Shown one piece after another: positions 1 through 64,000 of a DNA stretch of 64,000 bases. A model generated the notes under the pieces. It ran no database searches and was not told the DNA's origin. It was given only the letters and a program-made list of their open reading frames with translations. Position 1 is the stretch's first letter. Every line of letters starts with the position of its first letter. The DNA is from an uncultured Pseudomonadales bacterium. Its GTDB lineage: Bacteria > Pseudomonadota > Gammaproteobacteria > Pseudomonadales > Azotimanducaceae. The translations under genes were made by a program, and so were the position numbers. The stretch is taken from assembly GCA_958296025.1 (NCBI GenBank), contig OY282430.1:1674001-1738000 (forward strand), in the 5' to 3' direction.

Positions 1-1058
1 GCGACTTGCGCGATGAGGGCGTCCACGGCGTCTTGGGCGGTGACCCCCGCTGCCTCTGCCTCGAAAGACAGAATGAGCCGGTGGCGAAGCACGTCGTGGG
101 CGACCTCCTGCACATCGTCCGGGGTGACGAAGTCTCGTCCTTCCAGCCAGGCCAGGGCGCGGCTGCACTGATCCAGGGCGATGCTGCCTCTGGGGCTGGC
201 GCCGTACTCGATCCACTGCGCCAATTCCCCTTGCGGATGCCGGGAACCCATCACCAAGGCGATGATGTAGCGTTCCACCGGCTCCGCCATGTGCAGGGAC
301 AGGATGGCGTCCCGGGCGCTGAAGATGGCGGCTTCGTCCAGACGGTTCGGCGGCTTGGCGGCCTTGGCGCTGCCGGATTCGCCCCTGACCAGGTGCAGTA
401 TGGCCAACTCCGCGTCTTCGTCAGGGTAGCCTACGTTGACATGCATCAGGAAGCGGTCCAGCTGCGCCTCCGGCAGAGGATAGGTGCCCTCCTGCTCGAT
501 GGGGTTTTGCGTGGCCATAACCAGGAACAGGTCGGGCAGGGGAAAGGTCTCCCGGCCGACGCTCACCTGATGCTCGCCCATGGCCTCCAGCAGGGCGGAC
601 TGCACCTTGGCCGGAGCGCGGTTGATTTCATCGGCCAGCAGCAGGTTGTGGAACACCGGCCCGCGCTGAAAGCTGAAGGAGCCGTCCTCCGGGCGGTACA
701 CCTCGGTGCCGGTCACGTCGCTGGGCAGCAGGTCCGGGGTGAACTGAATGCGGTGGAAGTCCCCTTCCACGGCGCTGGCCAACTCCTTGATGGCCCGGGT
801 CTTGGCCAGCCCCGGGGCGCCCTCCACCAACAGATGGCCGCCGCACAGCATGGCCATGAGCAGGCGGCGAATCAGCGCATCTTGGCCGATGATGCGTCCA
901 CACAGCCAATCCGCAACGGCGTTGACCCGCTCCCGGACGCCATCCGGCAGTCGGCTTGGACCGGCCCGGCAGCCCGAGCGGCCCGGTGGCTGGTTCGGTG
1001 CCGCCTTGGATCGTGCATCCACTTGCCCGTCGGCTTGAGCCGCCTCATTGATCATCAT
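1..1058 (-). CDS. MoxR-type AAA+ ATPase, C-terminus cut by window edge
   Basis: The gene runs leftward from ATG at 1058 (MMINEAAQADG) and is still open at the window edge, giving about 352 residues. Walker A GAPGLAKT lies at residues 80-87 and Walker B LLLADEIN at 139-146, followed by the family segment ATQNPIEQEGTYPLPEAQ. MoxR ATPases act as chaperone-like factors in maturing metalloenzymes or cell-envelope complexes, usually next to DUF58 and VWA-domain genes; those would lie left of base 1 and cannot be seen. The first 45 residues are a Pro/Arg/Ser-rich extension, which is common. Family call is secure; the client protein is unknown. Confidence 0.93.
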   Translation of the reverse strand, partial: MMINEAAQADGQVDARSKAAPNQPPGRSGCRAGPSRLPDGVRERVNAVADWLCGRIIGQDALIRRLLMAMLCGGHLLVEGAPGLAKTRAIKELASAVEGDFHRIQFTPDLLPSDVTGTEVYRPEDGSFSFQRGPVFHNLLLADEINRAPAKVQSALLEAMGEHQVSVGRETFPLPDLFLVMATQNPIEQEGTYPLPEAQLDRFLMHVNVGYPDEDAELAILHLVRGESGSAKAAKPPNRLDEAAIFSARDAILSLHMAEPVERYIIALVMGSRHPQGELAQWIEYGASPRGSIALDQCSRALAWLEGRDFVTPDDVQEVAHDVLRHRLILSFEAEAAGVTAQDAVDALIAQV

Positions 1059-1211
1059 GGCGAGTGGAACTGTCCCTCGGCAAAGAAGGCGCTATTTTAC
1101 GTTTATCGCTGGAAAGGCCAAGGGCGGCAGCCGTCTTCCCGGCATGGAATGCGGCGGAATGCCAGCGGGAAAACTTCACCGAACCGCTCCCGCATTTCTG
1201 TGAAAACCGTC

Positions 1212-1240
1212 TTGACTGACCGTTTTCAGGTTTCTATGCT
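1212..1240 (+). promoter_or_regulatory. Probable sigma70-type promoter for the Rieske operon
   Basis: TTGACT at 1212-1217 and TATGCT at 1235-1240 are separated by exactly 17 bases, 42 bases before the oxygenase ATG. A Shine-Dalgarno GGGAGG sits at 1269-1274, 7 bases before the start. The spacing makes this the best promoter seen in the divergent moxR/oxygenase gap (1059-1281). It has not been tested. Confidence 0.6.
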
Positions 1241-1281
1241 GGCGCACTTCACCCCTTGGGATTTCGTTGGGAGGCTAGAGC

Positions 1282-2598
1282 ATGACGGTTTACCGAAAAA
1301 TTGAGCGCTTCGCCGATCCGCAGACGTCCAAGACGCCGGCGCAGAAGGAACCGGATCCGGATCTTGGCCACGGCTTCATTCCCAAGGAGCGCTACACCTC
1401 CGTGGAGTTCATGCGCCAGGAATGGGACAGGCTGTGGACCAAGACATGGCTGTTGGGCGCCTGGGAGGGGGATCTCAGAAACCCGGGCGACTACATCACC
1501 ACCAAGGTTGGCAAGGAGTGCATCGTCATCACCAAGGACGAGAACCACCAGTACAACGCCTTCTACAACGTCTGTTCGCACCGGGGCAACCAGGTGGCCT
1601 ACGGCGCCGCCGGCAACACCGAGACCTTCCGCTGCTCCTACCATCTGTGGGAGTACAACCTGCGCGGGCAGCTGATCCATGTCCCTGACGCGGAGACCTT
1701 TCCGCAAGGGGCGCCCTGCGACAAGCTGTCCATCGTGCGCCTGCCCTGCGACAGCTGGGGCGGCTGGGTTTGGTTCAGCTTGAACCCGAACGCTGAGCCG
1801 CTGCGTGACTATCTCGGCATCATCCCGCAGCATCTGGACCCCTACCATTTCGACCGCATGACCTTGGTGAACGACATCACCGTGGAGTGGAACTGCAACT
1901 GGAAGACCTCGGTAGATGCCTTCAACGAGACCTACCATGTCTTCGGCACCCATCCGCAGCTGACCACCATGCTCGAGGACATGGACGTGCAGATCGACTG
2001 CTACGAACGGCACAATCGCTACCTCATCCCTTTCGGCTGCGTCAGCACGCACATCCAGGACGGCACCATCATCACCGAGGGGTTGAAGGACTACATGCGC
2101 CTCAACCTGCTCGACCCGGACAGCTACAAGGGGGATGGCCTCGGCGTGCGCCGGGCGGTGCAGCTGAACTGGCGCAAGATCGCCAGCGGCATGGGCTTCG
2201 ACCTTGATGATCTCAACGACGATCAGCTGTCGGACGACTACCACTACCTGATCTTCCCCAACATCACCCTGAACATACACTGCAACAGCGTCATGCTCTT
2301 CCGGCAGCGGCCCCATGAGACGGATCCAAACAAAATGTACTACGACCTGCAGAACTACTCCCTGTTTCCGGCCAGCCAGGAGCCGCCGCCAAGGCCGCAG
2401 CATCGGCAGTTCAAGCATGGGGAGGAATCCATTGGCGAGGTGCTGGACCAGGACGCCTCCAACTTGGCGATGGTGCAGGCCGGGATGAACTCCACTGGCT
2501 ACCGGGGGCTGTGGATATCCAACCAGGAGCTGCGCATCCGCCATTTTCACAAGACCATTGACGACTATCTGCAGCGCAACCCCATCAAGTGGATGTAG
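1282..2598 (+). CDS. Rieske non-heme iron aromatic ring-hydroxylating oxygenase, alpha subunit
   Basis: The 438-residue length is normal for the alpha subunit of a ring-hydroxylating or demethylating Rieske oxygenase. The [2Fe-2S] Rieske motif is complete: C98-x-H100 and C118-x2-H121. The mononuclear iron site is visible as E216/H219/H224 within NETYHVFGTH, with a C-terminal DQDASNLAMVQ segment that usually supplies the third ligand. The ATG at 1282 has a good ribosome site. A Rieske ferredoxin gene follows at once, so electrons probably arrive through it. No beta subunit or ferredoxin reductase is encoded here, so the enzyme is probably an alpha-only type using a reductase from elsewhere. 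The substrate cannot be read from sequence; an aromatic acid or hydrophobic ring compound is likely. Confidence 0.93.
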   Translation: MTVYRKIERFADPQTSKTPAQKEPDPDLGHGFIPKERYTSVEFMRQEWDRLWTKTWLLGAWEGDLRNPGDYITTKVGKECIVITKDENHQYNAFYNVCSHRGNQVAYGAAGNTETFRCSYHLWEYNLRGQLIHVPDAETFPQGAPCDKLSIVRLPCDSWGGWVWFSLNPNAEPLRDYLGIIPQHLDPYHFDRMTLVNDITVEWNCNWKTSVDAFNETYHVFGTHPQLTTMLEDMDVQIDCYERHNRYLIPFGCVSTHIQDGTIITEGLKDYMRLNLLDPDSYKGDGLGVRRAVQLNWRKIASGMGFDLDDLNDDQLSDDYHYLIFPNITLNIHCNSVMLFRQRPHETDPNKMYYDLQNYSLFPASQEPPPRPQHRQFKHGEESIGEVLDQDASNLAMVQAGMNSTGYRGLWISNQELRIRHFHKTIDDYLQRNPIKWM

Positions 2599-2602
2599 GT
2601 CG

Positions 2603-2947
2603 GTGAAGCCCGCCGTTCCCATCGCCACCGTCGGCGAAGGCGCAATGGCCGCCTGCGAAGTGGATGGCGTCAGGGTGCTGGTGTGCCAAGTGGATGGCGC
2701 TTACTATGCCCTGCACAACCAGTGCAGCCACGCCCACCAAGCCTTGGACGGTGGCACCTTGAAAGGGCATATGCTGCGCTGCCCGCTGCACGGTGGGCGC
2801 TTCGACGTGCGCACCGGTGCCTGCTTGGGGCCGCCGGCCAGCTTGCCGGTGGCCACCTTTCCGGTGGAGGTGGAGCGGGGCAAGGTGCATGTGGACGTAT
2901 CGGGCCTGCAACCGAGGCAGCGGCCGCGGTTTGGGCCGTTGAACTGA
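2603..2947 (+). CDS. Rieske [2Fe-2S] ferredoxin of the oxygenase system
   Basis: About 114 residues from GTG at 2603, four bases after the oxygenase stop. An ATG at 2558 is also in frame but would overlap the oxygenase by 41 bases and add a tail unlike the family, whose members begin with a short strand like KPAVPIATV. The Rieske motif CSH...CPLH (16 residues between H and C) is complete, and the body is the small all-beta Rieske fold. It should shuttle electrons from a reductase to the upstream oxygenase. The tight spacing argues for one transcript with the oxygenase. The last ten residues (PRQRPRFGPL) look disordered. Confidence 0.88.
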   Translation: MKPAVPIATVGEGAMAACEVDGVRVLVCQVDGAYYALHNQCSHAHQALDGGTLKGHMLRCPLHGGRFDVRTGACLGPPASLPVATFPVEVERGKVHVDVSGLQPRQRPRFGPLN

Positions 2948-3027
2948 ACGAAGCGTTCGTTGAACGGAGGAAGGCGCGGGTTCCGGGCACGGCGCCCGCA
3001 GCAGGAAAACACCTAAGGAGCAGAACA

Positions 3028-3786
3028 ATGGATCTACAACTCAAGGGCTGCAAGGCCTTGATCACCGGGGGCACCAAGGGCATCGGCCGGGCCATCGCCG
3101 ATCGCTTGGCGGATGAGGGCTGCAACGTCGCCATCTGCGCCCGCAACGAAGGGCAGGTCAACGAAGCCGTGGCCGCCCTTGCCGCCAAGGGCGTGACCGC
3201 CTTCGGCCAAGCGGTTGACGTGGCGGACGGGGACGCCCTCAAGGCTTGGGTGGCGGCCTCCGCCGAGGCCTTGGGCGGCATCGACAGCATCGTCGCCAAC
3301 GTCTCCGGCCCCAACGCCCAAGGGGACGCCAGCTGGCGGGCCAAGTTCGACGTCGACATCATGGGCACGGTGCGCATGGTGGAGGCGGCCACCCCCCACT
3401 TGGAGAACTCCGACAACGCCAGCGTGCTGATCATCTCCACCACGGCGGCCTTGGAGCGGTTCATCGGCGCCACCGCCTACAACGCCATGAAGGCGGCGCT
3501 GCTGAACTACTCCGGCGCCCTTTCCCAAGCCCTCGGCGGCAAGGGCGTTCGCGTCAACGCCATCTCGCCAGGGCCGATCTTCATTGAGGGCGGTGCTTGG
3601 GACAACATCAAGCAACACATGACGGCGTTTTACGACGCCACCGTGAAGGAAATCCCCGTCGGGCGCATGGGCAAGGCCGAGGAGGTGGCCGCTCAGGCAG
3701 CGCTGCTGGCCAGCCCCTTGGGGGCCTTCACCACGGGCACCAACATCGTCATTGACGGCGGCTTCACCAAGCGCATTCAGTTTTAG
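3028..3786 (+). CDS. Short-chain dehydrogenase/reductase (SDR), classical type
   Basis: 252 residues from ATG 3028, with a strong AAGGAG at 3015-3020. The open frame extends upstream to 2683 but that part overlaps the ferredoxin and lacks a ribosome site. TGGTKGIG at residues 13-20 binds NAD(P); the catalytic set is S137, Y151 and K155. The usual NNAG is replaced by ANVSG. The C-terminal NIVIDGGFTKRIQF is typical of the family. Lying between a Rieske oxygenase/ferredoxin and a ThuA-like gene, it may oxidise a dihydrodiol or hydroxyl product of the oxygenase, but the exact substrate is inference. Confidence 0.92.
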   Translation: MDLQLKGCKALITGGTKGIGRAIADRLADEGCNVAICARNEGQVNEAVAALAAKGVTAFGQAVDVADGDALKAWVAASAEALGGIDSIVANVSGPNAQGDASWRAKFDVDIMGTVRMVEAATPHLENSDNASVLIISTTAALERFIGATAYNAMKAALLNYSGALSQALGGKGVRVNAISPGPIFIEGGAWDNIKQHMTAFYDATVKEIPVGRMGKAEEVAAQAALLASPLGAFTTGTNIVIDGGFTKRIQF

Positions 3787-3788
3787 CC

Positions 3789-4556
3789 ATGGCCGAGCAT
3801 CGCACCGTCAACGTCCACATGGTGGCGGCGGGCAAGTACCACGACATCGACTTCGCCCGCCTGGAGCTGCTGAAGCTGCTCGCTGAGGATGAGCGCATCC
3901 GGGTGCGCGTGGCGCCGGACTACCACGATTTGGAGGGCATTCGCGCTGCGGACTTCCTCATCACCTACACCTGCGATCTGGTGCCCGAGGAGGACGAGCA
4001 AATCGCACTGCGGGACTACATCGCCTCCGGCAAGCGCTGGTTTGCCCTGCACGGCACCAATTCCATTCTCCGGTTTTTGGAGGACGGGCGGGTGGACGCG
4101 CCGGAAACCGCGCCGGTGCTGATGCAGACCTTGGGTACCCAGTTCCTGGCCCATCCGCCCATTCAGCCGTTCAAGGTTAGGCTGTCGGACCCGGAGCATG
4201 AGCTCGTCAAGGGCGTCGCTGAGTTCGAGACCGACGATGAGCTTTACCTCTGCCGCATCCACGGGGATCTGCACCGCCTGCTGGAAACCCGCTTCCACGG
4301 CCAGTTGCAGGGCTGGGTGCATGACCAATGGCCCGAGGACGATCCCAGGCCGGTCTATTACATCAACAAACTGGGGGAGGGCGAGGTGCTGTACCTGAAC
4401 CTGGGGCACTGCCGGGGCCATTACGACATGCAGCCCATCGTCGATTACTACCCGGAGATCGAGCGCGGCAGTTGGCGGCGGCCGGAATATTACGAGCTGC
4501 TGCGCCGCGGCATCCGCTACTGCGCGGACCGGGCGCTAGCGGCGGATACGGCCTAG
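3789..4556 (+). CDS. ThuA-domain protein (class I glutamine amidotransferase-like fold)
   Basis: 255 residues starting 2 bases after the SDR stop, so co-transcription and coupled translation are likely. Family marks are LITYTCDLVPEE and ALRDYIASGKRWFALHGTN in the first half, and INKLGEGEVLYLNLGHCRGHYD near the C-terminus, split here as INKLGEGEVLYLNLGH and RGHYD. ThuA proteins share the amidotransferase-like fold but lack a clear nucleophile and occur with oxidoreductases of sugar or aromatic metabolism; their chemistry is not settled. The operon position suggests a role in the same pathway as the Rieske oxygenase and SDR. Confidence 0.82.
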   Translation: MAEHRTVNVHMVAAGKYHDIDFARLELLKLLAEDERIRVRVAPDYHDLEGIRAADFLITYTCDLVPEEDEQIALRDYIASGKRWFALHGTNSILRFLEDGRVDAPETAPVLMQTLGTQFLAHPPIQPFKVRLSDPEHELVKGVAEFETDDELYLCRIHGDLHRLLETRFHGQLQGWVHDQWPEDDPRPVYYINKLGEGEVLYLNLGHCRGHYDMQPIVDYYPEIERGSWRRPEYYELLRRGIRYCADRALAADTA

Positions 4557-4631
4557 TCCGCGGGTGCTGAAGGCGTGTTGGGAGTGGGCCGCGTCCGCCG
4601 GTCGGCAACCATGACGGGAGGTGGCTAAGCC

Positions 4632-5600
4632 GTGTCGAGCAAGCCGTTCCGCTTCGCCGTGCAGTCCTTCAACGCGGAAAACGGGGAGGATTGGGCCAAG
4701 CAAGTCCGCCAAGCGGAGCAACTGCGCTACTCGGCCTTCCACTTGGCTGACCACCTGATCGGCCCAGGTCCGGCGCTGCAGAAGACCAACCATCCGTTGC
4801 AGAACCTCGCCGCCGTTCCGGCCATGGCTTATGCGGCGGCGGTGACCGAGCGCATCCGCATCGGTTGTCGGGTGTTCTGCATCGACTACCACAACCCGCT
4901 GGTGCTGATTAAGTCGGCCATGACCATCGACCTGCTGTCCGGCGGGCGCCTGGAGTTTGGTCTTGGCGCCGGCTGGCTGCAGGAGGAGTACGCGGCCATC
5001 GGCCTGCCGTTCGACCCGCCGAGGGAGCGCATCGACCGCTTGGCCGACGTGTTGGAGGGGGTCAAGGCCTTTTGCGGGGAGGGCCATGCCAATGTCGCCA
5101 ACGCCAGCCTGTCTTGGCGGGACTTCGAGGGCGTGCCCAAGCCCGTCTCCAGGCCGCCCCTCATGATCGGCGGCGGCAGCCCCAGAGTGCTGCGCTTGGC
5201 GGGGCGGGAGGCGGACATCGTCAGCCTCAACTTCAACAACCGGGCCGGCGTGATTGGGCCGGACGGGGTGCGAATGTCCACGGAGGACGAGACCCGCCGC
5301 AAGCTCGGCTGGATCCGCGAGGGCGCTGGGGAGCGCTTCGACGACTTGGAGATCGAGATCGGCGCCTACTTCACGGTGGTGGTGGAGGACCCGGCGCCGG
5401 TGCTGGCCGGCTTTGCGCAGATGTTCGGCCTGTCCGAGGCGGAGGTGGCGCGGCATCCCCATGCCCTGATCGGCAGCGTTGACGCCATCTGCGACGAGTT
5501 GCAGCGCCGCCGGGAGCTGTTCGGCATCTCCTACGTCACCGTCGGCGCGGACGTCATGAACGCCTTTGCCCCGGTGGTGAACCGTCTGGCCGGAAAGTAG
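4632..5600 (+). CDS. LLM-class (luciferase-like) flavin/F420-dependent oxidoreductase
   Basis: 322 residues from GTG 4632, with GGGAGG about 10 bases upstream. The (beta/alpha)8 luciferase-like fold is indicated by RFAVQSF at the start, the central DLLSGGRLEFGLGAGWLQEE with PPRERIDRLADVLE, and RPPLMIGGGSPRVLRLAGRE; each stretch is characteristic of the group. Members use FMN or F420; which one applies cannot be decided here. It follows the ThuA gene by 75 bases, so it could share the oxygenase operon transcript. Likely job: oxidation or reduction of a pathway intermediate. Confidence 0.88.
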   Translation: MSSKPFRFAVQSFNAENGEDWAKQVRQAEQLRYSAFHLADHLIGPGPALQKTNHPLQNLAAVPAMAYAAAVTERIRIGCRVFCIDYHNPLVLIKSAMTIDLLSGGRLEFGLGAGWLQEEYAAIGLPFDPPRERIDRLADVLEGVKAFCGEGHANVANASLSWRDFEGVPKPVSRPPLMIGGGSPRVLRLAGREADIVSLNFNNRAGVIGPDGVRMSTEDETRRKLGWIREGAGERFDDLEIEIGAYFTVVVEDPAPVLAGFAQMFGLSEAEVARHPHALIGSVDAICDELQRRRELFGISYVTVGADVMNAFAPVVNRLAGK

Positions 5601-5702
5601 GCACTCCAGAATCGAAGCACAGCGGCCTGGGCTCAAGCGATATTGGCGGGCCGACTGGTTTATCATCACCGTCCCGCGCACGAGAAAAGTCGAGGCCCTT
5701 GC

Positions 5703-6497
5703 ATGCTCGTTGAACAGATTTGGACCGGCAACGCCTACCGCAACTTCAACTACCTCATCGCTTGCCCGGAGACCGGCGAGGCCTTGGCGGTGGACCCATT
5801 GGACCACGAAAAGTGCTTGGCCGCGGCCAAGGGCAGGGGCTGGGAGATCACCTGGATCCTGAACACCCACGAACACTTCGACCACATCGGCGGCAACGAT
5901 CCCGTGCAGCGGGCCACCGGTGCCCGCATCATGGCCCACGCCAAGGCCGGCGGCGCCATCGCCGGGCTGGACCGGGGCCTTGCCGCGGGTGATGTGGTCA
6001 AGGTGGGCAAGACCTTGGAGTTGCTGGCGCTGGACACGCCGGGCCACACCATGAGCCATGTCTGCCTGCTGTCCCAAACTGAAACGCCGGCGCTGTTCTG
6101 CGGGGACACCCTGTTCAACGCCGGCGCCGGCAACTGCCACAACGGCGGCCACCCCAACGAGCTCTACGACACCTTTGCCTCTCAGCTGGACCGGTTGCCG
6201 GACAGCACCAAGATCTACCCAGGCCACGATTACATCACCAACAATCTGGCCTTCACCTTGGACCGGGAGCCCGACAACCAAGCCGCCGCCGACCTGCTCG
6301 CTGACTTGGAGGCGAGCCACGACCCCGCCGCGGCATTGGTCACCACCTTGGGCCAGGAAAAGCGGTTCAACACCTTTTTCCGCCTGACCAGCCCATCGGT
6401 CATCGCCCGGCTGCGGGAGGCGTTTCCAGATCTCGACGAACAGCCATCGCCAAAGGAGGTGTTCCTCAAACTGCGCGAACTGCGCAATAACTGGTAG
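5703..6497 (+). CDS. gloB: Hydroxyacylglutathione hydrolase (glyoxalase II)
   Basis: 264 residues from ATG 5703; the frame is open from 5643 but those residues do not match the family. The metallo-beta-lactamase motif THEHFDH sits at 55-61, with further metal ligands H115 (TPGHT), D135 (CGDTLF) and H175 (PGHDY). The C-terminal segment ending FLKLRELRNNW is the glutathione-thioester binding tail of true glyoxalase II. It hydrolyses S-lactoylglutathione to lactate and glutathione in the cytoplasm. It ends the metabolic block and probably has its own transcript, since 102 bases separate it from the LLM gene. Confidence 0.93.
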   Translation: MLVEQIWTGNAYRNFNYLIACPETGEALAVDPLDHEKCLAAAKGRGWEITWILNTHEHFDHIGGNDPVQRATGARIMAHAKAGGAIAGLDRGLAAGDVVKVGKTLELLALDTPGHTMSHVCLLSQTETPALFCGDTLFNAGAGNCHNGGHPNELYDTFASQLDRLPDSTKIYPGHDYITNNLAFTLDREPDNQAAADLLADLEASHDPAAALVTTLGQEKRFNTFFRLTSPSVIARLREAFPDLDEQPSPKEVFLKLRELRNNW

Positions 6498-6749
6498 GGG
6501 GGTCTGCCGCAAATCCTAAAGTCCAAGGTGGCCGCCGTGCATCATGCGTTGCGGCAAGGGAGGTCGATCTGGTTGCCAAGCGTCGGTCTGGTCAACGCCT
6601 CGCAATCCGGTTGACCACGCGAAACAGCTACGGCGACTGGTTCGAAACTGTCCGCACGGACATGAAGCCGATGAGAAGCAAAAGGAGGACAGCTAGAGTG
6701 CCCATCCACCACTTCACCCTGATTGTCGCCGCAGAGGTCCCGCCCAACC

Positions 6750-6769
6750 CGCACCACCGCGGTGGTGCG
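6750..6769. repeat. 20-bp perfect palindrome at transposase remnant breakpoint
   Basis: CGCACCACCGCGGTGGTGCG reads the same on both strands. It lies at the point where the transposase remnant loses homology, in a gene-poor stretch (6498-7052) that otherwise holds nothing I can name. Confidence 0.75.
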
Positions 6770-7018
6770 CCTAGGCAAAGCCTCAAAGCCGCACAGGGTC
6801 AGTAAATGGGGGTTCCGGCCCAGTTCGCGCAGCAAGGCCGCCGCCGAAGGATGCTCCAGCACTACGCCCACGACGAGCGTGCGCCACATCGCCCGCACCG
6901 GGAAGTTGTTCCGCCCGCGCCGGCGCTCCAAAGCCTTGCCCGCGCCCACCGCAGCCAAACCGGACAACAAGCGTAGCAGTGACATACAGCTTGCCATCTG
7001 GAGACGGCTATGCATCAT
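6765..7018 (-). pseudogene. Transposase N-terminal remnant (DUF772-type, IS4/IS5-like)
   Basis: The reverse strand from 7018 reads SLLRLLSGLAAVG, then GRNNFPVRAMWRTLVVGVVL, EHPSAAALLRELGRNPHLLT and LCGFEALPRR. This is the conserved N-terminal region of DUF772 transposases, which normally continue for 300 or more residues. Here homology stops near 6765 and the frame runs on as unrelated sequence to 6542. The catalytic DDE region is absent. A 20-bp perfect palindrome (6750-6769) lies exactly where homology is lost. No inverted repeats or target duplication could be found. Confidence 0.7.
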
Positions 7019-7052
7019 CAGGTAGGCATGAACCGACGGAATTGCTGGACGA

Positions 7053-7361
7053 TTGAAACCTGAAACCGCAGAAAATCGGATCCGGGCGTACGCACGGGGG
7101 GATTTTGAGTTGGCCTATACCAAGCATGCGAGACAGCGCCTTGAGGAAAGAGGCATCCTGATTTCGGACGTCATTCATGTTCTTGCTTACGGATACGTTG
7201 TCGGAAAGCCGGAGCAATCGACGCGGGCGGGGTACTTCAAATACAAGGTGTGCGGAAATTCTCCCAATTCAGGCAACAGGGAGATATGCTTAGTGGTTAT
7301 CCCGGACACCGAAAAACCAGCGATCAAGGTCGTGACAGTAATGTGGAAGGATATCCGATGA
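7053..7361 (+). CDS. DUF4258 protein, probable type II toxin
   Basis: 102 residues from TTG 7053. The core YTKHARQRLEERGILISDVI and the C-terminal strands ending KVVTVMWKDIR match DUF4258, a small fold related to RelE/MqsR-type RNases and often paired with a helix-turn-helix antitoxin. Its stop overlaps the start of the HTH gene as ATGA (7358-7361), the usual toxin-first arrangement for this pair. I see no frameshift, and this is one of the few TA pairs in the window that looks complete. RNA cleavage is family inference only. Confidence 0.82.
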   Translation: MKPETAENRIRAYARGDFELAYTKHARQRLEERGILISDVIHVLAYGYVVGKPEQSTRAGYFKYKVCGNSPNSGNREICLVVIPDTEKPAIKVVTVMWKDIR

Positions 7362-7813
7362 CTCAAGACAAGGCGCACTACCGATATACGGAGTGCGGGC
7401 TACCGGACGTGTGGATCGAGGGCCTGCACAGCGAAGACGATGCAGGAGAGGAAACGGTCAGAATTGCCAACGTGAGAAGCCTGCACAGGCTGATCGCCAA
7501 GGGAATCGTCACTTCCGCGGGCAGGTTGACGGGCGCGGAATTGCGGTATCTGCGCTCCGAAATGGGGCTCACGCAGGCTCACTTGGCCAAGTTGGTTCAT
7601 CGCCGGCCTCTTACCGTTTCACGCTGGGAGAAGGGCCAAAGTCTCTTGGAAGGGGCCACCGATGCGTTCATTCGAATTCTGGCTTCCCGCAAGCTGGACC
7701 TCGATGAAATCGATCCAGAAGAAGTAAGCGGCTGGTGCGTGTCGATCACTGGAGAAAAGGAACCGATTCGCTTGGACGCAACGGATCCGCAAAACTATCG
7801 CCTTGTTGCCTGA
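7358..7813 (+). CDS. HTH antitoxin/regulator paired with DUF4258 toxin
   Basis: 151 residues from ATG 7358, overlapping the toxin stop. The N-terminus HYRYTECGLPDVWIEGL is the diagnostic start of antitoxins paired with DUF4258/MqsR-like toxins. A helix-turn-helix follows at about residues 60-95: LRYLRSEMGLTQAHLAKLV then TVSRWEKGQ. The N-terminal region should bind the toxin and the HTH should bind the shared promoter. No YgiT-type zinc-binding cysteine set is present. Complete and apparently functional. Confidence 0.85.
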   Translation: MTQDKAHYRYTECGLPDVWIEGLHSEDDAGEETVRIANVRSLHRLIAKGIVTSAGRLTGAELRYLRSEMGLTQAHLAKLVHRRPLTVSRWEKGQSLLEGATDAFIRILASRKLDLDEIDPEEVSGWCVSITGEKEPIRLDATDPQNYRLVA

Positions 7814-7867
7814 GGCGCCGCCCGTCCGCAACGCATAGCGGGGAATTCCACCGCGCCGAAAGCGGCC

Positions 7868-8911
7868 ATGGATCTGGTGCCCTACCAACTGGACCCCGGC
7901 CGCCAAGCCCTGAGCCGCCCGCGCCAGCGCATGCTCATCGCGGACGCCGTGGGCTTGGGCAAGACGCTGGAGGCCGGCGTCCTGGTCAGCGAACTCATCA
8001 ACATCGGCGACCCGTCCGCCTTCATGAATGTGCATGACGTGCAGGCGGAGGAGGCGGTCACCAGCGCAGCCATCGCCGATGGCGAAGGCGCGGAGCGCTT
8101 CGATGTGCGTCTTGCGCCCCAAGCCAACGAAGGGGACGACCTGCTCGCGCTGTTTCTGGGCACCGCGTCGGCACTCCCCGAACGGCCCCAAGATACGGAA
8201 GACCCGCCGCCCCGCCCCTGTCCCTGTTTGCCGACGACCTTGCCTATTGCAAGGCGGCCCTGCACCGCCTGCGCGAGCGGGATCCCAGCCTGCTTTTCGA
8301 GGCAGACGCAGACCGACAAACCCTGACCTTGGACGCCCCGGAGAATCTGCGCCTGCGCTTCCGCCACCTGCCGCCCGAGGTGGCACCGGAACACTGGCGG
8401 TTCGTGCTGTCCGGGCTGTGCCGAACCGCAAGGGCCATCCTTTGCTGAACGAGTGGATCGGCGTCGCCTACCGCAGCGAACGCTTTGTCGGGTTGGTTCC
8501 GTTTCCGGAACTGCTGCAACGAATCGGCATAGGCAAGCGCCCCTCGCCAATCGAGGCTTGCCGGTGGACGCGGAAGTTCTGTGCAGCCTGCTGTAGGACA
8601 CCGTAGCCAGGGCCAAAGAGTGGTTCGAGAAGCAGCGCAATGCCGTTGAGGATGAGATCAACGCAAAGTTGAACATCGAACTGGAGGCCTTGGAGGCCCT
8701 CAAGGAACGCCACCTGAAGCTGATGGAACTGCGTCTGGAGGTCTCCTCCGGCTTGGCGGAACCCTGGAAGCAGGGATGCGCCGAACGGGAGCGCCGCGAC
8801 ATCGATGACCTGTTCAGCGACTATCTCACCTGGATTGAAGACACCATGACCACCGAGCCGCAGCCTTGTGTGAAGGTGGTATGCGCGATGGCCGGGGCGG
8901 CAGGGGCTTGA
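7868..8911 (+). pseudogene. Decayed SNF2-type helicase, DrmD-like (DISARM family), N- and C-terminal parts
   Basis: The start (VPYQLDPGRQALSRPRQRML then ADAVGLGKTLEAGVLVSELI) is the N-terminus and Walker A of a DISARM DrmD-type helicase. After about 45 residues the rest of the motor is gone. From about 8225 the C-terminal part reappears, spread over frames: SLFADDLAYCKAALHRLRER, LRLRFRHLPPEVAPEHWRF, PNRKGHPLLNEWIGVAYRSE, then NRGLPVDAEVLCSLL, an in-frame stop at 8593, and ARAKEWFEKQRNAVEDEIN through AERERRDIDDLFSDYLTW. At least three frameshifts, one stop and a large internal deletion make it non-functional. The missing middle type of sequence is present at 51.7 kb. Confidence 0.75.
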
Positions 8912-8927
8912 GCCTTGGATTTGGCGG

Positions 8928-8965
8928 TTGCAATCCGGCCAAAATAGTCATATATCTGGTCAGAT
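8928..8965 (+). promoter_or_regulatory. Promoter with palindromic operator for the Phd-type antitoxin gene
   Basis: TTGCAA (8928-8933) and TATATC (8951-8956) are 17 bases apart. The palindrome ATCTG-GT-CAGAT at 8954-8965 overlaps the -10 box, the place expected for an autorepressing Phd/YefM antitoxin to bind. The gene start is 8985 with TGGGAG at 8971-8976. Confidence 0.5.
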
Positions 8966-8984
8966 TCATCTGGGAGCGCCCATC

Positions 8985-9245
8985 ATGAACAAAGTATGGC
9001 AGGTTCAAGAGGCCAAGGCCCGCTTCAGCGAGTTCCTCGCCGCAAGCGAGGCGGAAGGGCCGCAGATCGTTACCAAGCGAGGGGTGCAAGCAGCGGTTCT
9101 TGTGCCGATTGAGGAGTGGCGGCGCTTGGAGAAAGTCGCCAAGCCCAACCTTAAGGACCTGTTGCTTGCCTCCGGCGCCCGAACAGAGGCGCTCGCTCCC
9201 GCCCGCGAAATTCATTCGCTCCGCCCCCCGCCGGCGCTTGAGTAG
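8985..9245 (+). CDS. Phd/YefM-type antitoxin
   Basis: 86 residues from ATG 8985 (ribosome site TGGGAG). The Phd/YefM fold is shown by WQVQEAKARFSEFLAASEAE, TKRGVQAAVLVPIEEWRRLE and a Leu/Ala-rich toxin-binding tail with DLLLASGARTEALAP. It is followed 3 bases later by a PIN-domain (VapC) gene that is broken, so the antitoxin now lacks a working partner. It should bind the palindrome overlapping its promoter. The gene itself appears intact. Confidence 0.88.
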   Translation: MNKVWQVQEAKARFSEFLAASEAEGPQIVTKRGVQAAVLVPIEEWRRLEKVAKPNLKDLLLASGARTEALAPAREIHSLRPPPALE

Positions 9246-9248
9246 CGG

Positions 9249-9486
9249 ATGTACCTGCTGGACACCAATGTCGTATCGGAACTCCGCCGTCCCCGGCCAA
9301 GTCCGGCCGTGATTGATTGGGTCAAGGGCCTTGCCCAAGACCAGATGTTTCTCTCTGCCGTGACCATAGGGGAGATTCAAGATTGCCGCCACCGCCAAAG
9401 TGCATGGGCTGACCGTCGCGACGAGAAACCAGCGTGACTTTCTGGCCTTGGGCATCCCGTCTTGCAATCCGTTTGAGCATGGTTGA
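9249..9486 (+). pseudogene. VapC-type PIN toxin with internal deletion and frameshift
   Basis: The N-terminus MYLLDTNVVSELRRPRPSPA continues to LSAVTIGEIQ, giving the first two acidic PIN residues (D5 and the E of GEIQ). The frame then closes at 9437, but another frame gives the normal C-terminus IAATAKVHGLTVATRNQRDF then LALGIPSCNPFEHG, ending at 9486. Intact PIN toxins are about 135 residues; roughly 60 central residues, including the third acid, are missing. The active site cannot form, so the toxin is dead while the upstream antitoxin survives. Confidence 0.82.
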
Positions 9487-9540
9487 GGGCGGAGCCTTCA
9501 GCCGGGGAGCGGGAGGAGGTGATCCCATACACTGCCATTG

Positions 9541-9843
9541 ATGACTGGTGCTATTGAGGTGAAGATGACGCCGGCTCACCTTGGTGATTTCGTTCGCACC
9601 GAGATCATTGAGTATCTCGGGCTGAGCGTAACGAAGGCCGCCGAAGTTCTGGGAGTGCGCCGGGCCACGCTCTCGGCCCTGCTCAACGGCAAGGCCACGC
9701 TGTCGCCGGAGATGGCGCTGCGCATTGAGAAGGCTTTTGGCGTGAGCATGGACATGCTGATGCGCATGCAGGCATGGCACGACACCGCCCGGATGCGGGC
9801 CAAGGAGCACGAAATCAAGGTTCGGCGCTATGCGTCAGCGTGA
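9541..9843 (+). CDS. HigA-like XRE antitoxin, no HigB beside it
   Basis: 100 residues from ATG 9541; an in-frame ATG at 9565 has a better ribosome site (GAGGTG at 9555-9560), so the true protein may be 92 residues beginning MTPAHLGDF. The HTH reads LSVTKAAEVLGVRRATLSAL then LNGKATLSPEMALRIEKAFG, and the tail DMLMRMQAWHDTARMRAKEH is typical of HigA. HigB toxin genes normally precede higA, but the 55 bases upstream hold only the end of the broken vapC. It is therefore an orphan antitoxin or a lone regulator. Confidence 0.85.
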   Translation: MTGAIEVKMTPAHLGDFVRTEIIEYLGLSVTKAAEVLGVRRATLSALLNGKATLSPEMALRIEKAFGVSMDMLMRMQAWHDTARMRAKEHEIKVRRYASA

Positions 9844-10204
9844 GCGCTAGTTTGCTGTGCGCCGGGTCCGCTGCTTGGCCCTTGGCCACCCCGGCGAGAG
9901 GCCACTTAGGTGTACATTTGACGGCATGGCTGATGGCTGACGACGTGAGTACATGTTGATAACGTATAACAACTATAAACAATATAACTCATGATAACGC
10001 TAGAACGTCATTAACATACTGATCTAGAAGGGATTTAATGGATAGTCCGTTGAATAATTGTCCGTGAGATTTCAACATATGTTGCATGCATGCACTCTAC
10101 AATATGTATTTTCTGCATACAGTTCAATGGATGCAAGATAAGAAATTCGTTGACAAGGTGGCCGAACACAACTAATAATGCTCACACCTGTCGAAGGGAC
10201 GCAA
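9844..10204. other. Gene-free AT-rich island with palindromes
   Basis: From about 9945 to 10190 base composition drops sharply to AT-rich in an otherwise GC-rich window. It holds the palindrome CAACATATGTTG (10073-10084), a self-complementary GCATGCATGC directly after it (10084-10093), and two copies of GATAACG (about 9958 and 9993). No convincing reading frame is present. It may be a replication-origin-like or recently acquired segment ahead of the gene at 10317; this is inference. Confidence 0.45.
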
Positions 10205-10286
10205 CCCGCCGGGGACTCCAAATCCCCGGGCGGGTGCGCCACATACATTTTCGGCGGCAGGGTTCGGGCGTCCAACCCCCGAACCC
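10205..10286. repeat. Two strong hairpins upstream of the 10317 gene
   Basis: The first pairs CCCGCCGGGGA with TCCCCGGGCGGG (10205-10234, one bulged base, 7-base loop CTCCAAA). The second pairs GGGTTCGGG with CCCGAACCC (10260-10286). The first resembles a tRNA anticodon arm, but no matching acceptor or T arm can be folded. Possible roles are a transcription block or an RNA leader ahead of the 10317 gene. Confidence 0.55.
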
Positions 10287-10316
10287 GCACCCTTTAGTGA
10301 GCGTACACGGAAAACT

Positions 10317-10823
10317 ATGATGAGAGCAACCAACCAAAAGATCGCGGAGCGGAAGTTGAAACTCCGCAAGAAGCTGTGGCCGGATGTGTGCGACCAAGAG
10401 CTTTGGTTTCACAAGACATCTAAGGGCTGGTTAACCGTGCCCCGGACGATGCCGCTCCTAATGCGCATAATGGATATGCTGGCACCCAAGGGGAAACCCG
10501 TCTCGGCCACGTACTTCGACCTTTGGTGCCGCACCTACGACGACTCGTTTGTCACGGTCTCAAAGCCGCGGGAGATGGCCTATTTTGCGGGCTTTACCGG
10601 GGAACGGGCGCACTACACCTGGGTGTCACGGATTCGGGAGCTTGAGCAACTTGGGTTCATCAAGTACAAAGCAGGCACTAGCGGCCCTGTTAACTATGTT
10701 CTCATTCTGAATCCCTATGGAGTGATTCAGCAACACATTCAGAGCGGGAAACTGCGTGAGGAAGCCGTCAACGTTTTGCAGGAGCGGATGATTGAGGTCG
10801 GTGCGACCGATTTAGACGATTAG
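10317..10823 (+). CDS. Conserved hypothetical protein, winged-helix-like C-terminal half
   Basis: 168 residues, two adjacent ATGs (10317, 10320), weak ribosome site. The N-terminus is basic (KIAERKLKLRKKLWPDVCDQ). The middle and C-terminal parts, with YFAGFTGERAHYTWVSRIRE followed by LEQLGFIKYKAG and NYVLILNPYGVI, have the helix-helix-strand pattern of a winged-helix DNA-binding domain that ends in a basic wing. I recognise it as a widespread but uncharacterised accessory-region type of protein. Its location just after an AT-rich palindromic stretch would fit a replication or partition factor, but that is only inference. Confidence 0.6.
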   Translation: MMRATNQKIAERKLKLRKKLWPDVCDQELWFHKTSKGWLTVPRTMPLLMRIMDMLAPKGKPVSATYFDLWCRTYDDSFVTVSKPREMAYFAGFTGERAHYTWVSRIRELEQLGFIKYKAGTSGPVNYVLILNPYGVIQQHIQSGKLREEAVNVLQERMIEVGATDLDD

Positions 10824-10898
10824 CCTCTCCTCGGATCGGGGGTTAAGCGGTTGTAGGTCTTAGTGAGGCCCTCGTCGCACTCGACCATGAGGGTGGCC

Positions 10899-11154
10899 TA
10901 GTGGTCGGTCGCAGTGCGCCTTGCCGGCGGCAGCGCGTCAAACCCGCCTCGCGCCATTGCTGAAAACGGCGGTGATAGGTCTGATAACGAGGACGACGGT
11001 GCGGCATCTACCACCAGTGGGTACTCTTTCGCAGAATCCAGAGGATTCCGTTCAGCGCCTCCTGGGAATCCCGCCAAGACCGCCCCCGTCCGTCCACCCG
11101 CCTGAACAACTCCAGCAGCAAAGGATCGATGGTCGCCCATCCAACGGCATTCAT
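10899..11154 (-). pseudogene. IS5-family transposase N-terminal remnant with internal stop
   Basis: Reading leftward from ATG 11154: ATIDPLLLELFRRVDGRGRS, WRDSQEALNGILWILRK, then an in-frame TAG, then PRYQTYHRRFQQWREAGLT. This is the DUF4096-type N-terminal domain of IS5-group transposases (DPLLxLF..., ALNGILWILRTGAPW..., TCHRRFQxW). The catalytic domain is absent and the frame is lost near 10900. A sequence upstream of the start resembles the element-end-like string near 25258. Dead remnant. Confidence 0.75.
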
Positions 11155-11205
11155 GTCGAAAAGCCCTCTAACATAACTCCAAGCATTTGTGAAATAGCTT
11201 CTAAT

Positions 11206-11577
11206 CTAGAGGGTCCCACCGCTGTCATGAGTCGGAAGGCAGCAATCGCCCATGCGCCAGCAAGTTGGGCGCAGGATGGTGCGCACCCTGAGTTCGTACT
11301 CGAAGTCCTTCAGATCATCCGAGAAGTACTTTGCTACCTGTTCATGAAAGTCCTCGGTATCGCCCCACATTCCCACGTTGATGTACGATCGATATACGCC
11401 CTCACATCCAGTGAGGTCCCATGTTATCCAGGAAAACTCGCTCATGTGGCAGGCTTCGGAGAGGAACTCTCCGACCAGCCCCCTCCGATCTTGGATGACG
11501 GCCTCCTTCCGCCAGAAATCGAGGAACTGGCACACCTTGTCAGGCTTGATCTTCCAATGGATGAGAGCGATCACCAT
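11206..11577 (-). CDS. Hypothetical protein, possible dimeric alpha/beta-barrel (monooxygenase-like)
   Basis: 123 residues from ATG 11577, chosen because GGAGG (reverse strand, 11586-11591) sits 8 bases upstream; the frame is open further to 11757 but overlaps the HicB gene. The start MVIALIHWKIKPDKVCQFLD followed by FWRKEAVIQDRRGLVGEFL looks like a ferredoxin-like alpha/beta fold as in antibiotic-biosynthesis monooxygenases. The C-terminal RPTCWRMGDCCLPTHDSGG is conserved in its uncharacterised relatives as I remember them. Function unknown. It is 46 bases downstream of the HicB-type gene and may be read with it. Confidence 0.65.
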   Translation of the reverse strand: MVIALIHWKIKPDKVCQFLDFWRKEAVIQDRRGLVGEFLSEACHMSEFSWITWDLTGCEGVYRSYINVGMWGDTEDFHEQVAKYFSDDLKDFEYELRVRTILRPTCWRMGDCCLPTHDSGGTL

Positions 11578-11623
11578 AGCAATATCCTCCTTGATGGCTA
11601 CTAACGCAAAGAGGCGAACCGCA

Positions 11624-12043
11624 TTAGGGCACCACGCCCCGCTGCAACACGAAGTCGCTGCCAGGCGAAACAGCGGCCATGAGCTGGCTGAGCTTCTCCA
11701 ATGTTGGTGACGACTCTCCGCGCTCGTAGCGTGCGTAGGCGTTGAGGGACTTCGCACCGAGGCGTTGCGCCGCTTCGGCGAGCGAGAGGCCGCTGCGGGC
11801 GCGTTGGCGGCGCAGCATCAACGCGACCATGCACCGTGCGTCGTCCGAGCCAAGCTCAATGTCGCCGCTTCCGCACGAATGCACTGTCACCGAGAAACCT
11901 GGGCAATTGGCCAAAGCCTCCACCATGTCCTTGACCATGACCAAGGCTTCCGCCTCGGTACGTCCTTGGGTCATGGCGTCCAGCATGGGAACTTCAGCCA
12001 ACCAGAACCTGCCGTCCTTGAATATTCTGCCCTGCACTCTCAT
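11624..12043 (-). CDS. hicB: HicB-type antitoxin with C-terminal XRE helix-turn-helix
   Basis: 139 residues. The N-terminal half (MRVQGRIFKDGRFWLAEVPM then DAMTQGRTEAEALVMVKDMV) is the partially degraded RNase H-like HicB fold that caps HicA. The C-terminal half (LRRQRARSGLSLAEAAQRLG and LNAYARYERGESSPTLEKLS) is an XRE helix-turn-helix for autoregulation. Its ATG overlaps the stop of a hicA remnant as ATGA (12040-12043), the normal hicA-hicB layout. The antitoxin is intact; the toxin is not. Confidence 0.85.
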   Translation of the reverse strand: MRVQGRIFKDGRFWLAEVPMLDAMTQGRTEAEALVMVKDMVEALANCPGFSVTVHSCGSGDIELGSDDARCMVALMLRRQRARSGLSLAEAAQRLGAKSLNAYARYERGESSPTLEKLSQLMAAVSPGSDFVLQRGVVP

Positions 12044-12126
12044 TTCGTCGTTGCTTCCTTCACGCGTCGGATAATGGCCCGCGCCGAACGGTCATTGACC
12101 TCCGTGTGCCGCGGTATGGCTAACCC
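12040..12126 (-). pseudogene. hicA remnant, C-terminus only
   Basis: The frame ending at 12040 reads GLAIPRHTEVNDRSARAIIR then RVKEATTK, matching the last third of HicA mRNA interferases (xVPRHxExxxxTAxxIIRRV). The upstream half with the double-stranded-RNA-binding core and catalytic histidine is missing, because the preceding sequence (12127 onward) does not continue the fold. HicA is normally about 60-80 residues. Confidence 0.65.
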
Positions 12127-12183
12127 AGCCCGACACCACTACTCCTGGATTCACAGTCGTGCCCAGAGCGTGCGGGGCATTTG

Positions 12184-12576
12184 TCAAGGCGTGATGATCT
12201 CGCAAGTCGGGCCTTCGGCACGACTAAGTTTTTGATCAAGCGTTGCCAAACGGCAACCGAGCGCTTCTGCAACGGCGACATACCAAGCGTCATAACTCGT
12301 CAGATTATGCCGCAGTGCCCAAATGCGGGCTGCGAAAGGCGAGAACGGGAAAAGATCGATGCCGAGCGTTAGCAGATCCCGAGAGGCGGACATGGCTTCA
12401 AATGCGGATACTTGCCCAATTCGCTCCAATCGGCGCAGAATATTGGTTGCTTCAACGAGCACTAGCTCCGGACCAGCCAATGCTCCCTCTGCGAGCACAT
12501 CGTCCGCCCATTGTCCTGACGGCCCCGCATCTACAGCTGCGGCAACCAGCGCCGAAGCATCGACAACAACGGTCAC
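12184..12576 (-). CDS. vapC: VapC-type PIN-domain ribonuclease toxin
   Basis: 130 residues from GTG 12576, overlapping the antitoxin stop as GTGA. All PIN acids are visible: D6 (VVVDASA), E42 (LVEATN), D96 (SYDAWYV) and D114 (ATLDQKL). Length and fold are normal for VapC, a Mg-dependent endonuclease that cleaves specific tRNA or rRNA sites. The gene is intact and its antitoxin is also intact, so this is a probably functional TA module. Confidence 0.92.
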   Translation of the reverse strand: MTVVVDASALVAAAVDAGPSGQWADDVLAEGALAGPELVLVEATNILRRLERIGQVSAFEAMSASRDLLTLGIDLFPFSPFAARIWALRHNLTSYDAWYVAVAEALGCRLATLDQKLSRAEGPTCEIITP

Positions 12577-12809
12577 GTCCGGTCCGCGTCACGCACTTCC
12601 AGGATGAGCGAGGGCGGAACGCAAGTGCCAGCGGCTTCCTTGCGCCGACGAACGCGCCGCAACCACGCGTCGGTGGAGTTTTGCCCAGCGATTCGTTCCA
12701 ACTCGATGCGAAGGAAGTCCTCTATGGATTGGCGTTCATAGGCAGCACGCGCTGCAAGAGCGTCGAGGACCTCTTCCGGGACATCGTTAATGGTGATCTT
12801 CACTGACAT
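12573..12809 (-). CDS. vapB: VapB/FitA-type ribbon-helix-helix antitoxin
   Basis: 78 residues from ATG 12809 (an ATG at 12818 is also possible). The start MSVKITINDVPEEVLDALAA followed by RAAYERQSIEDFLRIELERI is the ribbon-helix-helix DNA-binding fold of FitA-like antitoxins. The C-terminal tail with RRRKEAAGTCVPPSLILEV should wrap the VapC active site. Translation is coupled to vapC by the GTGA overlap. Confidence 0.88.
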   Translation of the reverse strand: MSVKITINDVPEEVLDALAARAAYERQSIEDFLRIELERIAGQNSTDAWLRRVRRRKEAAGTCVPPSLILEVRDADRT

Positions 12810-12849
12810 GCCGCGCATCTTGCCATTAGGGGGGCAATCGCGCAACATC

Positions 12850-13437
12850 CTGTCGGGTCCGAATTTCAATCGCTGGCGCAACACGCAGGAGTGGGGCGAA
12901 CACCCGGTAACTTTGGCGCATTGTCTAGGTGGACGCTGGCGCAGGACCTTCTTCCAGCCCTTCGCGGAGGTGGGCATCGTCGAACTGGAGGCCCTGTTCG
13001 ACCGGGTGGACGCGCTTTGGGCCCTGTATGCGGAGCAACTGGCCCGGGACCGCTTGGAGACGGAGGACACCTTGCCCGTGCGGGGCCAGCCCGCCGCCTA
13101 GCGGCAAGCCGCCATCCGCCGCGAAACGCGCTTCCCGGCATGCGTTTTGCGTACGCGTTGGCGCTTCGGCGAAGCCGTTCGTCCATGCGCAGAACTGGTT
13201 GCGGGGCTTCTACGAAGCCTACGCTGAGGCCCACGACCTCCACTATCGGCCTTCTTTGACGAACCAGCCGGCGGTCGTCCTGTATGAACGGGCGAACCAT
13301 CCCGGTCTGTTTCCGACCCGTCCCGTCTTCCATCGTGCCTTGGCGGACCTGGCGCTGCACAAGGCGCTGGTGACGGTTGGCGAAGAGGTCGGCTACGGCC
13401 TCGTCAAGCGCCTGAGCTTCGACAAGCAGACCGTTGC
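12850..13437 (+). other. Degenerate, formerly coding stretch of unknown identity
   Basis: The plus strand shows coding-like composition in more than one frame. One frame ends at 13101 with FFQPFAEVGIVELEALFDRV and DALWALYAEQLARDRLE. Another carries NWLRGFYEAYAEAHDLHYRP and ALVTVGEEVGYGLVKRLSFD up to about 13430. No start codon with a ribosome site fits, and the frames do not join, so I read it as the frameshifted tail of one or two lost genes. I cannot name the family. It sits between the VapBC pair and the interrupted XRE gene. Confidence 0.4.
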
Positions 13438-13439
13438 AG

Positions 13440-13711
13440 TCACCCCGACCGAGGGGGAAGGAGAATGTCGTTCCGAATCCGCACCCCAAGAGCGTGGGAT
13501 ACTTGGCACAGGCGTTGATAGCTCGCGGAAGCGTAGCGCTCAGCCTCGTATCGCTGAATCTGCTGCTCCTTGACGCCCATCCGCTGAGCCAGCGCCCGCT
13601 GGCTGAGGCCCGCAGCGATTCGAGCCTTAATCAAGCCGTCGGCCAACTCGTCAAAGGAAGCTGTCGAGATTACGGACAGATCAGCCGCCTTCAAGCGGTC
13701 GTACTCGGCAA
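13440..13711 (-). pseudogene. XRE antitoxin gene, 3' part (interrupted by the insertion element)
   Basis: This is the C-terminal two thirds of an XRE-family antitoxin: DELADGLIKARIAAGLSQRA, LAQRMGVKEQQIQRYEAERY and RLCQVSHALGVRIRNDILLP. Its 5' part lies at 15844-16024. Removing the element and one copy of the 9-base duplication joins ...LRAELAE to YDRLKAADL... in frame, giving a 146-residue protein typical of its family. An in-frame ATG at 13724, inside the element's inverted repeat, could still give a 94-residue HTH protein. Confidence 0.88.
13703..13711. repeat. 9-bp target-site duplication, left copy
   Basis: ACTCGGCAA, identical to 15844-15852, directly outside the left inverted repeat of the element. 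Confidence 0.93.
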
Positions 13712-13729
13712 CAGCAGTTCTCATTTTGG
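13712..13729 (+). repeat. Left 18-bp terminal inverted repeat
   Basis: CAGCAGTTCTCATTTTGG, perfect match to the complement of 15826-15843. Confidence 0.93.
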
Positions 13730-13798
13730 GTGTTGTTCGCGGCTCCGGTCGAGTTTGTGGTGTTCGGTTGATGTCGGGTTGGGAGTGGGACGCGGAGT

Positions 13799-15087
13799 TC
13801 AGGGCGGCTGGGCGGCGGTACCGCCGGTAGCGAGCAGTGACAGGAGGTTGTTCCAGTCGGGGAACAGCCGGTATTCGGTGACGGTTCGCAGGTGTTCGAA
13901 CAATCGGCGCCGGGTGCCGAGGCGCCGGCGGGCGCTCTGCCAGAGCGTCTCGGCGAGTTCGCAGGCGCTGTGGAGCGAGAAGGCGAGCAGGTTGAGGACG
14001 ACCAGCACGCCGGCGAGGGTGTCGTTGCCGTGGCCGAAGTTGTGTTTGAGGTGGTAACCGTGCTGCTTGAGGACGTTGAAGGTCTCGTTCTCGATCTTCC
14101 ATCGGGCGCGGGCGCAGTCGGCGAGTTCGGCGACGTTGTCGCGGTCGACGTCGAGGCTGGTGACGAAGGTGCCGCGGTGGGTGACGGTGCCGTCGGGTCG
14201 CGCGCTGGTGATCTCGAGCCAGTTGACGCGCAGGGCGTCGTCGCCGTCGCGGATGGGCAGGTCGGTCATCCACCGGTAGCGGTGGATGCGCCGGCGGGCG
14301 CCGGCGCCGGCGGTGGCGCGGCGGGTGGGCGGGCGGATGCCGTCGAGGTGCTCGCAGAGGGTCTTGTGGCTGGCCGGCTTGGCGGTGAGCAGGAAGCGCC
14401 GCCGCTGTCGAGCATCGCCCGGCAGACGGGCTGGCAGGCGTACAGGTCGTCGCCCAGGTAGACGGGGCGCAGTGGCGCGCAGCGGGTTCCGTGGCGTTGC
14501 AGCCAGCGCTTGGCCGCCTCGCGTTCGCAGTCCTGCTTGGCGGCGCCGTCGCGGGGCGCCACGAACTCCGGGGGCAGCGGCAGCGTGCGGGCGTGGCCGG
14601 GCGCCACCAGGGTGGCGGCCAGCATCTGGTGGAAGTGCTCCGTGGCGCCGTCGCTGCGCTTGCGGGTCGCGCAGTGCGGGCAGTGGATGCTGCGCGAGCG
14701 GAAGAACTCCGTGCCGTCCAGGGCGACGAGCAGCCGGCCGTCCAGGCGGCGCATGGATGCCAGGGCGCCGTGCGCGTCGAGGTCCGCGGCGATGGCGTGG
14801 AACTCGTCGTCGAAGTGCGCCGTCGGCACGCCGTCGAGCAGTTGCCGGATGTGGTTGTCGCAGGGGATGCGGGCCAGGCCGAACAGCGTGTGCGCGTTGG
14901 ACCGCGTGCGTCCCTCGGCCAGCGCGCGCTGATGCGCCAGGAACGACGGCGACTGCATGAAGAACACCGACAGCGCCGCCATGGCGACGTCCGCCATGGC
15001 GTACCGGCGGTTGCGGCCGCGACGCGGGTCCGGCAGCCCGGCGAAGCACGCCCGGAGCCGTTCCAGATGGCCGCCGAGGAGCTTCAC
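13799..15087 (-). pseudogene. Transposase of the insertion element (single frameshift)
   Basis: Translation would start at GTG 15087 (VKLLGGHLERLRACFAGLPD), overlapping the methylase stop. The first part (15087 to about 14400) holds PDPRRGRNRRYAMADVAMAA and LVALDGTEFFRSRSIHCPHC, whose D is the likely first catalytic acid; the YLGDDLYACQPVC region holds the second. At about 14400 the frame shifts: RFLLTAKPASHKTLCEHL and later CARARWKIENETFNVLKQHG, with the E of the DDE set, continue in another frame to the stop at 13799. One missing base after AMLDSGG would explain it. Either the copy is dead or the shift is bypassed by ribosomal slippage; no obvious slippery heptamer is seen. Confidence 0.85.
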
Positions 15088-15776
15088 GGCGGCGCCTGCG
15101 CTTCCACTGCCATGACCGCGGCCAGCACCGCCAGGCGCTCCGCCGGAGGCATCGCCCGGTAGCGCCGGCCCCAGCTCGCCGCCTTGCGCTTGACCGTCTG
15201 CCGGTGCGTGAAGTCCCGCCCCGCGCACGACGCCCAGTGCACCCGGTCCGGTTCGAAGTTGAACCACACCTTCTCGGTGACCACGCCCGCCTGGTTCATC
15301 ACCTGCAGCGCCACGCTGCGCCAACCGCAAAGCAGCTCGTCGTAGAGCGCCGACGGGTACCCCGACACCATCACCGCGCACGGCAGCCCCTTGAGCAGTT
15401 CCAGCAGCGCCGCGTGGTCCGCGTCCCCGTAGTCGTGCCGGTAACGGCGCCCGGACTTGCGCGCCGCGCGCAGGTACGGCGGGTCGCTGTAGACCAGCTC
15501 CGAACCGTCGAACGCGAAATCGGCCAGATACCCGTGGCAGTCCGCGTTGACCAGTTCCACCGCATGGCCGCACTCGAATGACGACAGCGCCCGCGCGTCC
15601 AGGTCGATCCCGATGTTGCGCAGCGCCGCCGGCTTGCGCTTCATCACCGCGCCCCCGCCCAAGTGCGTCTCAATGTACACCGCGTGCGGCGGCATCAGCG
15701 CGACCAGCGCCTGCCACAGCCCCGACGACGCCTTCGATCCGAACCACGGGTTGCCCATGGCCCGCACCATAGGCAC
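15084..15776 (-). CDS. D12-class N6-adenine DNA methylase carried by the insertion element
   Basis: 230 residues if read from GTG 15776; ATGs at 15770 and 15758 are also in frame. Counting from 15776, the SAM-binding motif ETHLGGGAV is at 36-44 and the catalytic DPPY at 98-101, in the alpha (Dam/D12) order. The short protein and lack of a restriction partner suggest a solitary methylase, as in many phages. It lies wholly within the inverted repeats and overlaps the transposase start by GTGA, so the two are translationally coupled. A promoter (TTGACA-17-TATGGT) places the transcription start near ATG 15758, which may make MGNPWFGSK the true, leaderless start. Confidence 0.88.
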   Translation of the reverse strand: MPMVRAMGNPWFGSKASSGLWQALVALMPPHAVYIETHLGGGAVMKRKPAALRNIGIDLDARALSSFECGHAVELVNADCHGYLADFAFDGSELVYSDPPYLRAARKSGRRYRHDYGDADHAALLELLKGLPCAVMVSGYPSALYDELLCGWRSVALQVMNQAGVVTEKVWFNFEPDRVHWASCAGRDFTHRQTVKRKAASWGRRYRAMPPAERLAVLAAVMAVEAQAPP

Positions 15777-15794
15777 AACGTCCTATGCTGTCAA
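15766..15794 (-). promoter_or_regulatory. Promoter for methylase-transposase operon, overlapping annotated start codons
   Basis: On the reverse strand TTGACA (15794-15789) and TATGGT (15771-15766) are 17 bases apart. A start of transcription about 7 bases on falls at or next to ATG 15758, suggesting leaderless translation from that codon rather than from 15776 or 15770. Confidence 0.6.
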
Positions 15795-15825
15795 GCCTCC
15801 CTCAATCCGGCGCTATGTAAAAATG

Positions 15826-15843
15826 CCAAAATGAGAACTGCTG
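15826..15843 (-). repeat. Right 18-bp terminal inverted repeat
   Basis: CCAAAATGAGAACTGCTG, the exact complement of the left repeat. Confidence 0.93.
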
Positions 15844-15852
15844 ACTCGGCAA
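15844..15852. repeat. 9-bp target-site duplication, right copy
   Basis: ACTCGGCAA, identical to 13703-13711, directly outside the right inverted repeat. Confidence 0.93.
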
Positions 15853-16024
15853 GCTCCGCCCGCAGGTCTTCAAGCTGGCTCTCCATGGCCTCCCGCTCCG
15901 CCCGGCGGATGCGCGGATGGGCATCCTTGCGCTCGCTCCCTTGCGCATCGAACCGCTCGATTGCCTGACAAAAGCTGCGCTCCTTGCGCTTCGCAATTCT
16001 GTACTGTCGTTCGTTGGTAATCAT
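15844..16024 (-). pseudogene. XRE antitoxin gene, 5' part (interrupted by the insertion element)
   Basis: From ATG 16024: MITNERQYRIAKRKERSFCQ, then HPRIRRAEREAMESQLEDLR and AELAE. This coiled N-terminal region, ending LRAELAEYexxx in its relatives, precedes an HTH domain; here the insertion element follows AELAES and the frame runs into the repeat, ending near 15791. The matching HTH half is at 13440-13711. The ATG overlaps the stop of the upstream toxin remnant (ATGA), the usual layout of this pair. Confidence 0.88.
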
Positions 16025-16310
16025 GGCAAGCTCCCTAGGTCGATTTGCACGATGCCCTTCGGCACACCGTTGCGGTCTGACTGAAAGAAATCACGGAAAA
16101 GAACGCCCGATTGGGCGGAGGATGTCGCCGGAAACAGCTCCCCGAGGCGCTTGGACTTCATTGCTGCACGGCGGTTGGAGAAGTCCAGAAGGACCGGATG
16201 AGCCGAGAGTGATGGCTGTTTCCTCCAAACCGACCAACCACCTCGCCCCAAGTGGCTTGGTGGATGCCGGGCGGTAGGTAGCCAGTCTGCAGGTCGAATT
16301 CAGGAATCAT
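16021..16310 (-). pseudogene. DUF6932-like toxin gene with internal deletion
   Basis: From ATG 16310 the reverse strand reads MIPEFDLQTGYLPPGIHQAT then WGEVVGRFGGN, the distinctive start of DUF6932-type proteins, which I believe are nucleotidyltransferase-like partners of XRE antitoxins. That frame closes early, but another frame carries the matching C-terminus LLDFSNRRAAMKSKRLGELF and RDFFQSDRNGVPKGIVQIDL, ending at 16021. Around 60-70 central residues, where the catalytic pocket would be, are lost. The palindrome at 16313-16332 sits directly upstream as operator. Confidence 0.65.
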
Positions 16311-16312
16311 AA

Positions 16313-16332
16313 ACACAACATTATCGTTGTGT
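16313..16332. promoter_or_regulatory. Operator-like palindrome upstream of the broken toxin/XRE module
   Basis: ACACAAC-attatc-GTTGTGT: perfect 7-base arms, 6-base centre, 2 bases before the ATG at 16310. Position and symmetry fit the binding site of the now interrupted XRE antitoxin. Confidence 0.55.
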
Positions 16333-16657
16333 GAATAACCACGTCAACCCCCTCCTTAATCCCGCTTAAGAACTCGCTTGAGCCGCAGCGACCGCGGCCC
16401 GGCGCCAAGCCTAGCGGCGGTTGGGTTGGGCGCTCCCAAGTGCGCACACGACCAAGCACCCGCGCCTCGACCATGTGGCAAGCATGCCCTTTGGGGAACG
16501 GGATTGCGTATAAAAAGCCTCCCTAATTCGGCCCGCATCCACCGCCCGTGATGGACGAACCAGACCAACGAAGGCCGAGCACCGAGTCATCATTGAAGGC
16601 AGAGTGGGCTTGGACGCGGAATCGCGAGGACCTCGGCCGATTCTCGGGACCAACGCT
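16333..16657. other. Gene-free stretch between TA remnant and methylase
   Basis: About 325 bases with no credible ORF on either strand. It contains TATAAAAAG near 16510 and short GC-rich repeats, but no clear promoter, terminator or known remnant. Confidence 0.5.
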
Positions 16658-17593
16658 TTAGATCAACGTAGCCTGCGCCGATGTTGGCACTACGTTTTGG
16701 TCTTCATTGTGCAGCCTTTCATTCGCCGCTGCATGGAAGCCCTCCACCGCCTCAAATCCGACAAAATGTCGATTGAGGCGCCTCGCTGCAACCGCCGTGG
16801 TACCGCTGCCCATGAACGGATCGAGAACCGTCTGCCCCTCCTGCGTCGTCAGACTTATCAGGAACGAAACCAATCCTATGGGCTTCTGGGCTTCATGGAT
16901 TCTGTGTTCCTCCTTCATGAACCCGAACTCTAGAACATTTGTAGCGCCAACCCCATGAACCTGGCAGGCTTCGACATTCATGGCGCCGACACCATGTTCC
17001 AAAACATTGTCCGAAATGGTGCCGCCTATGCAATAGGGCTTCATGAACCAGGCAATGGGTTCGAACATGGGGGCCAAGTTTCCCAACCGCCAACCACTCC
17101 ACTTCGCTGCGGCCTCATCCAGACCCCGCCTTTCAAAGACAACGCTTACCCGCTGTGCCCGGTGGTGGGCCGATCTCTTCTTCCAAGCGAGCATGTCCTT
17201 CAAGAGAAACCCGCTGTCTTCAAAGGCGTTTACCACCCGATGCACGGTTCGGCGAGCCGCGAATACGAACACCGAGCTCCCGTTCTTCAGCTTGGGGAAC
17301 GCCATCTGCGCCCATGATCGGCACCACTCTTGGTATTCGACGCCGATGTTGCGATCAGATCGGGACCATCCGTTGATCGGCTTGCCTCGGCGCTTGAAGG
17401 CTGGCTTGCCTAGCTGGGCGGGAGATTTCCCCAGCAAGGCGGAGTTCTGATTGCTATGCAACACGTCCCAGTCGTCCATGCTGATGCCATAGGGTATGTC
17501 GGACAGCAGCAGCTCAATGCTATCGTCTTCAAGGCGCGGAAGGTGCTCTCGACAGTCAGCCAAAGTTATCTTGTCTAGGTAGAAATCGTTCAT
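16658..17593 (-). CDS. Site-specific DNA methyltransferase (beta-class, type II-like)
   Basis: 311 residues from ATG 17593. Motif IV appears as SDIPYG (31-36) in place of the usual DPPY, and motif I as DPFMGSGTT (258-266); catalytic motif first and SAM site last is the beta-class order of N6-adenine or N4-cytosine methylases. Its start overlaps the stop of a broken upstream gene (ATGA at 17590-17593), probably the cognate restriction subunit. The methylase is intact and so may persist as an orphan that still marks DNA. Recognition site unknown. Confidence 0.9.
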   Translation of the reverse strand: MNDFYLDKITLADCREHLPRLEDDSIELLLSDIPYGISMDDWDVLHSNQNSALLGKSPAQLGKPAFKRRGKPINGWSRSDRNIGVEYQEWCRSWAQMAFPKLKNGSSVFVFAARRTVHRVVNAFEDSGFLLKDMLAWKKRSAHHRAQRVSVVFERRGLDEAAAKWSGWRLGNLAPMFEPIAWFMKPYCIGGTISDNVLEHGVGAMNVEACQVHGVGATNVLEFGFMKEEHRIHEAQKPIGLVSFLISLTTQEGQTVLDPFMGSGTTAVAARRLNRHFVGFEAVEGFHAAANERLHNEDQNVVPTSAQATLI

Positions 17594-18143
17594 TGGGGGT
17601 CACCAATGTACAGCAATCCCTTTTCGGCCACCGCCTTGACCGCCTGAACACGCGCATCGAGCTTTCGACCGTCAAGCACTTCTTGAATCGCCTCCTGTCG
17701 GGATAGCTTCATTACCCTCTCGCGTTCTTCGGCGAGAAAACGCAAGGCTTCTCGACGCGCCGCTTCGAGGAATTCCAATAGAGCGATCTTTTCCTCCCGC
17801 CATATTTCAGCCGTGCCGGCACGGCTCAAAAACACAGGGTTCACTACCTGCCAGATTGGCGCTTTTTGACGGCATCATGGCCTCTATGGACACGAACACG
17901 TCGTAAAGCAGGTTCATTGCAGACTGTTGGCCATGCATCTCGGCATGTCGAACAAGAGACGCAAGATGTGTATAGGTGTAGATGCACACTGATCTGGCGG
18001 TTGCCTTCACGGCCGATTTCGTCAGCAAGCGCCTGCTCCAATCGGTCGGAATCGGCACCAAAATCGCCGCTCAGCCGCCTAATCCGGTCCACCCAGAGCG
18101 ACCGGGAGGCAGCGTCCTTGGCGGTGATGAACGTTCTTTCCAT
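17590..18143 (-). pseudogene. Frameshifted partner of the methylase, probable restriction endonuclease
   Basis: Three reverse-strand frames join end to end: MERTFITAKDAASRSLWVDR with RRLSGDFGADSDRLEQALAD from 18143; then SVCIYTYTHLASLVRHAEMH and NLLYDVFVSIEAMMPSKSAN; then EIWREEKIALLEFLEAARRE and DARVQAVKAVAEKGLLYIGD, ending at 17590. Each piece is coding-like and they are collinear, so this was one gene of roughly 180 residues or more broken by at least two frameshifts. The family cannot be named, but its position overlapping the methylase start suggests the restriction or control half of an R-M system. Confidence 0.6.
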
Positions 18144-18925
18144 CGTCGGTAGCTGAAGTCCAAGGTGCCGTTGCTTAGCGCAAGCGATTGGAGAGGCGAG
18201 GCCAAACTCCTCGGTGGGCACAGACGACTCAATGCCGCATTGTACACGTTGAAGGTGCGCCGGGGGCCAATGTGGTCTGAACCTTAATCCCCTAATAGGT
18301 TCCGCTGGGCGGAGTTTGAGGGAGTGGGCAGCGGTCCGGGTTGACGCCAAGGTACGGCGAGGCGTTTGCGCCTAGTTTTGGCGTTTGTTGGGCGCTGGGA
18401 AGCGGTAGGGGGCTGGCGGGAGGGATGTTTTGGGGCCATTGGGCCGAAGGGCGTCCCGCCTTGGGTCGTTCAGGCGTGTTTCGGCGGGGGTTCGGGCTGG
18501 GTTCGCCGGGCGTTTTGACTCACTCCAGTTGAACTGCGACCGCGTAAATCCAGTCGAGTCGGAGGTTGGACTGGGCGAAGTCGAGGCGCCAGCACCCGGC
18601 AGCCTTGACCAGCCGGGCGACCGTTCGGATGAAGTGTTCGAGCCTTAATCAAGCCGTCGGCCAACTCGTCAAAGGAACCCGTCGAGATTACGGACAGATC
18701 AGCCGCCTTGCTCCGTCCAAACCCCGCAACCCTCCTCGAACACCATGTCCCGCTTCTCCTGAGCCAAGCTCGCCTTGCCCATGTCAATGCGCTCCGGTTG
18801 TCAAACCGGGCGACAGTAAAACCGGACAGTTCCTGTGTTCTTAACATTTTGCTGGCTAGCAGTGGATGTGAGGGAACAAAGGGCGTAGTATTTTATTGTT
18901 GAAAATCCAATGTACAAAATCTGAT
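18144..18925. other. Gene-free stretch with an XRE gene fragment and an unassigned C-terminal remnant
   Basis: No intact gene. Bases 18637-18709 repeat 13619-13691 with 3 mismatches and encode, on the reverse strand, KAADLSVISTGSFDELADGL of a second XRE antitoxin copy. A reverse-strand open stretch at about 18525-18638 (EHFIRTVARLVKAAGCWRLD then NLRLDWIYAVAVQLE) looks like a protein C-terminus, perhaps a transposase, but I could not identify it. The rest (18270-18520) is G-rich and shows nothing clear. Confidence 0.5.
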
Positions 18926-20107
18926 ATGCAACAACAAATTGCCCGCACCGATCTGTTGGCAGCCGCCGTTGAAGGACTTTCCGAAGCACCTGTGGTGGCG
19001 CTCTTGGGCGCTCGGCAGGTGGGCAAAACCACCCTTGCCATGCAGGTGGCGGGCGCTTGGCAGGGGCCGTTTCGGGTCTTTGACTTGGAGGTGGCCTCCG
19101 TGCGGGAGGCATTGTCCGCAGCCCCGGAACGACTGCTGCGCGAATGCGAGGGTCTGGTTGTTCTCGACGAAGTGCAGCGGATGCCGAGGCTGTTCGAGAT
19201 ATTGCGCCCCATCTGCGACGCGCCTGGCCGCAAGGCGGTCTTTCTTCTGTTGGGCAGCGCCTCCTGGGGTCTTATCAAGGGGATATCCGAAACACTGGCC
19301 GGGCGCATTTTGTTCGTGGATGTTGGGGGGTTTTCCTTGGCTGAGGCCGGTGCGCAAAACCAAGGCCGGCTTTGGATGCGCGGCGGCTTTCCGCGAGCCT
19401 ATCTAGCCCCTTCCGAATCGGCTTGGGCGCGGTGGATGCAGTCGTTCGCCCGCACCTTCTTGGAACGGGACGTCCCCGGGCTTGGCTCCAAGGTGTCGTC
19501 GGAGGCGTTGGGTCGTTTTTGGCGAATGCTAGCCCACTATCATGGGCAGGTTTGGAACGCCTCTGAACTGGCTCGCTCGATGGATGCGAGCACCACTGCG
19601 GTCAACCACTACCGGGACCTGCTGGCCGGCACCTTCATGATTCGGGTCTTGCCGCCCTGGTTCGAGAATTTGGGCAAGCGCATCGTCAAGTCCCCCAAGG
19701 TCCTCCTGCGCGACAGCGGCATCCTGCACTTCCTGCTGGGGCTGAAAAACCCACGGGACTTGTCCCTCCACCCGCGCTACGGCGCTAGCTGGGAGGGCTT
19801 CGCCTTGGAGCAAACGCTGTTGGCCCATGGCGAGCGCAACGCCTATTTCTATGCCACCCAAAGGGGTGCGGAGTTGGATTTGCTGCTGCTGCGGCTTGGG
19901 CAACGCTGGGGCTTCGAGTTCAAGTGCGGCGACGCGCCCCGAACCACCAAGTCCATGCACATCGTGATGCAGGACTTGGGGCTTGCCCACCTATGGGTGG
20001 TCTATCCGGGCGACCTGCGCTACCCCCTTGCCGAAAACATCACCGCCTTGCCGTTGAAGAACATCCGTGAAATCGGTGCGGAGGGCTTTACGGACAGCAA
20101 CGCTTAG
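18926..20107 (+). CDS. AAA_14/DUF4143 ATPase
   Basis: 393 residues from ATG 18926 (MQQQIARTDLLAAAV); the frame is open from 18896 but that start is TTG. Walker A GARQVGKTT at 28-36 and Walker B LVVLDEVQ at 77-84 define the AAA_14 domain. The C-terminal half, with DSGILHFLLGLKNPRDL, GASWEGFALEQTLL and ELDLLLLRLGQRWGFEFKCG, is DUF4143, whose E-x-K core resembles a PD-(D/E)XK nuclease. These proteins are common in accessory regions and often patchily distributed; function is unproven, with suggestions of nucleic-acid processing or defence. Intact. Confidence 0.9.
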   Translation: MQQQIARTDLLAAAVEGLSEAPVVALLGARQVGKTTLAMQVAGAWQGPFRVFDLEVASVREALSAAPERLLRECEGLVVLDEVQRMPRLFEILRPICDAPGRKAVFLLLGSASWGLIKGISETLAGRILFVDVGGFSLAEAGAQNQGRLWMRGGFPRAYLAPSESAWARWMQSFARTFLERDVPGLGSKVSSEALGRFWRMLAHYHGQVWNASELARSMDASTTAVNHYRDLLAGTFMIRVLPPWFENLGKRIVKSPKVLLRDSGILHFLLGLKNPRDLSLHPRYGASWEGFALEQTLLAHGERNAYFYATQRGAELDLLLLRLGQRWGFEFKCGDAPRTTKSMHIVMQDLGLAHLWVVYPGDLRYPLAENITALPLKNIREIGAEGFTDSNA

Positions 20108-20126
20108 CCTCCGCTCGAAGCCAAAC

Positions 20127-20321
20127 CTAGCCGGCATGTGGCAACAGGGTGAGGGTGAGAAGGGGATGGAAGCTGCATGGGTCGCCCTGCGAACAAGCGC
20201 TAGGCCGCCCGCTAATACGTTGGTGGTCAAATTGCTCCAGCAACTCGTCCGTTTCTGGGGTGGCTGCATCCTGGAACAACCAAGCAACGGCGACCGAACA
20301 GTCCAAGACAAAGACGCTCAC
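20127..20321 (-). pseudogene. VapC remnant (N-terminus)
   Basis: From GTG 20321 the reverse strand reads VSVFVLDCSVAVAWLFQDAA then TPETDELLEQFDHQRISGR, the start of a PIN toxin of the CSVAVAWLF group. The remaining two thirds are replaced by unrelated residues up to a stop at 20127. The start overlaps the stop of an antitoxin remnant as GTGA. Confidence 0.75.
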
Positions 20322-20419
20322 CGCCGCCCAGCCTCTCGGAGTTCCTTCCAATCCAATCCCCCCAATTTCATATCCGCACGGCGAGTGCGCAAGGCGGCAA
20401 TGGTGCTTTCCACCCGCGA
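20318..20419 (-). pseudogene. Antitoxin remnant upstream of the VapC fragment
   Basis: The frame ending at 20318 reads VESTIAALRTRRADMKLGGL then DWKELREAGRR, the characteristic C-terminus of antitoxins paired with this VapC group (xLGGLxWKxLRxxGRR). No family-like start could be found upstream, so the N-terminal DNA-binding part seems lost or replaced. Confidence 0.6.
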
Positions 20420-20623
20420 CGACTCCGCTTGGCGAGCGGGAATCAGCTTGGCAATTAATTGCAAGGGCGGTAGCAGTGGTGAGGGAGAACCCGTCCACGG
20501 AGAAGTTCGGCGGTGGCCTTGCGACTGGTTGCAGTGCAGCCCGTGCGGTATCCATCCGTCCCCATGTTGCGACTAGCTGGGGTTCGCGTTAAGTTTTGCG
20601 CAACCTGCAAGGGCGGTTTCCTC

Positions 20624-21697
20624 GTGCGCTTCATCCGCAAAATCGATTACGGCCAGGACATCGACCTGTTCGAGCACATCGGGCAGCGGTTCTGGTATGG
20701 GGTGCTGGGGCTGGCGGTGCTGCTTTGCCCCTTGGCGCTGGATCACTTTCTGTTGGGGGAGCTATCCCTCGTTTGCATCTACGCCATCGCCGGGGTGGGG
20801 CTGATGCTGTTGGTGGGCTACACCGGGCAGGTCAGCCTAGGCCATGCCGCCTTTCTGGCCATCGGCGCCTATTGCCATGCTTGGCTGCTGAACCAAGGCT
20901 GGCCCTTTCCGTTGGCGTTGGCTGGGGCGACCGGGCTTTCGGCCGCGGTGGGGGTCGTCGTCGGCATTCCGGCCCTGCGCATGACCGGCATTTACCTCGC
21001 AGTGGCCACCCTGGCCTTTCTGGTCATCATTGAGCAGGTGCTGTCCCATTGGACCTCGGTGACCGGCGGCTTCCGCGGCATGGCGGTGCCGCCTGCGCAG
21101 TTCGGCATCGACCTGTCCGCGCCGGCGCCCTTCTACTATCTGTGCTTGGCCATGTTGGGCCTGTCCTTGGTGGCGGCGCTGAACTGGCTGCGCAGCCCCA
21201 CGGGTCGGGCCATGGCGGCGGTGCGGGATTCGGAGACCTCCGCCGAGAGCATGGGCATCCACATCGCCTACACCAAGACCTTGGCTTTCGCTCTCTCCGC
21301 CGCCTTCACCGGCTTGGCCGGGGGCCTGTTCGCCCACAAGATCGGCTATTTGGCGCCGGACGCCTTCACCTTGGCGATGTCCATACAGTTGTTGCTGATG
21401 GTGGTGGTTGGCGGTTTGGGCTCGATGCACGGTGTTATATTCGGCGCCGTTTTCATCGGCCTGCTGCCCCAGGCCATCGCCGTGCTGCGGGACGCCGCAC
21501 CCCCGTCGATCAGCCAGATCCCCGGCTTGGAGGCGGGCATCTTCGGGCTGATTCTGGTGCTCTTCCTGATCTACGAACCCGAGGGCCTGTATGGGCGTTG
21601 GCGCAAGATACGCCTCTACTTTGAGGAGTTCCCGCTGTACCGCAAGGCCACCTACAAGCGGCAAAAGAGCTATCTGCGCACGGAGCGGCTGCGGTGA
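20624..21697 (+). CDS. livM: Branched-chain amino acid-type ABC transporter permease LivM
   Basis: About 357 residues from GTG 20624 (VRFIRKIDYGQDIDLFEHIG); the frame is open from 20513 but LivM relatives begin at this phrase. The hydrophobic body has 8-10 membrane segments, with the family signature VGYTGQVSLGHAAFLAIGAY and VVVGGLGSMHGVIFGAVFIG. It forms the inner-membrane channel of a HAAT-family importer with LivG and LivF. LivH, normally the upstream partner, is absent: the preceding DNA is a VapBC remnant. HAAT systems next to a CoA ligase often import aromatic or short/branched acids rather than amino acids. Confidence 0.9.
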   Translation: MRFIRKIDYGQDIDLFEHIGQRFWYGVLGLAVLLCPLALDHFLLGELSLVCIYAIAGVGLMLLVGYTGQVSLGHAAFLAIGAYCHAWLLNQGWPFPLALAGATGLSAAVGVVVGIPALRMTGIYLAVATLAFLVIIEQVLSHWTSVTGGFRGMAVPPAQFGIDLSAPAPFYYLCLAMLGLSLVAALNWLRSPTGRAMAAVRDSETSAESMGIHIAYTKTLAFALSAAFTGLAGGLFAHKIGYLAPDAFTLAMSIQLLLMVVVGGLGSMHGVIFGAVFIGLLPQAIAVLRDAAPPSISQIPGLEAGIFGLILVLFLIYEPEGLYGRWRKIRLYFEEFPLYRKATYKRQKSYLRTERLR

Positions 21698-21818
21698 AGG
21701 CGCCAGTCGGCGAAGAAATCCGTGCGGCGTTGAGCAGCTCGGAATCCGGCCATGCCATGACCCCGCCGAGCTTGTCTTGGGCCGTGCGGAAGTTTGCGTT
21801 GCTCGGAGGGCGCGAGGC

Positions 21819-22577
21819 ATGAGCCTGCTGCGGGTGCAGGACATCGGCGTCAGCTTCGGCGGCGTCAAGGCGGTGCGGGACCTATCCTTCACGGTGGCGC
21901 CTGGGGAGGTGTTCAGCATCGTCGGGCCGAACGGGGCCGGCAAGACCACGGTGTTCAACCTCATCAGCCGCATCTACCGCAGCGACCAAGGCAGCATCGC
22001 CTTTGACGGCCGGGACATCACCCGAGCGCCGGCCCACGCCATCGCCGAGATGGGCATCGCCCGCACCTTTCAGAACACGGAGTTGTTCGAGCGGGAGACG
22101 GTGCTGAAGAACCTGCTGATCGGCTGCCACATCCACCGCAAAAGCAATCTGCTCTCGGAATTGTTCTTCCTGCCGTCGGTGCGCCGCTCCGAGTTGGCCT
22201 TTCGCCGCACGGTGGAGGACGTCATCGACTTGCTGGACCTGCAGAGCCACCGGGACAAGGTGATCGGCGAGCTGCCCTTCGGCGTGCGCAAGATGGTGGA
22301 GATCGCCCGCGCCCTGTGCATGAGGCCCAAGCTGCTGCTGCTCGACGAGCCTTCCTCGGGCCTCAACCCGGAGGAGACCGAGGACCTGTCGTTCTGGCTG
22401 GAGGACATCAACGAGGAGCTTGGCGTTACCGTCATGATGGTGGAGCACGACATGAATTTGGTCACCAGAGCCTCGCACCGAGTGCTGGCCATGGTGGACG
22501 GCGCCTTGGTCACGGTGGGCGAACCGGACGCCGTGCGCAACCACCCGGAAGTGCTGCGCGCCTACTTGGGAGACTGA
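21819..22577 (+). CDS. livG: HAAT ABC transporter ATP-binding protein LivG
   Basis: 252 residues from ATG 21819 (GGAGGG at 21805-21810). Walker A GPNGAGKTT, a signature region with LPFGVRKMVEIARAL in place of LSGGQ, and Walker B LLLLDEPSSGLNPEE are visible. The LivG-typical ending LVTVGEPDAVRNHPEVLRAY is present. It powers import with LivF. It starts 121 bases after livM and ends 2 bases before livF, so the three are one operon. The modified signature (FGVRK) is normal for LivG proteins. Confidence 0.93.
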   Translation: MSLLRVQDIGVSFGGVKAVRDLSFTVAPGEVFSIVGPNGAGKTTVFNLISRIYRSDQGSIAFDGRDITRAPAHAIAEMGIARTFQNTELFERETVLKNLLIGCHIHRKSNLLSELFFLPSVRRSELAFRRTVEDVIDLLDLQSHRDKVIGELPFGVRKMVEIARALCMRPKLLLLDEPSSGLNPEETEDLSFWLEDINEELGVTVMMVEHDMNLVTRASHRVLAMVDGALVTVGEPDAVRNHPEVLRAYLGD

Positions 22578-22579
22578 CC

Positions 22580-23347
22580 GTGACGGACCTTCTGGAACTG
22601 CGCAACGTCGAGACCTACTACGGCCCCATCATGGCCATCCGCGGCGTCAGCATGAAGGTGCGGGACGGCCAGATCGTCGCCCTGCTCGGTGCCAACGGGG
22701 CCGGCAAGACCACGGTGCTGAAGACCATCAGCGGCGCCATGGACCCGCAGAAGGGAACCGTCGCCTATCGAGGGGAGGCCATTCAGGGCAACGACCCGGA
22801 CGCGGTGGCGCGGCGCGGCATCGGCCATGTGCCGGAGGGCCGGGAGGTGTTCCCCTTCCTGACGGTGGAGGAGAACCTGCGCATGGGCGCCTTCTCCCGT
22901 CGGGACGGGGAGATCGACCAGGACATCGAGCAGGTCTATGACTACTTTCCGGCCCTCAAGGCGTTCGTCAAGCAGCCGGCGCAGGTACTCTCCGGCGGCC
23001 AGCAACAGATGCTGGCCATCGGCCGCGCCCTGATGCTGCGCCCGCAGCTCATGCTGCTGGACGAGCCGTCCTTGGGCCTGTCGCCGCGCTTGGTGCATGA
23101 GATCGCCGCAATCGTCCAGCGCCTGAACCGGGAGCGCGGCGTCACCATGCTGTTGGTGGAGCAGAACGCCAAGATGGCTTTGGACATAGGTGACTACGGC
23201 TACGTCATGGAGATCGGCCGCATCGTCATGGAGGACACTTGCGAGCGGCTGAAGAACGCCACCGACATTCAGGAGTTCTACCTAGGCATGAAGGATGAGG
23301 GCGTGCGCGGTCGCCGTCGCTGGAAGCAGCGGAAGACTTGGCGATGA
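22580..23347 (+). CDS. livF: HAAT ABC transporter ATP-binding protein LivF
   Basis: 255 residues from GTG 22580, two bases after livG. Walker A GANGAGKTT, signature VLSGGQQQMLAIGRAL and Walker B LMLLDEPSLGLSPRLV are intact; HVPEGREVFPFLTVEENL is the LivF hallmark. It pairs with LivG on LivM. The C-terminus is about 20 residues longer than usual and basic (GRRRWKQRKTWR). A CoA ligase gene follows 81 bases later, suggesting that imported acids are activated at once. Confidence 0.93.
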   Translation: MTDLLELRNVETYYGPIMAIRGVSMKVRDGQIVALLGANGAGKTTVLKTISGAMDPQKGTVAYRGEAIQGNDPDAVARRGIGHVPEGREVFPFLTVEENLRMGAFSRRDGEIDQDIEQVYDYFPALKAFVKQPAQVLSGGQQQMLAIGRALMLRPQLMLLDEPSLGLSPRLVHEIAAIVQRLNRERGVTMLLVEQNAKMALDIGDYGYVMEIGRIVMEDTCERLKNATDIQEFYLGMKDEGVRGRRRWKQRKTWR

Positions 23348-23428
23348 TCGGCTGGATGAGAGCACCGCAAGGTGCAGGGACGGCTGACTTGGCCGGCGTC
23401 ATCAAGGGTTGACCCGTAGCGAGGCGTC

Positions 23429-25252
23429 ATGGTGCGGACTGAAGAGCAGATCATCGACGGCTGCGCCACCGTGCCGCAACTGTTCTGGAAGCGGGTGGCG
23501 GACTGGGGCGACCGCGTGGCCCTGCGCGAAAAGGACTTCGGCATCTGGAACGAGTACAGCTGGACGCACTACGGGGAGCAGGCCCGCTTGGTGGGCCTGG
23601 GGCTGAAGTCCTTGGGCCTTGAGCGCGGCGACGTCTGCTCCATCGCCGGGGAGGTGTGCAAGGAGTGGCTGTTTGCCGACCTAGGGGTCAACTGCATCGG
23701 CGGCGTCTCCAACGGCGTCTATCCCACGGACTCGCCGCAGCAGGTGGCCTATCTGATTGAGGACAGCGGCACCAAGTTCTACTTCGCCGAGGATGAGGAG
23801 CAGTTGGACAAGGTCCTTGAGGTGCGCGACCGCCTGCCCAGCCTGGAAAAGATCATCATTTTTGACATGGAGGGCCTGCGCAACTTCCGCGACAGCCAGT
23901 GCGTCAGCTATGAGAAGCTGACGACCCTCGGCGCCGAATACGGCAGAAACCATCCCGACGCTTGGCGGCAGGAGATCAACGCCGCCCAGCCGCAGGACCT
24001 GATGATCCTCACCTACACCTCCGGCACCACCGGCCCCCCCAAGGGGGCCATGATCAGCCAGCGCAACATGCTGTTCATGATGCGCAATCTGCAACAGATA
24101 TACGGCGTGTATGACAGCGACGAACAACTCGGCTTCCTGCCCTTGGCGCATGTGGCCGGGCGCATGTTCTACACATTTTGCAGCATCGAGTCCGGCTGCG
24201 TGGTCAATTTGGTGGAGGCGCCGGAAACCTTCATCCAGGACCAGCAGGAAGTGGCGCCCACTGTCGCCTTCGCCGTGCCCCGGGTTTGGGAGAAGCAACA
24301 CTCCACCATCAGCATCAAGCTGAAGGACGGCACCGCCTTGGGCCGCTTCGCCTACAGCCGAGCAATGCGGCTGGGCTTGGCCCGCGCTGGCTACGCCAAG
24401 GCCGGGCAACCTGTGCCTTGGCCGTTGCGCTTGGCTTGCGCCGCCGCCGATTTTCTGGTGTTCAAGAACATCCGCATCTTTCTTGGCATCGACCGCGCCC
24501 GCTGGTTGTCCACCGGCGCCGCGCCCATCGCACCGGAGCTGATCGATTGGTTCTGGGCCCTGAACAAGCCCATGTTCGAGGTCTATGGGCAGACCGAATG
24601 CACCGGCCTCGCCACCGCCAACCTGCCGGGGGAGACCCGCATCGGCAGCGTCGGCAAGGCCAACAGGGAGGTGGAGGTGAAGCTGTCCGCGGCGAACGAG
24701 ATCCTCATCCGCAGCGCCGGGGTGATTCGCGGCTATTGGAGCAAGCCGGAAAAGACCGCCGAGACCTTCCGCGACAGCTGGCTGCACACCGGCGACGTGG
24801 GGCGCATCGACGAGGACGGCTACGTCTATGTCGTGGATCGCATGAAGGACATCATCATCACCGCCGGCGGCAAGAACATCACCCCCAGCGAGATCGAAAA
24901 CCAACTCAAGTTCTCCCCCTACATCACGGACGCCGTGGTGGTGGGGGACCGCCGCCCCTATCTCACCTGCCTAGTGATGATCGACCACGAGAACGTCACC
25001 AAGTTCGCCCAGGACGAGGACGTGCCCTTCACCAACTACACCAGCCTGTGTCACACCCGGGCGGTGGAGGACCTGATCGGCGGGGAAATAGAGGCGGTCA
25101 ACGCCAAGTTCGCCAAGGTGGAGACCATCAGGCGCTTCCGCCTCATCGACCAAATGCTGGACCCGGAGGACGACGAACTGACCCCCACCCAGAAGCTCAA
25201 GCGCAAGGTGGTGCATGAGAAGTACGCCGACTTGATCGAGTCGATGTACTAG
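23429..25252 (+). CDS. AMP-forming long-chain-type acyl-CoA ligase
   Basis: 607 residues from ATG 23429. The adenylation motif YTSGTTGPPKGAM is at about residues 195-207, EVYGQTECTG near residue 390 is the A5 motif, and YVVDRMKDIIITAGGKNITP with PSEIEN is the hinge leading to the C-terminal subdomain. It resembles the FadD15/bubblegum group of long-chain ligases, which convert carboxylic acids to CoA thioesters with ATP. Its place directly after livMGF suggests it acts on the imported acid; substrate chain length cannot be fixed. Confidence 0.92.
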   Translation: MVRTEEQIIDGCATVPQLFWKRVADWGDRVALREKDFGIWNEYSWTHYGEQARLVGLGLKSLGLERGDVCSIAGEVCKEWLFADLGVNCIGGVSNGVYPTDSPQQVAYLIEDSGTKFYFAEDEEQLDKVLEVRDRLPSLEKIIIFDMEGLRNFRDSQCVSYEKLTTLGAEYGRNHPDAWRQEINAAQPQDLMILTYTSGTTGPPKGAMISQRNMLFMMRNLQQIYGVYDSDEQLGFLPLAHVAGRMFYTFCSIESGCVVNLVEAPETFIQDQQEVAPTVAFAVPRVWEKQHSTISIKLKDGTALGRFAYSRAMRLGLARAGYAKAGQPVPWPLRLACAAADFLVFKNIRIFLGIDRARWLSTGAAPIAPELIDWFWALNKPMFEVYGQTECTGLATANLPGETRIGSVGKANREVEVKLSAANEILIRSAGVIRGYWSKPEKTAETFRDSWLHTGDVGRIDEDGYVYVVDRMKDIIITAGGKNITPSEIENQLKFSPYITDAVVVGDRRPYLTCLVMIDHENVTKFAQDEDVPFTNYTSLCHTRAVEDLIGGEIEAVNAKFAKVETIRRFRLIDQMLDPEDDELTPTQKLKRKVVHEKYADLIESMY

Positions 25253-25318
25253 GACACTAGGGCCTGTTAACACTATCCAAGTTTGAAATAAGGCAGTGCC
25301 AGTCAAGGGCGAAATAAT

Positions 25319-25972
25319 TTGATCGTCTCTCATCAGCGTAAATTCATCTTCTTCGCTGTGCCGCGCACCGGCACCCATTCGGTTCGCACGGCGTTGCAGC
25401 CGCATTTGGGGGAACGGGACTGGCAGCAGGAGGCGTTGCGCCTGAATGTCGTTCTGCCGGTGCCGGCCCTCGCTCGCGTCGGGCATGGACACATCTCCTT
25501 GAGGCAGGCGCAGGCGCACTTGCCGGAACAGGTGTGGTGTACTTACTTCAAGTTCGCCTTCGTCAGAGATCCCTATGATCGGTTTGTTTCCTTGTGTGCA
25601 TTCCTGAACACTCACAATCCCGCCTACGCCGGCAACGAGGCGGCCTTCATGAAGAAGGCGCTACGCGCCGAGGGCTTGCGCCGCCGTGTGCTGGTGCGGC
25701 CGCAGACGGAGCTCTTGGAGGACGAGCTAGGGGCGTTGGGGATGGACTTCATTGGCCGCTATGAAACCTTTTCGGCCTCCTTTGCCGAGGTTTGCCGGCG
25801 CATCGGCCTGCCGTCGCAGCCCTTGCCGCGCAGCAACGCTTCCGAGCACAATTCCCCCGGCGCGTATTACGATGAAGAGCTGCTGGGAATGGTGACGGAC
25901 TTCTACCGAAGTGACTTTGAGCGGCTTGGGTATGATGCGGTTCAGACCGTGGAGGCATTGACATGCACCTAG
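25319..25972 (+). CDS. Sulfotransferase family 2-type protein
   Basis: 217 residues from TTG 25319, preceded by AAGGG. The PAPS 5'-phosphosulfate loop is recognisable as FIFFAVPRTGTHSVRTAL and the 3'-phosphate loop as FAFVRDPYDRFVSLCAFL. Proteins of this group move sulfate from PAPS to carbohydrates or other acceptors, often extracellular polysaccharides. It ends 79 bases before an Asp/Asn-hydroxylase-like gene. The acceptor is unknown. A second, TPR-fused sulfotransferase is encoded 2 kb away on the other strand. Confidence 0.85.
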   Translation: MIVSHQRKFIFFAVPRTGTHSVRTALQPHLGERDWQQEALRLNVVLPVPALARVGHGHISLRQAQAHLPEQVWCTYFKFAFVRDPYDRFVSLCAFLNTHNPAYAGNEAAFMKKALRAEGLRRRVLVRPQTELLEDELGALGMDFIGRYETFSASFAEVCRRIGLPSQPLPRSNASEHNSPGAYYDEELLGMVTDFYRSDFERLGYDAVQTVEALTCT

Positions 25973-26051
25973 GCGACACCGCCATCGCTGCGTTTTTTCC
26001 GGTGCGGGCCGAACGGGCTGGAAAGGCGGCGCCGGCCAAGGAGAGCTGGTC

Positions 26052-27014
26052 GTGCGCCTGAGCAAGCCCTTCATCCGCCTGCCCTTTCGGTTCGATGCCG
26101 AGCGCCTTGCCGCCGAAGTGGCGCAGTTCGCTGAGGGGGACTGGATGCCCCATCCCAGCGGCTTGCCCGGCAACTCCGCCATCGCCCTTATTTCCAGCGG
26201 CGGTGGCGACAACGACTCCTTTGCAGGCGAGAAGCAGCTGACCCCCCATCTGGCCAAGTGCCCCTACATGCAGCAGGTCATGGCCGGTTTTGGCGAGGTG
26301 CTGTCCCGCTCCCGCCTGATGCGACTCGCGGCCGGCGCCGAGGTCAGCCCGCATGTGGATTTCAACTACCACTGGTTCAGCCGTGTGCGCATCCACATCC
26401 CGGTGGTCACCAGCCCCGCTGTGATCTTCCGCTGCGGCCTGGAGCAATTGCACATGCAAGCCGGGGAGTGCTGGATATTCGACTCTTGGCGCCGTCACCA
26501 AGTGGTGAACGGCGGTGGGGCGACGCGGGTGCATCTGGTCATCGACACCTGCGGCTCCTCCAGGTTCTGGCGCATGGTGCGGGAGGCGGAGGCGCAACCC
26601 CCCACGGCCATCGCCACCGCCGCCAAGCTGCTGCCGTTCCAGCCGGGGCAACAAGCGATCATCCGCACCGAGCAGTTCAGCAACCTGCCGGTGATGGCCC
26701 CCGGCGAGTGCGAAGCCCTCATTGAAGACCTGATCGCCGACTTCTCCGCCAATTCCAACAACGACGCCCAATTATTGGACGAGTACGCCGCCTTGCTGCG
26801 CGGCTTCGCCCAGGATTGGCGGGAACTTTGGCTGTTGCACGGCCACCGCCCGGAAGGCCGCCCCCACTACCAAGCCCTAATCCAGGCCACCCGCCGGCAA
26901 CTGCATCCCAACCGCCGCGCTCTGACCACCGCCAGCAACGACATTGGCGTCAACGCCGTGTTCGCGCAGCGAGTGCTGAACGCCGCCTTAGCGCCGGAGG
27001 CGCGGATGGAGTAG
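26052..27014 (+). CDS. Aspartyl/asparaginyl beta-hydroxylase-like 2-oxoglutarate/Fe oxygenase
   Basis: 320 residues from GTG 26052. The double-stranded beta-helix iron site is H101-x-D103 in SPHVDFNYHWFSRVRIHIPV and H149 in SWRRHQVVNGG, with R159 (TRVHLVID) as probable 2-oxoglutarate anchor. This matches the Asp/Asn beta-hydroxylase (AspH-like) domain. The last 110 residues are an added helical region (ALIEDLIADFSANSNNDAQL onward) of unknown role. Flanked by sulfotransferases, it may belong to a modification pathway for peptides or surface molecules. Confidence 0.85.
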   Translation: MRLSKPFIRLPFRFDAERLAAEVAQFAEGDWMPHPSGLPGNSAIALISSGGGDNDSFAGEKQLTPHLAKCPYMQQVMAGFGEVLSRSRLMRLAAGAEVSPHVDFNYHWFSRVRIHIPVVTSPAVIFRCGLEQLHMQAGECWIFDSWRRHQVVNGGGATRVHLVIDTCGSSRFWRMVREAEAQPPTAIATAAKLLPFQPGQQAIIRTEQFSNLPVMAPGECEALIEDLIADFSANSNNDAQLLDEYAALLRGFAQDWRELWLLHGHRPEGRPHYQALIQATRRQLHPNRRALTTASNDIGVNAVFAQRVLNAALAPEARME

Positions 27015-27095
27015 GGGGGCAATCTCGCGCACGGGCAGGCCATTCGGAGACTCGTTCGAGAAGCCTTGCGCCGCATTTCCCTTTCGGAATTGCGC

Positions 27096-27878
27096 TCAAC
27101 GCAAACCGAACCGGCGGATGAGGGCCAAGCGGAGGATGCTGAGCTTGTTTTCGATCCTGTAGGGGCAGGGCCTTCGCGGGTTGCCCGGTCCGCAGCGGCC
27201 GTTGGCGGAGCGGTTCACTTCGTGGGTGCTGTATCCGAAGTCGAAGTGGACGCCTTCTAGCCGCAGCAGCCAAGCGTTGGCCAATTGGGTTTCCGCGCCT
27301 AGTGAGACGGTCCAGCCGGCGGCTGTTGCACTGGCGCGGAAGGAGTCGTCCGGGTCCAGATGCCAAGGGTCGTTCAGGCCGCTGCGGTCCAAGTCGGTCA
27401 CGGAGTTGTCGAGGCCGGCGGCGGCCAAGCCGGCGGTGGCGAAGACCCTGGCTGGGCCAAGGGATTGCCCGACTCCAACGCGGGCTGCCGCCACCCAACG
27501 AAACTCCGTCCTGGCCGTTTCGTCCAAGCCTTCCGGGTCTAGTTGGTTTGTTTCGCCCGACAAGTCGCCGAAGGTGCCGCTCAGCTCCACCCGCAAGGGT
27601 ATCCCGCCCACGGCGAAGCGTTTGCCGATGAGGGCGCCGCCAATGAATCCGTCTTCGTCGTAGTCCGTGGTCCAGCCAGGACTGCCCCAATTGGAGAAGC
27701 CATCGACATCGACGATGCGGTTGTCCGTCCAGCCATTGCCGATGAAAACACCGGCGTAACCGTCGCTGCCGTTGGCCGGCCGCTCAGCGGCATTGGCGAT
27801 GCCGCTGATGAGCAGCGCAGATGCCAGCAACTTGATGGCCGTTTGGCGTAGCGTTCGGCCCTGACGGATGATGCGCAT
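27096..27878 (-). CDS. Predicted outer-membrane beta-barrel protein
   Basis: 260 residues from ATG 27878, which gives a clean signal peptide (IKLLASALLISGIANAAE). The mature part alternates polar and hydrophobic residues with many Gly/Asp turns (GYAGVFIGNGWTDNRIVD, FIGGALIGKRFAVGGIPL), as in small OmpA/OprG-type barrels. The C-terminal strand LSILRLALIRRFGLR ends in Arg rather than the usual Phe. A CGPGNPRRPCPY loop may form a disulfide. It begins 20 bases after the TPR-sulfotransferase gene and is probably co-transcribed with it. Confidence 0.75.
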   Translation of the reverse strand: MRIIRQGRTLRQTAIKLLASALLISGIANAAERPANGSDGYAGVFIGNGWTDNRIVDVDGFSNWGSPGWTTDYDEDGFIGGALIGKRFAVGGIPLRVELSGTFGDLSGETNQLDPEGLDETARTEFRWVAAARVGVGQSLGPARVFATAGLAAAGLDNSVTDLDRSGLNDPWHLDPDDSFRASATAAGWTVSLGAETQLANAWLLRLEGVHFDFGYSTHEVNRSANGRCGPGNPRRPCPYRIENKLSILRLALIRRFGLR

Positions 27879-27898
27879 GGCTTTGCCAAAGGGGTCAG

Positions 27899-29902
27899 CT
27901 AGATGTCCGCTATCGGGTAGCGCTCCAGTATCTCCGGCCCTAGCGCATCCTTGAGCGGGCCCAGCCAAGGCTCGTAGTTGCGCCATTGGTCTAGGCCGGT
28001 CTTGTAGATGGGCTGGCGCACCTGCTGAGCGCTGGGGGTGCGGATGCTGCGGTCCGTTTGGTGGTAGTTCAGGCAGGCCGGATCGAAGGGCAGGGCGCAG
28101 AAGTCGAGCATTCGGCGCACTTGGGCCTCCAAGTCCGCCACCACGTCCTCGTGCTCAATGCGCAGCACGAAGCCGGGCAGCACGGCATCCCAATGATCCA
28201 TCAGCTTGACGTATTGGCGGTAGTAGTTGCCGATCTCGCGCAGGCCGTAGGAGAACTCCTGCCCTTCGCCGAACAGTTGTTTGAAGCCGCTGAAGCAGCA
28301 GGCCATGGGGTGGCGGCGGGCGTCGATGATCTTGGCGTTGGGCAGGATCAGCTTGATCAGGCCGAGGTGGAAGAAGTTGTTGGGCATCTTGTCGATGAAG
28401 TAGGGCGCGTCGCCACGATAGGCGCGGGTGTCATTGATGAACTGCTCCCCGAAGCGCCGGAAATAGCTGTCATCGATCTCCGCAAGGATTTTCGGATAGC
28501 GCGGCGCCTCTTGGCCGTGGTCGTCTCGGCCGCGCAGCCGCCTGGCCAAGTTCAGGATGTTGTGCAGTTCCATGGTGCCATCGACCGAAGCGTGTGACGA
28601 CAGGATTTGCTCCAGCAGGGTGGAGCCGGCTCTGGGCAGGCCGACGATGAAGATGGGGTCCGGCGCCTCGTGCCCCAACCCGGCCTTGGCGGCGAACAGC
28701 GCCTCGGTGCAGACTTCGATTTGGCTGTCCACCCGCACCTGCAGGTGCTCGGCGCGGTGGTGGGTCTGCGGCTGCTTCAGCGTGTTGCCGCGGCTGTAGT
28801 AGCGGAAGGAGCGTTCGTATTCCGCACGGTCCTCCCAAGCGGTGCCTAGGGCGAAGCAGAGTTGAATCCGGTCGGTCTCGCTGGTGCCGGGGTCGGACTC
28901 CACCTCCGCCATTTGCGCCATTTCCTCCTCGGTGAAGACGTGGGACTTGGTGTTGGCCAAGCTCCAGTAGGCGTCGCCATGGTCCCGCTTGATTTGGTAA
29001 GCCTGTCGGTACAGGGCCACGGCCTGGTCGATGTCGCCCTCGGATTTATGCACATGGGCTAGGGAGACGGGGTACAGGTGGTTCTTGGGATGCCGCTGCA
29101 TCAGAAGCTCGTAGCTCTTGATGGCCTCCGGGTTTTTGCCCACCCCGCTGCAGGCGGTGGCGTAGAGGGAGCGAATGCTGCCGGCGTCGTCGGGATGCTC
29201 GCTCAGCAGGCTGGCGGCCTGCTCCCAGGCCTGGCCGAACTTCTGCATCCGCAGCAGGATGTTGGCGTGTTGAATGCGGGCGTTGCGATGCGTGGGATGG
29301 AATGCGACGCAGCTTTCGAGCAGGAACTCCGCTTCGTCGAAAATTCGGTTGCGGGTGGCGATTTCGGCCAACAGCCGCATCCCCTCCGCATGGGTCTTGT
29401 TGGAGCGCAGAAAGTGCTTGCACAGCCGCTCGGCGTCCGCCAGCCGTCCCTCCCCCAGATGGCTGAGCACCGTCACCAGTTCGGGTGGCAGCCCTTCAAG
29501 AAAGGCGATCTCCTCCTGCACGGCGACGGCGCGCTCCGGGTTGCCGGCGTCGTGGTGCAGCTTTTGCAGGCACTTCCAACTGTTGATGAGCGAAGGGTCG
29601 TTGGCGACGGCGCGCTCAAAGGCGGCACCGGCCTTGACGTATTGCTGCAGCGCGATCTGGTTGTAGCCAACCTCCTGATAGCCGCGGCCGAAATTGGGCT
29701 TGCGCTCCAATATGGCGGCCAGCGTGGCCAGCGCCTCGTTCCATCTGTGTTGATGGCGTTGCGCCACGGCTAGGGCGTATTGCGCCTCCAAGTCGTCCGG
29801 CGCGGTGCGCAGCCATTCGACCATCAACTGCTCGGCGCGGGCCGGCTGGCCAGCGCCAAGCAGTTGCTGCGCTTCTAGAATTCCGTCAGGAGTGGCGGCC
29901 AC
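27899..29902 (-). CDS. TPR-repeat sulfotransferase (tyrosylprotein sulfotransferase-like)
   Basis: 667 residues from GTG 29902. Residues 1 to about 340 are tandem tetratricopeptide repeats (AQRHQHRWNEALATLAAILE, VALYRQAYQIKRDHGDAYWS and others). The C-terminal half is a sulfotransferase: PIFIVGLPRAGSTLLEQILS is the 5'-PSB loop, DARRHPMACCFSGFKQLFGE is the 3'-phosphate region, and PYFIDKMPNNFFHLGLIKLI is typical of the bacterial TPR-sulfotransferase group. Such proteins may bind peptide or protein acceptors through the TPRs. The gene lies between a TonB receptor and a small barrel on the same strand. Confidence 0.92.
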   Translation of the reverse strand: MAATPDGILEAQQLLGAGQPARAEQLMVEWLRTAPDDLEAQYALAVAQRHQHRWNEALATLAAILERKPNFGRGYQEVGYNQIALQQYVKAGAAFERAVANDPSLINSWKCLQKLHHDAGNPERAVAVQEEIAFLEGLPPELVTVLSHLGEGRLADAERLCKHFLRSNKTHAEGMRLLAEIATRNRIFDEAEFLLESCVAFHPTHRNARIQHANILLRMQKFGQAWEQAASLLSEHPDDAGSIRSLYATACSGVGKNPEAIKSYELLMQRHPKNHLYPVSLAHVHKSEGDIDQAVALYRQAYQIKRDHGDAYWSLANTKSHVFTEEEMAQMAEVESDPGTSETDRIQLCFALGTAWEDRAEYERSFRYYSRGNTLKQPQTHHRAEHLQVRVDSQIEVCTEALFAAKAGLGHEAPDPIFIVGLPRAGSTLLEQILSSHASVDGTMELHNILNLARRLRGRDDHGQEAPRYPKILAEIDDSYFRRFGEQFINDTRAYRGDAPYFIDKMPNNFFHLGLIKLILPNAKIIDARRHPMACCFSGFKQLFGEGQEFSYGLREIGNYYRQYVKLMDHWDAVLPGFVLRIEHEDVVADLEAQVRRMLDFCALPFDPACLNYHQTDRSIRTPSAQQVRQPIYKTGLDQWRNYEPWLGPLKDALGPEILERYPIADI

Positions 29903-29947
29903 CGTTAACGCCTTCGGTCGCGGTCAAGCTGGGCGTTGGCCAAGCAA

Positions 29948-29977
29948 AAAAAGGGCGAGCTTGCGCCCGCCCTTTTT
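29948..29977. terminator. Rho-independent terminator downstream of the TonB receptor gene
   Basis: AAAAAGGGCG (29948-29957) pairs with CGCCCTTTTT (29968-29977) across a 10-base loop; A-runs and T-runs flank the stem, so it can work in both directions. It sits 19 bases beyond the receptor stop, on the reverse strand. Confidence 0.82.
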
Positions 29978-29995
29978 CGTGCTGCTTCGCAGAGG

Positions 29996-32905
29996 TCACT
30001 CGAAGTCGTAAGACACCCGCAAACCAACGGTGCGCGGCCGCTGCACGGTGATCGCCGGCGTGTAATGGCCGGCAATCTGCATGATGGGCGCTTCTTCGTT
30101 GTTCAGGTTGTCGATGAACAACTCGGCCATCCAGCTGTCCTTCTCCAAGCCCACGGCGACGTTGAAGGTGGTGGCGCTGGGGTTGACGAAGCGCGAGTTG
30201 CTCGGCAGGCGCGTACCGCCGTCGCCGTCCGGTATTTCCACGGTGCCGAAGGTGCCTTCCTCATGCTTGAGCTTAAGGCCGGAGTAGAGGCCGGATTGCC
30301 GGAACAGCGTGTCGTCCATGAACTCCGCGCTGCCGACCACGCCGGACACCGACTTGCCCCGGTGGTTGAGGCTGGCCGCCAAATAGGCGTTCCCCTCCAT
30401 GCCCGGAAGCCAGATGTCGTAGCGGGCGCGCAGGTTGCCGGCGAAGGAAGGCGCTAAGGGCAGGTCACTGCCGGTGGGTACTGCGATGCCCTCCAGCTGT
30501 GAATTCAGCTTGGTGAGCTCGGTGCCGAGAATGCTGAAGGCGCCGCTGAGCGTCAGGCCTTCGGTGGCGGCCCACTGGAAGTCCACGTCAAGCCCCTTGG
30601 CCTCCGCGTCACCCACGTTCTCGATGAAGAACAGGAAGGCGACGTTCGACGGGTCAAAGCGCGACACCTGCAGGTCCTCAATGTCGGAGAAGTAGAAGGT
30701 GGCGTTGATCTGCAGGGAGCGATCGAAGAACTGGCTCTTCATGCCGAGCTCATAGCTGGTCAGGGTGTCCGTGACCGCCACCGCCGGCACCACGTAGTTC
30801 TCGAAAACGCCGCTCTGGTTGGTTGCCAACTGCCCGGCGTTCCGGTTCTGCGTGGCTGGCCGGTAGCCCTCCGCGTAGCTGGCGAAAAACAGCACGTCAT
30901 CCGTGGCCTGCCAATTCAGGGTGGCCTTGATGATGGTGTCGCTCTCTTTGATGGAGCCGTCGGACTTGAGTCCGCTTAGGTCCAAATCCCCGCTCTTGAT
31001 GGCGTTGAGGGTATTTTGGTTACAGGAACCAAAACCATTTGCGCTAATGTAGCCTGTAGTGCAAGTACTACCCCCGCTGCCCGGAATGCCACCACGAAAC
31101 AGATCACGGGGCGAACCGTCGTCCCCGTTGGGGCTCATAGCGTTCAGTATCACGCTGTCGTCCCCGGATTTGTTGTACTCGCCGAGAGTGCGCAGCCTAA
31201 GGGTGACGTCGTTGCTGAAGTCGGTGCCGTTGCAGCGGCCGTCCGCCGTTTCCTGGGCGTTGCTGCCGATGCCGTAGCGGCAACCGAAGGAGAAGTTGGA
31301 GGCGCCCTGCAGCTGGGAGGTCAGGTCGTAGTAGCGGGCGCTCAAGGAAGCGGAAAAGGAGTCCGTCAGGTCGAACGCAACCTCCCCGAACAGCGCCAAC
31401 TCCTCCTCCGTGCGGGTGAAGTCGTTGAAGAAGACGGTGAACGGGCTGCGCGGGCCATCGGTGGCGTTGACGCCGGCAGTGGGCAGGGTGGCGTTGCCGA
31501 GCTGGAAGCCGTCGCCTCTGCCGCTGCCGTAGTAGTTGTTGATGTGGCCAGCGAACGCGGGGCCACCGGAGGCATACTGAAAGTCTCCGATGTGGTTGGT
31601 CTCCATGTCGTTGTAGTAGATGCCGCCAAGCAGTTGCAAGCGGTTGGCCGGGTCCGTATGCACCCGCAGCTCATGGGTCATGCGCTCGTTGTGGGTGTCC
31701 TCCATGTACTGCTTGGTGGGGTCGAAGCAGTCGTTGGGGCTGCTGTCCGGGGCTGGGCCGGGAACGCCTTCAACGCTGTCGTAGATGTTGCCGCTGCACA
31801 GGTAGTAGGCGATGTAGCCGCCGCCGTTGTTGTAGTGGGTGTAGTCGATGACGCTATCGACTTCGCGCTTCAGGTAGCCGCCGGTGTAAACCACGTCCAA
31901 GTTGGCGATGCGGCCGGTCAGGGTCCAAGCGGTCAGGCCAAATTCATCCCGGTTGTACTCCGGGGAAAACTTGGCGGAGGACTCGTCGCCGAGGCTCGGC
32001 TCCACGGTGAAGGAGCCTTCCGTCTCCAAGGTCTGGGCCGTGTGCTGGACTAGGGCGTTCCAGTCTTCGTTGATGTCGTAGGACAGGGCCAGCCGGGCGC
32101 CGCGGTAGGTCGCTTCGTTCCAGTTGTCCTGCACCAGGCCGTCGTTCCTGGCGGACATCAGAGTGTCCGTGTTGTTGACCAGCCGCGGGCCGTAGCCGGC
32201 CACGTTGTTGCGGTCGATCACCTCGCCGCTGGGGGTGAAGGTGGCCGGCACGTTGTCGATCCAGCCGCCTTGGTTGTCGCTGTAAACCGCCAAGCGGGCC
32301 GCGAATTGGTCCGAAAAGGGCACGTTCACATAGGCATCCACGGCACCGCTGTCCGCGCCGCTCTTGGTGGCACCGTACTTGGCGTTGAAGCCGGCTTCAA
32401 ACGCCCCATGCACGGGTTTGTTGGTGATCATCCTTAGGGCGCCGGATTGGGAACTGGCGCCGAACAGGGTGCCCTGCGGGCCGGACAGCACCTCAACGCG
32501 CTGGATGTCGGCGGCGTAAACGTCGAGGTTGCGCCCGCCGAAGGAGACGGGATACTCATCCAAATACAGGGCCACGCCGGGTGCCGAGCCTTGGGCTGAG
32601 GAGATGGTGACGCTGGTTTGTTCAGTGGCGCTGCCGCGGATGTAGATCTCCTTTTGGCCGGGGCCGTTGCCGGCGCTGACCACGTTGGGCAGGAAGTCAA
32701 CGTACTTGTCGAAGGTCTCGGAGCGCAGCTCCCTTAAGGTGTCGCCGCCGACCGCCTGCAGGGCGATGGGGACGGCCTGCGAGCTCTCCGCCCGCTTGGT
32801 GGCGGTAACGATGACCTCTTCAATTTCCGCGGCGCCGACGACACCGGCGGCGGAACTGGCGATGGCTGCTGAAACAGCGAGGCTGAGTTTCTTCCTTTCC
32901 CACAT
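29996..32905 (-). CDS. TonB-dependent outer-membrane receptor
   Basis: 969 residues from ATG 32905 (AGGAGT about 10 bases upstream). The signal peptide LSLAVSAAIASSAAGVVGAA is followed by EIEEVIVTATKRAES, the TonB box and start of the plug. The plug carries GTLFGASSQSGALRMITNKP. The rest is a 22-strand barrel ending QRPRTVGLRVSYDFE with terminal aromatic strand. Receptors of this PupA/BtuB-like group without siderophore-specific marks may import iron chelates, sugars or sterol-like substrates; the ligand is unknown. It ends in a strong terminator and is preceded by a tandem repeat and palindrome. Confidence 0.93.
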   Translation of the reverse strand: MWERKKLSLAVSAAIASSAAGVVGAAEIEEVIVTATKRAESSQAVPIALQAVGGDTLRELRSETFDKYVDFLPNVVSAGNGPGQKEIYIRGSATEQTSVTISSAQGSAPGVALYLDEYPVSFGGRNLDVYAADIQRVEVLSGPQGTLFGASSQSGALRMITNKPVHGAFEAGFNAKYGATKSGADSGAVDAYVNVPFSDQFAARLAVYSDNQGGWIDNVPATFTPSGEVIDRNNVAGYGPRLVNNTDTLMSARNDGLVQDNWNEATYRGARLALSYDINEDWNALVQHTAQTLETEGSFTVEPSLGDESSAKFSPEYNRDEFGLTAWTLTGRIANLDVVYTGGYLKREVDSVIDYTHYNNGGGYIAYYLCSGNIYDSVEGVPGPAPDSSPNDCFDPTKQYMEDTHNERMTHELRVHTDPANRLQLLGGIYYNDMETNHIGDFQYASGGPAFAGHINNYYGSGRGDGFQLGNATLPTAGVNATDGPRSPFTVFFNDFTRTEEELALFGEVAFDLTDSFSASLSARYYDLTSQLQGASNFSFGCRYGIGSNAQETADGRCNGTDFSNDVTLRLRTLGEYNKSGDDSVILNAMSPNGDDGSPRDLFRGGIPGSGGSTCTTGYISANGFGSCNQNTLNAIKSGDLDLSGLKSDGSIKESDTIIKATLNWQATDDVLFFASYAEGYRPATQNRNAGQLATNQSGVFENYVVPAVAVTDTLTSYELGMKSQFFDRSLQINATFYFSDIEDLQVSRFDPSNVAFLFFIENVGDAEAKGLDVDFQWAATEGLTLSGAFSILGTELTKLNSQLEGIAVPTGSDLPLAPSFAGNLRARYDIWLPGMEGNAYLAASLNHRGKSVSGVVGSAEFMDDTLFRQSGLYSGLKLKHEEGTFGTVEIPDGDGGTRLPSNSRFVNPSATTFNVAVGLEKDSWMAELFIDNLNNEEAPIMQIAGHYTPAITVQRPRTVGLRVSYDFE

Positions 32906-32962
32906 GATCAATCCACTCCTATCCATGGTTGTGCTAAGCAACGCCCGGCACACTAAAACACA

Positions 32963-33008
32963 TTCGCAACAAATGCAACCTTTTTTTTCGCAACGAATGC
33001 AACCTTTT
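32963..33008. repeat. Tandem 23-bp direct repeat upstream of the TonB receptor
   Basis: Two back-to-back 23-base units, 32963-32985 and 32986-33008, both starting TTCGCAAC and ending GCAACCTTTTT, differ at one base. They lie 58-103 bases before the receptor start and include a TTGC-N4-GC spaced motif, so they may be paired regulator sites. Confidence 0.85.
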
Positions 33009-33034
33009 TCGGAAATATACGCTTAACTCCCGAA

Positions 33035-33048
33035 CCACTATATATAGT
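33035..33048. promoter_or_regulatory. 14-bp perfect palindrome in the divergent promoter region
   Basis: CACTATATATAGTG is fully self-complementary and AT-rich, midway between the TonB receptor (reverse) and the ABC permease (forward). Possible regulator operator or promoter core. The rest of 33009-33260 shows no gene. Confidence 0.55.
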
Positions 33049-33260
33049 GTCTTCTGGTCCGTTTAAAGCACAAGATGTTGTGATTCGAGCGTCAAGTATG
33101 TCACTCCCTTTTCTCCACTCTTCCAATCAGGGCACAGCGCCGAGGCCAACACATCCTTTTTCGCCGGCGGCGGTTCGGGACCCGGGACAGGTCGCCAGTG
33201 CCGTGGAAGGGTTCGTTAAGAGGCTTTGCCTTGGCCGCCGCCGCCGGGTAGGCTGGCCGG

Positions 33261-34211
33261 ATGCAGGCATTCATCGTTCGCCGGTTGTTGGCGCTGGCGC
33301 CCACCCTGATCTTCGCCAGCCTCATCGTCTTCGTCTCCATGCGCCTCATTCCCGGCGACGTGATCGACCTGATGCTGGCGCAGAACGACGTCTCCGGCGG
33401 TCAGGACCGGGCGGCCATCGAAGCGGCCTTGGGCTTGGATCAGCCCCTTTACGCCCAATACTTCCGCTGGTTGGGGGCCGCGTTGCAAGGGGATCTGGGT
33501 CGCTCCCTATGGCGGAACACGCCGGTCGTCGAGCAGTTGGCGGAGACCCTGCCGATCACCTTTGAGTTGGGCTTGCTTGCCTTGGTCGTGGCGCTGAGCG
33601 TGGCCCTGCCCGTCGGCGTCCATTCGGCCATGCGCCAGGACAGCCTGGGGGACTATGCGGCCCGCTCCTTCTCCCTGTTGATGCTGGCCATGCCGAGCTT
33701 CTGGCTGGGCACCTTGGTGATGGTGTTTCCTTCCGTGTGGTGGCGCTGGTCGCCGCCCTTGGAGTACACGCCTTTTTTCGAGCACCCGCTGCGCAACCTT
33801 GCCCACATGATTGTGCCGGCGGCGCTGCTGGGCCTTTCCCTTTCGGCGGTGACCATGCGCATGGTCCGCACCACCATGTTGGAGGTGTTGCGCCAGGACT
33901 ACATCCGCACCGCTCGAGCCAAGGGCTTAAGCGAAACCCTTGTGGTGGTGCGCCACGCCCTGCGCAACGGACTGATTCCGGTGGTCACCCTCATCGGCCT
34001 GCAGGCCCCCTTGCTGATCGGCGGGGCGGTGATCCTTGAGCAGATCTTCGTGGTGCCCGGCATGGGGCTGCTGCTGCTCGAGGCGGTCTTCCAACGGGAC
34101 TATCCGGTTATTTCCGGCGTGTTTCTGGTGGTCGGCGTCGGCGTATTGCTCATCAATTTTCTGGTGGATCTCAGCTACGGCTGGCTGGACCCCAAGGTGC
34201 GCCATCAATGA
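33261..34211 (+). CDS. Peptide/nickel-type ABC transporter permease (DppB-like)
   Basis: 316 residues from ATG 33261. The N-terminus FIVRRLLALAPTLIFASLIV and the cytoplasmic EAA loop region RTARAKGLSETLVVVRHALR, followed by NGLIPVVTLIGLQAPLLIGG, are diagnostic of DppB/OppB permeases; six membrane segments are predicted. It partners with the overlapping DppC-like gene and the family 5 binding protein to form an importer for peptides or related solutes. Substrate not deducible. Confidence 0.93.
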   Translation: MQAFIVRRLLALAPTLIFASLIVFVSMRLIPGDVIDLMLAQNDVSGGQDRAAIEAALGLDQPLYAQYFRWLGAALQGDLGRSLWRNTPVVEQLAETLPITFELGLLALVVALSVALPVGVHSAMRQDSLGDYAARSFSLLMLAMPSFWLGTLVMVFPSVWWRWSPPLEYTPFFEHPLRNLAHMIVPAALLGLSLSAVTMRMVRTTMLEVLRQDYIRTARAKGLSETLVVVRHALRNGLIPVVTLIGLQAPLLIGGAVILEQIFVVPGMGLLLLEAVFQRDYPVISGVFLVVGVGVLLINFLVDLSYGWLDPKVRHQ

Positions 34212-35095
34212 GTGGGCCGGGGGGCGCCGCGGCGCTTAGGCCGGGTGCGGCGGCGGTGGCGTTCAACCTGCGCCTGCTGCGCAGCAAGCCGCTGGGGGCC
34301 TTCGGCGGGGTGGTGTTCCTAGCCTTCCTGCTGTGCGGGGCGTTCGCCGAGGTGCTGGCCCCTTACGGCGCCAACGCAACCGACTTGGCGTTGCGTTTGC
34401 AAGGCCCTTCCGCCGCCCATCCGTTCGGCACCGACCATCTCGGCCGGGACCTGCTTTCGCGCGTGTTGCTGGGCGCCCAGTTGTCCATGCTCGTCGGCGC
34501 TTCGGCGGCGGCCTTGGCCACCTTGATCTCCGTGGCCCTAGGGGTGGCGTCCGGCTACTTCGGCGGCCGCATCGACATGCTCATTCAGCGCTTCGTCGAT
34601 GCTTGGATGCTGTTCCCGGACTTGCTGCTGTTGATTGCGGTCATCTCCGTGGTGGGTCCCGGCATGGTGCAGATCTCCATCGTCTTGGGCTTGCTGTACG
34701 GCATCGCCGGCTCGCGCATCGTCCGCGGCGCCGTGCTCAGCCTGCGGGAGAACATGCACGTTGAGGCGGCCCGCAGCCTGGGCGCCGGGGCTGGGCACAT
34801 TGTCGTGCGGCACATTCTGCCGAACATCATGCCGGTGCTGATCGTGCTGTTCACCACCCGAGTGGGCGCAGCCATCCTCACCGAGGCGGGGCTCTCCTTT
34901 CTCGGCTTGGGGGTGCCGCCGCCGGCTCCCACCTGGGGCGGCATGCTGAGCGGCCCGGGGCGCACCTACCTGTACCTCGGCCCTTGGCTGGCCTTGGCTC
35001 CTGGGCTGTGCCTGACGCTGGTGGTCTATGCCGTCAACGTCTATGGCGACGCCCTGCGGGATCTCCTGGACCCCAGAATGCGGGGCGTCGGATGA
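34208..35095 (+). CDS. Peptide-type ABC transporter permease (DppC-like)
   Basis: 295 residues; its ATG overlaps the stop of the DppB-like gene (ATGA 34208-34211). Family marks are HPFGTDHLGRDLLSRVLLGA near residue 75 and EAARSLGAGAGHIVVRHILP, the EAA loop. FTTRVGAAILTEAGLSFLGL and PTWGGMLS close the protein, as in DppC. Six membrane segments. It completes the channel with DppB-like. Translational coupling through both ends shows a tight operon. Confidence 0.93.
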   Translation: MSGPGGAAALRPGAAAVAFNLRLLRSKPLGAFGGVVFLAFLLCGAFAEVLAPYGANATDLALRLQGPSAAHPFGTDHLGRDLLSRVLLGAQLSMLVGASAAALATLISVALGVASGYFGGRIDMLIQRFVDAWMLFPDLLLLIAVISVVGPGMVQISIVLGLLYGIAGSRIVRGAVLSLRENMHVEAARSLGAGAGHIVVRHILPNIMPVLIVLFTTRVGAAILTEAGLSFLGLGVPPPAPTWGGMLSGPGRTYLYLGPWLALAPGLCLTLVVYAVNVYGDALRDLLDPRMRGVG

Positions 35096-36786
35096 ATCCG
35101 CAGTTGCCCTGCGCAATGCAGCGATGCCTGCCTTGCCTCTTGCTGGGAATGGCTTTGGCCGCTAGCGCGGAAGAGCCGCAGTACGGCGGGTCGCTCAACG
35201 TCGGCACCGTTTTGATCAGCCTCTCCCCACTGTCCTGGGACCCGGCCGACTGGGCTTGGAAGATCAACCACGACACCGGCGCGGTGCGTGAGCAGCTGTT
35301 CGCCGGCGATCTTGAGCAGAGCGTCCGCAAGGGCGGGCGGCATCACTTCACCGCCGAGTCCTACCTGCCGCCGGACGCTTGGCGGGGGGAGTTGGCGGAA
35401 TCCTGGCAGTGGGAGGACCCTTTGACCTTGGTGGTGCGCCTGCGCCGCGGCCCGATGTTCCCGGAAAAGCCCGGCGTGATGCGGGCGCGCCCCCTGCGCG
35501 CCGACGACGTGCTGTTCAGCTTCGACTTGATCAACAACAGCCCCAGGCGCACCAGCGGCTACTTCGACCACATCGAACGGCTGGAAGTGCGCGACGACCA
35601 CACCTTGGCGTTTCGCTTCAAGCACTTCCACGCCGAGTGGGCCTACCGCTTCGGCTACGGCTACCACTCCGGCATCAGCCCGAGGGAGTACGGCGAAGTG
35701 GATGCCAAGGATTGGCGCAACCTCGTGGGCAGCGGCCCCTTCCAGCTGACCGACTACGTTCGCGGCCATGCGCAGCGCTACGGCAAAAACCCCGACTATT
35801 GGGACAGGGAGCCTATCGACGGCGAGCTTTACGCCATCCCCTTCGTCGATGAGGTGATCTACCGCATCATCAAGGACGAGGCCACCTGGTTGACCGCCCT
35901 GCGCACGGGCAAGCTGGACATTCTGGAGGTGATCCGTTGGATCGCCGTGGAGCATCTACGGGAGACCACGCCGGAACTGCAGTGGCGCCGGTATCTGGCC
36001 TCGACGGGCCAGTTCGTGGCCCTGCGGGTGGATCAAAAGCCCTTCGACGACTTGCGTGTGCGCCGTGCGGTCAACTTGGCGGTTAACCAGCGACAGATCG
36101 TCGAACTGTTCTATGGCGGCCATGCGGAGTTGATGGCCTATCCGCAGCATCCCGAATACCGCCCCTACTACCAGCCCTTGGCGGAGATGCCGCCCTCCGT
36201 GCGGGAACTGTTCGGCCACGATCCCGACGAGGCCCGCCGGCTGCTGCGCGAAGCCGGCTATCCGGACGGCTTCTCCGCGGCCATGCAGGTCTGCGCCTGC
36301 AATCCCGAACACATGGAGTTGGCGCCCCTGCTGGCGGACTATCTGGCGGCGGTGGGGGTGCGGCTCAACATCGAGCCCATGGAGTACGCCGCCTTCCTTT
36401 CCGTGATGACCACCGGCAACCATGGCCCGGCCTATCTGATGAGCAGCGGCCACGTCAACCCCACCACTACCCTGCGCAAGAGCTTCAAGAGCGGCCAGCT
36501 ATGGAATCCCGCCCGCTTCTCGGACCCGCAGGTGGATCGCCGAATCGACGCGATTCACCGCACCAGGGATGAGGCGCAGCGCGTGCGCATGGTGCGGGCG
36601 CTGACCTTGGAGATGCTGGACCGCGCCCCCTATCTGTGGCTGCCCGTCGGCTACTACTATAGCGCTTGGTGGCCTTGGGTGCGGAACTACGGCGGCGAAC
36701 TCCGGGTGGGAGCGCAGAGGCCGGGACCAATCTACGCCCGCATCTGGATCGACCGGAAACTGAAGCGCTCCCTTGGCTTCGATTGA
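35092..36786 (+). CDS. Family 5 extracellular solute-binding protein
   Basis: 564 residues from ATG 35092, again overlapping the previous stop (ATGA). A signal peptide (CLPCLLLGMALAASAEE) precedes EPQYGGSLNVGTVLISLSPL. Family 5 hallmarks are SWQWEDPLTLVVRLRRGPMF, LRADDVLFSFDLINNSP and FDDLRVRRAVNLAVNQRQIV. It captures peptide-like ligands in the periplasm for the DppBC-like permease. At 564 residues it lies in the usual range. The start contains a Cys-rich CAMQRCLPC that could be confused with a lipobox, but no typical L-x-G/A-C occurs at the cleavage site. Confidence 0.9.
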   Translation: MNPQLPCAMQRCLPCLLLGMALAASAEEPQYGGSLNVGTVLISLSPLSWDPADWAWKINHDTGAVREQLFAGDLEQSVRKGGRHHFTAESYLPPDAWRGELAESWQWEDPLTLVVRLRRGPMFPEKPGVMRARPLRADDVLFSFDLINNSPRRTSGYFDHIERLEVRDDHTLAFRFKHFHAEWAYRFGYGYHSGISPREYGEVDAKDWRNLVGSGPFQLTDYVRGHAQRYGKNPDYWDREPIDGELYAIPFVDEVIYRIIKDEATWLTALRTGKLDILEVIRWIAVEHLRETTPELQWRRYLASTGQFVALRVDQKPFDDLRVRRAVNLAVNQRQIVELFYGGHAELMAYPQHPEYRPYYQPLAEMPPSVRELFGHDPDEARRLLREAGYPDGFSAAMQVCACNPEHMELAPLLADYLAAVGVRLNIEPMEYAAFLSVMTTGNHGPAYLMSSGHVNPTTTLRKSFKSGQLWNPARFSDPQVDRRIDAIHRTRDEAQRVRMVRALTLEMLDRAPYLWLPVGYYYSAWWPWVRNYGGELRVGAQRPGPIYARIWIDRKLKRSLGFD

Positions 36787-36873
36787 TTAGGGGCGCGCAA
36801 GTGAATGCGCCATGGCAACCTGTGAACCCAAGGCTCCCTTGGACTCCCGGCGAAACTGGGAAAGAGGGCTGAA

Positions 36874-38160
36874 ATGGATGCGCCGCTCTTGCGGATCACC
36901 GATCTGACCGTCACTTTTCCGGTGGAGGAGGGCGGTGCCGGCGCAGTCTGGACCCGGCCTGGGACCGACGCAACCACGGACGCCGTGCCGCCCCCCCGGA
37001 CACGGAAAACGAAAGGCGCTGGGCAAAGCCCTAAGAACGGCGCTGCCCAACGAGGTTCACTCTTGAATTTCCGCGGCGGTCAGAACGGACGATTTCGAGC
37101 CGTGGATGCCCTTTCCCTGCACATTGACGCCGGGGAAGCCTTGGCCTTGGTGGGCGAGAGCGGGTCCGGCAAGAGCGTCACGGCGCTGTCCATTTTGGGC
37201 CTGCTCGACGCTCCCGGACGCATTGAAGGCGGCAGCATCCGCTTTGCCGGCCAGGAGCTGACGGCCTTGAACGGGGCCGGCCTGCGAGCCATCCGCGGCA
37301 ACCGCATCGCCATGATCTTTCAGGAGCCCATGACCTCCCTGAACCCGGCCCTGACCATCGGTGCGCAGGTGGCGGAGCCACTGCGCCTGCACCGTCGCCT
37401 TTCCCGCCGCGAGGCCCGCGGCGAAGCCGTCAGGTTGCTCACCAAGGTGGCCATCCCCGACGCGGCGGCGCGGCTGGATGACTATCCACACCAGTTCTCC
37501 GGCGGCATGAGGCAGCGGGTGATGGTCGCCATGGCGGTCGCCTGCAACCCGGCTCTCGTCATCGCCGACGAACCCACCACGGCCCTTGACGTCACCGTGC
37601 AGGCGCAAATACTGGCCCTGCTGAAGAACCTGACAGGCAGGGCCGGCGTGGAAGGCCGGGAGTCTGGCGAGGCGGCTGGGGAAACCGCGCTCCCGGCCGG
37701 CGGGAGGGGCAGCCCGGTTGCCTCGCCGCGTTCCGAAGAACCGCTGCTGCGGCAAGGAGCGCAACGGCGTCAAGCTGGCTCGAAGGGTGCTGACAGCGGC
37801 CAAGAAGGTGCGGCCTTGCTGCTGATTTCCCACGATCTCGGCGTGGTTGCCGGCTGCGCCGATCGGGTGGCGGTCATGTACGCCGGGCGCATCGTGGAAA
37901 CCGCCCCGGCAGCCACCCTATACGCCGCGCCGCGCCATCCCTACAGCCAAGGCTTGCTGCGCTCCCTGCCGCGCCAGGACGCCCCATCGGGCACCCGCCT
38001 GCAAGCCATCGCCGGGCAGCCGCCGGATCTGGCCGCGTTGCCGCCCGGCTGCGCCTTCGCGCCGCGTTGCCCCCAAGCGCAGGCCATCTGCGTTCAACAG
38101 CGGCCCAAACTGCTGCCCGTGGGCGACCGGAGCGCCGTGGCTTGCCACCTATACGGCTGA
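36874..38160 (+). CDS. Peptide-type ABC transporter ATPase (DppD-like) with two unusual insertions
   Basis: 428 residues, about 100 longer than DppD. Walker A GESGSGKS (94-101), signature FSGGMRQR (208-215), Walker B LVIADEP (228-234) and switch H320 are intact, and the oligopeptide-type C-terminus [18 protein letters not shown] is present. Two low-complexity Gly/Arg/Pro-rich stretches, residues about 18-70 and 255-312, are inserted where relatives have short turns. The second insertion contains a 9-bp inverted repeat in DNA (37654-37662 and 37690-37698). No DppF-type second ATPase follows, so it may work as a homodimer or use one from elsewhere. Confidence 0.87.
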
Positions 38161-38306
38161 CGCCGCAACGAAAGCGACGGGCGGCGCTTCAGTCCAAGTG
38201 CCGAACCGGCCCCAGGCTGCCGGTCCAACGGGCGGCGTTGGAGGGTTAAGATGTGCGGGCGGGGCGGATTGCCTCGCGTTGCGCAAACAACGAGTGGGGA
38301 TTTGCC

Positions 38307-39506
38307 ATGCAGGTGATGAAGGGTTGGTGGTTGGCTTGGCTGGTGCTGCCCGTGCTGATGTCGGGATGCTCCGGCGGTGAGGACGTGGCGGAGGTCGGTG
38401 GCGCGACGCCCGTGCGCGGCGTGACGGACAGCGAGATCATCCTAGGCACCTATACGGACCTTTCCGGCCCCACCGCCATTTGGGGGGTGGGGGCCACCAA
38501 CGGGGCGCGCATGCGCCTTGATGAGGTCAACGCCGCCGGCGGCGTGCATGGCCGCCGGATTCGCTATGTGGTGGAGGACATGGCCTATCAACTGCCCAAG
38601 GCCATGCAGGCGTACAACAAGCTGGTCAACCGGGACAAGATCTTCGCCATGCTGCTGGCCGTGGGCACGCCGATGAACAACGCCATCATGCCGCAGCAAT
38701 TCGCCGCCGGAGTTCCCAACCTCTTTCCCATCAGCGGCGGGCGGCAGATGGTCGAGCCTTTCCACCGCCTGAAGTTCGCGCAGCGGGGCATCTACTACAA
38801 CGAAGTGCGCGCCGGGGTGAGGTACTTCGTGGAGCAGGAGGGCAAGCGGAACATCTGCATCATCCACCATGACTCCGAGTACGGCCAGGAGATCGTTGAC
38901 GCCACGGAAGAGCAAGCCGCCGCCTTGGGCATGGAGGTGGTGGCGCGGGCGGCGCACAGGCCCACGGAAAGCGAATTCACCGCCGCGGTGCTGCGCCTCA
39001 AGCAGGCGGGCTGCGACCTAGTGACCATGGCCACCGTGCATCGGGACACCATCCTCGTCCTCGACACCGCCCACAAGATGGGCTGGGAGGGCGTCGCCTG
39101 GATGGGCAACAACGCCGCCTACGGGCAGGTGATTGCCGACTGCAAGGGCTGCGACGGCTACTACGTCTTCGTCCACATGGCGAAGATCTATCCCGATGAC
39201 GAGAAGTCCCCAGCGGTGCAGGCTTGGTGGGACGGCTATGTGGCCCGCTACGATGCGGAGCCGGATCTAGCGGCCATGGAGGGCTACCGAGCCGCCGACC
39301 TGACCGTGCTGGCGCTTGAACGGGCCGGGCGCGACCTGACCGTTGACGCCTTGGTTGCCGCCTTGGAGTCCATAGCCGACTACCGGGACATCTTCGGCCA
39401 CCGCCTGTCCTTCTCTCCGGAAAACCATGAAGGCGTTCACGAGAGCGTGCTCTCCCAGGTGCGCGATGGCCGCTTCGTGGTGCTGGCGGAATCCGTCACC
39501 TACTGA
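38307..39506 (+). CDS. LivK-type solute-binding lipoprotein of a HAAT transporter
   Basis: 399 residues from ATG 38307; the frame is open from 38253. The signal peptide with lipobox LPVLMSGC predicts a lipid-anchored protein. DSEIILGTYTDLSGPTAIWG followed by AAGGVHGRRIRYVVEDMAYQ is the type I periplasmic fold of LivK/urea-binding relatives. Ligand could be an amino acid, amide or aromatic acid. It is not beside livMGF (17 kb upstream) but may serve them, or a transporter outside this window. 146 bases separate it from the DppD-like gene. Confidence 0.9.
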   Translation: MQVMKGWWLAWLVLPVLMSGCSGGEDVAEVGGATPVRGVTDSEIILGTYTDLSGPTAIWGVGATNGARMRLDEVNAAGGVHGRRIRYVVEDMAYQLPKAMQAYNKLVNRDKIFAMLLAVGTPMNNAIMPQQFAAGVPNLFPISGGRQMVEPFHRLKFAQRGIYYNEVRAGVRYFVEQEGKRNICIIHHDSEYGQEIVDATEEQAAALGMEVVARAAHRPTESEFTAAVLRLKQAGCDLVTMATVHRDTILVLDTAHKMGWEGVAWMGNNAAYGQVIADCKGCDGYYVFVHMAKIYPDDEKSPAVQAWWDGYVARYDAEPDLAAMEGYRAADLTVLALERAGRDLTVDALVAALESIADYRDIFGHRLSFSPENHEGVHESVLSQVRDGRFVVLAESVTY

Positions 39507-39720
39507 TTGCTCGGATGTCGCCGGCGTTGCCCAGGGCGCACTTGGATGCGGAGCGACTAAACAAATGAGCCAGGTCTTTGCTCGACATCCATCTTCGCGT
39601 TGGGGAGAGGCGACGCGCCCGCCTTCCAGTTTCGATAGGCGGGGGTGCTCCCGATGAGCCTCCCGCCTGTTTTTTGCCGCCTTTGCCGACCGACGTTCCG
39701 CGCGTCTCTGGAGCGTTAGG

Positions 39721-40968
39721 TTGCGTACGCTTCTTTATCAATGCAGCACCGGCATCGGCGGCGACATGCACCTCGCGGCGATGGTCGATTTGGGGGTGCC
39801 GGAGGCCGTGCTGCGGGAGGGTTTGCAACGGTTGCCCTGCGCAGACGAATTCGCGCTTGAATTGAGGCGGTCCAAGAAAATGGGCATCTCAGGGCTGCAA
39901 GCGCGGGTGCGGGACTTGGAGGTGGGGGAGGGAGACAGGGTGGGGGAAGGAGAAAGGATGGGGGACGAGATGTCGTCGTCCGGCCACCGGCACTACGCGG
40001 ACATCCTGAACCTTCTGGACGCCGCCGACCTGGCGCCCGGCGTAGTCGCCCGCGCCAAGGCCATCTTTGCGGAGGTCGCGGTCGCCGAGGCCAAGATTCA
40101 TGACATTCCCATCGAGCGAGTGCATTTCCATGAAGTGGGCGCCGTGGACTCCATCGTCGATGTGGTGGGCGCGGCCATCTGCCTGGAGCATCTGCAGGTG
40201 GAGCAAGTGCTTTGCAGCGTTGTCGAGCTCGGCGGCGGCTTCGTCGATTGCGCCCACGGACGGCTGCCGGTGCCGGCCCCCGCCACCCAGGAAATCCTCA
40301 AGGGCGTTCCCTGCTCCTACGGCGGGGTGGAGGGGGAGGCCACCACCCCCACAGGCGCCGCCATTCTCAAGGCTGCGGTGGACCGCTTCGAGCCGCCGCG
40401 CGCTTTCAGGCCGCAGAACATCGGCTATGGCTTGGGCACCAGGGATTTCCAAGTTCCCAATGTGCTGCGCTTGGTTTTGGGCGAGTGTGCGCAAACGGCG
40501 GTTGGTGGCGGGGACGCCGCCGGCCACGTCAAGATCGAGGCCAACATCGACGACATGAGCCCAGAGGCTTATGAACCCTTGATCGACCATCTGTTGGCCG
40601 AGGGCGCCGACGATGTCTATGTCACACCCATCGTCATGAAGAAATCCCGTCCGGCCATCAACCTAGCGGTGCTCTGCGAGGCGGACCGAGCGGACGCCCT
40701 GGCGGACGCCGTGCTCAACCGCTCCACCACCATCGGCTTGCGGATGCTCGCTTTCGAGAAGCGCGCACTGCCCCGGCGGACCCAGACGGTGGACACCCAG
40801 TTCGGCCCGGTGCGGGTCAAGGTGGTGGTCCAGCCCGACGGCCAGCGCCGCTGGAAGTCGGAGTTCGAGGACGTGCGGCGCATCGCCGCAGAGGCGGGGC
40901 TTGACTACTTGCAGGCCAAGGCAGCGCTGGACTTGCAGATTGCGGAGTCCATCGGCGACGGTCCATGA
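39721..40968 (+). CDS. larC: Nickel pincer cofactor synthesis/nickel-insertion protein LarC
   Basis: 415 residues from TTG 39721 with GGAG about 10 bases upstream. LarC1 is shown by TGIGGDMHLAAMVDLGVPE and VHFHEVGAVDSIVDVVGAAI, with VDCAHGRLPVPAPATQEILK. LarC2 follows with EANIDDMSPEAYEPLIDHLL and VYVTPIVMKKSRPAINLAVL. LarC is a CTP-dependent nickel transferase for lactate racemase-type enzymes. Neither larA, larB nor larE is in the window. A purine-rich linker (39920-39965, residues 68-81) carries a G-quadruplex-like pattern. Confidence 0.9.
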   Translation: MRTLLYQCSTGIGGDMHLAAMVDLGVPEAVLREGLQRLPCADEFALELRRSKKMGISGLQARVRDLEVGEGDRVGEGERMGDEMSSSGHRHYADILNLLDAADLAPGVVARAKAIFAEVAVAEAKIHDIPIERVHFHEVGAVDSIVDVVGAAICLEHLQVEQVLCSVVELGGGFVDCAHGRLPVPAPATQEILKGVPCSYGGVEGEATTPTGAAILKAAVDRFEPPRAFRPQNIGYGLGTRDFQVPNVLRLVLGECAQTAVGGGDAAGHVKIEANIDDMSPEAYEPLIDHLLAEGADDVYVTPIVMKKSRPAINLAVLCEADRADALADAVLNRSTTIGLRMLAFEKRALPRRTQTVDTQFGPVRVKVVVQPDGQRRWKSEFEDVRRIAAEAGLDYLQAKAALDLQIAESIGDGP

Positions 40969-41143
40969 TTGCGCACCCGACTTTGGAATTACCCCAGCCC
41001 GCATATTGCACCAAGCCGCTTGCCCAATGCCGCAAGGCCGTCACTTCAATCTTTGTGACCCTGGGGATTTCCGAACCCGCCGCCCAAGCGTTGACGATGG
41101 GCAACGCGGCGGCTAGCAACATGAAGGCCGGCAGTCTTTTCAT
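40969..41143 (-). pseudogene. Truncated secreted-protein start fused against larC
   Basis: From ATG 41143 the reverse strand reads MKRLPAFMLLAAALPIVNAW then AAGSEIPRVTKIEV, a good signal peptide much like that of the LRR protein. After about 50 residues it runs into the antisense of larC and stops being protein-like. The intergenic repeat at 41213-41246 lies just upstream, as it does upstream of the LRR gene. I read this as a broken surface-protein gene whose body was deleted. The 41144-41258 region holds no other gene. Confidence 0.4.
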
Positions 41144-41212
41144 GCAACGGCGGGCGTCGTTGCGCTTGGCAACTTCCATCTGAGTGATCTCTGTAGGCGA
41201 GACCAAGCCAAT

Positions 41213-41246
41213 CGCCCGCGCCGGTCAACCCCTAGCTATCCTGCCC
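41213..41246. repeat. 34-bp intergenic repeat, copy A
   Basis: Matches 46057-46090 at 30 of 34 positions (shared cores CGCCCGCGC, GTCAACCCCTAG and TCCTGCCC). GTAGGCGA lies just to the left of both copies and AAAGAGGCGG just to the right of both. Confidence 0.8.
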
Positions 41247-41258
41247 ACTAGTGGAGAC

Positions 41259-41286
41259 AAAGAGGCGGCGCTAGGGCCGCCTCTTT
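41259..41286. terminator. Terminator hairpin downstream of the small barrel gene
   Basis: AAAGAGGCGGC (41259-41269) pairs perfectly with GCCGCCTCTTT (41276-41286) over a 6-base loop, 24 bases past the stop at 41311. Confidence 0.75.
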
Positions 41287-41310
41287 GATGCGAAAGGGCG
41301 ATTGAAGCAC

Positions 41311-42081
41311 TCAAAAAGAATACCCCACACCCAACAGCACAACAGGCCAAACCTTGAAGTCGTCCAAATCGTCGCTTAGGTCTTGATGCTCCGTTTCCAA
41401 GTCTGCAATCAGATTGGCCGCTTGTTCGGTAAGAGTGTCGCTTCCCGCAATGACGCGGTTGCACAAGGAACCGCTAATGTTGGCCTCCCCGCGTTTGGAA
41501 ACCATGATTGCGCAATTGCCCAAGCCGGCAGTTGAAAGCGAACCCGAAGCGGAAAGCCTTGGCGCACCTTGAATTAGTACGCCGGCATCAACGAAGAAAC
41601 TTAGCCCTGCCTTGCCCCGGCCTTTGCCGCTGCGCCAACCAATGCCAAAATAAGGCGCAGCTTGGTCGCCGTAGTCCGCTTCAACGCCCATTGCGCCGGA
41701 ATATGTTCGGTCGCCAATTTCCAAATCGACGGCCTCGGCGCCCGCCATAGCGCCGTTGCTGTTCAAGAGAAGCCCGCCGGTCACACGAAAGCCCCGCCCG
41801 CTCCAAGGAAACCAATCAAGCAACGCACCAAAAGATTCAAGTTCAAGGTCGCCGTCATAGTCGTTGCCGCTTACCGTTCTATCAATGTCCAAATCGAAAC
41901 GGTTGTACATGCCTCTAACTGCGCCGCGGCTATGGAAGTCATATCCTGCGGTCAGTCCAAAGCCCAGGGTGCTAGCGTGGCCGCCCACCATAAAGCGGCT
42001 GTTCGGGTCAGTTTCAGCATGGCCCAAAGCCGGCAGCATTGCGGCAAGCATCCAAGCTGTTGCAGTTAGTAGTGTTCTCAT
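41311..42081 (-). CDS. Predicted outer-membrane protein, unknown family
   Basis: 256 residues from ATG 42081. The signal peptide (TATAWMLAAMLPALGHAE) closely resembles that of the LRR protein next door. FMVGGHASTLGFGLTAGYDF, ESFGALLDWFPWSGRGFRVT and the last strand VWPVVLLGVGYSF with terminal Phe all point to a small outer-membrane barrel. Two cysteines (NCAIMVSKRG, LCNRVIAG) may pair in a loop. It shares strand with the LRR gene, lying 95 bases downstream, and ends in its own terminator, so the two are probably co-expressed. Function unknown. Confidence 0.75.
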   Translation of the reverse strand: MRTLLTATAWMLAAMLPALGHAETDPNSRFMVGGHASTLGFGLTAGYDFHSRGAVRGMYNRFDLDIDRTVSGNDYDGDLELESFGALLDWFPWSGRGFRVTGGLLLNSNGAMAGAEAVDLEIGDRTYSGAMGVEADYGDQAAPYFGIGWRSGKGRGKAGLSFFVDAGVLIQGAPRLSASGSLSTAGLGNCAIMVSKRGEANISGSLCNRVIAGSDTLTEQAANLIADLETEHQDLSDDLDDFKVWPVVLLGVGYSF

Positions 42082-42176
42082 TGTCTCATTCCTCTGTGAT
42101 TGGATGGGGAAAGGCCGCCAAGCGCCGAGAAAGGGGAAGAGGTATGGCGCTTGGCGGCTAGGGAAGCATGGGCTAG

Positions 42177-45100
42177 TTAAGTTTCCTCGCCCGCTGTCGA
42201 AAGGTTGGTTACATGGCCGGTGGCCGCCCTAAGCAGGCTTGCGCCCACAACGTTTTCTTCGGCGGTTATGAACAACCGCCATTTGCCCCCGCCGTCGCCA
42301 AGGGTTCCGGTCAAGCCTTGTGCGTTTCCTGTCTCAAGGTCAAGCGCCGACAGGGTACGGGCTTCGCCGGCGGCCAGCGTCAAGGTCACTGGGCCGGCGG
42401 CGTTCCCTTGGTCGTCAACGCCTTCAATGCTCACGCTCTCGGCGCTGCCTCCGGTGTTCACAAGGCGCAAACTGCTAACGCTTTGGTCATTGCTTCCTGG
42501 GTTGAATGTCCAAGCCGCCCGCCGCGATTGCCCTGGGCGGGCAATTAGCAGCCTGCCGTGCATGGCGGTTAGGAACCCGTCGCCGGTGCGAACAAAGGCA
42601 ATTATCGTAACATTCAAGGCGCTTTCAATGTCCAAACGCCAATCGCCTTGCGCCGGCGGGCCAACGCCCTCAATGCCCTTGTTCGGGTTTCCGTTCTCAA
42701 GGTCGCTGGAATTGAAGTGAACGGATTGCCCCGCGCCCAACTGAATTTCAATCGGGTTGGCGGCGTTTCCGCCGTCGTCAAAGGCGAGTATGCGAACGCT
42801 GCCGGATGCGGTGGTTCCGTTGATGATGCGAACGAAACCCTGCCGCATTGAATCGGATGCCGACGGCATGAAAGGCACGGCGGCGGCAATTGCCGGAACG
42901 CCCCATGTCGAAACGCCCCATGTCGAAAGATTTGTTACATGGCCTGTGGCCGCCTTAAGCAGACTTGCGCCGACAACGGATTGCCCGGCGGTTATGAACA
43001 ACCGCCATTTGCCCTTGCCGTCGCCAAGGGTTCCGGTCAAGCCTTGTGCGTTTCCTGTCTCAAGGTCAAGCGCCGACAGGGTGCGGGCTTCGCCGGCGGC
43101 CAGCGTCAAGGTCACTGGGCCGGCGGCGTTCCCTTGGTCGTCAACGCCTTCAATGCTCACGCTCTCGGCGCTGCCTCCGGTGTTCACAAGGCGCAAACTG
43201 CTAACGCTTTGGTCATTGCTTCCTGGGTTGAAGGTTTCCGCCAGCGCCAAAAACTTATTCAGGTATAAGTGGAATCTTAGCAGCCTGTCGTGCATGGCTG
43301 TTAGGAACCCGTCGCCGGTGCGAACAAAGGAAAGCACCCGGACGGCCAAAGCCGCTTCAATGTCCAAACGCCAATCGCCTTGCGCCGGCGGGCCAACGCC
43401 CTCAATGCCCTTGTTCGCGTTTCCGTTCTCAAGGTCGCTGGAATTGAAGTGAACGGATTGCCCCGCGCCCAACTGAATTTCAATCGGGTTGGCGGCGTTT
43501 CCGCCGTCGTCAAAGGCGAGTATGCGAACGCTGCCGGATGCGCCGGATTCGTTGATAATGCGAACGAAGCCCTGCCGCATTGAATCGGATGCCGACGGCA
43601 TGAAAGGCACGGCGGCGGCTAGGCGCGTATCCAATCTCACATCAACCCCATCGGGAAGCCCCGCAAACAACGGGTCATTCAAGGTCAACCCCACAAAATG
43701 GTTGCTCTGCAACCAAAGCGATTTCAGGCTGGTCAGGCCGTCGAACGCGCCCTCCGGCAACTCCGCCAACTGGTTGTTGCTCAAGTAAAGATATTGCAGG
43801 CCGGTCAGGCCGTCGAAGATGCCCTCCGGCAACTCCGCCAACTGGTTGTAGAACAAGTAAAGATATTGCAGGCCGGTCAGGCCGTCGAAGATGCCCTCCG
43901 GCAACTCCGCCAACTGGTTGTAGAACAAGTAAAGCCATCGCAGGCTGGTCAGGCCGTCGAACGCGCCCTCCGGCAATGCCGCCAACTGGTTGCCAGACAA
44001 GTAAAGCTCTTGCAGGCCGGTCAGGCCGTCGAACGCGCCCTCCGGCAACGCCGCCAACTGGTTGTTGCTCAAGTAAAGATATTGCAGGCCGGTCAGGCCG
44101 GCGAACAAGCCCTCCGGCAACTCCGCCAACTGGTTTTCGCTCAACCAAAGCCTTTGCAGGCCGGTCAGGCCGTCGAAGATGCCCTCCGGCAACTCCGCCA
44201 ACTGGTTTTCGCTCAACCAAAGCCTTTGCAGGCCGGTCAGGCCGGCGAACAAGCCCTCCGGCAACTCCGCCAACTGGTTTTCGTCCAAGAAAAGCGCTTG
44301 CAGGCCGGTCAGGCCGGCGAACAAGCCCTCCGGCAACGCCGTCAACCGGTTGGCCTGCAAGACAAGCAATTGCAGGCCGGTCAGGCCGTCGAACGCGCCT
44401 TCCGGCAACGCCGCCAACTGGTTGCGGCTCAACCAAAGCTCCTGCAGGCTGGTCAGGCCGTCGAACGCGCCTTCCGGCAACGCCGCCAACTGGTTGCCGC
44501 TCAACCGAAGCTCCTGCAGGCTGGTCAGGCCGGCGAAGTCGTCAGCCCGCAAACTTGTCAAGCCTTGCCCCGCAATGTTTAGAGACGTTACGCGGGCCGC
44601 ACCCACGGCGGCGCAATTGGCCGCATCGCCCGCAGCCATGATTGCGTCCCGCACTTGCGGCGTCCTGTCGCAGACGGAGATGGCAGTTGTTTGCCTGCCC
44701 AACGCCAAGTCAACTAAGCTGGAAAGCCCGGCGAACAACGGGTCATTTGCGGTCAATCCCACAAGGTGGTTGCCGCTCAAGTCAAGCTCTTGCAGGCCGG
44801 TCAGGCCGTCGAAGATGCCCTCCGGCAACGCCGCCAACTGGTTTTCGTCCAAGTCAAGCCTTTGCAGGCCGGTCAGGCCGGCAAACAACCCCTCCGGCAA
44901 CTCCGCCAATCGGTTGCCAGACAAGTAAAGCTCTTGCAGGCTGGTCAGGCCGTCGAAGATGCCCTCCGGCAACGCCGCCAACTGGTTGCCGGACAATTCA
45001 AGCCTTTGCAGGCTGGTCAGGCCGTCGAACGCGCCGTCCGGCAACGCCGCCAACTGGTTGTAGTACAAGTAAAGCGTTTGCAGGCTGGTCAGGCCGTCGA

Positions 45101-45866
45101 ACGCGCCCTCCGGCAACGCCGCCAACTGGTTGCTGCCCAACAAAAGCGTTTGCAGGCTGGTCAGGCCGTCGAAAACGCCGTCCGGCAACGCCGCCAACTG
45201 GTTGCCGGACAATTCAAGCGTTTGCAGGCTGGTCAGGCTGTCGAAGATGCCCTCCGGCAACTCCGCCAACTGGTTGCCGGACAAGTCAAGCCTTTGCAGG
45301 CTGGTCAGGCCGTCGAACGCGCCGTCCGGCAACTCCGCCAACTGGATGCCGCTCAAGATAAGCCTTTGCAGGCTGGTCAGGCCATCGAACGCGCCGTCCG
45401 GCAACTCCGCCAACTGGTTGTTGTTCAAGTCAAGCCTTTGCAGGCTGGTCAGGCCGTCGAAAACGCCGTCCGGCAACTCCGCCAACTGGTTGCTGCTCAA
45501 GATAAGCGTTTGCAGGCTGGTCAGGCTGTCGAAGATGCCCTCCGGCAACGCCGCCAACTGGTTGCCGTTCAACCAAAGCGCTTGCAGGCTGGTCAGGCCG
45601 TCGAAGTCGTCAGCCCGCAAACTTGTCAAGCCTTGCCACGAAATGCCGCTTAGCAACGTTACGCCGGCCAGACTTTCGGAATCCACGGCGGCGCAGTCTT
45701 CCGCGCCGGCCGCAGCCATGATTGCGTCCCGCACTTGCGGCGTCCTGTCGCAAATGTTGACGGTTTGCGCTTGGCCCAAAGCCGGCAGCATGGCCGCGGC
45801 AAGCATGATGGTCAGCAGCCTTCCCATGCAACCGCGGACGCGATTGCAAGCAGTAAATTCACTCAT
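42177..45866 (-). CDS. Giant secreted leucine-rich repeat protein, 2 x 12 LRRs plus duplicated C-terminal module
   Basis: 1,229 residues from ATG 45866 (GGGAG 7 bases upstream); the frame is open to 45926 and ATG 45827 is also possible. A signal peptide (TIMLAAAMLPALGQAQ) is followed by two LRR blocks, each opened by a CDRTPQVRDAIMAA cap. Each block has 12 repeats of 24 residues like LTSLQELYLSGNQLAALPEG, covering about 45620-44770 and 44560-43680. The C-terminal 500 residues are two copies of one beta-rich module (AAVPFMPSASDSMRQGFVRI ... TFNPGSNDQSVSSLRLVNTG). It probably binds proteins or glycans outside the cell; no anchor is seen. Repeat type resembles eukaryotic and lamprey VLR LRRs. 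Confidence 0.9.
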   Translation of the reverse strand: MSEFTACNRVRGCMGRLLTIMLAAAMLPALGQAQTVNICDRTPQVRDAIMAAAGAEDCAAVDSESLAGVTLLSGISWQGLTSLRADDFDGLTSLQALWLNGNQLAALPEGIFDSLTSLQTLILSSNQLAELPDGVFDGLTSLQRLDLNNNQLAELPDGAFDGLTSLQRLILSGIQLAELPDGAFDGLTSLQRLDLSGNQLAELPEGIFDSLTSLQTLELSGNQLAALPDGVFDGLTSLQTLLLGSNQLAALPEGAFDGLTSLQTLYLYYNQLAALPDGAFDGLTSLQRLELSGNQLAALPEGIFDGLTSLQELYLSGNRLAELPEGLFAGLTGLQRLDLDENQLAALPEGIFDGLTGLQELDLSGNHLVGLTANDPLFAGLSSLVDLALGRQTTAISVCDRTPQVRDAIMAAGDAANCAAVGAARVTSLNIAGQGLTSLRADDFAGLTSLQELRLSGNQLAALPEGAFDGLTSLQELWLSRNQLAALPEGAFDGLTGLQLLVLQANRLTALPEGLFAGLTGLQALFLDENQLAELPEGLFAGLTGLQRLWLSENQLAELPEGIFDGLTGLQRLWLSENQLAELPEGLFAGLTGLQYLYLSNNQLAALPEGAFDGLTGLQELYLSGNQLAALPEGAFDGLTSLRWLYLFYNQLAELPEGIFDGLTGLQYLYLFYNQLAELPEGIFDGLTGLQYLYLSNNQLAELPEGAFDGLTSLKSLWLQSNHFVGLTLNDPLFAGLPDGVDVRLDTRLAAAVPFMPSASDSMRQGFVRIINESGASGSVRILAFDDGGNAANPIEIQLGAGQSVHFNSSDLENGNANKGIEGVGPPAQGDWRLDIEAALAVRVLSFVRTGDGFLTAMHDRLLRFHLYLNKFLALAETFNPGSNDQSVSSLRLVNTGGSAESVSIEGVDDQGNAAGPVTLTLAAGEARTLSALDLETGNAQGLTGTLGDGKGKWRLFITAGQSVVGASLLKAATGHVTNLSTWGVSTWGVPAIAAAVPFMPSASDSMRQGFVRIINGTTASGSVRILAFDDGGNAANPIEIQLGAGQSVHFNSSDLENGNPNKGIEGVGPPAQGDWRLDIESALNVTIIAFVRTGDGFLTAMHGRLLIARPGQSRRAAWTFNPGSNDQSVSSLRLVNTGGSAESVSIEGVDDQGNAAGPVTLTLAAGEARTLSALDLETGNAQGLTGTLGDGGGKWRLFITAEENVVGASLLRAATGHVTNLSTAGEET
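42180..43620. repeat. Tandem DNA duplication of about 0.7 kb encoding the LRR protein's C-terminal modules
   Basis: The unit at about 42190-42905 is nearly identical to 42920-43620; runs such as GTCAAGGTCACTGGGCCGGC occur in both. The copies differ mainly around 42510-42610 and 43230-43350. High identity indicates recent duplication or gene conversion. Confidence 0.88.
43720..45620. repeat. 72-bp tandem repeat arrays encoding LRRs
   Basis: Two arrays (43720-44560 and 44770-45620) with a 72-base period, each unit sharing GTCAGGCCGTCGAA and GCCAACTGGTTG cores. The strict period keeps the frame at 24 residues, and the near-identical units invite recombination. Confidence 0.9.
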
Positions 45867-46043
45867 TAGATGCTCCCGCGATTCCCCTTCCCGGTATGGA
45901 ACCGGGCCATCGCAACGCACCAACAAGCAATTGTGGGCCCCACCTATTCGCCTTGCCGGGGTAGCTACTCCCTAGCAGTAGAAGGGCTATTGTATTCAGC
46001 AGGCAACCCGGCACGGGCGGCCTATTGATGCGTTGCGTAGGCG

Positions 46044-46072
46044 AATCTAGGCGTACCGCCCGCGCTTGTCAA
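46044..46072 (-). promoter_or_regulatory. Probable promoter of the LRR protein gene
   Basis: On the reverse strand TTGACA (46072-46067) and TAGATT (46049-46044) are 17 bases apart, about 178 bases before the start at 45866. The -35 box lies in intergenic repeat copy B. The stretch 45867-46191 contains no gene. Confidence 0.55.
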
Positions 46073-46090
46073 CCCCTAGTTGTCCTGCCC
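46057..46090. repeat. 34-bp intergenic repeat, copy B, containing the LRR gene -35 box
   Basis: Second copy of the repeat at 41213-41246. It includes the TTGACA of the LRR promoter. Confidence 0.8.
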
Positions 46091-46162
46091 GCAAAGAGGC
46101 GGTCTAGACGCGCCCACGGGCGAATCTGGGCGCTTTGGGGCGCTTGTAGTAGGTTGCTGTGG

Positions 46163-46195
46163 CTAGGGCGCGTGGAAGCCCACAACGCGCCCTAG
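46163..46195. terminator. Perfect 11-bp hairpin overlapping the stop of the 46192 gene
   Basis: CTAGGGCGCGT (46163-46173) pairs with ACGCGCCCTAG (46185-46195) over an 11-base loop. No T-run follows, so it may slow transcription or protect RNA ends rather than terminate strongly. Confidence 0.55.
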
Positions 46196-46425
46196 GTCGC
46201 CTCAAGCAGCCCGGCCCTTGTCATGGCCTGCTCAAGGGCGGCCTTGAAACCCTTGGCCTGTTGGCCGGTCAGCGTGATGCTGGCCTTTGCGCCGGCGGGT
46301 TCGCCGCCGTCACTCAAGCCTGTGCCCACGCCGCCGTTGGTGGCGAGTACATGAACGGCCACAGGCTCGCCTTGATGCTCGCCTATGCCTTGGCCATGGT
46401 AGCCTGCAAACCATTGGCCTCTCAT
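46192..46425 (-). CDS. Small hypothetical protein near the integrase
   Basis: 77 residues from ATG 46425, with GGAG 7 bases upstream on the reverse strand. The N-terminal half is Gly/His-rich (GYHGQGIGEHQGEPVAVHVL); the C-terminal half SITLTGQQAKGFKAALEQAM is a likely amphipathic helix. The stop codon lies within an 11-bp perfect hairpin. I do not recognise the family. It sits between the decayed integrase and the LRR gene, on the same strand as both, and may be a phage or island gene. The ribosome site and hairpin support it being real. Confidence 0.5.
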   Translation of the reverse strand: MRGQWFAGYHGQGIGEHQGEPVAVHVLATNGGVGTGLSDGGEPAGAKASITLTGQQAKGFKAALEQAMTRAGLLEAT

Positions 46426-46488
46426 TGCCTGTCTCCGTTGGTTTGCTTGCTAGGTGTTTCGGTTCCATTACGCCGCCGGCAAGCGCCC

Positions 46489-46518
46489 AAAAAAGGCCGC
46501 TCCAAGGCGGCCCTTTTT
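46489..46518. terminator. Rho-independent terminator downstream of the integrase remnant
   Basis: AAAAAAGGCCGC (46489-46500) and GCGGCCCTTTTT (46507-46518) form a stem with one mismatch and a 6-base loop, flanked by A and T runs so it could act both ways, 16 bases past the integrase stop. Confidence 0.8.
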
Positions 46519-46533
46519 CTGAACCCGACTAGC

Positions 46534-47740
46534 TCACCGCCTAGCGGCCAGCTTGACCACCTTGCCGCCTTGGTCGCCAAGGTAGTGCGCCCATGCCTGC
46601 ATAAGCTCCCGGCGTTGCTCCAATAGGTCGCTACGCGCATAGGCGGCCTCGGCCTGATTGCTAATCGTGTGCGCCAAGGCTTGCTCCATAGCTTGATGCG
46701 TCGCGCCGCTCAACTCGCCGGCCCAGTCCCGGAAGGAACTGCGGAACCCGTGCGCCGTTGCCTTCACCCCGGCCTTCGGAAGCAATCTCGCGCCAAGGTG
46801 GTAATCGCTTAGGGCCGTACCCTTGGCGTTGGGAAACACAAGGTCGCCTTTGTGAAGCCTCCGGGCCTCCCCAAGCACCGCCAAGGCCCGGATGGACAAA
46901 AAGGCACTCGGTGTTCCTTCCCCGCCTTCATGCGGCTTCCTGGGACCACCCAAAGGGCCGCCTCAAGGTCAATCTCCGACCACCTTGCGCCGCGGACCTC
47001 ACCGGAACGGCAGGCGGTCAAAACCAGAAACTTGAAGGCCAGCTTGACGCTGTCGGTTGCGCCGGTGGCGTTGACCTTGCGATTGCGCCGGCGACCTCCG
47101 AATAAGGAAGCGCGGCATGGTGCTTGACCTTGACCACCCTGGCCTTCGGCAGCGTGGCGGCGGCGGCGTCAACGGGGTTGTCGGTGCGGAATCCGCGGCC
47201 TGGGGACCACTGCAAGACTTCCCGCACCCGTTCCTTCACCCGTTCGGCGGTGGTCCGCTTGTCAGTCCATATCGGTTCAAGCACACCCGCCACGTGCGCC
47301 GGTCCTATGGCGTCAACCCGCAAGCCGCCAATCTTGGGGAAGGCGTAGCGGGCCAAGCTGTTCCGCCAGTTCGCTTCGCTGTTGCTTCCCGGCTTGAAGG
47401 TCGGTGCGCGAAGCTCAATGACGGCTTCGGCGGCCTCGGCGAAGGTCGGGACAGCCGGCTTGCGCTTCTCGGCCAAGGGGTCGCCGTCCGCCAGCGTGAT
47501 TCTCCGGTTCGCCAAAGCCTTCTCCCTAGCCTGCGCCAAAGACACCAATGCGCAAGGACCCAAGCCAAGGTTGTGCCGTTTGCCGTTGTAATATAGGCGT
47601 TGCCTGAAATGCTTGGTCCCTGCGGCGGTTACAACTAGGCGCAAGCCGTTGCTTCCGCGTCCGCCGTCGCCGTAGCTCCCCGGCTTGGCTATCGAGTTGA
47701 TGAATCCAGCCGTCAGTCTTTGTTCCGCCGCCTTTGCCAT
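46534..47740 (-). pseudogene. P4-type tyrosine integrase with two frameshifts
   Basis: Starting at ATG 47740 (MAKAAEQRLTAGFINSIAKP), the DUF4102-type N-terminus and SAM-like core (FAEAAEAVIELRAPTFKPGS, VREVLQWSPGRGFRTDNPVD) run to about 47090. A second frame gives DSVKLAFKFLVLTACRSGEV with the catalytic Arg, then WVVPGSRMKAGKEHRVPF. From about 46910 a third frame gives FPNAKGTALSDYHLGARLLP, AHGFRSSFRDWAGEL (HxxR box) and the likely Tyr near AAYARSDLLEQRR. Two frameshifts break it. No tRNA gene or att pair was found beside it, so the island's limits are unclear. Confidence 0.88.
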
Positions 47741-48127
47741 GATGGTTTGCTTCGTTGGTGTCACTCTCAAGGTCACAAAGCAGGCTTGGTGCTTTGTGCC
47801 TACATCTTAGCACCTATCGGAGCGTGTTTTGTAGGGAACCTAGACGCCAAGCGGGTTTCAAGGCGAAATTTCGTTGCGAAGCCCGAAACGGATTTTTGCT
47901 TTCAAGGGCTGATTGTTGACTCGCCCTCAACCTTCAGCGGGCGGGGTGCTGTGCTTGCCATCGGCGCACCTGCAGGGTGGTTTTTGTGCAACCGGCATTT
48001 TGCCGGAAAAACCCTTGCACGGTGCGCCTTTCAAAACACTTCAACGATTTCTTAACCGGGGATCAGGGAACTCAAGCCGGGTGACCCATGCTCCTACCTT
48101 TGAAAATGATACTTTTTTGAGGCTGCC
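47741..48127. other. Gene-free stretch upstream of the integrase
   Basis: 387 bases without a supported gene. Contains a 6-bp hairpin CCGGCA-ttt-TGCCGG (47992-48006) followed by AAAAA. No tRNA, att-like duplication or promoter stands out. Confidence 0.5.
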
Positions 48128-48616
48128 TCATTCTAGCTGATTGTCATTCGTTTGCGGCATCTCACCATCGGCCTCGCTGCTTTCCTCTGCTTCCTGATCT
48201 TCCTTATCGGCTTGTTCCCTATCTCTTATGATCTCTTCTGGAGACCTAACGTCAATACCACATTTTTTTCCAACGGAGCTATCTCGTAGCGCCTCAAATT
48301 CGCCTTTTAGCTGCGCATACTCATGCGCTTCTGGGCCATCGCCTCCTTCAAGCATAAACAACGTGGGCCAGAACAAAACCAAGCCTAATCCCATCTGCCA
48401 GTTGTCGGCCTTACGCTCCTTCTTGAGTCGATGATATAGCTTCACTGTTCGCTGGCCCACATAATCCATTTCAAGAGCGATTTGGTCGCAGTCATAGCTG
48501 CGGTATTTCAAGGGCGAAACATAGGCAGCATCTATTTCGCTTGGTTTGGAAGCGCATCCTGCAATACCAAGTGTGAATAGTAGAAATAGAATGGAAGCCA
48601 TTTTATCGGGTTTCAT
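48128..48616 (-). CDS. Predicted lipoprotein, unknown function
   Basis: 162 residues from ATG 48616. The signal peptide with lipobox LGIAGC (LFLLFTLGIAGCASKPSEID) predicts lipid anchoring. DAAYVSPLKYRSYDCDQIAL followed by EMDYVGQRTVKLYHRLKKER and LGLVLFWPTLFMLEGGDGPE is a conserved pattern I recognise only as 'putative lipoprotein'; a hydrophobic hairpin around residue 75-95 could dip into the membrane. The tail is acidic (ADKEDQEAEESSEADGEM). Codon use is less GC-rich than that of neighbours, fitting acquisition with the island. Confidence 0.78.
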   Translation of the reverse strand: MKPDKMASILFLLFTLGIAGCASKPSEIDAAYVSPLKYRSYDCDQIALEMDYVGQRTVKLYHRLKKERKADNWQMGLGLVLFWPTLFMLEGGDGPEAHEYAQLKGEFEALRDSSVGKKCGIDVRSPEEIIRDREQADKEDQEAEESSEADGEMPQTNDNQLE

Positions 48617-48662
48617 TGGCTGTTATCCTGAACCAAACTGATCGACGCTGTAGCGCAGTGCT

Positions 48663-48989
48663 TCACTGCTCCCGTTGCTGGCCTTCTCCGCCTCCGCCCA
48701 TCGTCGCCATCCCAAGGTCCTGCGCATGGCTTTGCACATCCGCCGCGTCCAGGCTTCCCTCGAAAAATTGATGCCTGACAAAATTTCCTGCGGCTTTGGC
48801 GGATGTTTCCGTGCATTTGTCCCACGCCTCAATCATGACTTGGTGCGTGGCGACCAGCGTACCCCCCGTCAACTCCTGCATGGCGCACAGAAAGCGTCTG
48901 GCGTCCATGGCCAGCATCAAGTTGGCGTCCACAGCGAGGACTTTGGCGCTGAGAGGGCGGCTTGGCCCTCCGCCGGACGGGGCGTTCAC
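48663..48989 (-). pseudogene. PIN-like protein, probably frameshifted toxin
   Basis: Reading from 48989: SAKVLAVDANLMLAMDARRF, then LTGGTLVATHQVMIEAWDKC. The VDAN aspartate and the E of MIEAW fit the first two PIN acids. The frame ends as a Gly/Gln-rich tail (GMATMGGGGEGQQREQ), while a second frame from about 48740 gives KAMRRTLGWRRWAEAEKASN and LRYSVDQFGSG, which looks like the true continuation. PIN proteins of this type are about 200 residues, so the gene is frameshifted and shortened. Its start overlaps the stop of the partner gene. Confidence 0.5.
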
Positions 48990-49195
48990 GCCCGCCCGCC
49001 CCTCATGCGGGCGTCCTGCTCAAGATCATCCGCCAACGCCCTCTGGAAAAAATCGTCCATCATGTCCTGAAGATCCTCCGCGGAATCCGGCGGCAAGCCC
49101 ATGCGCTGGGCTAAATCCCTCATTGCGGGAATGCAGGCGGCCCTGTGTCTGGCTTCAGAGGCAATGGTGCGGGGGGCTTGAACAGGGATGGCCAT
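48986..49195 (-). CDS. Small acidic protein, probable antitoxin of the PIN-like gene
   Basis: 69 residues from ATG 49195 (an ATG at 49207 is also in frame). The protein is helical and acidic (SAEDLQDMMDDFFQRALADD), with MAIPVQAPRTIASEARHRAA at the start. It overlaps the PIN-like gene by ATGA (48986-48989), the arrangement of an antitoxin-toxin operon. I do not recognise a DNA-binding fold. The 49208-49398 stretch upstream holds nothing I can name. Confidence 0.5.
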   Translation of the reverse strand: MAIPVQAPRTIASEARHRAACIPAMRDLAQRMGLPPDSAEDLQDMMDDFFQRALADDLEQDARMRGGRA

Positions 49196-49398
49196 GATGA
49201 TCTCCATTCAGCATTGCTTTGGCTGGACAATCATACACCATGCCGCCACACTGCACGGGATCGCCGCATTGCAGAATTTAGGCAGTGCGCCGGGCCTGAT
49301 CAATCAGCTGGCGGGTGCTTGAAAAGGGCGAAGGCTGTTTCGACGAGGTAGTCGAAGAAGTGTGACGGCCCGGACGATGGCTGGCTGCGAAAGCCCGG

Positions 49399-50007
49399 TC
49401 AGCGGGTGGCGACGCCGTGGGTCATGAAGGTGGCGAACTTAGGGCCGGGCACTTCGCTGGTGCGGGTTTCCAGCAGCTTGAAGCCGGCCCCCTGCAGCAG
49501 AACCGTCGGCTGCCGGGTAAGGTGGCAGCCGCCGCCGATGGGCTTCCATAGCGGCTCCAAGGCCCGCTGCCAGCGCACCACCTTGGCCTCCGGCGACAGG
49601 CCGTGCTCGATGAAGTAGAAGCGGCCGGACGGCTTCAGCACCCGGCGCATCTCGTCAAGGGCCCGATAGACGTTGGGGATGCTGCACAGCGTCCAAGTGC
49701 AGACGATGCTGTCGAATTCGGCGGTCGGCGCCGGAATTTCCTCGCTGGACACCTGCAGGATGCGCACTTCCGCCTTGCCCTCGGCGGCGCGGGCGGCGGC
49801 TTTCTCCGTGAGTTCCGATGCTGGGTCCAACCCGGTGACGGAATCCGCCTCCTGATAGTGGCGCAGGTTGTGGCCGGTGCCGATGCCGATTTCCAGCACC
49901 TTGCCCTTTGCCTTGGGAACGTACTGCTCGCGCAGTTCGGCCATAGGAGGCAGGCCGCAGCAGAAGTCGATCATGCGCGGCAGAACGTATTTTGCGTACA
50001 GGCCCAT
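49399..50007 (-). CDS. Class I SAM-dependent methyltransferase
   Basis: 202 residues from ATG 50007. SAM-binding motif I is KVLEIGIGTGHNLRHYQEAD (residues 36-55) with the acidic D of GLDPASEL at the end of strand 2; FDSIVCTWTLCSIPNVYRAL and VLKPSGRFYFIEHGLSPEAK follow. It is of the UbiE/PmtA/MenG-like small methyltransferase type (Methyltransf_11), which act on lipids, quinones or small molecules. It ends the thiolase gene cluster, with only 7 bases between its start and the thiolase stop. Substrate unknown. Confidence 0.88.
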   Translation of the reverse strand: MGLYAKYVLPRMIDFCCGLPPMAELREQYVPKAKGKVLEIGIGTGHNLRHYQEADSVTGLDPASELTEKAAARAAEGKAEVRILQVSSEEIPAPTAEFDSIVCTWTLCSIPNVYRALDEMRRVLKPSGRFYFIEHGLSPEAKVVRWQRALEPLWKPIGGGCHLTRQPTVLLQGAGFKLLETRTSEVPGPKFATFMTHGVATR

Positions 50008-50014
50008 GCGCCGC

Positions 50015-51157
50015 TCAGTTCGTCATGATGGTCACGCCGCTCAAGCCCGGTGCGCCGTAAACGTGGGTGTAGCCGGTCTTGGGGTTGTTCGGCACCTGCC
50101 GCTGCTCGGCTTCCCCGCGCAATTGCAGGCAGATCTCATACACCTGCCGCAGCCCGGAGGCGCCCACCGGCTCGCCGTTGGCCATGCAGCCGCCGTCGGT
50201 GTTGACCGGCAGCTTGCCGTCGATTTCCGTGTGTCCCTCGCGCAGCCACTTTTCTTGGTCGCCGTCCTCGCAGAAGCCGTTTTCCGCCATATGCATCAGC
50301 TCGGCGCCGGACTCGGTGTCTTGCAGCTGGGCCACGTCGATGTCCTCCGGCCCGGTCCCGGCCATCTCGAAGGCGGCGGCGGCGGCTTGGGCGGTAGGCG
50401 CAGGCGCCCGGTTCAGGGCCTGGGATTGGGAGAACACCTCAAAGGAGCCGAACTGCCGGGTCTTCACCGCCACGGCCTTCAGGAAAACCGGTTTGGAAGC
50501 GTATTGCTTGGCCTTGTCCGCCCGGCACAGCAGCATGGCGCAGGCACCCTCCGCCGGGGAGCAGAACATGTACTTGCGCAGCGGATGGCAGACCATCTGC
50601 GAGCTGGCCACGTCCTCATAGCTGAAGGGGATGCGCCGCCAGGCGTTGGGATTTTTGGCGCCGTTTTTGTAGTTCTTCACCGCCACCCGAACGAGCGCAT
50701 CCTCGCTGATGCCGTATTCGTGCATGTAGCGCTGGATTTTCATGCCGAAGAACTGCGGCGTCAGCGCCATGCCGATGTCCCCGTACCACTTGCCGAGGCC
50801 GCCGGCCTGGGGGTTGACGGTGAAGGCGCCCCGAGGGTGCTTGTCGAAGCCAACGGCCATGCCGATGTCGAACATGCCGGACTGAATGGCCATGTAGGCG
50901 GACTGCAAGGCGCTGCCGCCGGTGGCGCAGCCGTTCGACACGTTGATGAACTGCAGGCCCGTCAGCCCCAGTTTGGACACCATGGCGTCGGCGTTGCCGG
51001 CCGCCGAGGAGCCGCCGTAGGCGAACTCCATGTCCGTCCATTCCAGACCCGCGTCCTTCAATGCGCCGCGGGCGGCATGCACACCCTGCTCAAGGCCGCT
51101 GACGCCCTCCGTGCGGCCGAAGGGATGAATGCCGATGCCGATGATTGCCACATCCAC
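50015..51157 (-). CDS. SCP2-type thiolase (acetyl-CoA acetyltransferase/lipid-transfer type)
   Basis: 380 residues from ATG 51157. The nucleophilic cysteine is C77 in NVSNGCATGGSALQ; the second active-site block is VNTDGGCMANGEPVGASGLR and the third THVYGAPGLSG. This SCP-x thiolase group removes acetyl or propionyl-CoA from 3-oxoacyl-CoAs of branched or sterol-like chains. It is paired with a DUF35 protein directly upstream (start at 51619), a fixed partnership in many bacteria; the two usually form one complex. A methyltransferase follows. Confidence 0.92.
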   Translation of the reverse strand: MDVAIIGIGIHPFGRTEGVSGLEQGVHAARGALKDAGLEWTDMEFAYGGSSAAGNADAMVSKLGLTGLQFINVSNGCATGGSALQSAYMAIQSGMFDIGMAVGFDKHPRGAFTVNPQAGGLGKWYGDIGMALTPQFFGMKIQRYMHEYGISEDALVRVAVKNYKNGAKNPNAWRRIPFSYEDVASSQMVCHPLRKYMFCSPAEGACAMLLCRADKAKQYASKPVFLKAVAVKTRQFGSFEVFSQSQALNRAPAPTAQAAAAAFEMAGTGPEDIDVAQLQDTESGAELMHMAENGFCEDGDQEKWLREGHTEIDGKLPVNTDGGCMANGEPVGASGLRQVYEICLQLRGEAEQRQVPNNPKTGYTHVYGAPGLSGVTIMTN

Positions 51158-51178
51158 TGCTTTGCTCCTGTTCGGGTA

Positions 51179-51619
51179 TTAGGTTTCGTCCGCCGGCTGG
51201 AAGAAATAGGCGATGACATCCTTGCCGTCCCGCTCAACGTACTTCTCCACCACGAGCGCCATGTCCATGCCGATGCGCAGTTTGGCGGGGTCTTCGGTCT
51301 TCAGCCGCGCCTCCACCCGCACTTGGCCGGGCAACTCCACATAGCCGACGCCGAAGGGCTTGAAGGTCTCCGGCGTTTCCGGGCCTTCGTAGGGGGGGCG
51401 GTTGGGCAGGAAGCCTTGGATGGTCCAGGTCCATAGCTTGCCCCTGCGCTCCAGCTCGATGGTCTCGGTAGCCTCCCCGCAGCAGGCGGGGCAACCGCTT
51501 TGCGCCGGAAAGGTGACCACGCCGCAGTCCCGGCACTTGCTGCCGAGCAGGCGCGGATCGTTGGAAGGCCAAGTGAACAGGCCCTCCGCGATTGGAACCT
51601 GATTGGCGACGCTCGCCAT
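51179..51619 (-). CDS. DUF35/OB-fold zinc-ribbon protein, thiolase partner
   Basis: 146 residues from ATG 51619. The N-terminal rubredoxin-like zinc ribbon has C29, C32, C43 and C46 (KCRDCGVVTFPAQSGCPACC), followed by an OB-fold (GFLPNRPPYEGPETPETFKP to the end). DUF35 proteins bind acyl-CoA and form an essential subunit with SCP2-type thiolases, aldolases and hydratases. It ends 21 bases before the thiolase start, on the same strand, so the two are one operon. Confidence 0.92.
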   Translation of the reverse strand: MASVANQVPIAEGLFTWPSNDPRLLGSKCRDCGVVTFPAQSGCPACCGEATETIELERRGKLWTWTIQGFLPNRPPYEGPETPETFKPFGVGYVELPGQVRVEARLKTEDPAKLRIGMDMALVVEKYVERDGKDVIAYFFQPADET

Positions 51620-51705
51620 CTGTCTCCCCCTGAATGAAATGCCGGCTATGGTGACTGTTTTAACCGATTAGGCGACGCACTGGAAGCCCTTTGCGCCAAT
51701 TAGCC

Positions 51706-52318
51706 GCAAGTCGGCCAGCGGCTGCACCGCCGCATTTGCCGTGTGCTGGTGCTCACCCCGCCTTCCTGCGTCAGCAATGGCGGGAGGAGTTGTGGGAGAA
51801 GTTCGTCCTGCGCTTTGAGGTGGTGGACCTGCGGGGCGCGGAGCGCCTGCGCCGCAAGCTGGGCATGGACACCAACCCTTGGCGCTCCTTCAGCCACATC
51901 GTCGCCTCCATTACCTGCGGCAGCCGGACATTCTGGAGCAGTTCACCGCCGCCTGCCGAGTGCCGGAGGGCTCTCCGCATCTGCCCTGGGACCTGCTGAT
52001 TGTAGATGAATGCCACAACCTGATGCCTTCCCCCTTCGGTGAAGACAGCGAACTGTGGCGAATGCTGCGCCTCGTCGCGCCCCATTTCGAGTACCGCCTT
52101 TTCCTTTCCGCCACGCCGCACAACGGCCACACCCGCTCCTTCACCAGCCTTCTGGAGATGTTGTCCTCGGTGCGCTTCACCCACAACAGCGAGCTGACTC
52201 CCGCCATGCGCGGACCCATTGAAGACGTCGTGATTCGGCGGCTGAAACGGGACACCAACGCCAGCACCGCCGCGCCGCGCCCACCGGTGCGCTCCCTCTC
52301 TATGTCCGAAAGGTGGTG
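51706..52318 (+). pseudogene. Second DrmD-like helicase fragment (middle motor part)
   Basis: The three plus frames together read CRVLVLTP, QQWREELWEKFVLRFEVVDL, AERLRRKLGMDTNPWRSFSH, then YLRQPDILEQFTAACRVPEG, WDLLIVDECHNLMPSPFGED (helicase motif II, DECH) and EYRLFLSATPHNGHTRSFTS (motif III), ending RRLKRDTNAST. Two frameshifts (near 51765 and 51910) break it. It holds exactly the region absent from the DrmD-like remnant at 7.9-8.9 kb. The rest of the gene is missing at both ends. Confidence 0.75.
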
Positions 52319-52390
52319 ATCCCCTACACATCTGCAAGTAACACGGACATTGTGATACGCTGGCCCGAAGCGCACTACGAGGGTAGGACG

Positions 52391-52624
52391 ATGACCCTTG
52401 AACAAGCCGTGTGGGTGGACCCGGGGCGCATGAGCGGCGCACCATGTTTCCGAGGCAGCCGCCTGCCGGTACAGCAATTGTTCGACTGGCTCGCAGATGG
52501 TGTGTCGCTGGACGAGTTCATTGAGGACTTCCAGATTGACAGGGCCGCCGCGGAGGCAGTCTTGTGCGCGGCTGGTGCCGAGCTTTGCCGCCTGACGGCG
52601 CTAAGCGTGTGGCCCGCGGAGTGA
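52391..52624 (+). CDS. DUF433 antitoxin
   Basis: 77 residues from ATG 52391. The pattern VWVDPGRMSGAPCFRGSRLP then VQQLFDWLADGVSLDEFIED is DUF433, a winged-helix-type antitoxin normally paired with a DUF5615 PIN-like toxin. It overlaps the start of a truncated DUF5615 gene by GTGA (52621-52624). The antitoxin appears complete, but its partner is not. Confidence 0.85.
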   Translation: MTLEQAVWVDPGRMSGAPCFRGSRLPVQQLFDWLADGVSLDEFIEDFQIDRAAAEAVLCAAGAELCRLTALSVWPAE

Positions 52625-52740
52625 GAGTTCTGCTCGACGTCGGCATTTCGCCGCGCCTGCGATCAGATCTTGCGGATGCCTTGGGTGGAGCAGTTGTTGA
52701 GAGCGCAACATTTCGAGGCTGGCGCGCGCTCCGAGCAGCC
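52621..52740 (+). pseudogene. DUF5615 PIN-like toxin, truncated
   Basis: From GTG 52621: VRVLLDVGISPRLRSDLADA then LGGAVVESATFRGWRAL, the N-terminus of a DUF5615 toxin (family start MRVLLDxxLPxxL). After about 40 residues the sequence becomes the antisense of a DUF1643 gene, and homology stops. Intact members are about 110-120 residues, so the toxin is broken. Confidence 0.75.
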
Positions 52741-53082
52741 ATCCACCGCATCGCCAGCGCAATCCGAGAAACACCGGCTGGTGCCGACCAACTTGTTGTG
52801 ACCCGTTCCGATGGAGATGGGCATTATTAGTGGCGCGACTTCGGGCTTGGTCGCCCGCAGCGCGAAGAGATTGACGACGGTGAGCTCCCGGTAGCCCCAC
52901 TCCCGCCCGAAGGCCATGCAGCGCCGCACCGTGGGGTCGCTGTTCACCGCATCGGCGGTGGAAGGGTTCAGCATCACAAACACCAACCCCTCGCGGCCAT
53001 CGCTCGCCAAGTCGCGGTGCAGCCAATAGCGAAAACGCAGGCCGCCCATCTCGTCTTCCATTGGCGCGGTGTCGCAGATCAT
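52663..53082 (-). pseudogene. DUF1643 protein, C-terminally truncated
   Basis: From ATG 53082 (or 53061): LRFRYWLHRDLASDGREGLV, then FVMLNPSTADAVNSDPTVRR and GREWGYRELTVVNLFALRAT. This is the DUF1643 core (MLNPSTADxxxxDPTxRRC...GxxxVxNLFAxRAT). After about residue 90 the family pattern is lost (GTSRCFSDCAGDAVDGCSER instead of a WGxxG ending), and the frame overlaps the DUF5615 remnant on the other strand. Both were cut by the same rearrangement. Confidence 0.7.
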
Positions 53083-53273
53083 GGCGGGAATGGTACAGGA
53101 AACTCAGCGTCTTGGATCGGTTAATGTCCAATAACGCAATCCTTATAGGGATTTGCAATAGGTAGGCCGTGCATAAAGGTCTTAGCCATCCTGCTCCGAT
53201 GACGCCACGCAGGTGCCCTGAGCCGGCCCCCTGCTCAAGCGCAGGCCGCCAATGTTTGCGCCTGCGGGGCGGA

Positions 53274-54152
53274 TTAGACCTCCATGGGCCTGAGCAACTT
53301 GGGCCATTGCTCCATGCTTGCGGCCATGTGCTCGCCGATTTCATCTACCGTAAAGGGTGCCGCTGTCGGGTCCCCTTGGGCGATTTCGGTCACCTGCCAG
53401 GACAGCAGGGTGACTCGGTTGCCGCCGGCGCAGAACTGGCGGCCGGTGACCTTGGCGGCGTCGTCGGTGCAAAGCCAGATCACCACCGGGGAGACCTTGT
53501 CCGGTGCTAGGCGCTCTTCGACGCTCTCTGGCATGATGTCTTCGGTCAAACGGGACCAAGCCGCCGGTGCCAGGGTGTTGACGGTGATGCCGTACTTCAC
53601 TCCCTCCAGCGCCAGCACCCTGGTCAACCCGGCGATGCCGGCCTTGGCGGCGCCATAGTTGGTCTGGCCGAAGTTGCCAATCAGCCCGGAGGTGGAGCTG
53701 GTGTTGATGATGCGTCCGCCAGACCCTTGCGCCAGCATCTGATCCCAGGCCGCCTTGGCCACGAGATAGGTGCCGCGCAGATGCACATCGACCACGATAT
53801 CCCACATCTCATCGGTCATGTTCTTGAAGGACTTGTCGCGCAGGATGCCGGCGTTGTTGATGCAGATGTCGATCTTGCCGAAGTTATCGACGCAGGCCTG
53901 CACCATGGCCTTGGCGGCGGTTTCGTCGGTGACGGAGCCGTAGTCCGCCGCGGCTTGCCCGCCGGCGGCCTTGATTTCCGCCACCACGGAGTCCGCCATC
54001 GCCGCAGCGCCATCGCCGCTGCCGTCCCGGGCGCCGCCCAAGTCGTTCACCACCACGGCGGCCCCCTCCTGCGCCAGCAGCAGGGCGTGAGTGCGCCCCA
54101 AGCCGCCGCCGGCCCCGGTCACCAAGGCCACCTTTCCGTCCAATTTGCCCAT
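53274..54152 (-). CDS. SDR oxidoreductase, peroxisomal multifunctional enzyme type 2-like
   Basis: 292 residues from ATG 54152, with GGGAG 8 bases upstream. NAD-binding TGAGGGLG is at 12-19, the catalytic residues are S152/S153, Y166 and K170 (NYGAAKAGIAG), and VVNDLGGARDGSGDGAAAMA is the hallmark of the 3-hydroxyacyl-CoA dehydrogenase domain of HSD17B4-like enzymes. It likely oxidises a 3-hydroxyacyl-CoA in side-chain or sterol-type beta-oxidation, matching the nearby thiolase/DUF35 pair. Confidence 0.9.
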   Translation of the reverse strand: MGKLDGKVALVTGAGGGLGRTHALLLAQEGAAVVVNDLGGARDGSGDGAAAMADSVVAEIKAAGGQAAADYGSVTDETAAKAMVQACVDNFGKIDICINNAGILRDKSFKNMTDEMWDIVVDVHLRGTYLVAKAAWDQMLAQGSGGRIINTSSTSGLIGNFGQTNYGAAKAGIAGLTRVLALEGVKYGITVNTLAPAAWSRLTEDIMPESVEERLAPDKVSPVVIWLCTDDAAKVTGRQFCAGGNRVTLLSWQVTEIAQGDPTAAPFTVDEIGEHMAASMEQWPKLLRPMEV

Positions 54153-54264
54153 GAATCGTCTCCCGTTGGGTGCAAGGGACGCCATTCTATTGCGGTAGGG
54201 GATGGATGGCTACGCCATTGCCGCCGTTCCTTGCCAGCGTCCAGCGTTCAGGTGTGGCCAGCGG

Positions 54265-56601
54265 TCAAGCAGCGGCGCCCTCGGCCGCCGATGCTGGCGC
54301 GGCGGTGGGCGGAACGGGCGGCATTGGAGGAGGCTCGAGGTTCGGCTTCCAGAAGCGCAGCGTCAGGGAGTTGGCGATCACGCTGAGGCTGGACAAGGCC
54401 ATGGCCGCGGCGGCTAAGGAGGGGGTAAGGTAGCCAAGGGCCGCCAAGGGCAGGGCGACGACGTTGTAGGCGAAGGCCCAGAACAGGTTTTGCTTGATTT
54501 TGCGGAACGTGCGGCGGCTGGCGTCGATGGCGGTGGCCACTAGGCGGGGGTCCGGTCGCATCAGCGTGATGGCGGCGGTTTCCATGGCGGCATCGACGCC
54601 GGTGCTGAGGGCGATGCCGACATCCGCTTGGGCCAGCGCCGGGGCGTCGTTGAGGCCGTCACCCACCATGCCCACCTTGGCCCCTTGGTTCGCCAGCTGG
54701 GCGATGATGGCCGTCTTGTCTTCCGGGCGGGCTTCGCCGCGGACGTCGTCGATGCCCAACTCCTTGCCGATGCGCCGCGCCACCGCATTGGCGTCGCCGG
54801 AAACCAAGAGGGTTTTGAGTTGCAGCCGCTTAAGCTCATCCACTGCGGCCTTGGCGGTTGGGCGCAGCTGGTCCACCAGTTCAAAGCGGGCCAGCAAGGC
54901 ATCGCCGGCTTCTCGCCTTGCGCCGAGCCACACTTCGGCGGCGCCGCGGCGCGGCTTTTGCGGCGGCGTCACCAAGCCGTCTTGTTGAGAAAGCCCAGCG
55001 TTGTCGGGCAAGCCGCCGAGTTCCCCAGACGGCATGGCCGAGCCTTCTTGCCGAAACAGCCGGTCATTGCCCAGCAAGTAGTGGACGCCCCGCACCTCGC
55101 CTTCAATGCCGCGGGAGACGCGGCTTTTGAAGTTCACCACCTCGGCCAGCTGCAGCCCCTGCTGCGCGGCCGCCTCCCGAAACGCCGAGGCGATGGGGTG
55201 TTCGCTGCCTTGCTGCAAGGTGGCGGCGACGGCAAGCACCTCTTCCGCGCTGCGCTCCGCCAGCAAATCGATGTGCGCAACTGTCGGCTTGCCCTCGGTG
55301 AGGGTGCCGGTCTTGTCGAAGATCACATGGGAAAGGCGGTGGGCGTGCTCCAAGCTGGCGGTGTCCTTGAACAGGATGCCGGCGCGGACGGCGGCGCCGG
55401 TGCCGGTCATGATGGCGGTGGGGGTCGCCAAGCCCAGGGCGCAGGGGCAGGCGATCACCAGCGTGGCGGCGGCGTTGACGATGGCGGTTTCCAGGCCGCC
55501 GTCGGCGAACAGCCAAGTGGAGAGGAAGGTGACCGCGGCCAAGGCGATCACGGCCGGCACGAAGACGGCGCTCACCCGGTCCACCAGCCGCTGCACGGCT
55601 GGCTTGCCGGCTTGGGCGTTCTCGACCATGCGGATCATCTTGGCCAGGGTGGAGTCCGCGCCGACGGCGCGGGTTTCGATGTCGATGAAGCCGTCCAGGT
55701 TGATGGCGCCGGCGGTCACCAAGTCCCCCGGCGCCTTGGCGACCGGATTGCTCTCGCCGCTGATGAGGGCTTCGTCCATAGCGGCTTCACCGCGCAGGAT
55801 GATCCCATCGACGGCCACCCGGTCACCGGGCCGGCAGACCACCAAGTCGCCCGGCCTAAGCCCTTGGCAGGGACGCTGCTCCGTGCCGCCGTTCGGCAGC
55901 CGCACCAGTGCGGTGTCCGGCTGCAGGGCCAGCAATTCCTGAACGGCCGCCGTCGCGCCGCGCTTGGCGCGGGCCTCCAAGTGCTTGCCCACCAAGACTA
56001 GGGTGATGATGACCGCCGATGCCTCAAAGTAGAGCTGGCCTTGGGCGGCTGCGCCGAGTGCGAGCAGCAGATAAAGGCTGTAGGCGAAGGCGGCGGTGGT
56101 GCCCAAGGCCACCAGCACGTCCATGTTGGCCCAGCCGCCGTGCAAGGCGTTGACCGCCCCCCGGTAGAAGCGCCAACCTAGCCCGAACTGCAAGGGCAGC
56201 GCCAACGCCAGCTCCGCCCAAGGCGGTAGATGCAGGCCCCGGCCGGCGTCGCCCAAGCCGAACGTGATGGCCATCTGCGCCAGGAAGGGCGCCGTCAGAA
56301 CCGCCGCCGCCAGGATGGCCCGCCGCTCACGCACGGCCTGCCGTTGGGCGCGTTCAGCCTGCTTAACTTGGTCGGATTCGTGGTGCGCTTGGTAACCGCA
56401 GCGCTGCACCACGGCGATGATGGATTGCAGATCGGTCTGCGCCGGATCGATATGCACAAGCGCCTGTTCGACAGCGAAGTTGACCGCCGCCTCGGTCACG
56501 CCATCGGTGTGGACAAGCGCTCGCTGCACGCGGGCCGCGCAGGCGCTGCACGTCATGCCCTCAATGGCCAACTCGAATCGTTGCCGTTCCGTCGCAGCCA
56601 T
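54265..56601 (-). CDS. copA: Cu(I)-exporting P1B-type ATPase CopA
   Basis: 778 residues from ATG 56601. A single N-terminal metal-binding domain has GMTCSACA (C18, C21). The membrane part carries CPC in VIACPCALGLATP (about residue 385), the phosphorylation motif DKTGTLTEG (D429) and hinge MVGDGLNDAPALAQ (about 640). It pumps Cu(I) from cytoplasm to periplasm. A roughly 35-residue Pro/Gly-rich stretch in the nucleotide-binding domain (GSAMPSGELGGLPDNAGLSQ onward) is unusual and contains a 7-bp inverted repeat in DNA (54976-54982 and 55027-55033). Divergent from cusCBA; no regulator is seen. Confidence 0.93.
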   Translation of the reverse strand: MAATERQRFELAIEGMTCSACAARVQRALVHTDGVTEAAVNFAVEQALVHIDPAQTDLQSIIAVVQRCGYQAHHESDQVKQAERAQRQAVRERRAILAAAVLTAPFLAQMAITFGLGDAGRGLHLPPWAELALALPLQFGLGWRFYRGAVNALHGGWANMDVLVALGTTAAFAYSLYLLLALGAAAQGQLYFEASAVIITLVLVGKHLEARAKRGATAAVQELLALQPDTALVRLPNGGTEQRPCQGLRPGDLVVCRPGDRVAVDGIILRGEAAMDEALISGESNPVAKAPGDLVTAGAINLDGFIDIETRAVGADSTLAKMIRMVENAQAGKPAVQRLVDRVSAVFVPAVIALAAVTFLSTWLFADGGLETAIVNAAATLVIACPCALGLATPTAIMTGTGAAVRAGILFKDTASLEHAHRLSHVIFDKTGTLTEGKPTVAHIDLLAERSAEEVLAVAATLQQGSEHPIASAFREAAAQQGLQLAEVVNFKSRVSRGIEGEVRGVHYLLGNDRLFRQEGSAMPSGELGGLPDNAGLSQQDGLVTPPQKPRRGAAEVWLGARREAGDALLARFELVDQLRPTAKAAVDELKRLQLKTLLVSGDANAVARRIGKELGIDDVRGEARPEDKTAIIAQLANQGAKVGMVGDGLNDAPALAQADVGIALSTGVDAAMETAAITLMRPDPRLVATAIDASRRTFRKIKQNLFWAFAYNVVALPLAALGYLTPSLAAAAMALSSLSVIANSLTLRFWKPNLEPPPMPPVPPTAAPASAAEGAAA

Positions 56602-56918
56602 GAACCTTCGCCCGGATGTTTTCGAGTCCTCAGCCTGCCGACCACTAGGCCGCAACGGCCCCGTTCGTCGCAGCGCCGCCGGCAATTCCACCGCGTTGGC
56701 TGTTGGGCGGCGAATCATTCAGGCGGCTATTGCATTGGCGCCCACTTCAGCCCAAAGTGCGCCCAAGCGGAGTTTATGCCAGAAGTAGGGTGTCATTCAT
56801 GTTTGCGGCGCAGCGCGGATGGGCTTGGCGTTGGGCATCGTCCGCGCCCGTTGCGGAGAAGGAGCGCAGTGGAGTTGGGCGTTTTCCACTAGTGCGCCGT
56901 AAAGAACGGGGTTTCTCG
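56602..56918. other. Divergent region between copA and cusCBA
   Basis: 317 bases with no supported gene. No clear CueR-type palindrome with 19-base spacer was seen. Upstream parts of the cusC frame lie here but lack family resemblance. Confidence 0.5.
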
Positions 56919-58253
56919 GTGGCGACTAATTTGCGGGGGTTGGCGGCCGGCGGTCCGCGCCTCGCCGCCTCTGTCGGGGCTGGTTGCGTCTTGCTTGCCG
57001 CCTTGAGCGTCCATGCGCAGGCACCGCCCAACCCCTTGCCCTTGAGGTGGTGCCTGCAACGGGCGGAGGCGGCCAACCCCGATTTGGATGTGGCCCGGGC
57101 CGCCGCCGAAGCCGCCAACGAGCGCATTTATCCAGCCGGGGCGTTGCCGGACCCGCGCATTCGTTACGAACTCAGCAATGCGCCCATTGGCGACTTGGAC
57201 TTGGGTTCGACGCCCCAGTCCGGTCAGGGGTTCGGCCTGAACATTCGCCTGCCCTTTCCGGGGCTGCTGAAGAGCCGCCGCAAGGCCGCCAGCGCCATCG
57301 CCCTGGCCATGCAAGAGTCCGTGGGTGATGAAGCCCGGCGGGTGGCGGCGGCGGTGGAGTGGGCCTGGGTGGAGCTTGGCTTCGCCCAACGGGCTCTCGA
57401 GATCACCGAGGAGAGCATCGACCTGCTGCGTCAGTTCGCCAAGATCGCCGAAGCCAAGTACAAGGTGGGTGAGGGCTTGCAGCAGAGCGTCATGCACGCC
57501 CAGGCGGCGTTGACCGAGTTGTTGGAGGAGCGCCTGCAACGGCAGGCGGCGATTCGCAGCGCCGAAGCCCGTTTGGGTGCGCTGCTCGATCTGCCGGTGG
57601 ATCTGTCCTTGCCGCGCACCCTCGCCCTGCGTCAGCCGACGCCTCTGCCGGATGCGGCGGCCCTGGTCGAACGGCTGGAGGCCAGCAGCCCGCGTTTGCG
57701 CGCCTTAGCGGAACGCATTGAGGCGGCGGAGCATCGGAAACGGGCGGTGCGGTTGGAGGGATACCCGGACTTCGATGTCGGCGTCGGCTACCGGGTGCGC
57801 CGACAGGTGCCCGGAGACCCGGTGGAAGGGGACGACTTCGTCGGCGCCAGCGTGGTGGTGCGCCTGCCCTTGGACCGCCGTAAGCGGCGGGCACTGGTGG
57901 CCGAACAGGATGCGCTGGTGCGGCAAAGCAGAGCGCAGTACCGCAGGATGCGGACGGAACTGCGGGACGTCCTGATGCGGCGCTACGCCGATTTGGAGCA
58001 GGCCAACCGAACCATTGCCCTGCTGGAGGATGGCCTGCTGCCTCAGGCCCGCCAGGCATTGGATTCCAGCCGCGCCGCCTACGCCGTGAACAAGCTGAGC
58101 TTCCTCAGCCTGATCGACAGCCAGGTGCGGCTGCTCGACGCCCAGCTGCGCCTGCAGCGGGCCATCGCCGACCGACGCATCGCTTTTGCGGCCATTGAGG
58201 CCAGTGTGGGCGTATCGCTGCGCCCCGCCGCCGGGGTAAGCGATGGGGGCTAA
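56919..58253 (+). CDS. cusC: CusC/TolC-type outer-membrane efflux protein
   Basis: About 444 residues from GTG 56919 (VATNLRGLAAGGPRLAASVG), which supplies a plausible signal peptide (LAASVGAGCVLLAALSVHAQ); the frame is open upstream to 56703. The TolC fold shows as paired helical/strand repeats: CLQRAEAANPDLDVARAAAE, ALEITEESIDLLRQFAKIAE, GDDFVGASVVVRLPLDRRKR, and LLPQARQALDSSRAAYAVNK. It forms the outer-membrane channel for CusA/CusB. Its stop is overlapped by the CusB gene start. Confidence 0.88.
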   Translation: MATNLRGLAAGGPRLAASVGAGCVLLAALSVHAQAPPNPLPLRWCLQRAEAANPDLDVARAAAEAANERIYPAGALPDPRIRYELSNAPIGDLDLGSTPQSGQGFGLNIRLPFPGLLKSRRKAASAIALAMQESVGDEARRVAAAVEWAWVELGFAQRALEITEESIDLLRQFAKIAEAKYKVGEGLQQSVMHAQAALTELLEERLQRQAAIRSAEARLGALLDLPVDLSLPRTLALRQPTPLPDAAALVERLEASSPRLRALAERIEAAEHRKRAVRLEGYPDFDVGVGYRVRRQVPGDPVEGDDFVGASVVVRLPLDRRKRRALVAEQDALVRQSRAQYRRMRTELRDVLMRRYADLEQANRTIALLEDGLLPQARQALDSSRAAYAVNKLSFLSLIDSQVRLLDAQLRLQRAIADRRIAFAAIEASVGVSLRPAAGVSDGG

Positions 58254-59778
58254 GCACTGGATCGCGTTGGTCGCGCTGGCGGTGGGCGTTGCGGCGGGTT
58301 GGTGGTTTGGTGCGCACACCGGAACGGACCGCTCGACGCCCCCCGTCAAGGCCAAGAAGGACGGTCCTTGTCCCGCCGGCGCCGTGCCGACCCATTGGCG
58401 GGCGCCCATGGATCCCACCTACATCCGCGACAAGCCCGGCAAGAGCCCCATGGGCATGGACTTAGTGGCCGTTTGCCCCGGTGAGGCACAGGCGCCGGAC
58501 GGCGTTGTGCGCATCGACCCGGCCTTGGTGCAAAGCATGGGCGTGCGCACCGTCCCCGTAGCCCGCCGCGATCTTGCCCGCAAGGTGCGCACGGTGGGGC
58601 GGGTGGCCTATGACGAGCGGTTGGTCGATCATGTCCACACCAAGGTTCAGGGCTGGGTGGAACGCCTGTTCGTCGAATATGAAGGCGAGTTGGTGCGCCA
58701 GGGCCAGCCCCTCCTTGAGATTTACTCCCCGGAACTGGTCTCCACCCAAGAGGAGTTGCTGCTGGCGAAGCGCTACCGGGACGCCACCCAGGGCAGCCGT
58801 TACGGGGATGTGTCCCAAGGGGGAAAAGACCTGTTTGAGGCGACCCGCCGCCGCCTTGAACTCTGGGACGTCTCGCACAACGACATTGAGCGCCTTTTGC
58901 GGACCGGGGAGATCCGCAAGACCTTGATCCTGTACGCCTCAACCGAGGGGGTTGTCACCCGCCTGTTGGTGCGCGACGGCATGGAGGTCGGCCCCAACGA
59001 CAACCTCTACACCATCGCCGACCTCTCCAAGGTTTGGCTGTTTGCGGATGTGTATGAGTACGAGCTTCCTTGGGTCCGGGAAGGCCAGAAGGCGTTGATC
59101 GAGCTGAGCTACCTGCCCGGCCGCACCTTTGCAGGCAAGGTGACCTACATCTACCTTTCCCTGGACCCGAAGACGCGCACCGCCCGGGTGCGCGTGGAGC
59201 TGGAAAACCCCGAGCTCGTCCTTAAGCCGGACATGTTCGCTGACGTGACCATAGAGACGGAGGCCCGCCCGGGCGTCTTGGCGGTGCCGGAAGAGGCGGT
59301 CATCCGCTCTGGCCGCCGCGCTCTGGTGGTCGCCGTCGGGGAAGCCGGACACTTTTCGCCAAGGGAGGTCGCCCTCGGGCTGGACAGCGGTGATGGCTGG
59401 GTGGAGGTGCGCAGCGGCTTGGCGGAGGCGGAACAAGTGGTCACCTCCGGCCAGTTCCTCATCGACAGCGAAAGCAAGCTGCAGGAGGCGATCCAAAAGA
59501 TGCTCCCGGCGGCACAACCGCAACAGGGACAACGGCCAACGGCGGCTTCCACCCAAGGCAGCGGTTCCATGCAGCCGGGACTGCACGAAGGAATGGACGG
59601 CGAAGGCGGCCCCATGCAGCCGGAAACCCACACGGAGATGGACGGGCATGGCGGTCATGTCATGCCCGGCATGGACAAGCGCCATCAGGCCGGCCACGCC
59701 ATGTCGGGGTGCGACGGTCATGCCGCCCACGATGGACATGACATGAGCGGCGCAGATTCGGTGTGCGCAACCCGGTAG
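58243..59778 (+). CDS. cusB: CusB-type periplasmic adaptor with Met/His-rich metal-binding tail
   Basis: 511 residues from ATG 58243, overlapping cusC. A membrane anchor (ALVALAVGVAAGWWFGAH) precedes a heavy-metal-binding domain (HWRAPMDPTYIRDKPGKSPM GMDL, split as MDPTYIRDKPGKSPMGMDL). The adaptor body follows: GWVERLFVEYEGELVRQGQP and ASTEGVVTRLLVRDGMEVGP. The last 80 residues are Met/His/Gly-rich (MQPGLHEGMDGEGGPMQPET, GHAMSGCDGHAAHDGHDMSG), probably a Cu(I)/Ag(I) or Cu(II) collector. No separate CusF gene is present; the tail may do its job. Confidence 0.92.
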   Translation: MGAKHWIALVALAVGVAAGWWFGAHTGTDRSTPPVKAKKDGPCPAGAVPTHWRAPMDPTYIRDKPGKSPMGMDLVAVCPGEAQAPDGVVRIDPALVQSMGVRTVPVARRDLARKVRTVGRVAYDERLVDHVHTKVQGWVERLFVEYEGELVRQGQPLLEIYSPELVSTQEELLLAKRYRDATQGSRYGDVSQGGKDLFEATRRRLELWDVSHNDIERLLRTGEIRKTLILYASTEGVVTRLLVRDGMEVGPNDNLYTIADLSKVWLFADVYEYELPWVREGQKALIELSYLPGRTFAGKVTYIYLSLDPKTRTARVRVELENPELVLKPDMFADVTIETEARPGVLAVPEEAVIRSGRRALVVAVGEAGHFSPREVALGLDSGDGWVEVRSGLAEAEQVVTSGQFLIDSESKLQEAIQKMLPAAQPQQGQRPTAASTQGSGSMQPGLHEGMDGEGGPMQPETHTEMDGHGGHVMPGMDKRHQAGHAMSGCDGHAAHDGHDMSGADSVCATR

Positions 59779-59784
59779 CGGCCC

Positions 59785-62700
59785 GTGCTGCGACGCATCA
59801 TCGCCGGCTCCGCCCGCAATCCGCTGCTTGTGGGCTTGGCCACGGCGGCGCTGATCCTGTGGGGCGGCTATGCCCTCCGCCACATGCCGCTGGACGCCAT
59901 ACCGGACCTTTCCGACGTGCAGGTGATCGTCTTCACGGAGTATCCGGGCCAGGCGCCGCAGGTGGTCGAGGACCAGGTCACCTATCCCCTGACTACGGCC
60001 ATGCTGTCCGTACCCTACGCCAAGACCGTGCGCGGCTACTCCTTTTTCGGCTACTCCTTTGTTTACGTCATCTTTGCGGACGGCACCGACCTCTATTGGG
60101 CCCGCTCGCGTGTACTGGAGTACCTGAACTTTGTCTCAGGACGGCTGCCGGCCGGAGTGACGGCCAGTCTGGGGCCGGACGCCACCGGGGTTGGCTGGGT
60201 TTACGAATACGCCTTGGTCGATCGCAGCGGCAAGCGCGACCTTGCCGAACTGCGCTCCATCCAGGACTGGTACTTGCGCTACGAACTGCAAACCGTGCCG
60301 GGCGTAGCCGAGGTCGCCTCCGTGGGCGGCTTCGTGCGGCAGTACCAGGTGGAGGTCACGCCCAACGCCTTGGCCGCCTACGGCATCCCCCTCTCCCAAG
60401 TGCGCCATGCGATTCAGCGCAGCAACAGCGACGTGGGTGGGCGGCTGATCGAGATGGCGGAGAGCGAGTTCATGGTGCGGGGGCGCGGCTACATCCAGTC
60501 CATCGAGGACTTGGAGCAGGTCGCGGTGGGCACCGACGGGCGCGGTACGCCGGTGCTGCTGCGCGACATCGCCAACATCCATGCCGGGCCGGAGTTGCGG
60601 CGCGGCCTCACGGACCTGAACGGGGAGGGTGAGGTCGCCGCCGGGGTGGTGGTGATGCGCTATGGGCAAAATGCCCTGGAGGTCATCCGCAACGTTAAGG
60701 CCAAGCTGCGGAATTTGCAGGCCGGGCTGCCGCCGGGCGTGGAGGTGGTGGAGGTTTACGACCGCTCTGGCTTGATCGAGCGCGCCGTGCAGCACCTGCA
60801 ACGCAAGCTGCTGGAGGAAATCGCCATCGTCGCCCTAGTGTGCGTGTTGTTTCTGCTCCATGTGCGCAGCGCCTTGGTGGCCATCCTCAGCCTGCCGTTG
60901 GGCATCTTGGTCTCCTTCATCGTCATGCACCAGCAAGGGCTGAACGCCAACATCATGTCCTTGGGCGGCATCGCCATCGCCATCGGCGCCATGGTCGATG
61001 CCGCCGTGGTGATGGTGGAGAACGCCCACAAGCACTTAGAGCGCCATGCCGGGCGCAAGCCGCGAACCGAGATCCTGATCGACGCGGCGACGGAGGTGGG
61101 GCCTTCCCTGTTCTTCTGCTTGCTCATCATCACCGTGTCCTTCCTGCCGGTGTTCACCCTGGAGGCCCAGGAGGGGCGGCTGTTCTCTCCCTTGGCCTTC
61201 ACCAAGACCTACGCCATGGCCGGGGCGGCCTTGCTGGCCATCACCGTCGTCCCGGTCTTCATGGTCTGGTTCATCCGCGGGCGCATCGTCGCCGAGCGCC
61301 GCAACCCGCTGAACCGCCTCCTGCGGTGGGCCTACGCACCGCTGATCGGCTTCGTGCTGCGCCACAAGGTGATGGTGCTTCTCGCCGCCGCCGCGGTGGT
61401 GGCCGCCAGCGTCCTGCCCTTGCGCCAGCTCGGTTCGGAGTTCATGCCGCCCCTGAACGAAGGGGACCTGCTGTACATGCCCACCACGCTGCCCGGTATC
61501 TCCATCACCAAGGCGCACCAGCTTCTGCAGCAGACGGACCGCATGATCCGGCAGGTTCCCGAAGTGGAGAACGTCTTCGGCAAGGTGGGTCGGGCGGAGA
61601 CGGCCACCGACCCGGCGCCCCTCTCCATGATCGAGACCACCATCACCCTCAAGCCCGCCGACCAATGGCGCCCAGGCATGACCCTGGAGAAGCTGATCGA
61701 TGAGCTTGACCGAAAGGTGCGTCTGCCGGGGTTGACCAACGCTTGGACCATGCCGATCAAGACCCGCATCGACATGCTCTCCACCGGCATCAAGACCCCG
61801 GTGGGCATCAAGGTGGCGGGGCCGGACCTCGCCACCCTGCAGGAAGTCGGCGAGCGGATTGAAGCCATCCTCCGCAACCAGCCGGGCACCCTAAGCGTGC
61901 TGGCCGAGCGCGTGGTGGGCGGCAACTACCTGGATTTCGATATCGACCGACGCGAAATCGCCCGCTACGGCCTGACCGTAGGGGACGTGCAGGACGTGAT
62001 TCAGTCCGCCATTGGCGGGCGCAACGTCACCTTCACGGTGGAGGGGCTGGAGCGCTACCCGGTCAACCTGCGCTACTCCCGGGAACTGCGGGACAACCTG
62101 ACCATGCTGCGCCGGGTGCTGGTGCCAACCCCCACGGGCGCCCAAATCCCCCTGTCGCAGCTGGCCGACCTGGAGATCAGGAAGGGGCCGCCGTCCATCA
62201 AGAGCGAGAACGCCCGTCCGAACGCCTGGATCTACATCGACTTGGACGGCGTGGACGTGGGCACTTGGGTGGGGCGGGCCAAGGAGACCCTAGCGCGGGA
62301 ACTGCAACTGCCGGCCGGCTACAGCCTGGCTTGGAGCGGCCAGTACGAGTACATGGAGCGGGCTGCCGAGCGCCTGCAAATCATGGTGCCGATCACCTTG
62401 GGCATCATCTTCCTACTGTTGTACCTGAACTTTCGGCGCATCTCTGACGCCCTGATCGTGATGCTGACCCTGCCCTTCGGCCTGGTCGGCGGCGTTTGGC
62501 TGCTGTGGTGGCTGGGCTACCACCTAAGCGTTGCGGTAGGCGTCGGCTTCATCGCGCTGGCCGGCGTGGCCGCCGAACTGGGTGCCCTGCTGCTGTTCTT
62601 CCTCAACGAGGCGACGGCCCGCTTTCGGCGGGAAGGGCGGTTGCGCACGAGAGCCGACTTGCATGCGGCGGTGCGTGAAGGCGCCGGCCTGCGGCTGCGG

Positions 62701-62922
62701 CCCATCATGATGACGGTGGCGGCCACGATCGCCGGCCTGCTGCCCATCATGTGGGGCGCCGGGACGGGGGCTGAGACCATGCGTCGGATTGCGGCGCCGA
62801 TGGTGGGTGGGTTGGTTTCGGCCACGGTGCTGACCTTGGTGGTGATCCCAGTGCTGTTCGCGTTGTTGCATGGGCGGGGGTTGCCTAAGGATGGGGCCGG
62901 AGAGGAACCCCGACTTGACTAG
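59785..62922 (+). CDS. cusA: CusA-type heavy-metal RND efflux pump
   Basis: 1,045 residues from GTG 59785, six bases after cusB. Twelve membrane segments and two large periplasmic loops are typical of HME-RND pumps; the family phrase PLDAIPDLSDVQVIVFTEYP is near the start. IMSLGGIAIAIGAMVDAAVV marks the proton-relay helix with its Asp, and KTRIDMLSTGIKTPVGIKV is the loop with the copper-binding methionine. Together with CusB and CusC it exports Cu(I)/Ag(I) from the periplasm out of the cell. Confidence 0.95.
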   Translation: MLRRIIAGSARNPLLVGLATAALILWGGYALRHMPLDAIPDLSDVQVIVFTEYPGQAPQVVEDQVTYPLTTAMLSVPYAKTVRGYSFFGYSFVYVIFADGTDLYWARSRVLEYLNFVSGRLPAGVTASLGPDATGVGWVYEYALVDRSGKRDLAELRSIQDWYLRYELQTVPGVAEVASVGGFVRQYQVEVTPNALAAYGIPLSQVRHAIQRSNSDVGGRLIEMAESEFMVRGRGYIQSIEDLEQVAVGTDGRGTPVLLRDIANIHAGPELRRGLTDLNGEGEVAAGVVVMRYGQNALEVIRNVKAKLRNLQAGLPPGVEVVEVYDRSGLIERAVQHLQRKLLEEIAIVALVCVLFLLHVRSALVAILSLPLGILVSFIVMHQQGLNANIMSLGGIAIAIGAMVDAAVVMVENAHKHLERHAGRKPRTEILIDAATEVGPSLFFCLLIITVSFLPVFTLEAQEGRLFSPLAFTKTYAMAGAALLAITVVPVFMVWFIRGRIVAERRNPLNRLLRWAYAPLIGFVLRHKVMVLLAAAAVVAASVLPLRQLGSEFMPPLNEGDLLYMPTTLPGISITKAHQLLQQTDRMIRQVPEVENVFGKVGRAETATDPAPLSMIETTITLKPADQWRPGMTLEKLIDELDRKVRLPGLTNAWTMPIKTRIDMLSTGIKTPVGIKVAGPDLATLQEVGERIEAILRNQPGTLSVLAERVVGGNYLDFDIDRREIARYGLTVGDVQDVIQSAIGGRNVTFTVEGLERYPVNLRYSRELRDNLTMLRRVLVPTPTGAQIPLSQLADLEIRKGPPSIKSENARPNAWIYIDLDGVDVGTWVGRAKETLARELQLPAGYSLAWSGQYEYMERAAERLQIMVPITLGIIFLLLYLNFRRISDALIVMLTLPFGLVGGVWLLWWLGYHLSVAVGVGFIALAGVAAELGALLLFFLNEATARFRREGRLRTRADLHAAVREGAGLRLRPIMMTVAATIAGLLPIMWGAGTGAETMRRIAAPMVGGLVSATVLTLVVIPVLFALLHGRGLPKDGAGEEPRLD

Positions 62923-62936
62923 CTGAAAAACAGTCC

Positions 62937-64000
62937 CTAGTAGGTCATCGCCAGGCTGATGCCGGCGGTGCGCGGCCTGTTGTAGATCAAGGACTGCATG
63001 CCCAAGAAGTCGAAGCCGTCCGCTATGTAGTTCTTGTCGCCTAGGTTCCGCACGAAGATGGCCACCCGATAGCGGCCGTCTCCGCTGGCCCAGGCCGCCC
63101 TGAGGTTCCAAACGAGGTAGTCGCCGCCCACGTCAAGGAGCTGATTGGCGGGGCTGAAGAAGTACTCGTCCGAGTAGTTGAAATCAACTTGCAGGGAGCC
63201 TTCGCCGCTGTGCATCGGCTGCATCAGGCGAAAGACGCCGTTGGCGGATAGGTCCGGGGCAAGCACCAGTTCGGAGCCGGAGAGATCGGTCACTGATCCG
63301 TCCAACCCAACGGTCATGAAATTCGCGGTCTCGGTGCGCAGATGGCCCAGCCCCAACCCCATTTCAAAGTAGGCGGTGGGCGCGGCGACCAACTCCGCCT
63401 CAAATCCCCACACCTCGGCGCTGCCGGCGTTGGCGAGGCGGGTCACTACGTTGCCGCCGCCGGGCAGCAAGTCAGGCGTAAACGCTTGAAAGTCCTCGTA
63501 ATCGTTGTAGAAGGCGGTGAGGTTTAGACGCAACCGGCCGTCCATTTTCGTGGTCTTGAGGCCCGCTTCGTAAAGGGTGATCCGTTCGCTGTCATAAGGT
63601 GCCAGCTCCTCCGGCGTACCCAGGAAGCCACTGGTGTTGAAGCCGCCGCTCTTGAAGCCCTTGGCGACGTTGAGGAACAGCAGAGTGTTGTCGCCCGTCT
63701 GCCAATTCAAGCCGAGGTCCCAAGAGAGATTGTCGGATGCAAAATGGTCGTCCAGCATGAACGAAGGGAATGCGGGCATGTTCGGGGGGGAGTCCCAGTT
63801 GAACTCGCCGCCCGGGTCCACGCTGTTGCTGATGTCCTTCCTTTCACTGGTGAAGCGCAAGCCAGCCTCGGCGCTCAGCCAGTCGCTGATGCTGTGCTCC
63901 CAGTGGGCGAACAAGGCGAAGGCGTTGGTGTCTTGGTCATAGGCGTTGCTGAAGGAGGTGAATTCCGGCGGGCCGACGCTATGCAGTCCCTCCTTGTTGT
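62937..64000 (-). CDS. TonB-dependent receptor, C-terminal part (start beyond window)
   Basis: The reverse frame is open from the right edge to a stop at 62937, giving about 354 residues of the barrel. Repeated strand pairs (FFSPANQLLDVGGDYLVWNL, RYRVAIFVRNLGDKNYIADG) and the final RPRTAGISLAMTY are those of TonB-dependent receptors; phrase GDNTLLFLNVAKGFKSGGFN is typical of the FpvA/'PKTGRASV'-unrelated group seen in sterol- and sugar-using gammaproteobacteria. The plug and TonB box lie past base 64000. It converges on cusA, with 14 bases between stops. Confidence 0.88.
   Translation of the reverse strand, partial: NKEGLHSVGPPEFTSFSNAYDQDTNAFALFAHWEHSISDWLSAEAGLRFTSERKDISNSVDPGGEFNWDSPPNMPAFPSFMLDDHFASDNLSWDLGLNWQTGDNTLLFLNVAKGFKSGGFNTSGFLGTPEELAPYDSERITLYEAGLKTTKMDGRLRLNLTAFYNDYEDFQAFTPDLLPGGGNVVTRLANAGSAEVWGFEAELVAAPTAYFEMGLGLGHLRTETANFMTVGLDGSVTDLSGSELVLAPDLSANGVFRLMQPMHSGEGSLQVDFNYSDEYFFSPANQLLDVGGDYLVWNLRAAWASGDGRYRVAIFVRNLGDKNYIADGFDFLGMQSLIYNRPRTAGISLAMTY

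Follow-up and report, generated by a model that had tools for sequence, protein, structure and literature searches.

An insertion sequence with a Dam-like methylase gene and an operator-like palindrome upstream of its transposase

The insertion sequence, its target site and its copies

The analysis of a 64,000-nucleotide stretch of contig OY282430.1 from an uncultured Pseudomonadales bacterium (the window) located an insertion sequence (IS) that interrupts an HTH gene and carries genes for a methylase and a transposase. The following features were identified:

13440..13711, minus strand: interrupted HTH (HTH_3) gene, 3′ part
13703..13711, no strand: target-site duplication, left copy (ACTCGGCAA)
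13712..13729, plus strand: terminal inverted repeat, transposase end, 18 bp
13799..15087, minus strand: DDE transposase gene; its GTG start overlaps the stop of the methylase gene, and its frame is broken near 14,396
15084..15758, minus strand: small Dam-like, presumably adenine-N6 DNA methylase, 224 aa, ATG at 15758, DPPY motif
15766..15771, minus strand: predicted -10 hexamer TATGGT, 17-bp spacer
15768..15787, no strand: operator-like palindrome CATAG-N10-CTATG, which occupies the -35/-10 spacer and extends into the -10
15789..15794, minus strand: -35 hexamer TTGACA of the predicted methylase promoter
15826..15843, minus strand: terminal inverted repeat, methylase end, 18 bp
15844..15852, no strand: target-site duplication, right copy (ACTCGGCAA)
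15844..16024, minus strand: interrupted HTH gene, 5′ part

The element has perfect 18-bp inverted ends (CAGCAGTTCTCATTTTGG; 13712-13729 and 15826-15843) and is flanked by a 9-bp direct repeat (ACTCGGCAA; 13703-13711 and 15844-15852). These boundaries agree with the first-pass annotation, which had also claimed exact gene restoration upon excision; removal of the element together with one repeat does produce a continuous 147-aa ORF, with an HTH_3 domain in its 3′ part. A search of the host's own genome revealed seven full-length copies and one 51-bp patch. The 18-bp ends are identical in all seven copies, each copy has its own distinct perfect 9-bp duplication, and 5 of 2133 columns are variable. 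This pattern is far beyond chance, and terminal inverted repeats, a target duplication of fixed length and the presence of several copies at different sites, by which an IS is recognized, were found for 7/7 copies.

The window copy is 2132 bp long and the six other copies are 2133 bp. A one-base deletion near 14,396 in the former, which is either a real mutation or an assembly error, breaks the transposase into two frames; a programmed frameshift site was considered and ruled out because the six other copies each have a single open frame of 429 aa. The earlier description of a structurally complete IS thus fits the ends but not what this copy can encode, and the copy in the window cannot be called intact and autonomous.

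Pfam scores of the transposase were 26.3 bits for DDE_Tnp_1_assoc and 19.9 bits for DDE_Tnp_1, both under the curated cut-offs; a relative (L069) passes DDE_Tnp_1 at 24.7, and none of the NCBIfam IS models scored above its cut-off with the window protein. Its predicted structure has a DDE/RNase H fold with Tn5 transposase as the best PDB match; the model is poor (pLDDT 62) and the match is therefore only indicative. A plasmid relative of 37% identity is annotated as 'ISNCY family transposase'. Ends like those of the window element, with 0-2 mismatches, were found in relatives L068, L069 and L088, and L071 has one matching end.

The methylase and its association with different transposases

The methylase contains D96-P-P-Y99, invariant across 39 sequences, and its predicted fold gave E. 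coli Dam as the top PDB matches (TM about 0.54). This catalytic motif and the Dam-like fold are those of D12/Dam adenine-N6 methylases. The protein missed the gathering score of Pfam PF02086 (17.2 bits vs 22) and the cut-off of TIGR00571 (25.3 vs 114.85), and phmmer against PDB produced nothing useful for either methylase or transposase. In the D12/Dam class the specificity domain lies between motif I and DPPY. Here this domain is missing from that position: only about 55 residues extend from the G-rich motif to DPPY, and residues 88-156 align to TIGR00571 positions 173-245. Assignment as a defence gene was rejected, since the PADLOC matches were partial ones to type II methyltransferase models (best 69 bits) and a single weak one to a different model.

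As the first-pass annotation had noted, the methylase stop overlaps the transposase GTG (GTGA, 15084-15087); inspection by eye found no good ribosome-binding site before this GTG. That annotation had also argued from the overlap for regulation rather than chance cargo, a reading that the comparisons support and extend, and had proposed a search for other copies with the same ends. All seven copies keep the methylase, and searches of the host genome found neither the methylase gene nor the window-type transposase outside them. Among eight other genomes of the same genus, three (G006, G007 and G004) have close transposase relatives, all with an adjoining methylase; G001 has a close transposase fragment, at which methylase presence is not judgeable, plus distant transposases; G003 and G008 have distant transposases only, and G002 and G005 have none. 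At 16 loci with window-type transposases of 26-39% identity no methylase was found, and therefore one lineage gained the methylase and kept it. The methylase could in principle be chance cargo hitch-hiking with a successful IS, and these 16 relatives do manage without it. This is very improbable, however, given its retention in the judgeable close relatives, purifying selection in the window-type lineage (dN/dS 0.17-0.36) and the recurrence with other transposases described below.

The methylase is not peculiar to the window element. Members of its clade lie upstream of a transposase ORF or ORF fragment, at a distance of up to about 300 nt, in 51/71 loci (63/143 genome-contig matches lie outside this locus set), and the transposases downstream are of IS66, ISKra4, IS701-like, IS4-type and window-type. 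The genomes and MAGs that harbour these carriers bear the labels of several phyla, and no gene other than the methylase was found to be common to the carriers. Among 21 IS66 carriers methylase and transposase distances correlate with r 0.44, a value as high being obtained in 8/5000 permutations, in a comparison that takes in transposases down to 14% identity; this too argues against chance cargo.

The ends, in contrast to the shared operator, differ by carrier: GTAACTGCTCA for IS66, CTCAAGAGTCCCGA for IS701-like and CAGCAGTTCTCAT for the window element; comparison by eye found no common sequence. Outside the window type, ends and duplications were taken from L112-L114 (8-bp duplication, by eye), L098 (7 bp), L085 (8 bp) and seven IS701-like G303 copies; among these seven, a duplication of 6-7 bp is seen in four, a shorter and offset one in a fifth, and none in the other two. 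The methylase might instead mark the element's ends, an idea raised in the first-pass annotation, and thereby set when the transposase binds, by analogy with host Dam at IS10 (PMC5371812). In the copies of the window element a third CATAG occurs at element position 27, which is 8 bp in from the end, and would suit such marking; it is, however, absent from L068, L069 and L088, and a shared terminal motif as the methylase target is not supported by these comparisons. GATC, found in IS10-like ends, is absent from the 18-bp ends of the window element. Overall, marking of the ends appears improbable, and the likely regulatory site, judged from sequence comparison, is the promoter operator at 15768-15787, which the first-pass annotation had not remarked on, rather than the terminal repeats.

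The promoter-operator and the residues that vary with it

The predicted -10 ends 7 nt before the methylase ATG, and therefore the transcript is probably leaderless or nearly so. A TTGACA-N17-(-10) arrangement was present in 62/71 IS-clade loci, 55 of them unique; six loci fail the promoter filter and three lack room upstream. In the 55 unique promoters the left half-site is conserved at T (48), A (49) and G (53), and the ten inner bases vary. Promoter consensus does not require these three bases. The consensus travelling with the methylase can be written as TTGACA-n-CATAG-N10-CTATG-nT. The symmetry axis of the operator scores 0.53 and the next best 0.36. Operator pair 9/26 covaries, being complementary in 41/55 promoters vs 27.7 expected, and the five pairs together are complementary in 215/275 cells (shuffled mean 204.6), a value reached in 7/2000 shuffles; the outer pair 8/27 does not covary (25/55 vs 27.9 expected). 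Exceptions are L112-L114 and L128, in which the left half-site is lost, and L078, L090, L095, L102 and L104, in which the left arm is poor.

In the 3.9-Mb host genome CATAG-N10-CTATG occurs at 7 sites, one per IS copy and none outside the copies, with 1.5 expected from base composition; among 369 genomes of the class the full promoter-operator motif was found in this one only. An operator palindrome that overlaps the promoter and is conserved with the regulator, as in autoregulated operons, is thus present, and in these alignments promoter-operator and methylase form a unit conserved before several transposase families.

Half-site bases change together with neighbouring methylase residues 187 and 188 of the C-terminal helix (residues 187-206 in P0002 numbering, with F187 T188). 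Among methylase columns, residue 187 discriminates best between the operator classes: H or R was found there in 9/10 deduplicated loci with C at operator position 26 and in 0/40 without it, while in distant methylases CATCG half-sites go with R188 (5/5 distinct) and CACAG/CAAAG half-sites with Y187-I188 (2/2), all counts being from related, non-independent sequences and CATCG/R188 having one origin. H187 arose once or twice and appears to have been reversed at L098/L101, with modest supports. L123 (C at position 26, F187) and L130 (CATAG, A187) are exceptions. A helix that set methylation specificity would covary with the half-site in the same way.

Plasmid relatives and proposed control of transposition

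The closest non-IS relatives of the methylase are methylases of plasmids, many of which are conjugative: 178 plasmid records match, 130 of which are typed conjugative, and the best 40 of the 178 homologues show 42-52% identity. A like palindrome precedes the methylase in 16/24 distant plasmid-type or viral loci, the operator having been chosen among the palindromes after these had been seen. Within 300 nt upstream of the methylase no such site was found in 7/24 (L134, L136, L143, L146, L148, L204 and L207), and the sole upstream site of L217 has a mismatch. The helices of L136 and L207 (F187-I188) and L143 (Y187-I188) thus lack a matched site. Of the upstream 5-N10-5 palindromes at such loci, 25/34 fit CANNG; a spacer of 10 is the most frequent (34), and other spacers reach 28. 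Plasmid half-sites are CATAG, CATCG, CACAG or CAAAG. The supposition that plasmid methylases are without the operator was wrong, as many carry it elsewhere or with different half-sites. The analysis also covered 21 viral stretches that contain the motif: 16 have one palindrome, with no methylase found within the stretch examined, and the five with more than one all carry methylase sequence. The palindrome sites of pSF2 have an HTH regulator gene as a neighbour, and an antirestriction gene is also annotated on this plasmid. On pAOVO02, 5/7 sites are at 3′ ends of annotated genes and not at promoters. The sites do not lie upstream of a DUF1738 gene, as had been supposed: three are beyond its 3′ end.

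Two other explanations have to be weighed here. The methylase might shield the element or incoming DNA from restriction, with the operator an ancestral promoter kept by descent; orphan plasmid methylases may protect, many of the plasmid relatives are conjugative and pSF2 has its antirestriction gene. An IS, however, is not transferred between cells as free DNA, promoter function requires neither the conservation of the spacer arms nor the covariation of one pair, and helix residues track half-site bases, so that we consider protection unlikely. Alternatively, a third protein, a host or plasmid repressor, could read the palindrome and the methylase would be a passive regulon member. Plasmid palindromes away from the methylase start (pSF2, pAOVO02) and the HTH gene beside the pSF2 sites could be read in this way, but the carriers span several labelled phyla with no other common gene found, the host genome has no such site outside the IS copies, and the covariation of residues 187/188 would be left unexplained; this makes a third protein quite unlikely.

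Based on the covariation, we propose, with a probability of about 0.6, that the methylase acts at its own promoter by binding it, and perhaps also by methylating it, and in this way keeps the methylase-transposase operon in check; it probably controls the promoter of both itself and the transposase. The transposase would be the second cistron of an operon led by a compact, self-regulating Dam-like methylase, which would read CATAG half-sites with its C-terminal helix and, by binding or methylating them, block RNA polymerase. In a naive genome the operon would be expressed in a burst; as the methylase built up, or as copies multiplied, methylase and transposase would be shut down together, the latter being coupled through the four-base overlap. 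The IS would thereby carry its own establishment-then-silence timer, whereas IS10/Tn10 relies on host Dam. The window copy, without an intact transposase, should still produce methylase and could be mobilized in trans.

The enzyme with its predicted switch recurs in several different kinds of mobile element. A broader reading, tentative and with somewhat less than even odds, is that miniature adenine methylases form a widespread family that doubles as sequence-specific repressors, with an evolvable code at 187-188. They would have arisen on conjugative plasmids and on plasmid-like or viral contigs, and there they may regulate further genes. Promoter, operator and methylase would have been captured as a cassette by IS66-like elements and passed to window-type, IS701-like, ISKra4 and IS4-type elements as a portable, host-independent burst-then-silence timer. 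How insertion sequences avoid overrunning their host is a long-standing question, and a methylase-operator cassette before different transposases makes self-limitation of transposition directly testable. If the methylase is also the repressor, a single gene of 0.7 kb would link methylation, transcription and transposition, and targets could be read from sequence in the 178 plasmid homologues by means of the residue-base covariation.

IS reviews mention methyltransferase passenger genes. Passenger genes of ISs are described in the available part of PMC6305408, with no lone methylase among them there, and authors writing in 2013 were aware of no earlier report of methyltransferases in transposons (PMC3627910). 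The open-licence literature gave no description of a methylase-operator cassette in an IS (subscription papers and ISfinder were outside the scope). In IS10/Tn10, host Dam adenine methylation gates transposase expression and activity (PMC5371812); methylation control of the transposase operates there and is proposed here, and the methylase is the host's there and element-encoded, with its own operator, here. The toxin-antitoxin pairs of Tn3 transposons are likewise passenger modules, whose genetic setting has been argued to fit a regulatory function in transposition and which the title calls an integral part of the transposition module (PMC7157771). Here, unlike in Tn3, the module is a methylase; it is found in short ISs belonging to several families, where its gene precedes that of the transposase and either overlaps it or lies nearby. 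Eukaryotic retrotransposons repeatedly captured cytosine methyltransferases, and DIRS elements have Dam-like methylases; these independent captures, with purifying selection reported for one group, are similar, but enzymes, hosts and mechanism differ and the available portion does not mention an operator (PMC5890265). Orphan DNA adenine methylases are also encoded on plasmids, among them the IncP type annotated next to Upf31.0, and in many of these a 5-N10-5 palindrome lies close to the gene; those examined differ from the window element in having no transposase directly downstream. The genes of the CfrBI restriction-modification system are reportedly controlled by methylation of a promoter site, so that the methylase feeds back on expression; the window element differs in having no restriction enzyme and a transposase as the downstream gene.

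The insertion sequence and its close relatives

The first-pass annotation described the IS (13712-15843) as structurally complete. Its 18-bp ends are indeed perfect, a 9-bp duplication flanks it, and removal of the element with one repeat leaves an uninterrupted 147-aa ORF with an HTH_3 domain in its 3′ part; however, the transposase frame of this copy is broken by one missing base near 14,396. The host genome (3.9 Mb, single contig) holds seven copies, and the frame is intact in the six others. A perfect 9-bp duplication flanks each of the seven, differing in sequence from copy to copy, and their alignment varies in just 5 of 2133 columns. The methylase reads from an ATG at 15758 to a stop at 15084 and shares four bases with the GTG start of the transposase gene, as had been noted. 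This overlap, together with the absence of a well-placed ribosome-binding site before the GTG in the sequence examined, suggests that the two genes are translationally coupled. The surroundings of the insertion hold the following features:

11624-12043, minus strand: HTH_3 protein, weak MqsA-antitoxin match
12184-13070, minus strand: toxin-antitoxin-like pair (FitA-like ribbon-helix-helix antitoxin and PIN-domain gene), adjoining the insertion
16658-17593, minus strand: second DNA methylase gene, unrelated to the IS methylase (N6_N4_Mtase, 122 bits), just past the interrupted HTH gene

Elsewhere in the host genome, about 2 kb from IS copy L003, a 51-bp patch (G000:C1:2552171-2552221, L008) is 80% similar to the methylase gene; no methylase protein match was detectable there.

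A transposase search of 58 genomes, the host's own included, gave matches in nine. In three of the eight other genomes of the genus (G006, G007, to whose genus the host was assigned, and G004), transposase identity is about 57-90%, depending on the segment, and the methylase is adjacent in each; G007 and G004 carry degraded copies. Besides distant transposases, G001 contains a fragment of a close one, at which the presence of a methylase cannot be judged. The 18-bp ends are retained with 0-2 mismatches in the related elements L068, L069 (9-bp duplication CTATGTAGG) and L088, and at one end in L071. No methylase was found beside the transposases of 26-39% identity at 16 loci, several of which lie in the same genomes; ends of the CAGC[AG]ATTCCC type, a 9-bp duplication and a length of 1.5-1.7 kb characterize six of the 16. 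These loci indicate that one branch of a pre-existing IS family acquired the methylase. Both genes are under purifying selection in the four members of that branch compared, with dN/dS of 0.17-0.36 (methylase) and 0.28-0.43 (transposase).

The methylase ahead of other transposase families

Scanning of genome contigs with five methylase queries gave 143 relatives. The best 80 of these and seven loci of earlier searches yielded 71 loci at 55% identity or above, with some redundancy (L039 duplicates L097, and there are within-genome copies, including four in G303 and three in one Bryobacterales genome). A transposase ORF or piece lies within about 300 nt downstream of the methylase at 51 of the 71. 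Clustering assigned 47 of them to IS66-like (33 and 4), window-type (6) and IS701-like (4) groups; the other four are L098 (ISKra4; 345 bits, cut-off 205), L131 (IS4; 236 bits, cut-off 160), L093, assigned through a DUF6444 match, and L116, assigned by eye. The transposase starts 30 nt or less from the methylase stop at 38 of the 47 clustered loci, with the exact four-base overlap at 17. A contig end falls within 335 bp at 13 of the 71 loci, and nothing is adjacent downstream, despite room, at seven. Further downstream of two seemingly empty loci lie an IS66 remnant (L078, at about 0.5 kb) and a DDE_Tnp_1 ORF (L102, at about 2 kb).

PF03050 was matched by 31 of 37 IS66-like ORFs; of the remainder, four are short pieces (L076, L089, L117, L124), L075 matches IstB and one is untraced. 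The start of the L075 ORF (3944-5047) resembles that of the L072 IS66 transposase and its end is an IstB-like domain (188 bits), as would result from interruption by, or fusion to, an IS21-type gene. The G303 transposase scored 146 bits with IS701, below the cut-off of 170, and 48 with Pfam DDE_5 (cut-off 27). Complete units were observed for IS66 (three copies in one Bryobacterales genome, 8-bp duplications), ISKra4 (one copy, 7-bp duplication) and the IS701-like group (seven copies in G303, four with a 6-7 bp duplication). The G303 element (L150 4006-6683; sisters L149, L151-L155) also contains a divergent 127-aa open frame, read in one copy.

We put the probability that the cassette of promoter-operator and methylase recurs in this way at about 0.9. 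In the tree, from which the IS4 case, a single broken methylase, was excluded, IS-borne methylases form one clade (support 100/99). Window-type methylases are also a single clade (100/96), nested among IS66-borne ones, and the ISKra4 methylase is sister to an IS66-borne one (99/95); this topology indicates that the cassette has switched vehicles between transposase families. Phylum labels of the carriers were taken from MAG titles, and binning errors may affect some of them.

Published work describes IS elements with passenger genes (PMC6305408), Tn3 elements with toxin-antitoxin passengers (PMC7157771), methyltransferases inside eukaryotic elements (PMC5890265, PMC3627910) and IS10 under Dam control (PMC5371812). 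What appears new beside known passenger genes, as no description was found in the open-licence literature, is a cassette, common to several IS families, in which a methylase has an operator of its own that covaries with it.

The promoter-operator and its putative reader

TTGACA and a correctly positioned -10, with 17 bp between them, were found at 62 of the 71 loci; three of the remaining nine lack room and six fail the promoter filter. The consensus of 55 unique promoter sequences is CATAG-N10-CTATG, its right arm overlapping the -10. The left arm is conserved (T in 48, A in 49, G in 53), apparently for no promoter reason, and the ten inner bases are variable. One arm pair covaries (complementary in 41/55 sequences against 27.7 expected), and the outermost pair does not (25/55 against 27.9 expected). 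For all five pairs the count was 215/275 against a shuffled mean of 204.6, a value reached in 7 of 2000 shuffles. The operator is exact in 14 of the 55, with at least four of five pairs formed in 41. Window-type promoters have 7 nt between the end of the -10 and the ATG, which probably makes the mRNA leaderless; this gap measures 22-37 nt in the larger IS66 group.

All seven occurrences of the palindrome in the host genome are inside IS copies (1.5 occurrences expected from window base composition), and the backwards-read control is absent there. Across the class (369 genomes searched), the host genome alone had the full promoter-operator, and the backwards control matched once, in G295; G290 and G303 have variant operators.

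The methylase, the sole common gene found among carriers, is likely to be the operator reader. The IS-borne methylase column that best separates operator classes is residue 187: of the deduplicated loci, 10 have C at operator position 26, and 9 of these encode H or R at this residue; none of the 40 loci with a different base does (exact test 4e-9, relatedness not accounted for). L123 is the exception. L098 and L101 are nested inside the H group, yet have F187 and T at position 26. T188 accompanies CATAG in all nine rows compared (with A187 in L130), and Y187-I188 accompany CACAG and CAAAG (2/2); L143 has Y187-I188 too, but no clear site. R188 accompanies CATCG in 5/5 distinct plasmid-type or viral methylases, which form one clade (100/100), so that CATCG/R188 would count as a single event. 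Of the 24 plasmid-type or viral loci, near-identical ones included, 16 have an exact CANNG-kind 5-N10-5 palindrome in the 300 nt preceding the methylase, L217 has one with a mismatch and seven have none; this kind makes up 25 of all 34 N10 palindromes upstream.

In Dam-type enzymes, the segment that separates motif I from DPPY contains the specificity domain. Most of that segment is missing from the present methylase, which has a C-terminal helical part whose residues 187-188 open a predicted helix (187-206; block pLDDT 81-92). This helix may be the DNA reader, for repression, methylation or both. On sequence grounds, the methylase-transposase operon would best be read as self-limiting; that transposition is controlled through the methylase reading its operator we consider slightly better than an even chance.

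Plasmid and viral contigs

On Lichenicola, Sphingomonas DS-9 and Sphingobium pSF2 plasmids, exact CATAG palindromes are grouped around the methylase (pSF2 has four in the methylase-bearing half and none in the other); on those of Methylomonas (L207) and Synechocystis (L210) they lie exclusively away from it. The Acidovorax IncP plasmid pAOVO02 (L208) has seven CATCG-N10-CGATG sites (14905, 14951, 16751, 16791, 20338, 20385, 20434), two just ahead of the methylase, the other five at or past 3′ ends of annotated genes; because of the latter, a regulon wider than the methylase's own promoter is a guess. The promoter-operator was present in 21 viral stretches; five of them have more than one palindrome, and all five have methylase sequence (two come from one contig, and two hold the methylase start alone); no methylase was found within the stretch fetched for the 16 one-site cases.

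A different palindrome, GTATA-N10-TATAC, occurs five times on the Shewanella plasmid pSBP3 (L209; 834, 11642, 12817, 13065, 14836) and also upstream of the L214 methylase. On the Synechocystis, Pseudomonas and Citrobacter plasmids (L210, L213, L215), genes for 7-cyano-7-deazaguanine synthase and a PfkB-type kinase lie near the methylase in all three, possibly as a conserved island, and on two of them a gene annotated as 8-oxoguanine DNA glycosylase adjoins it.
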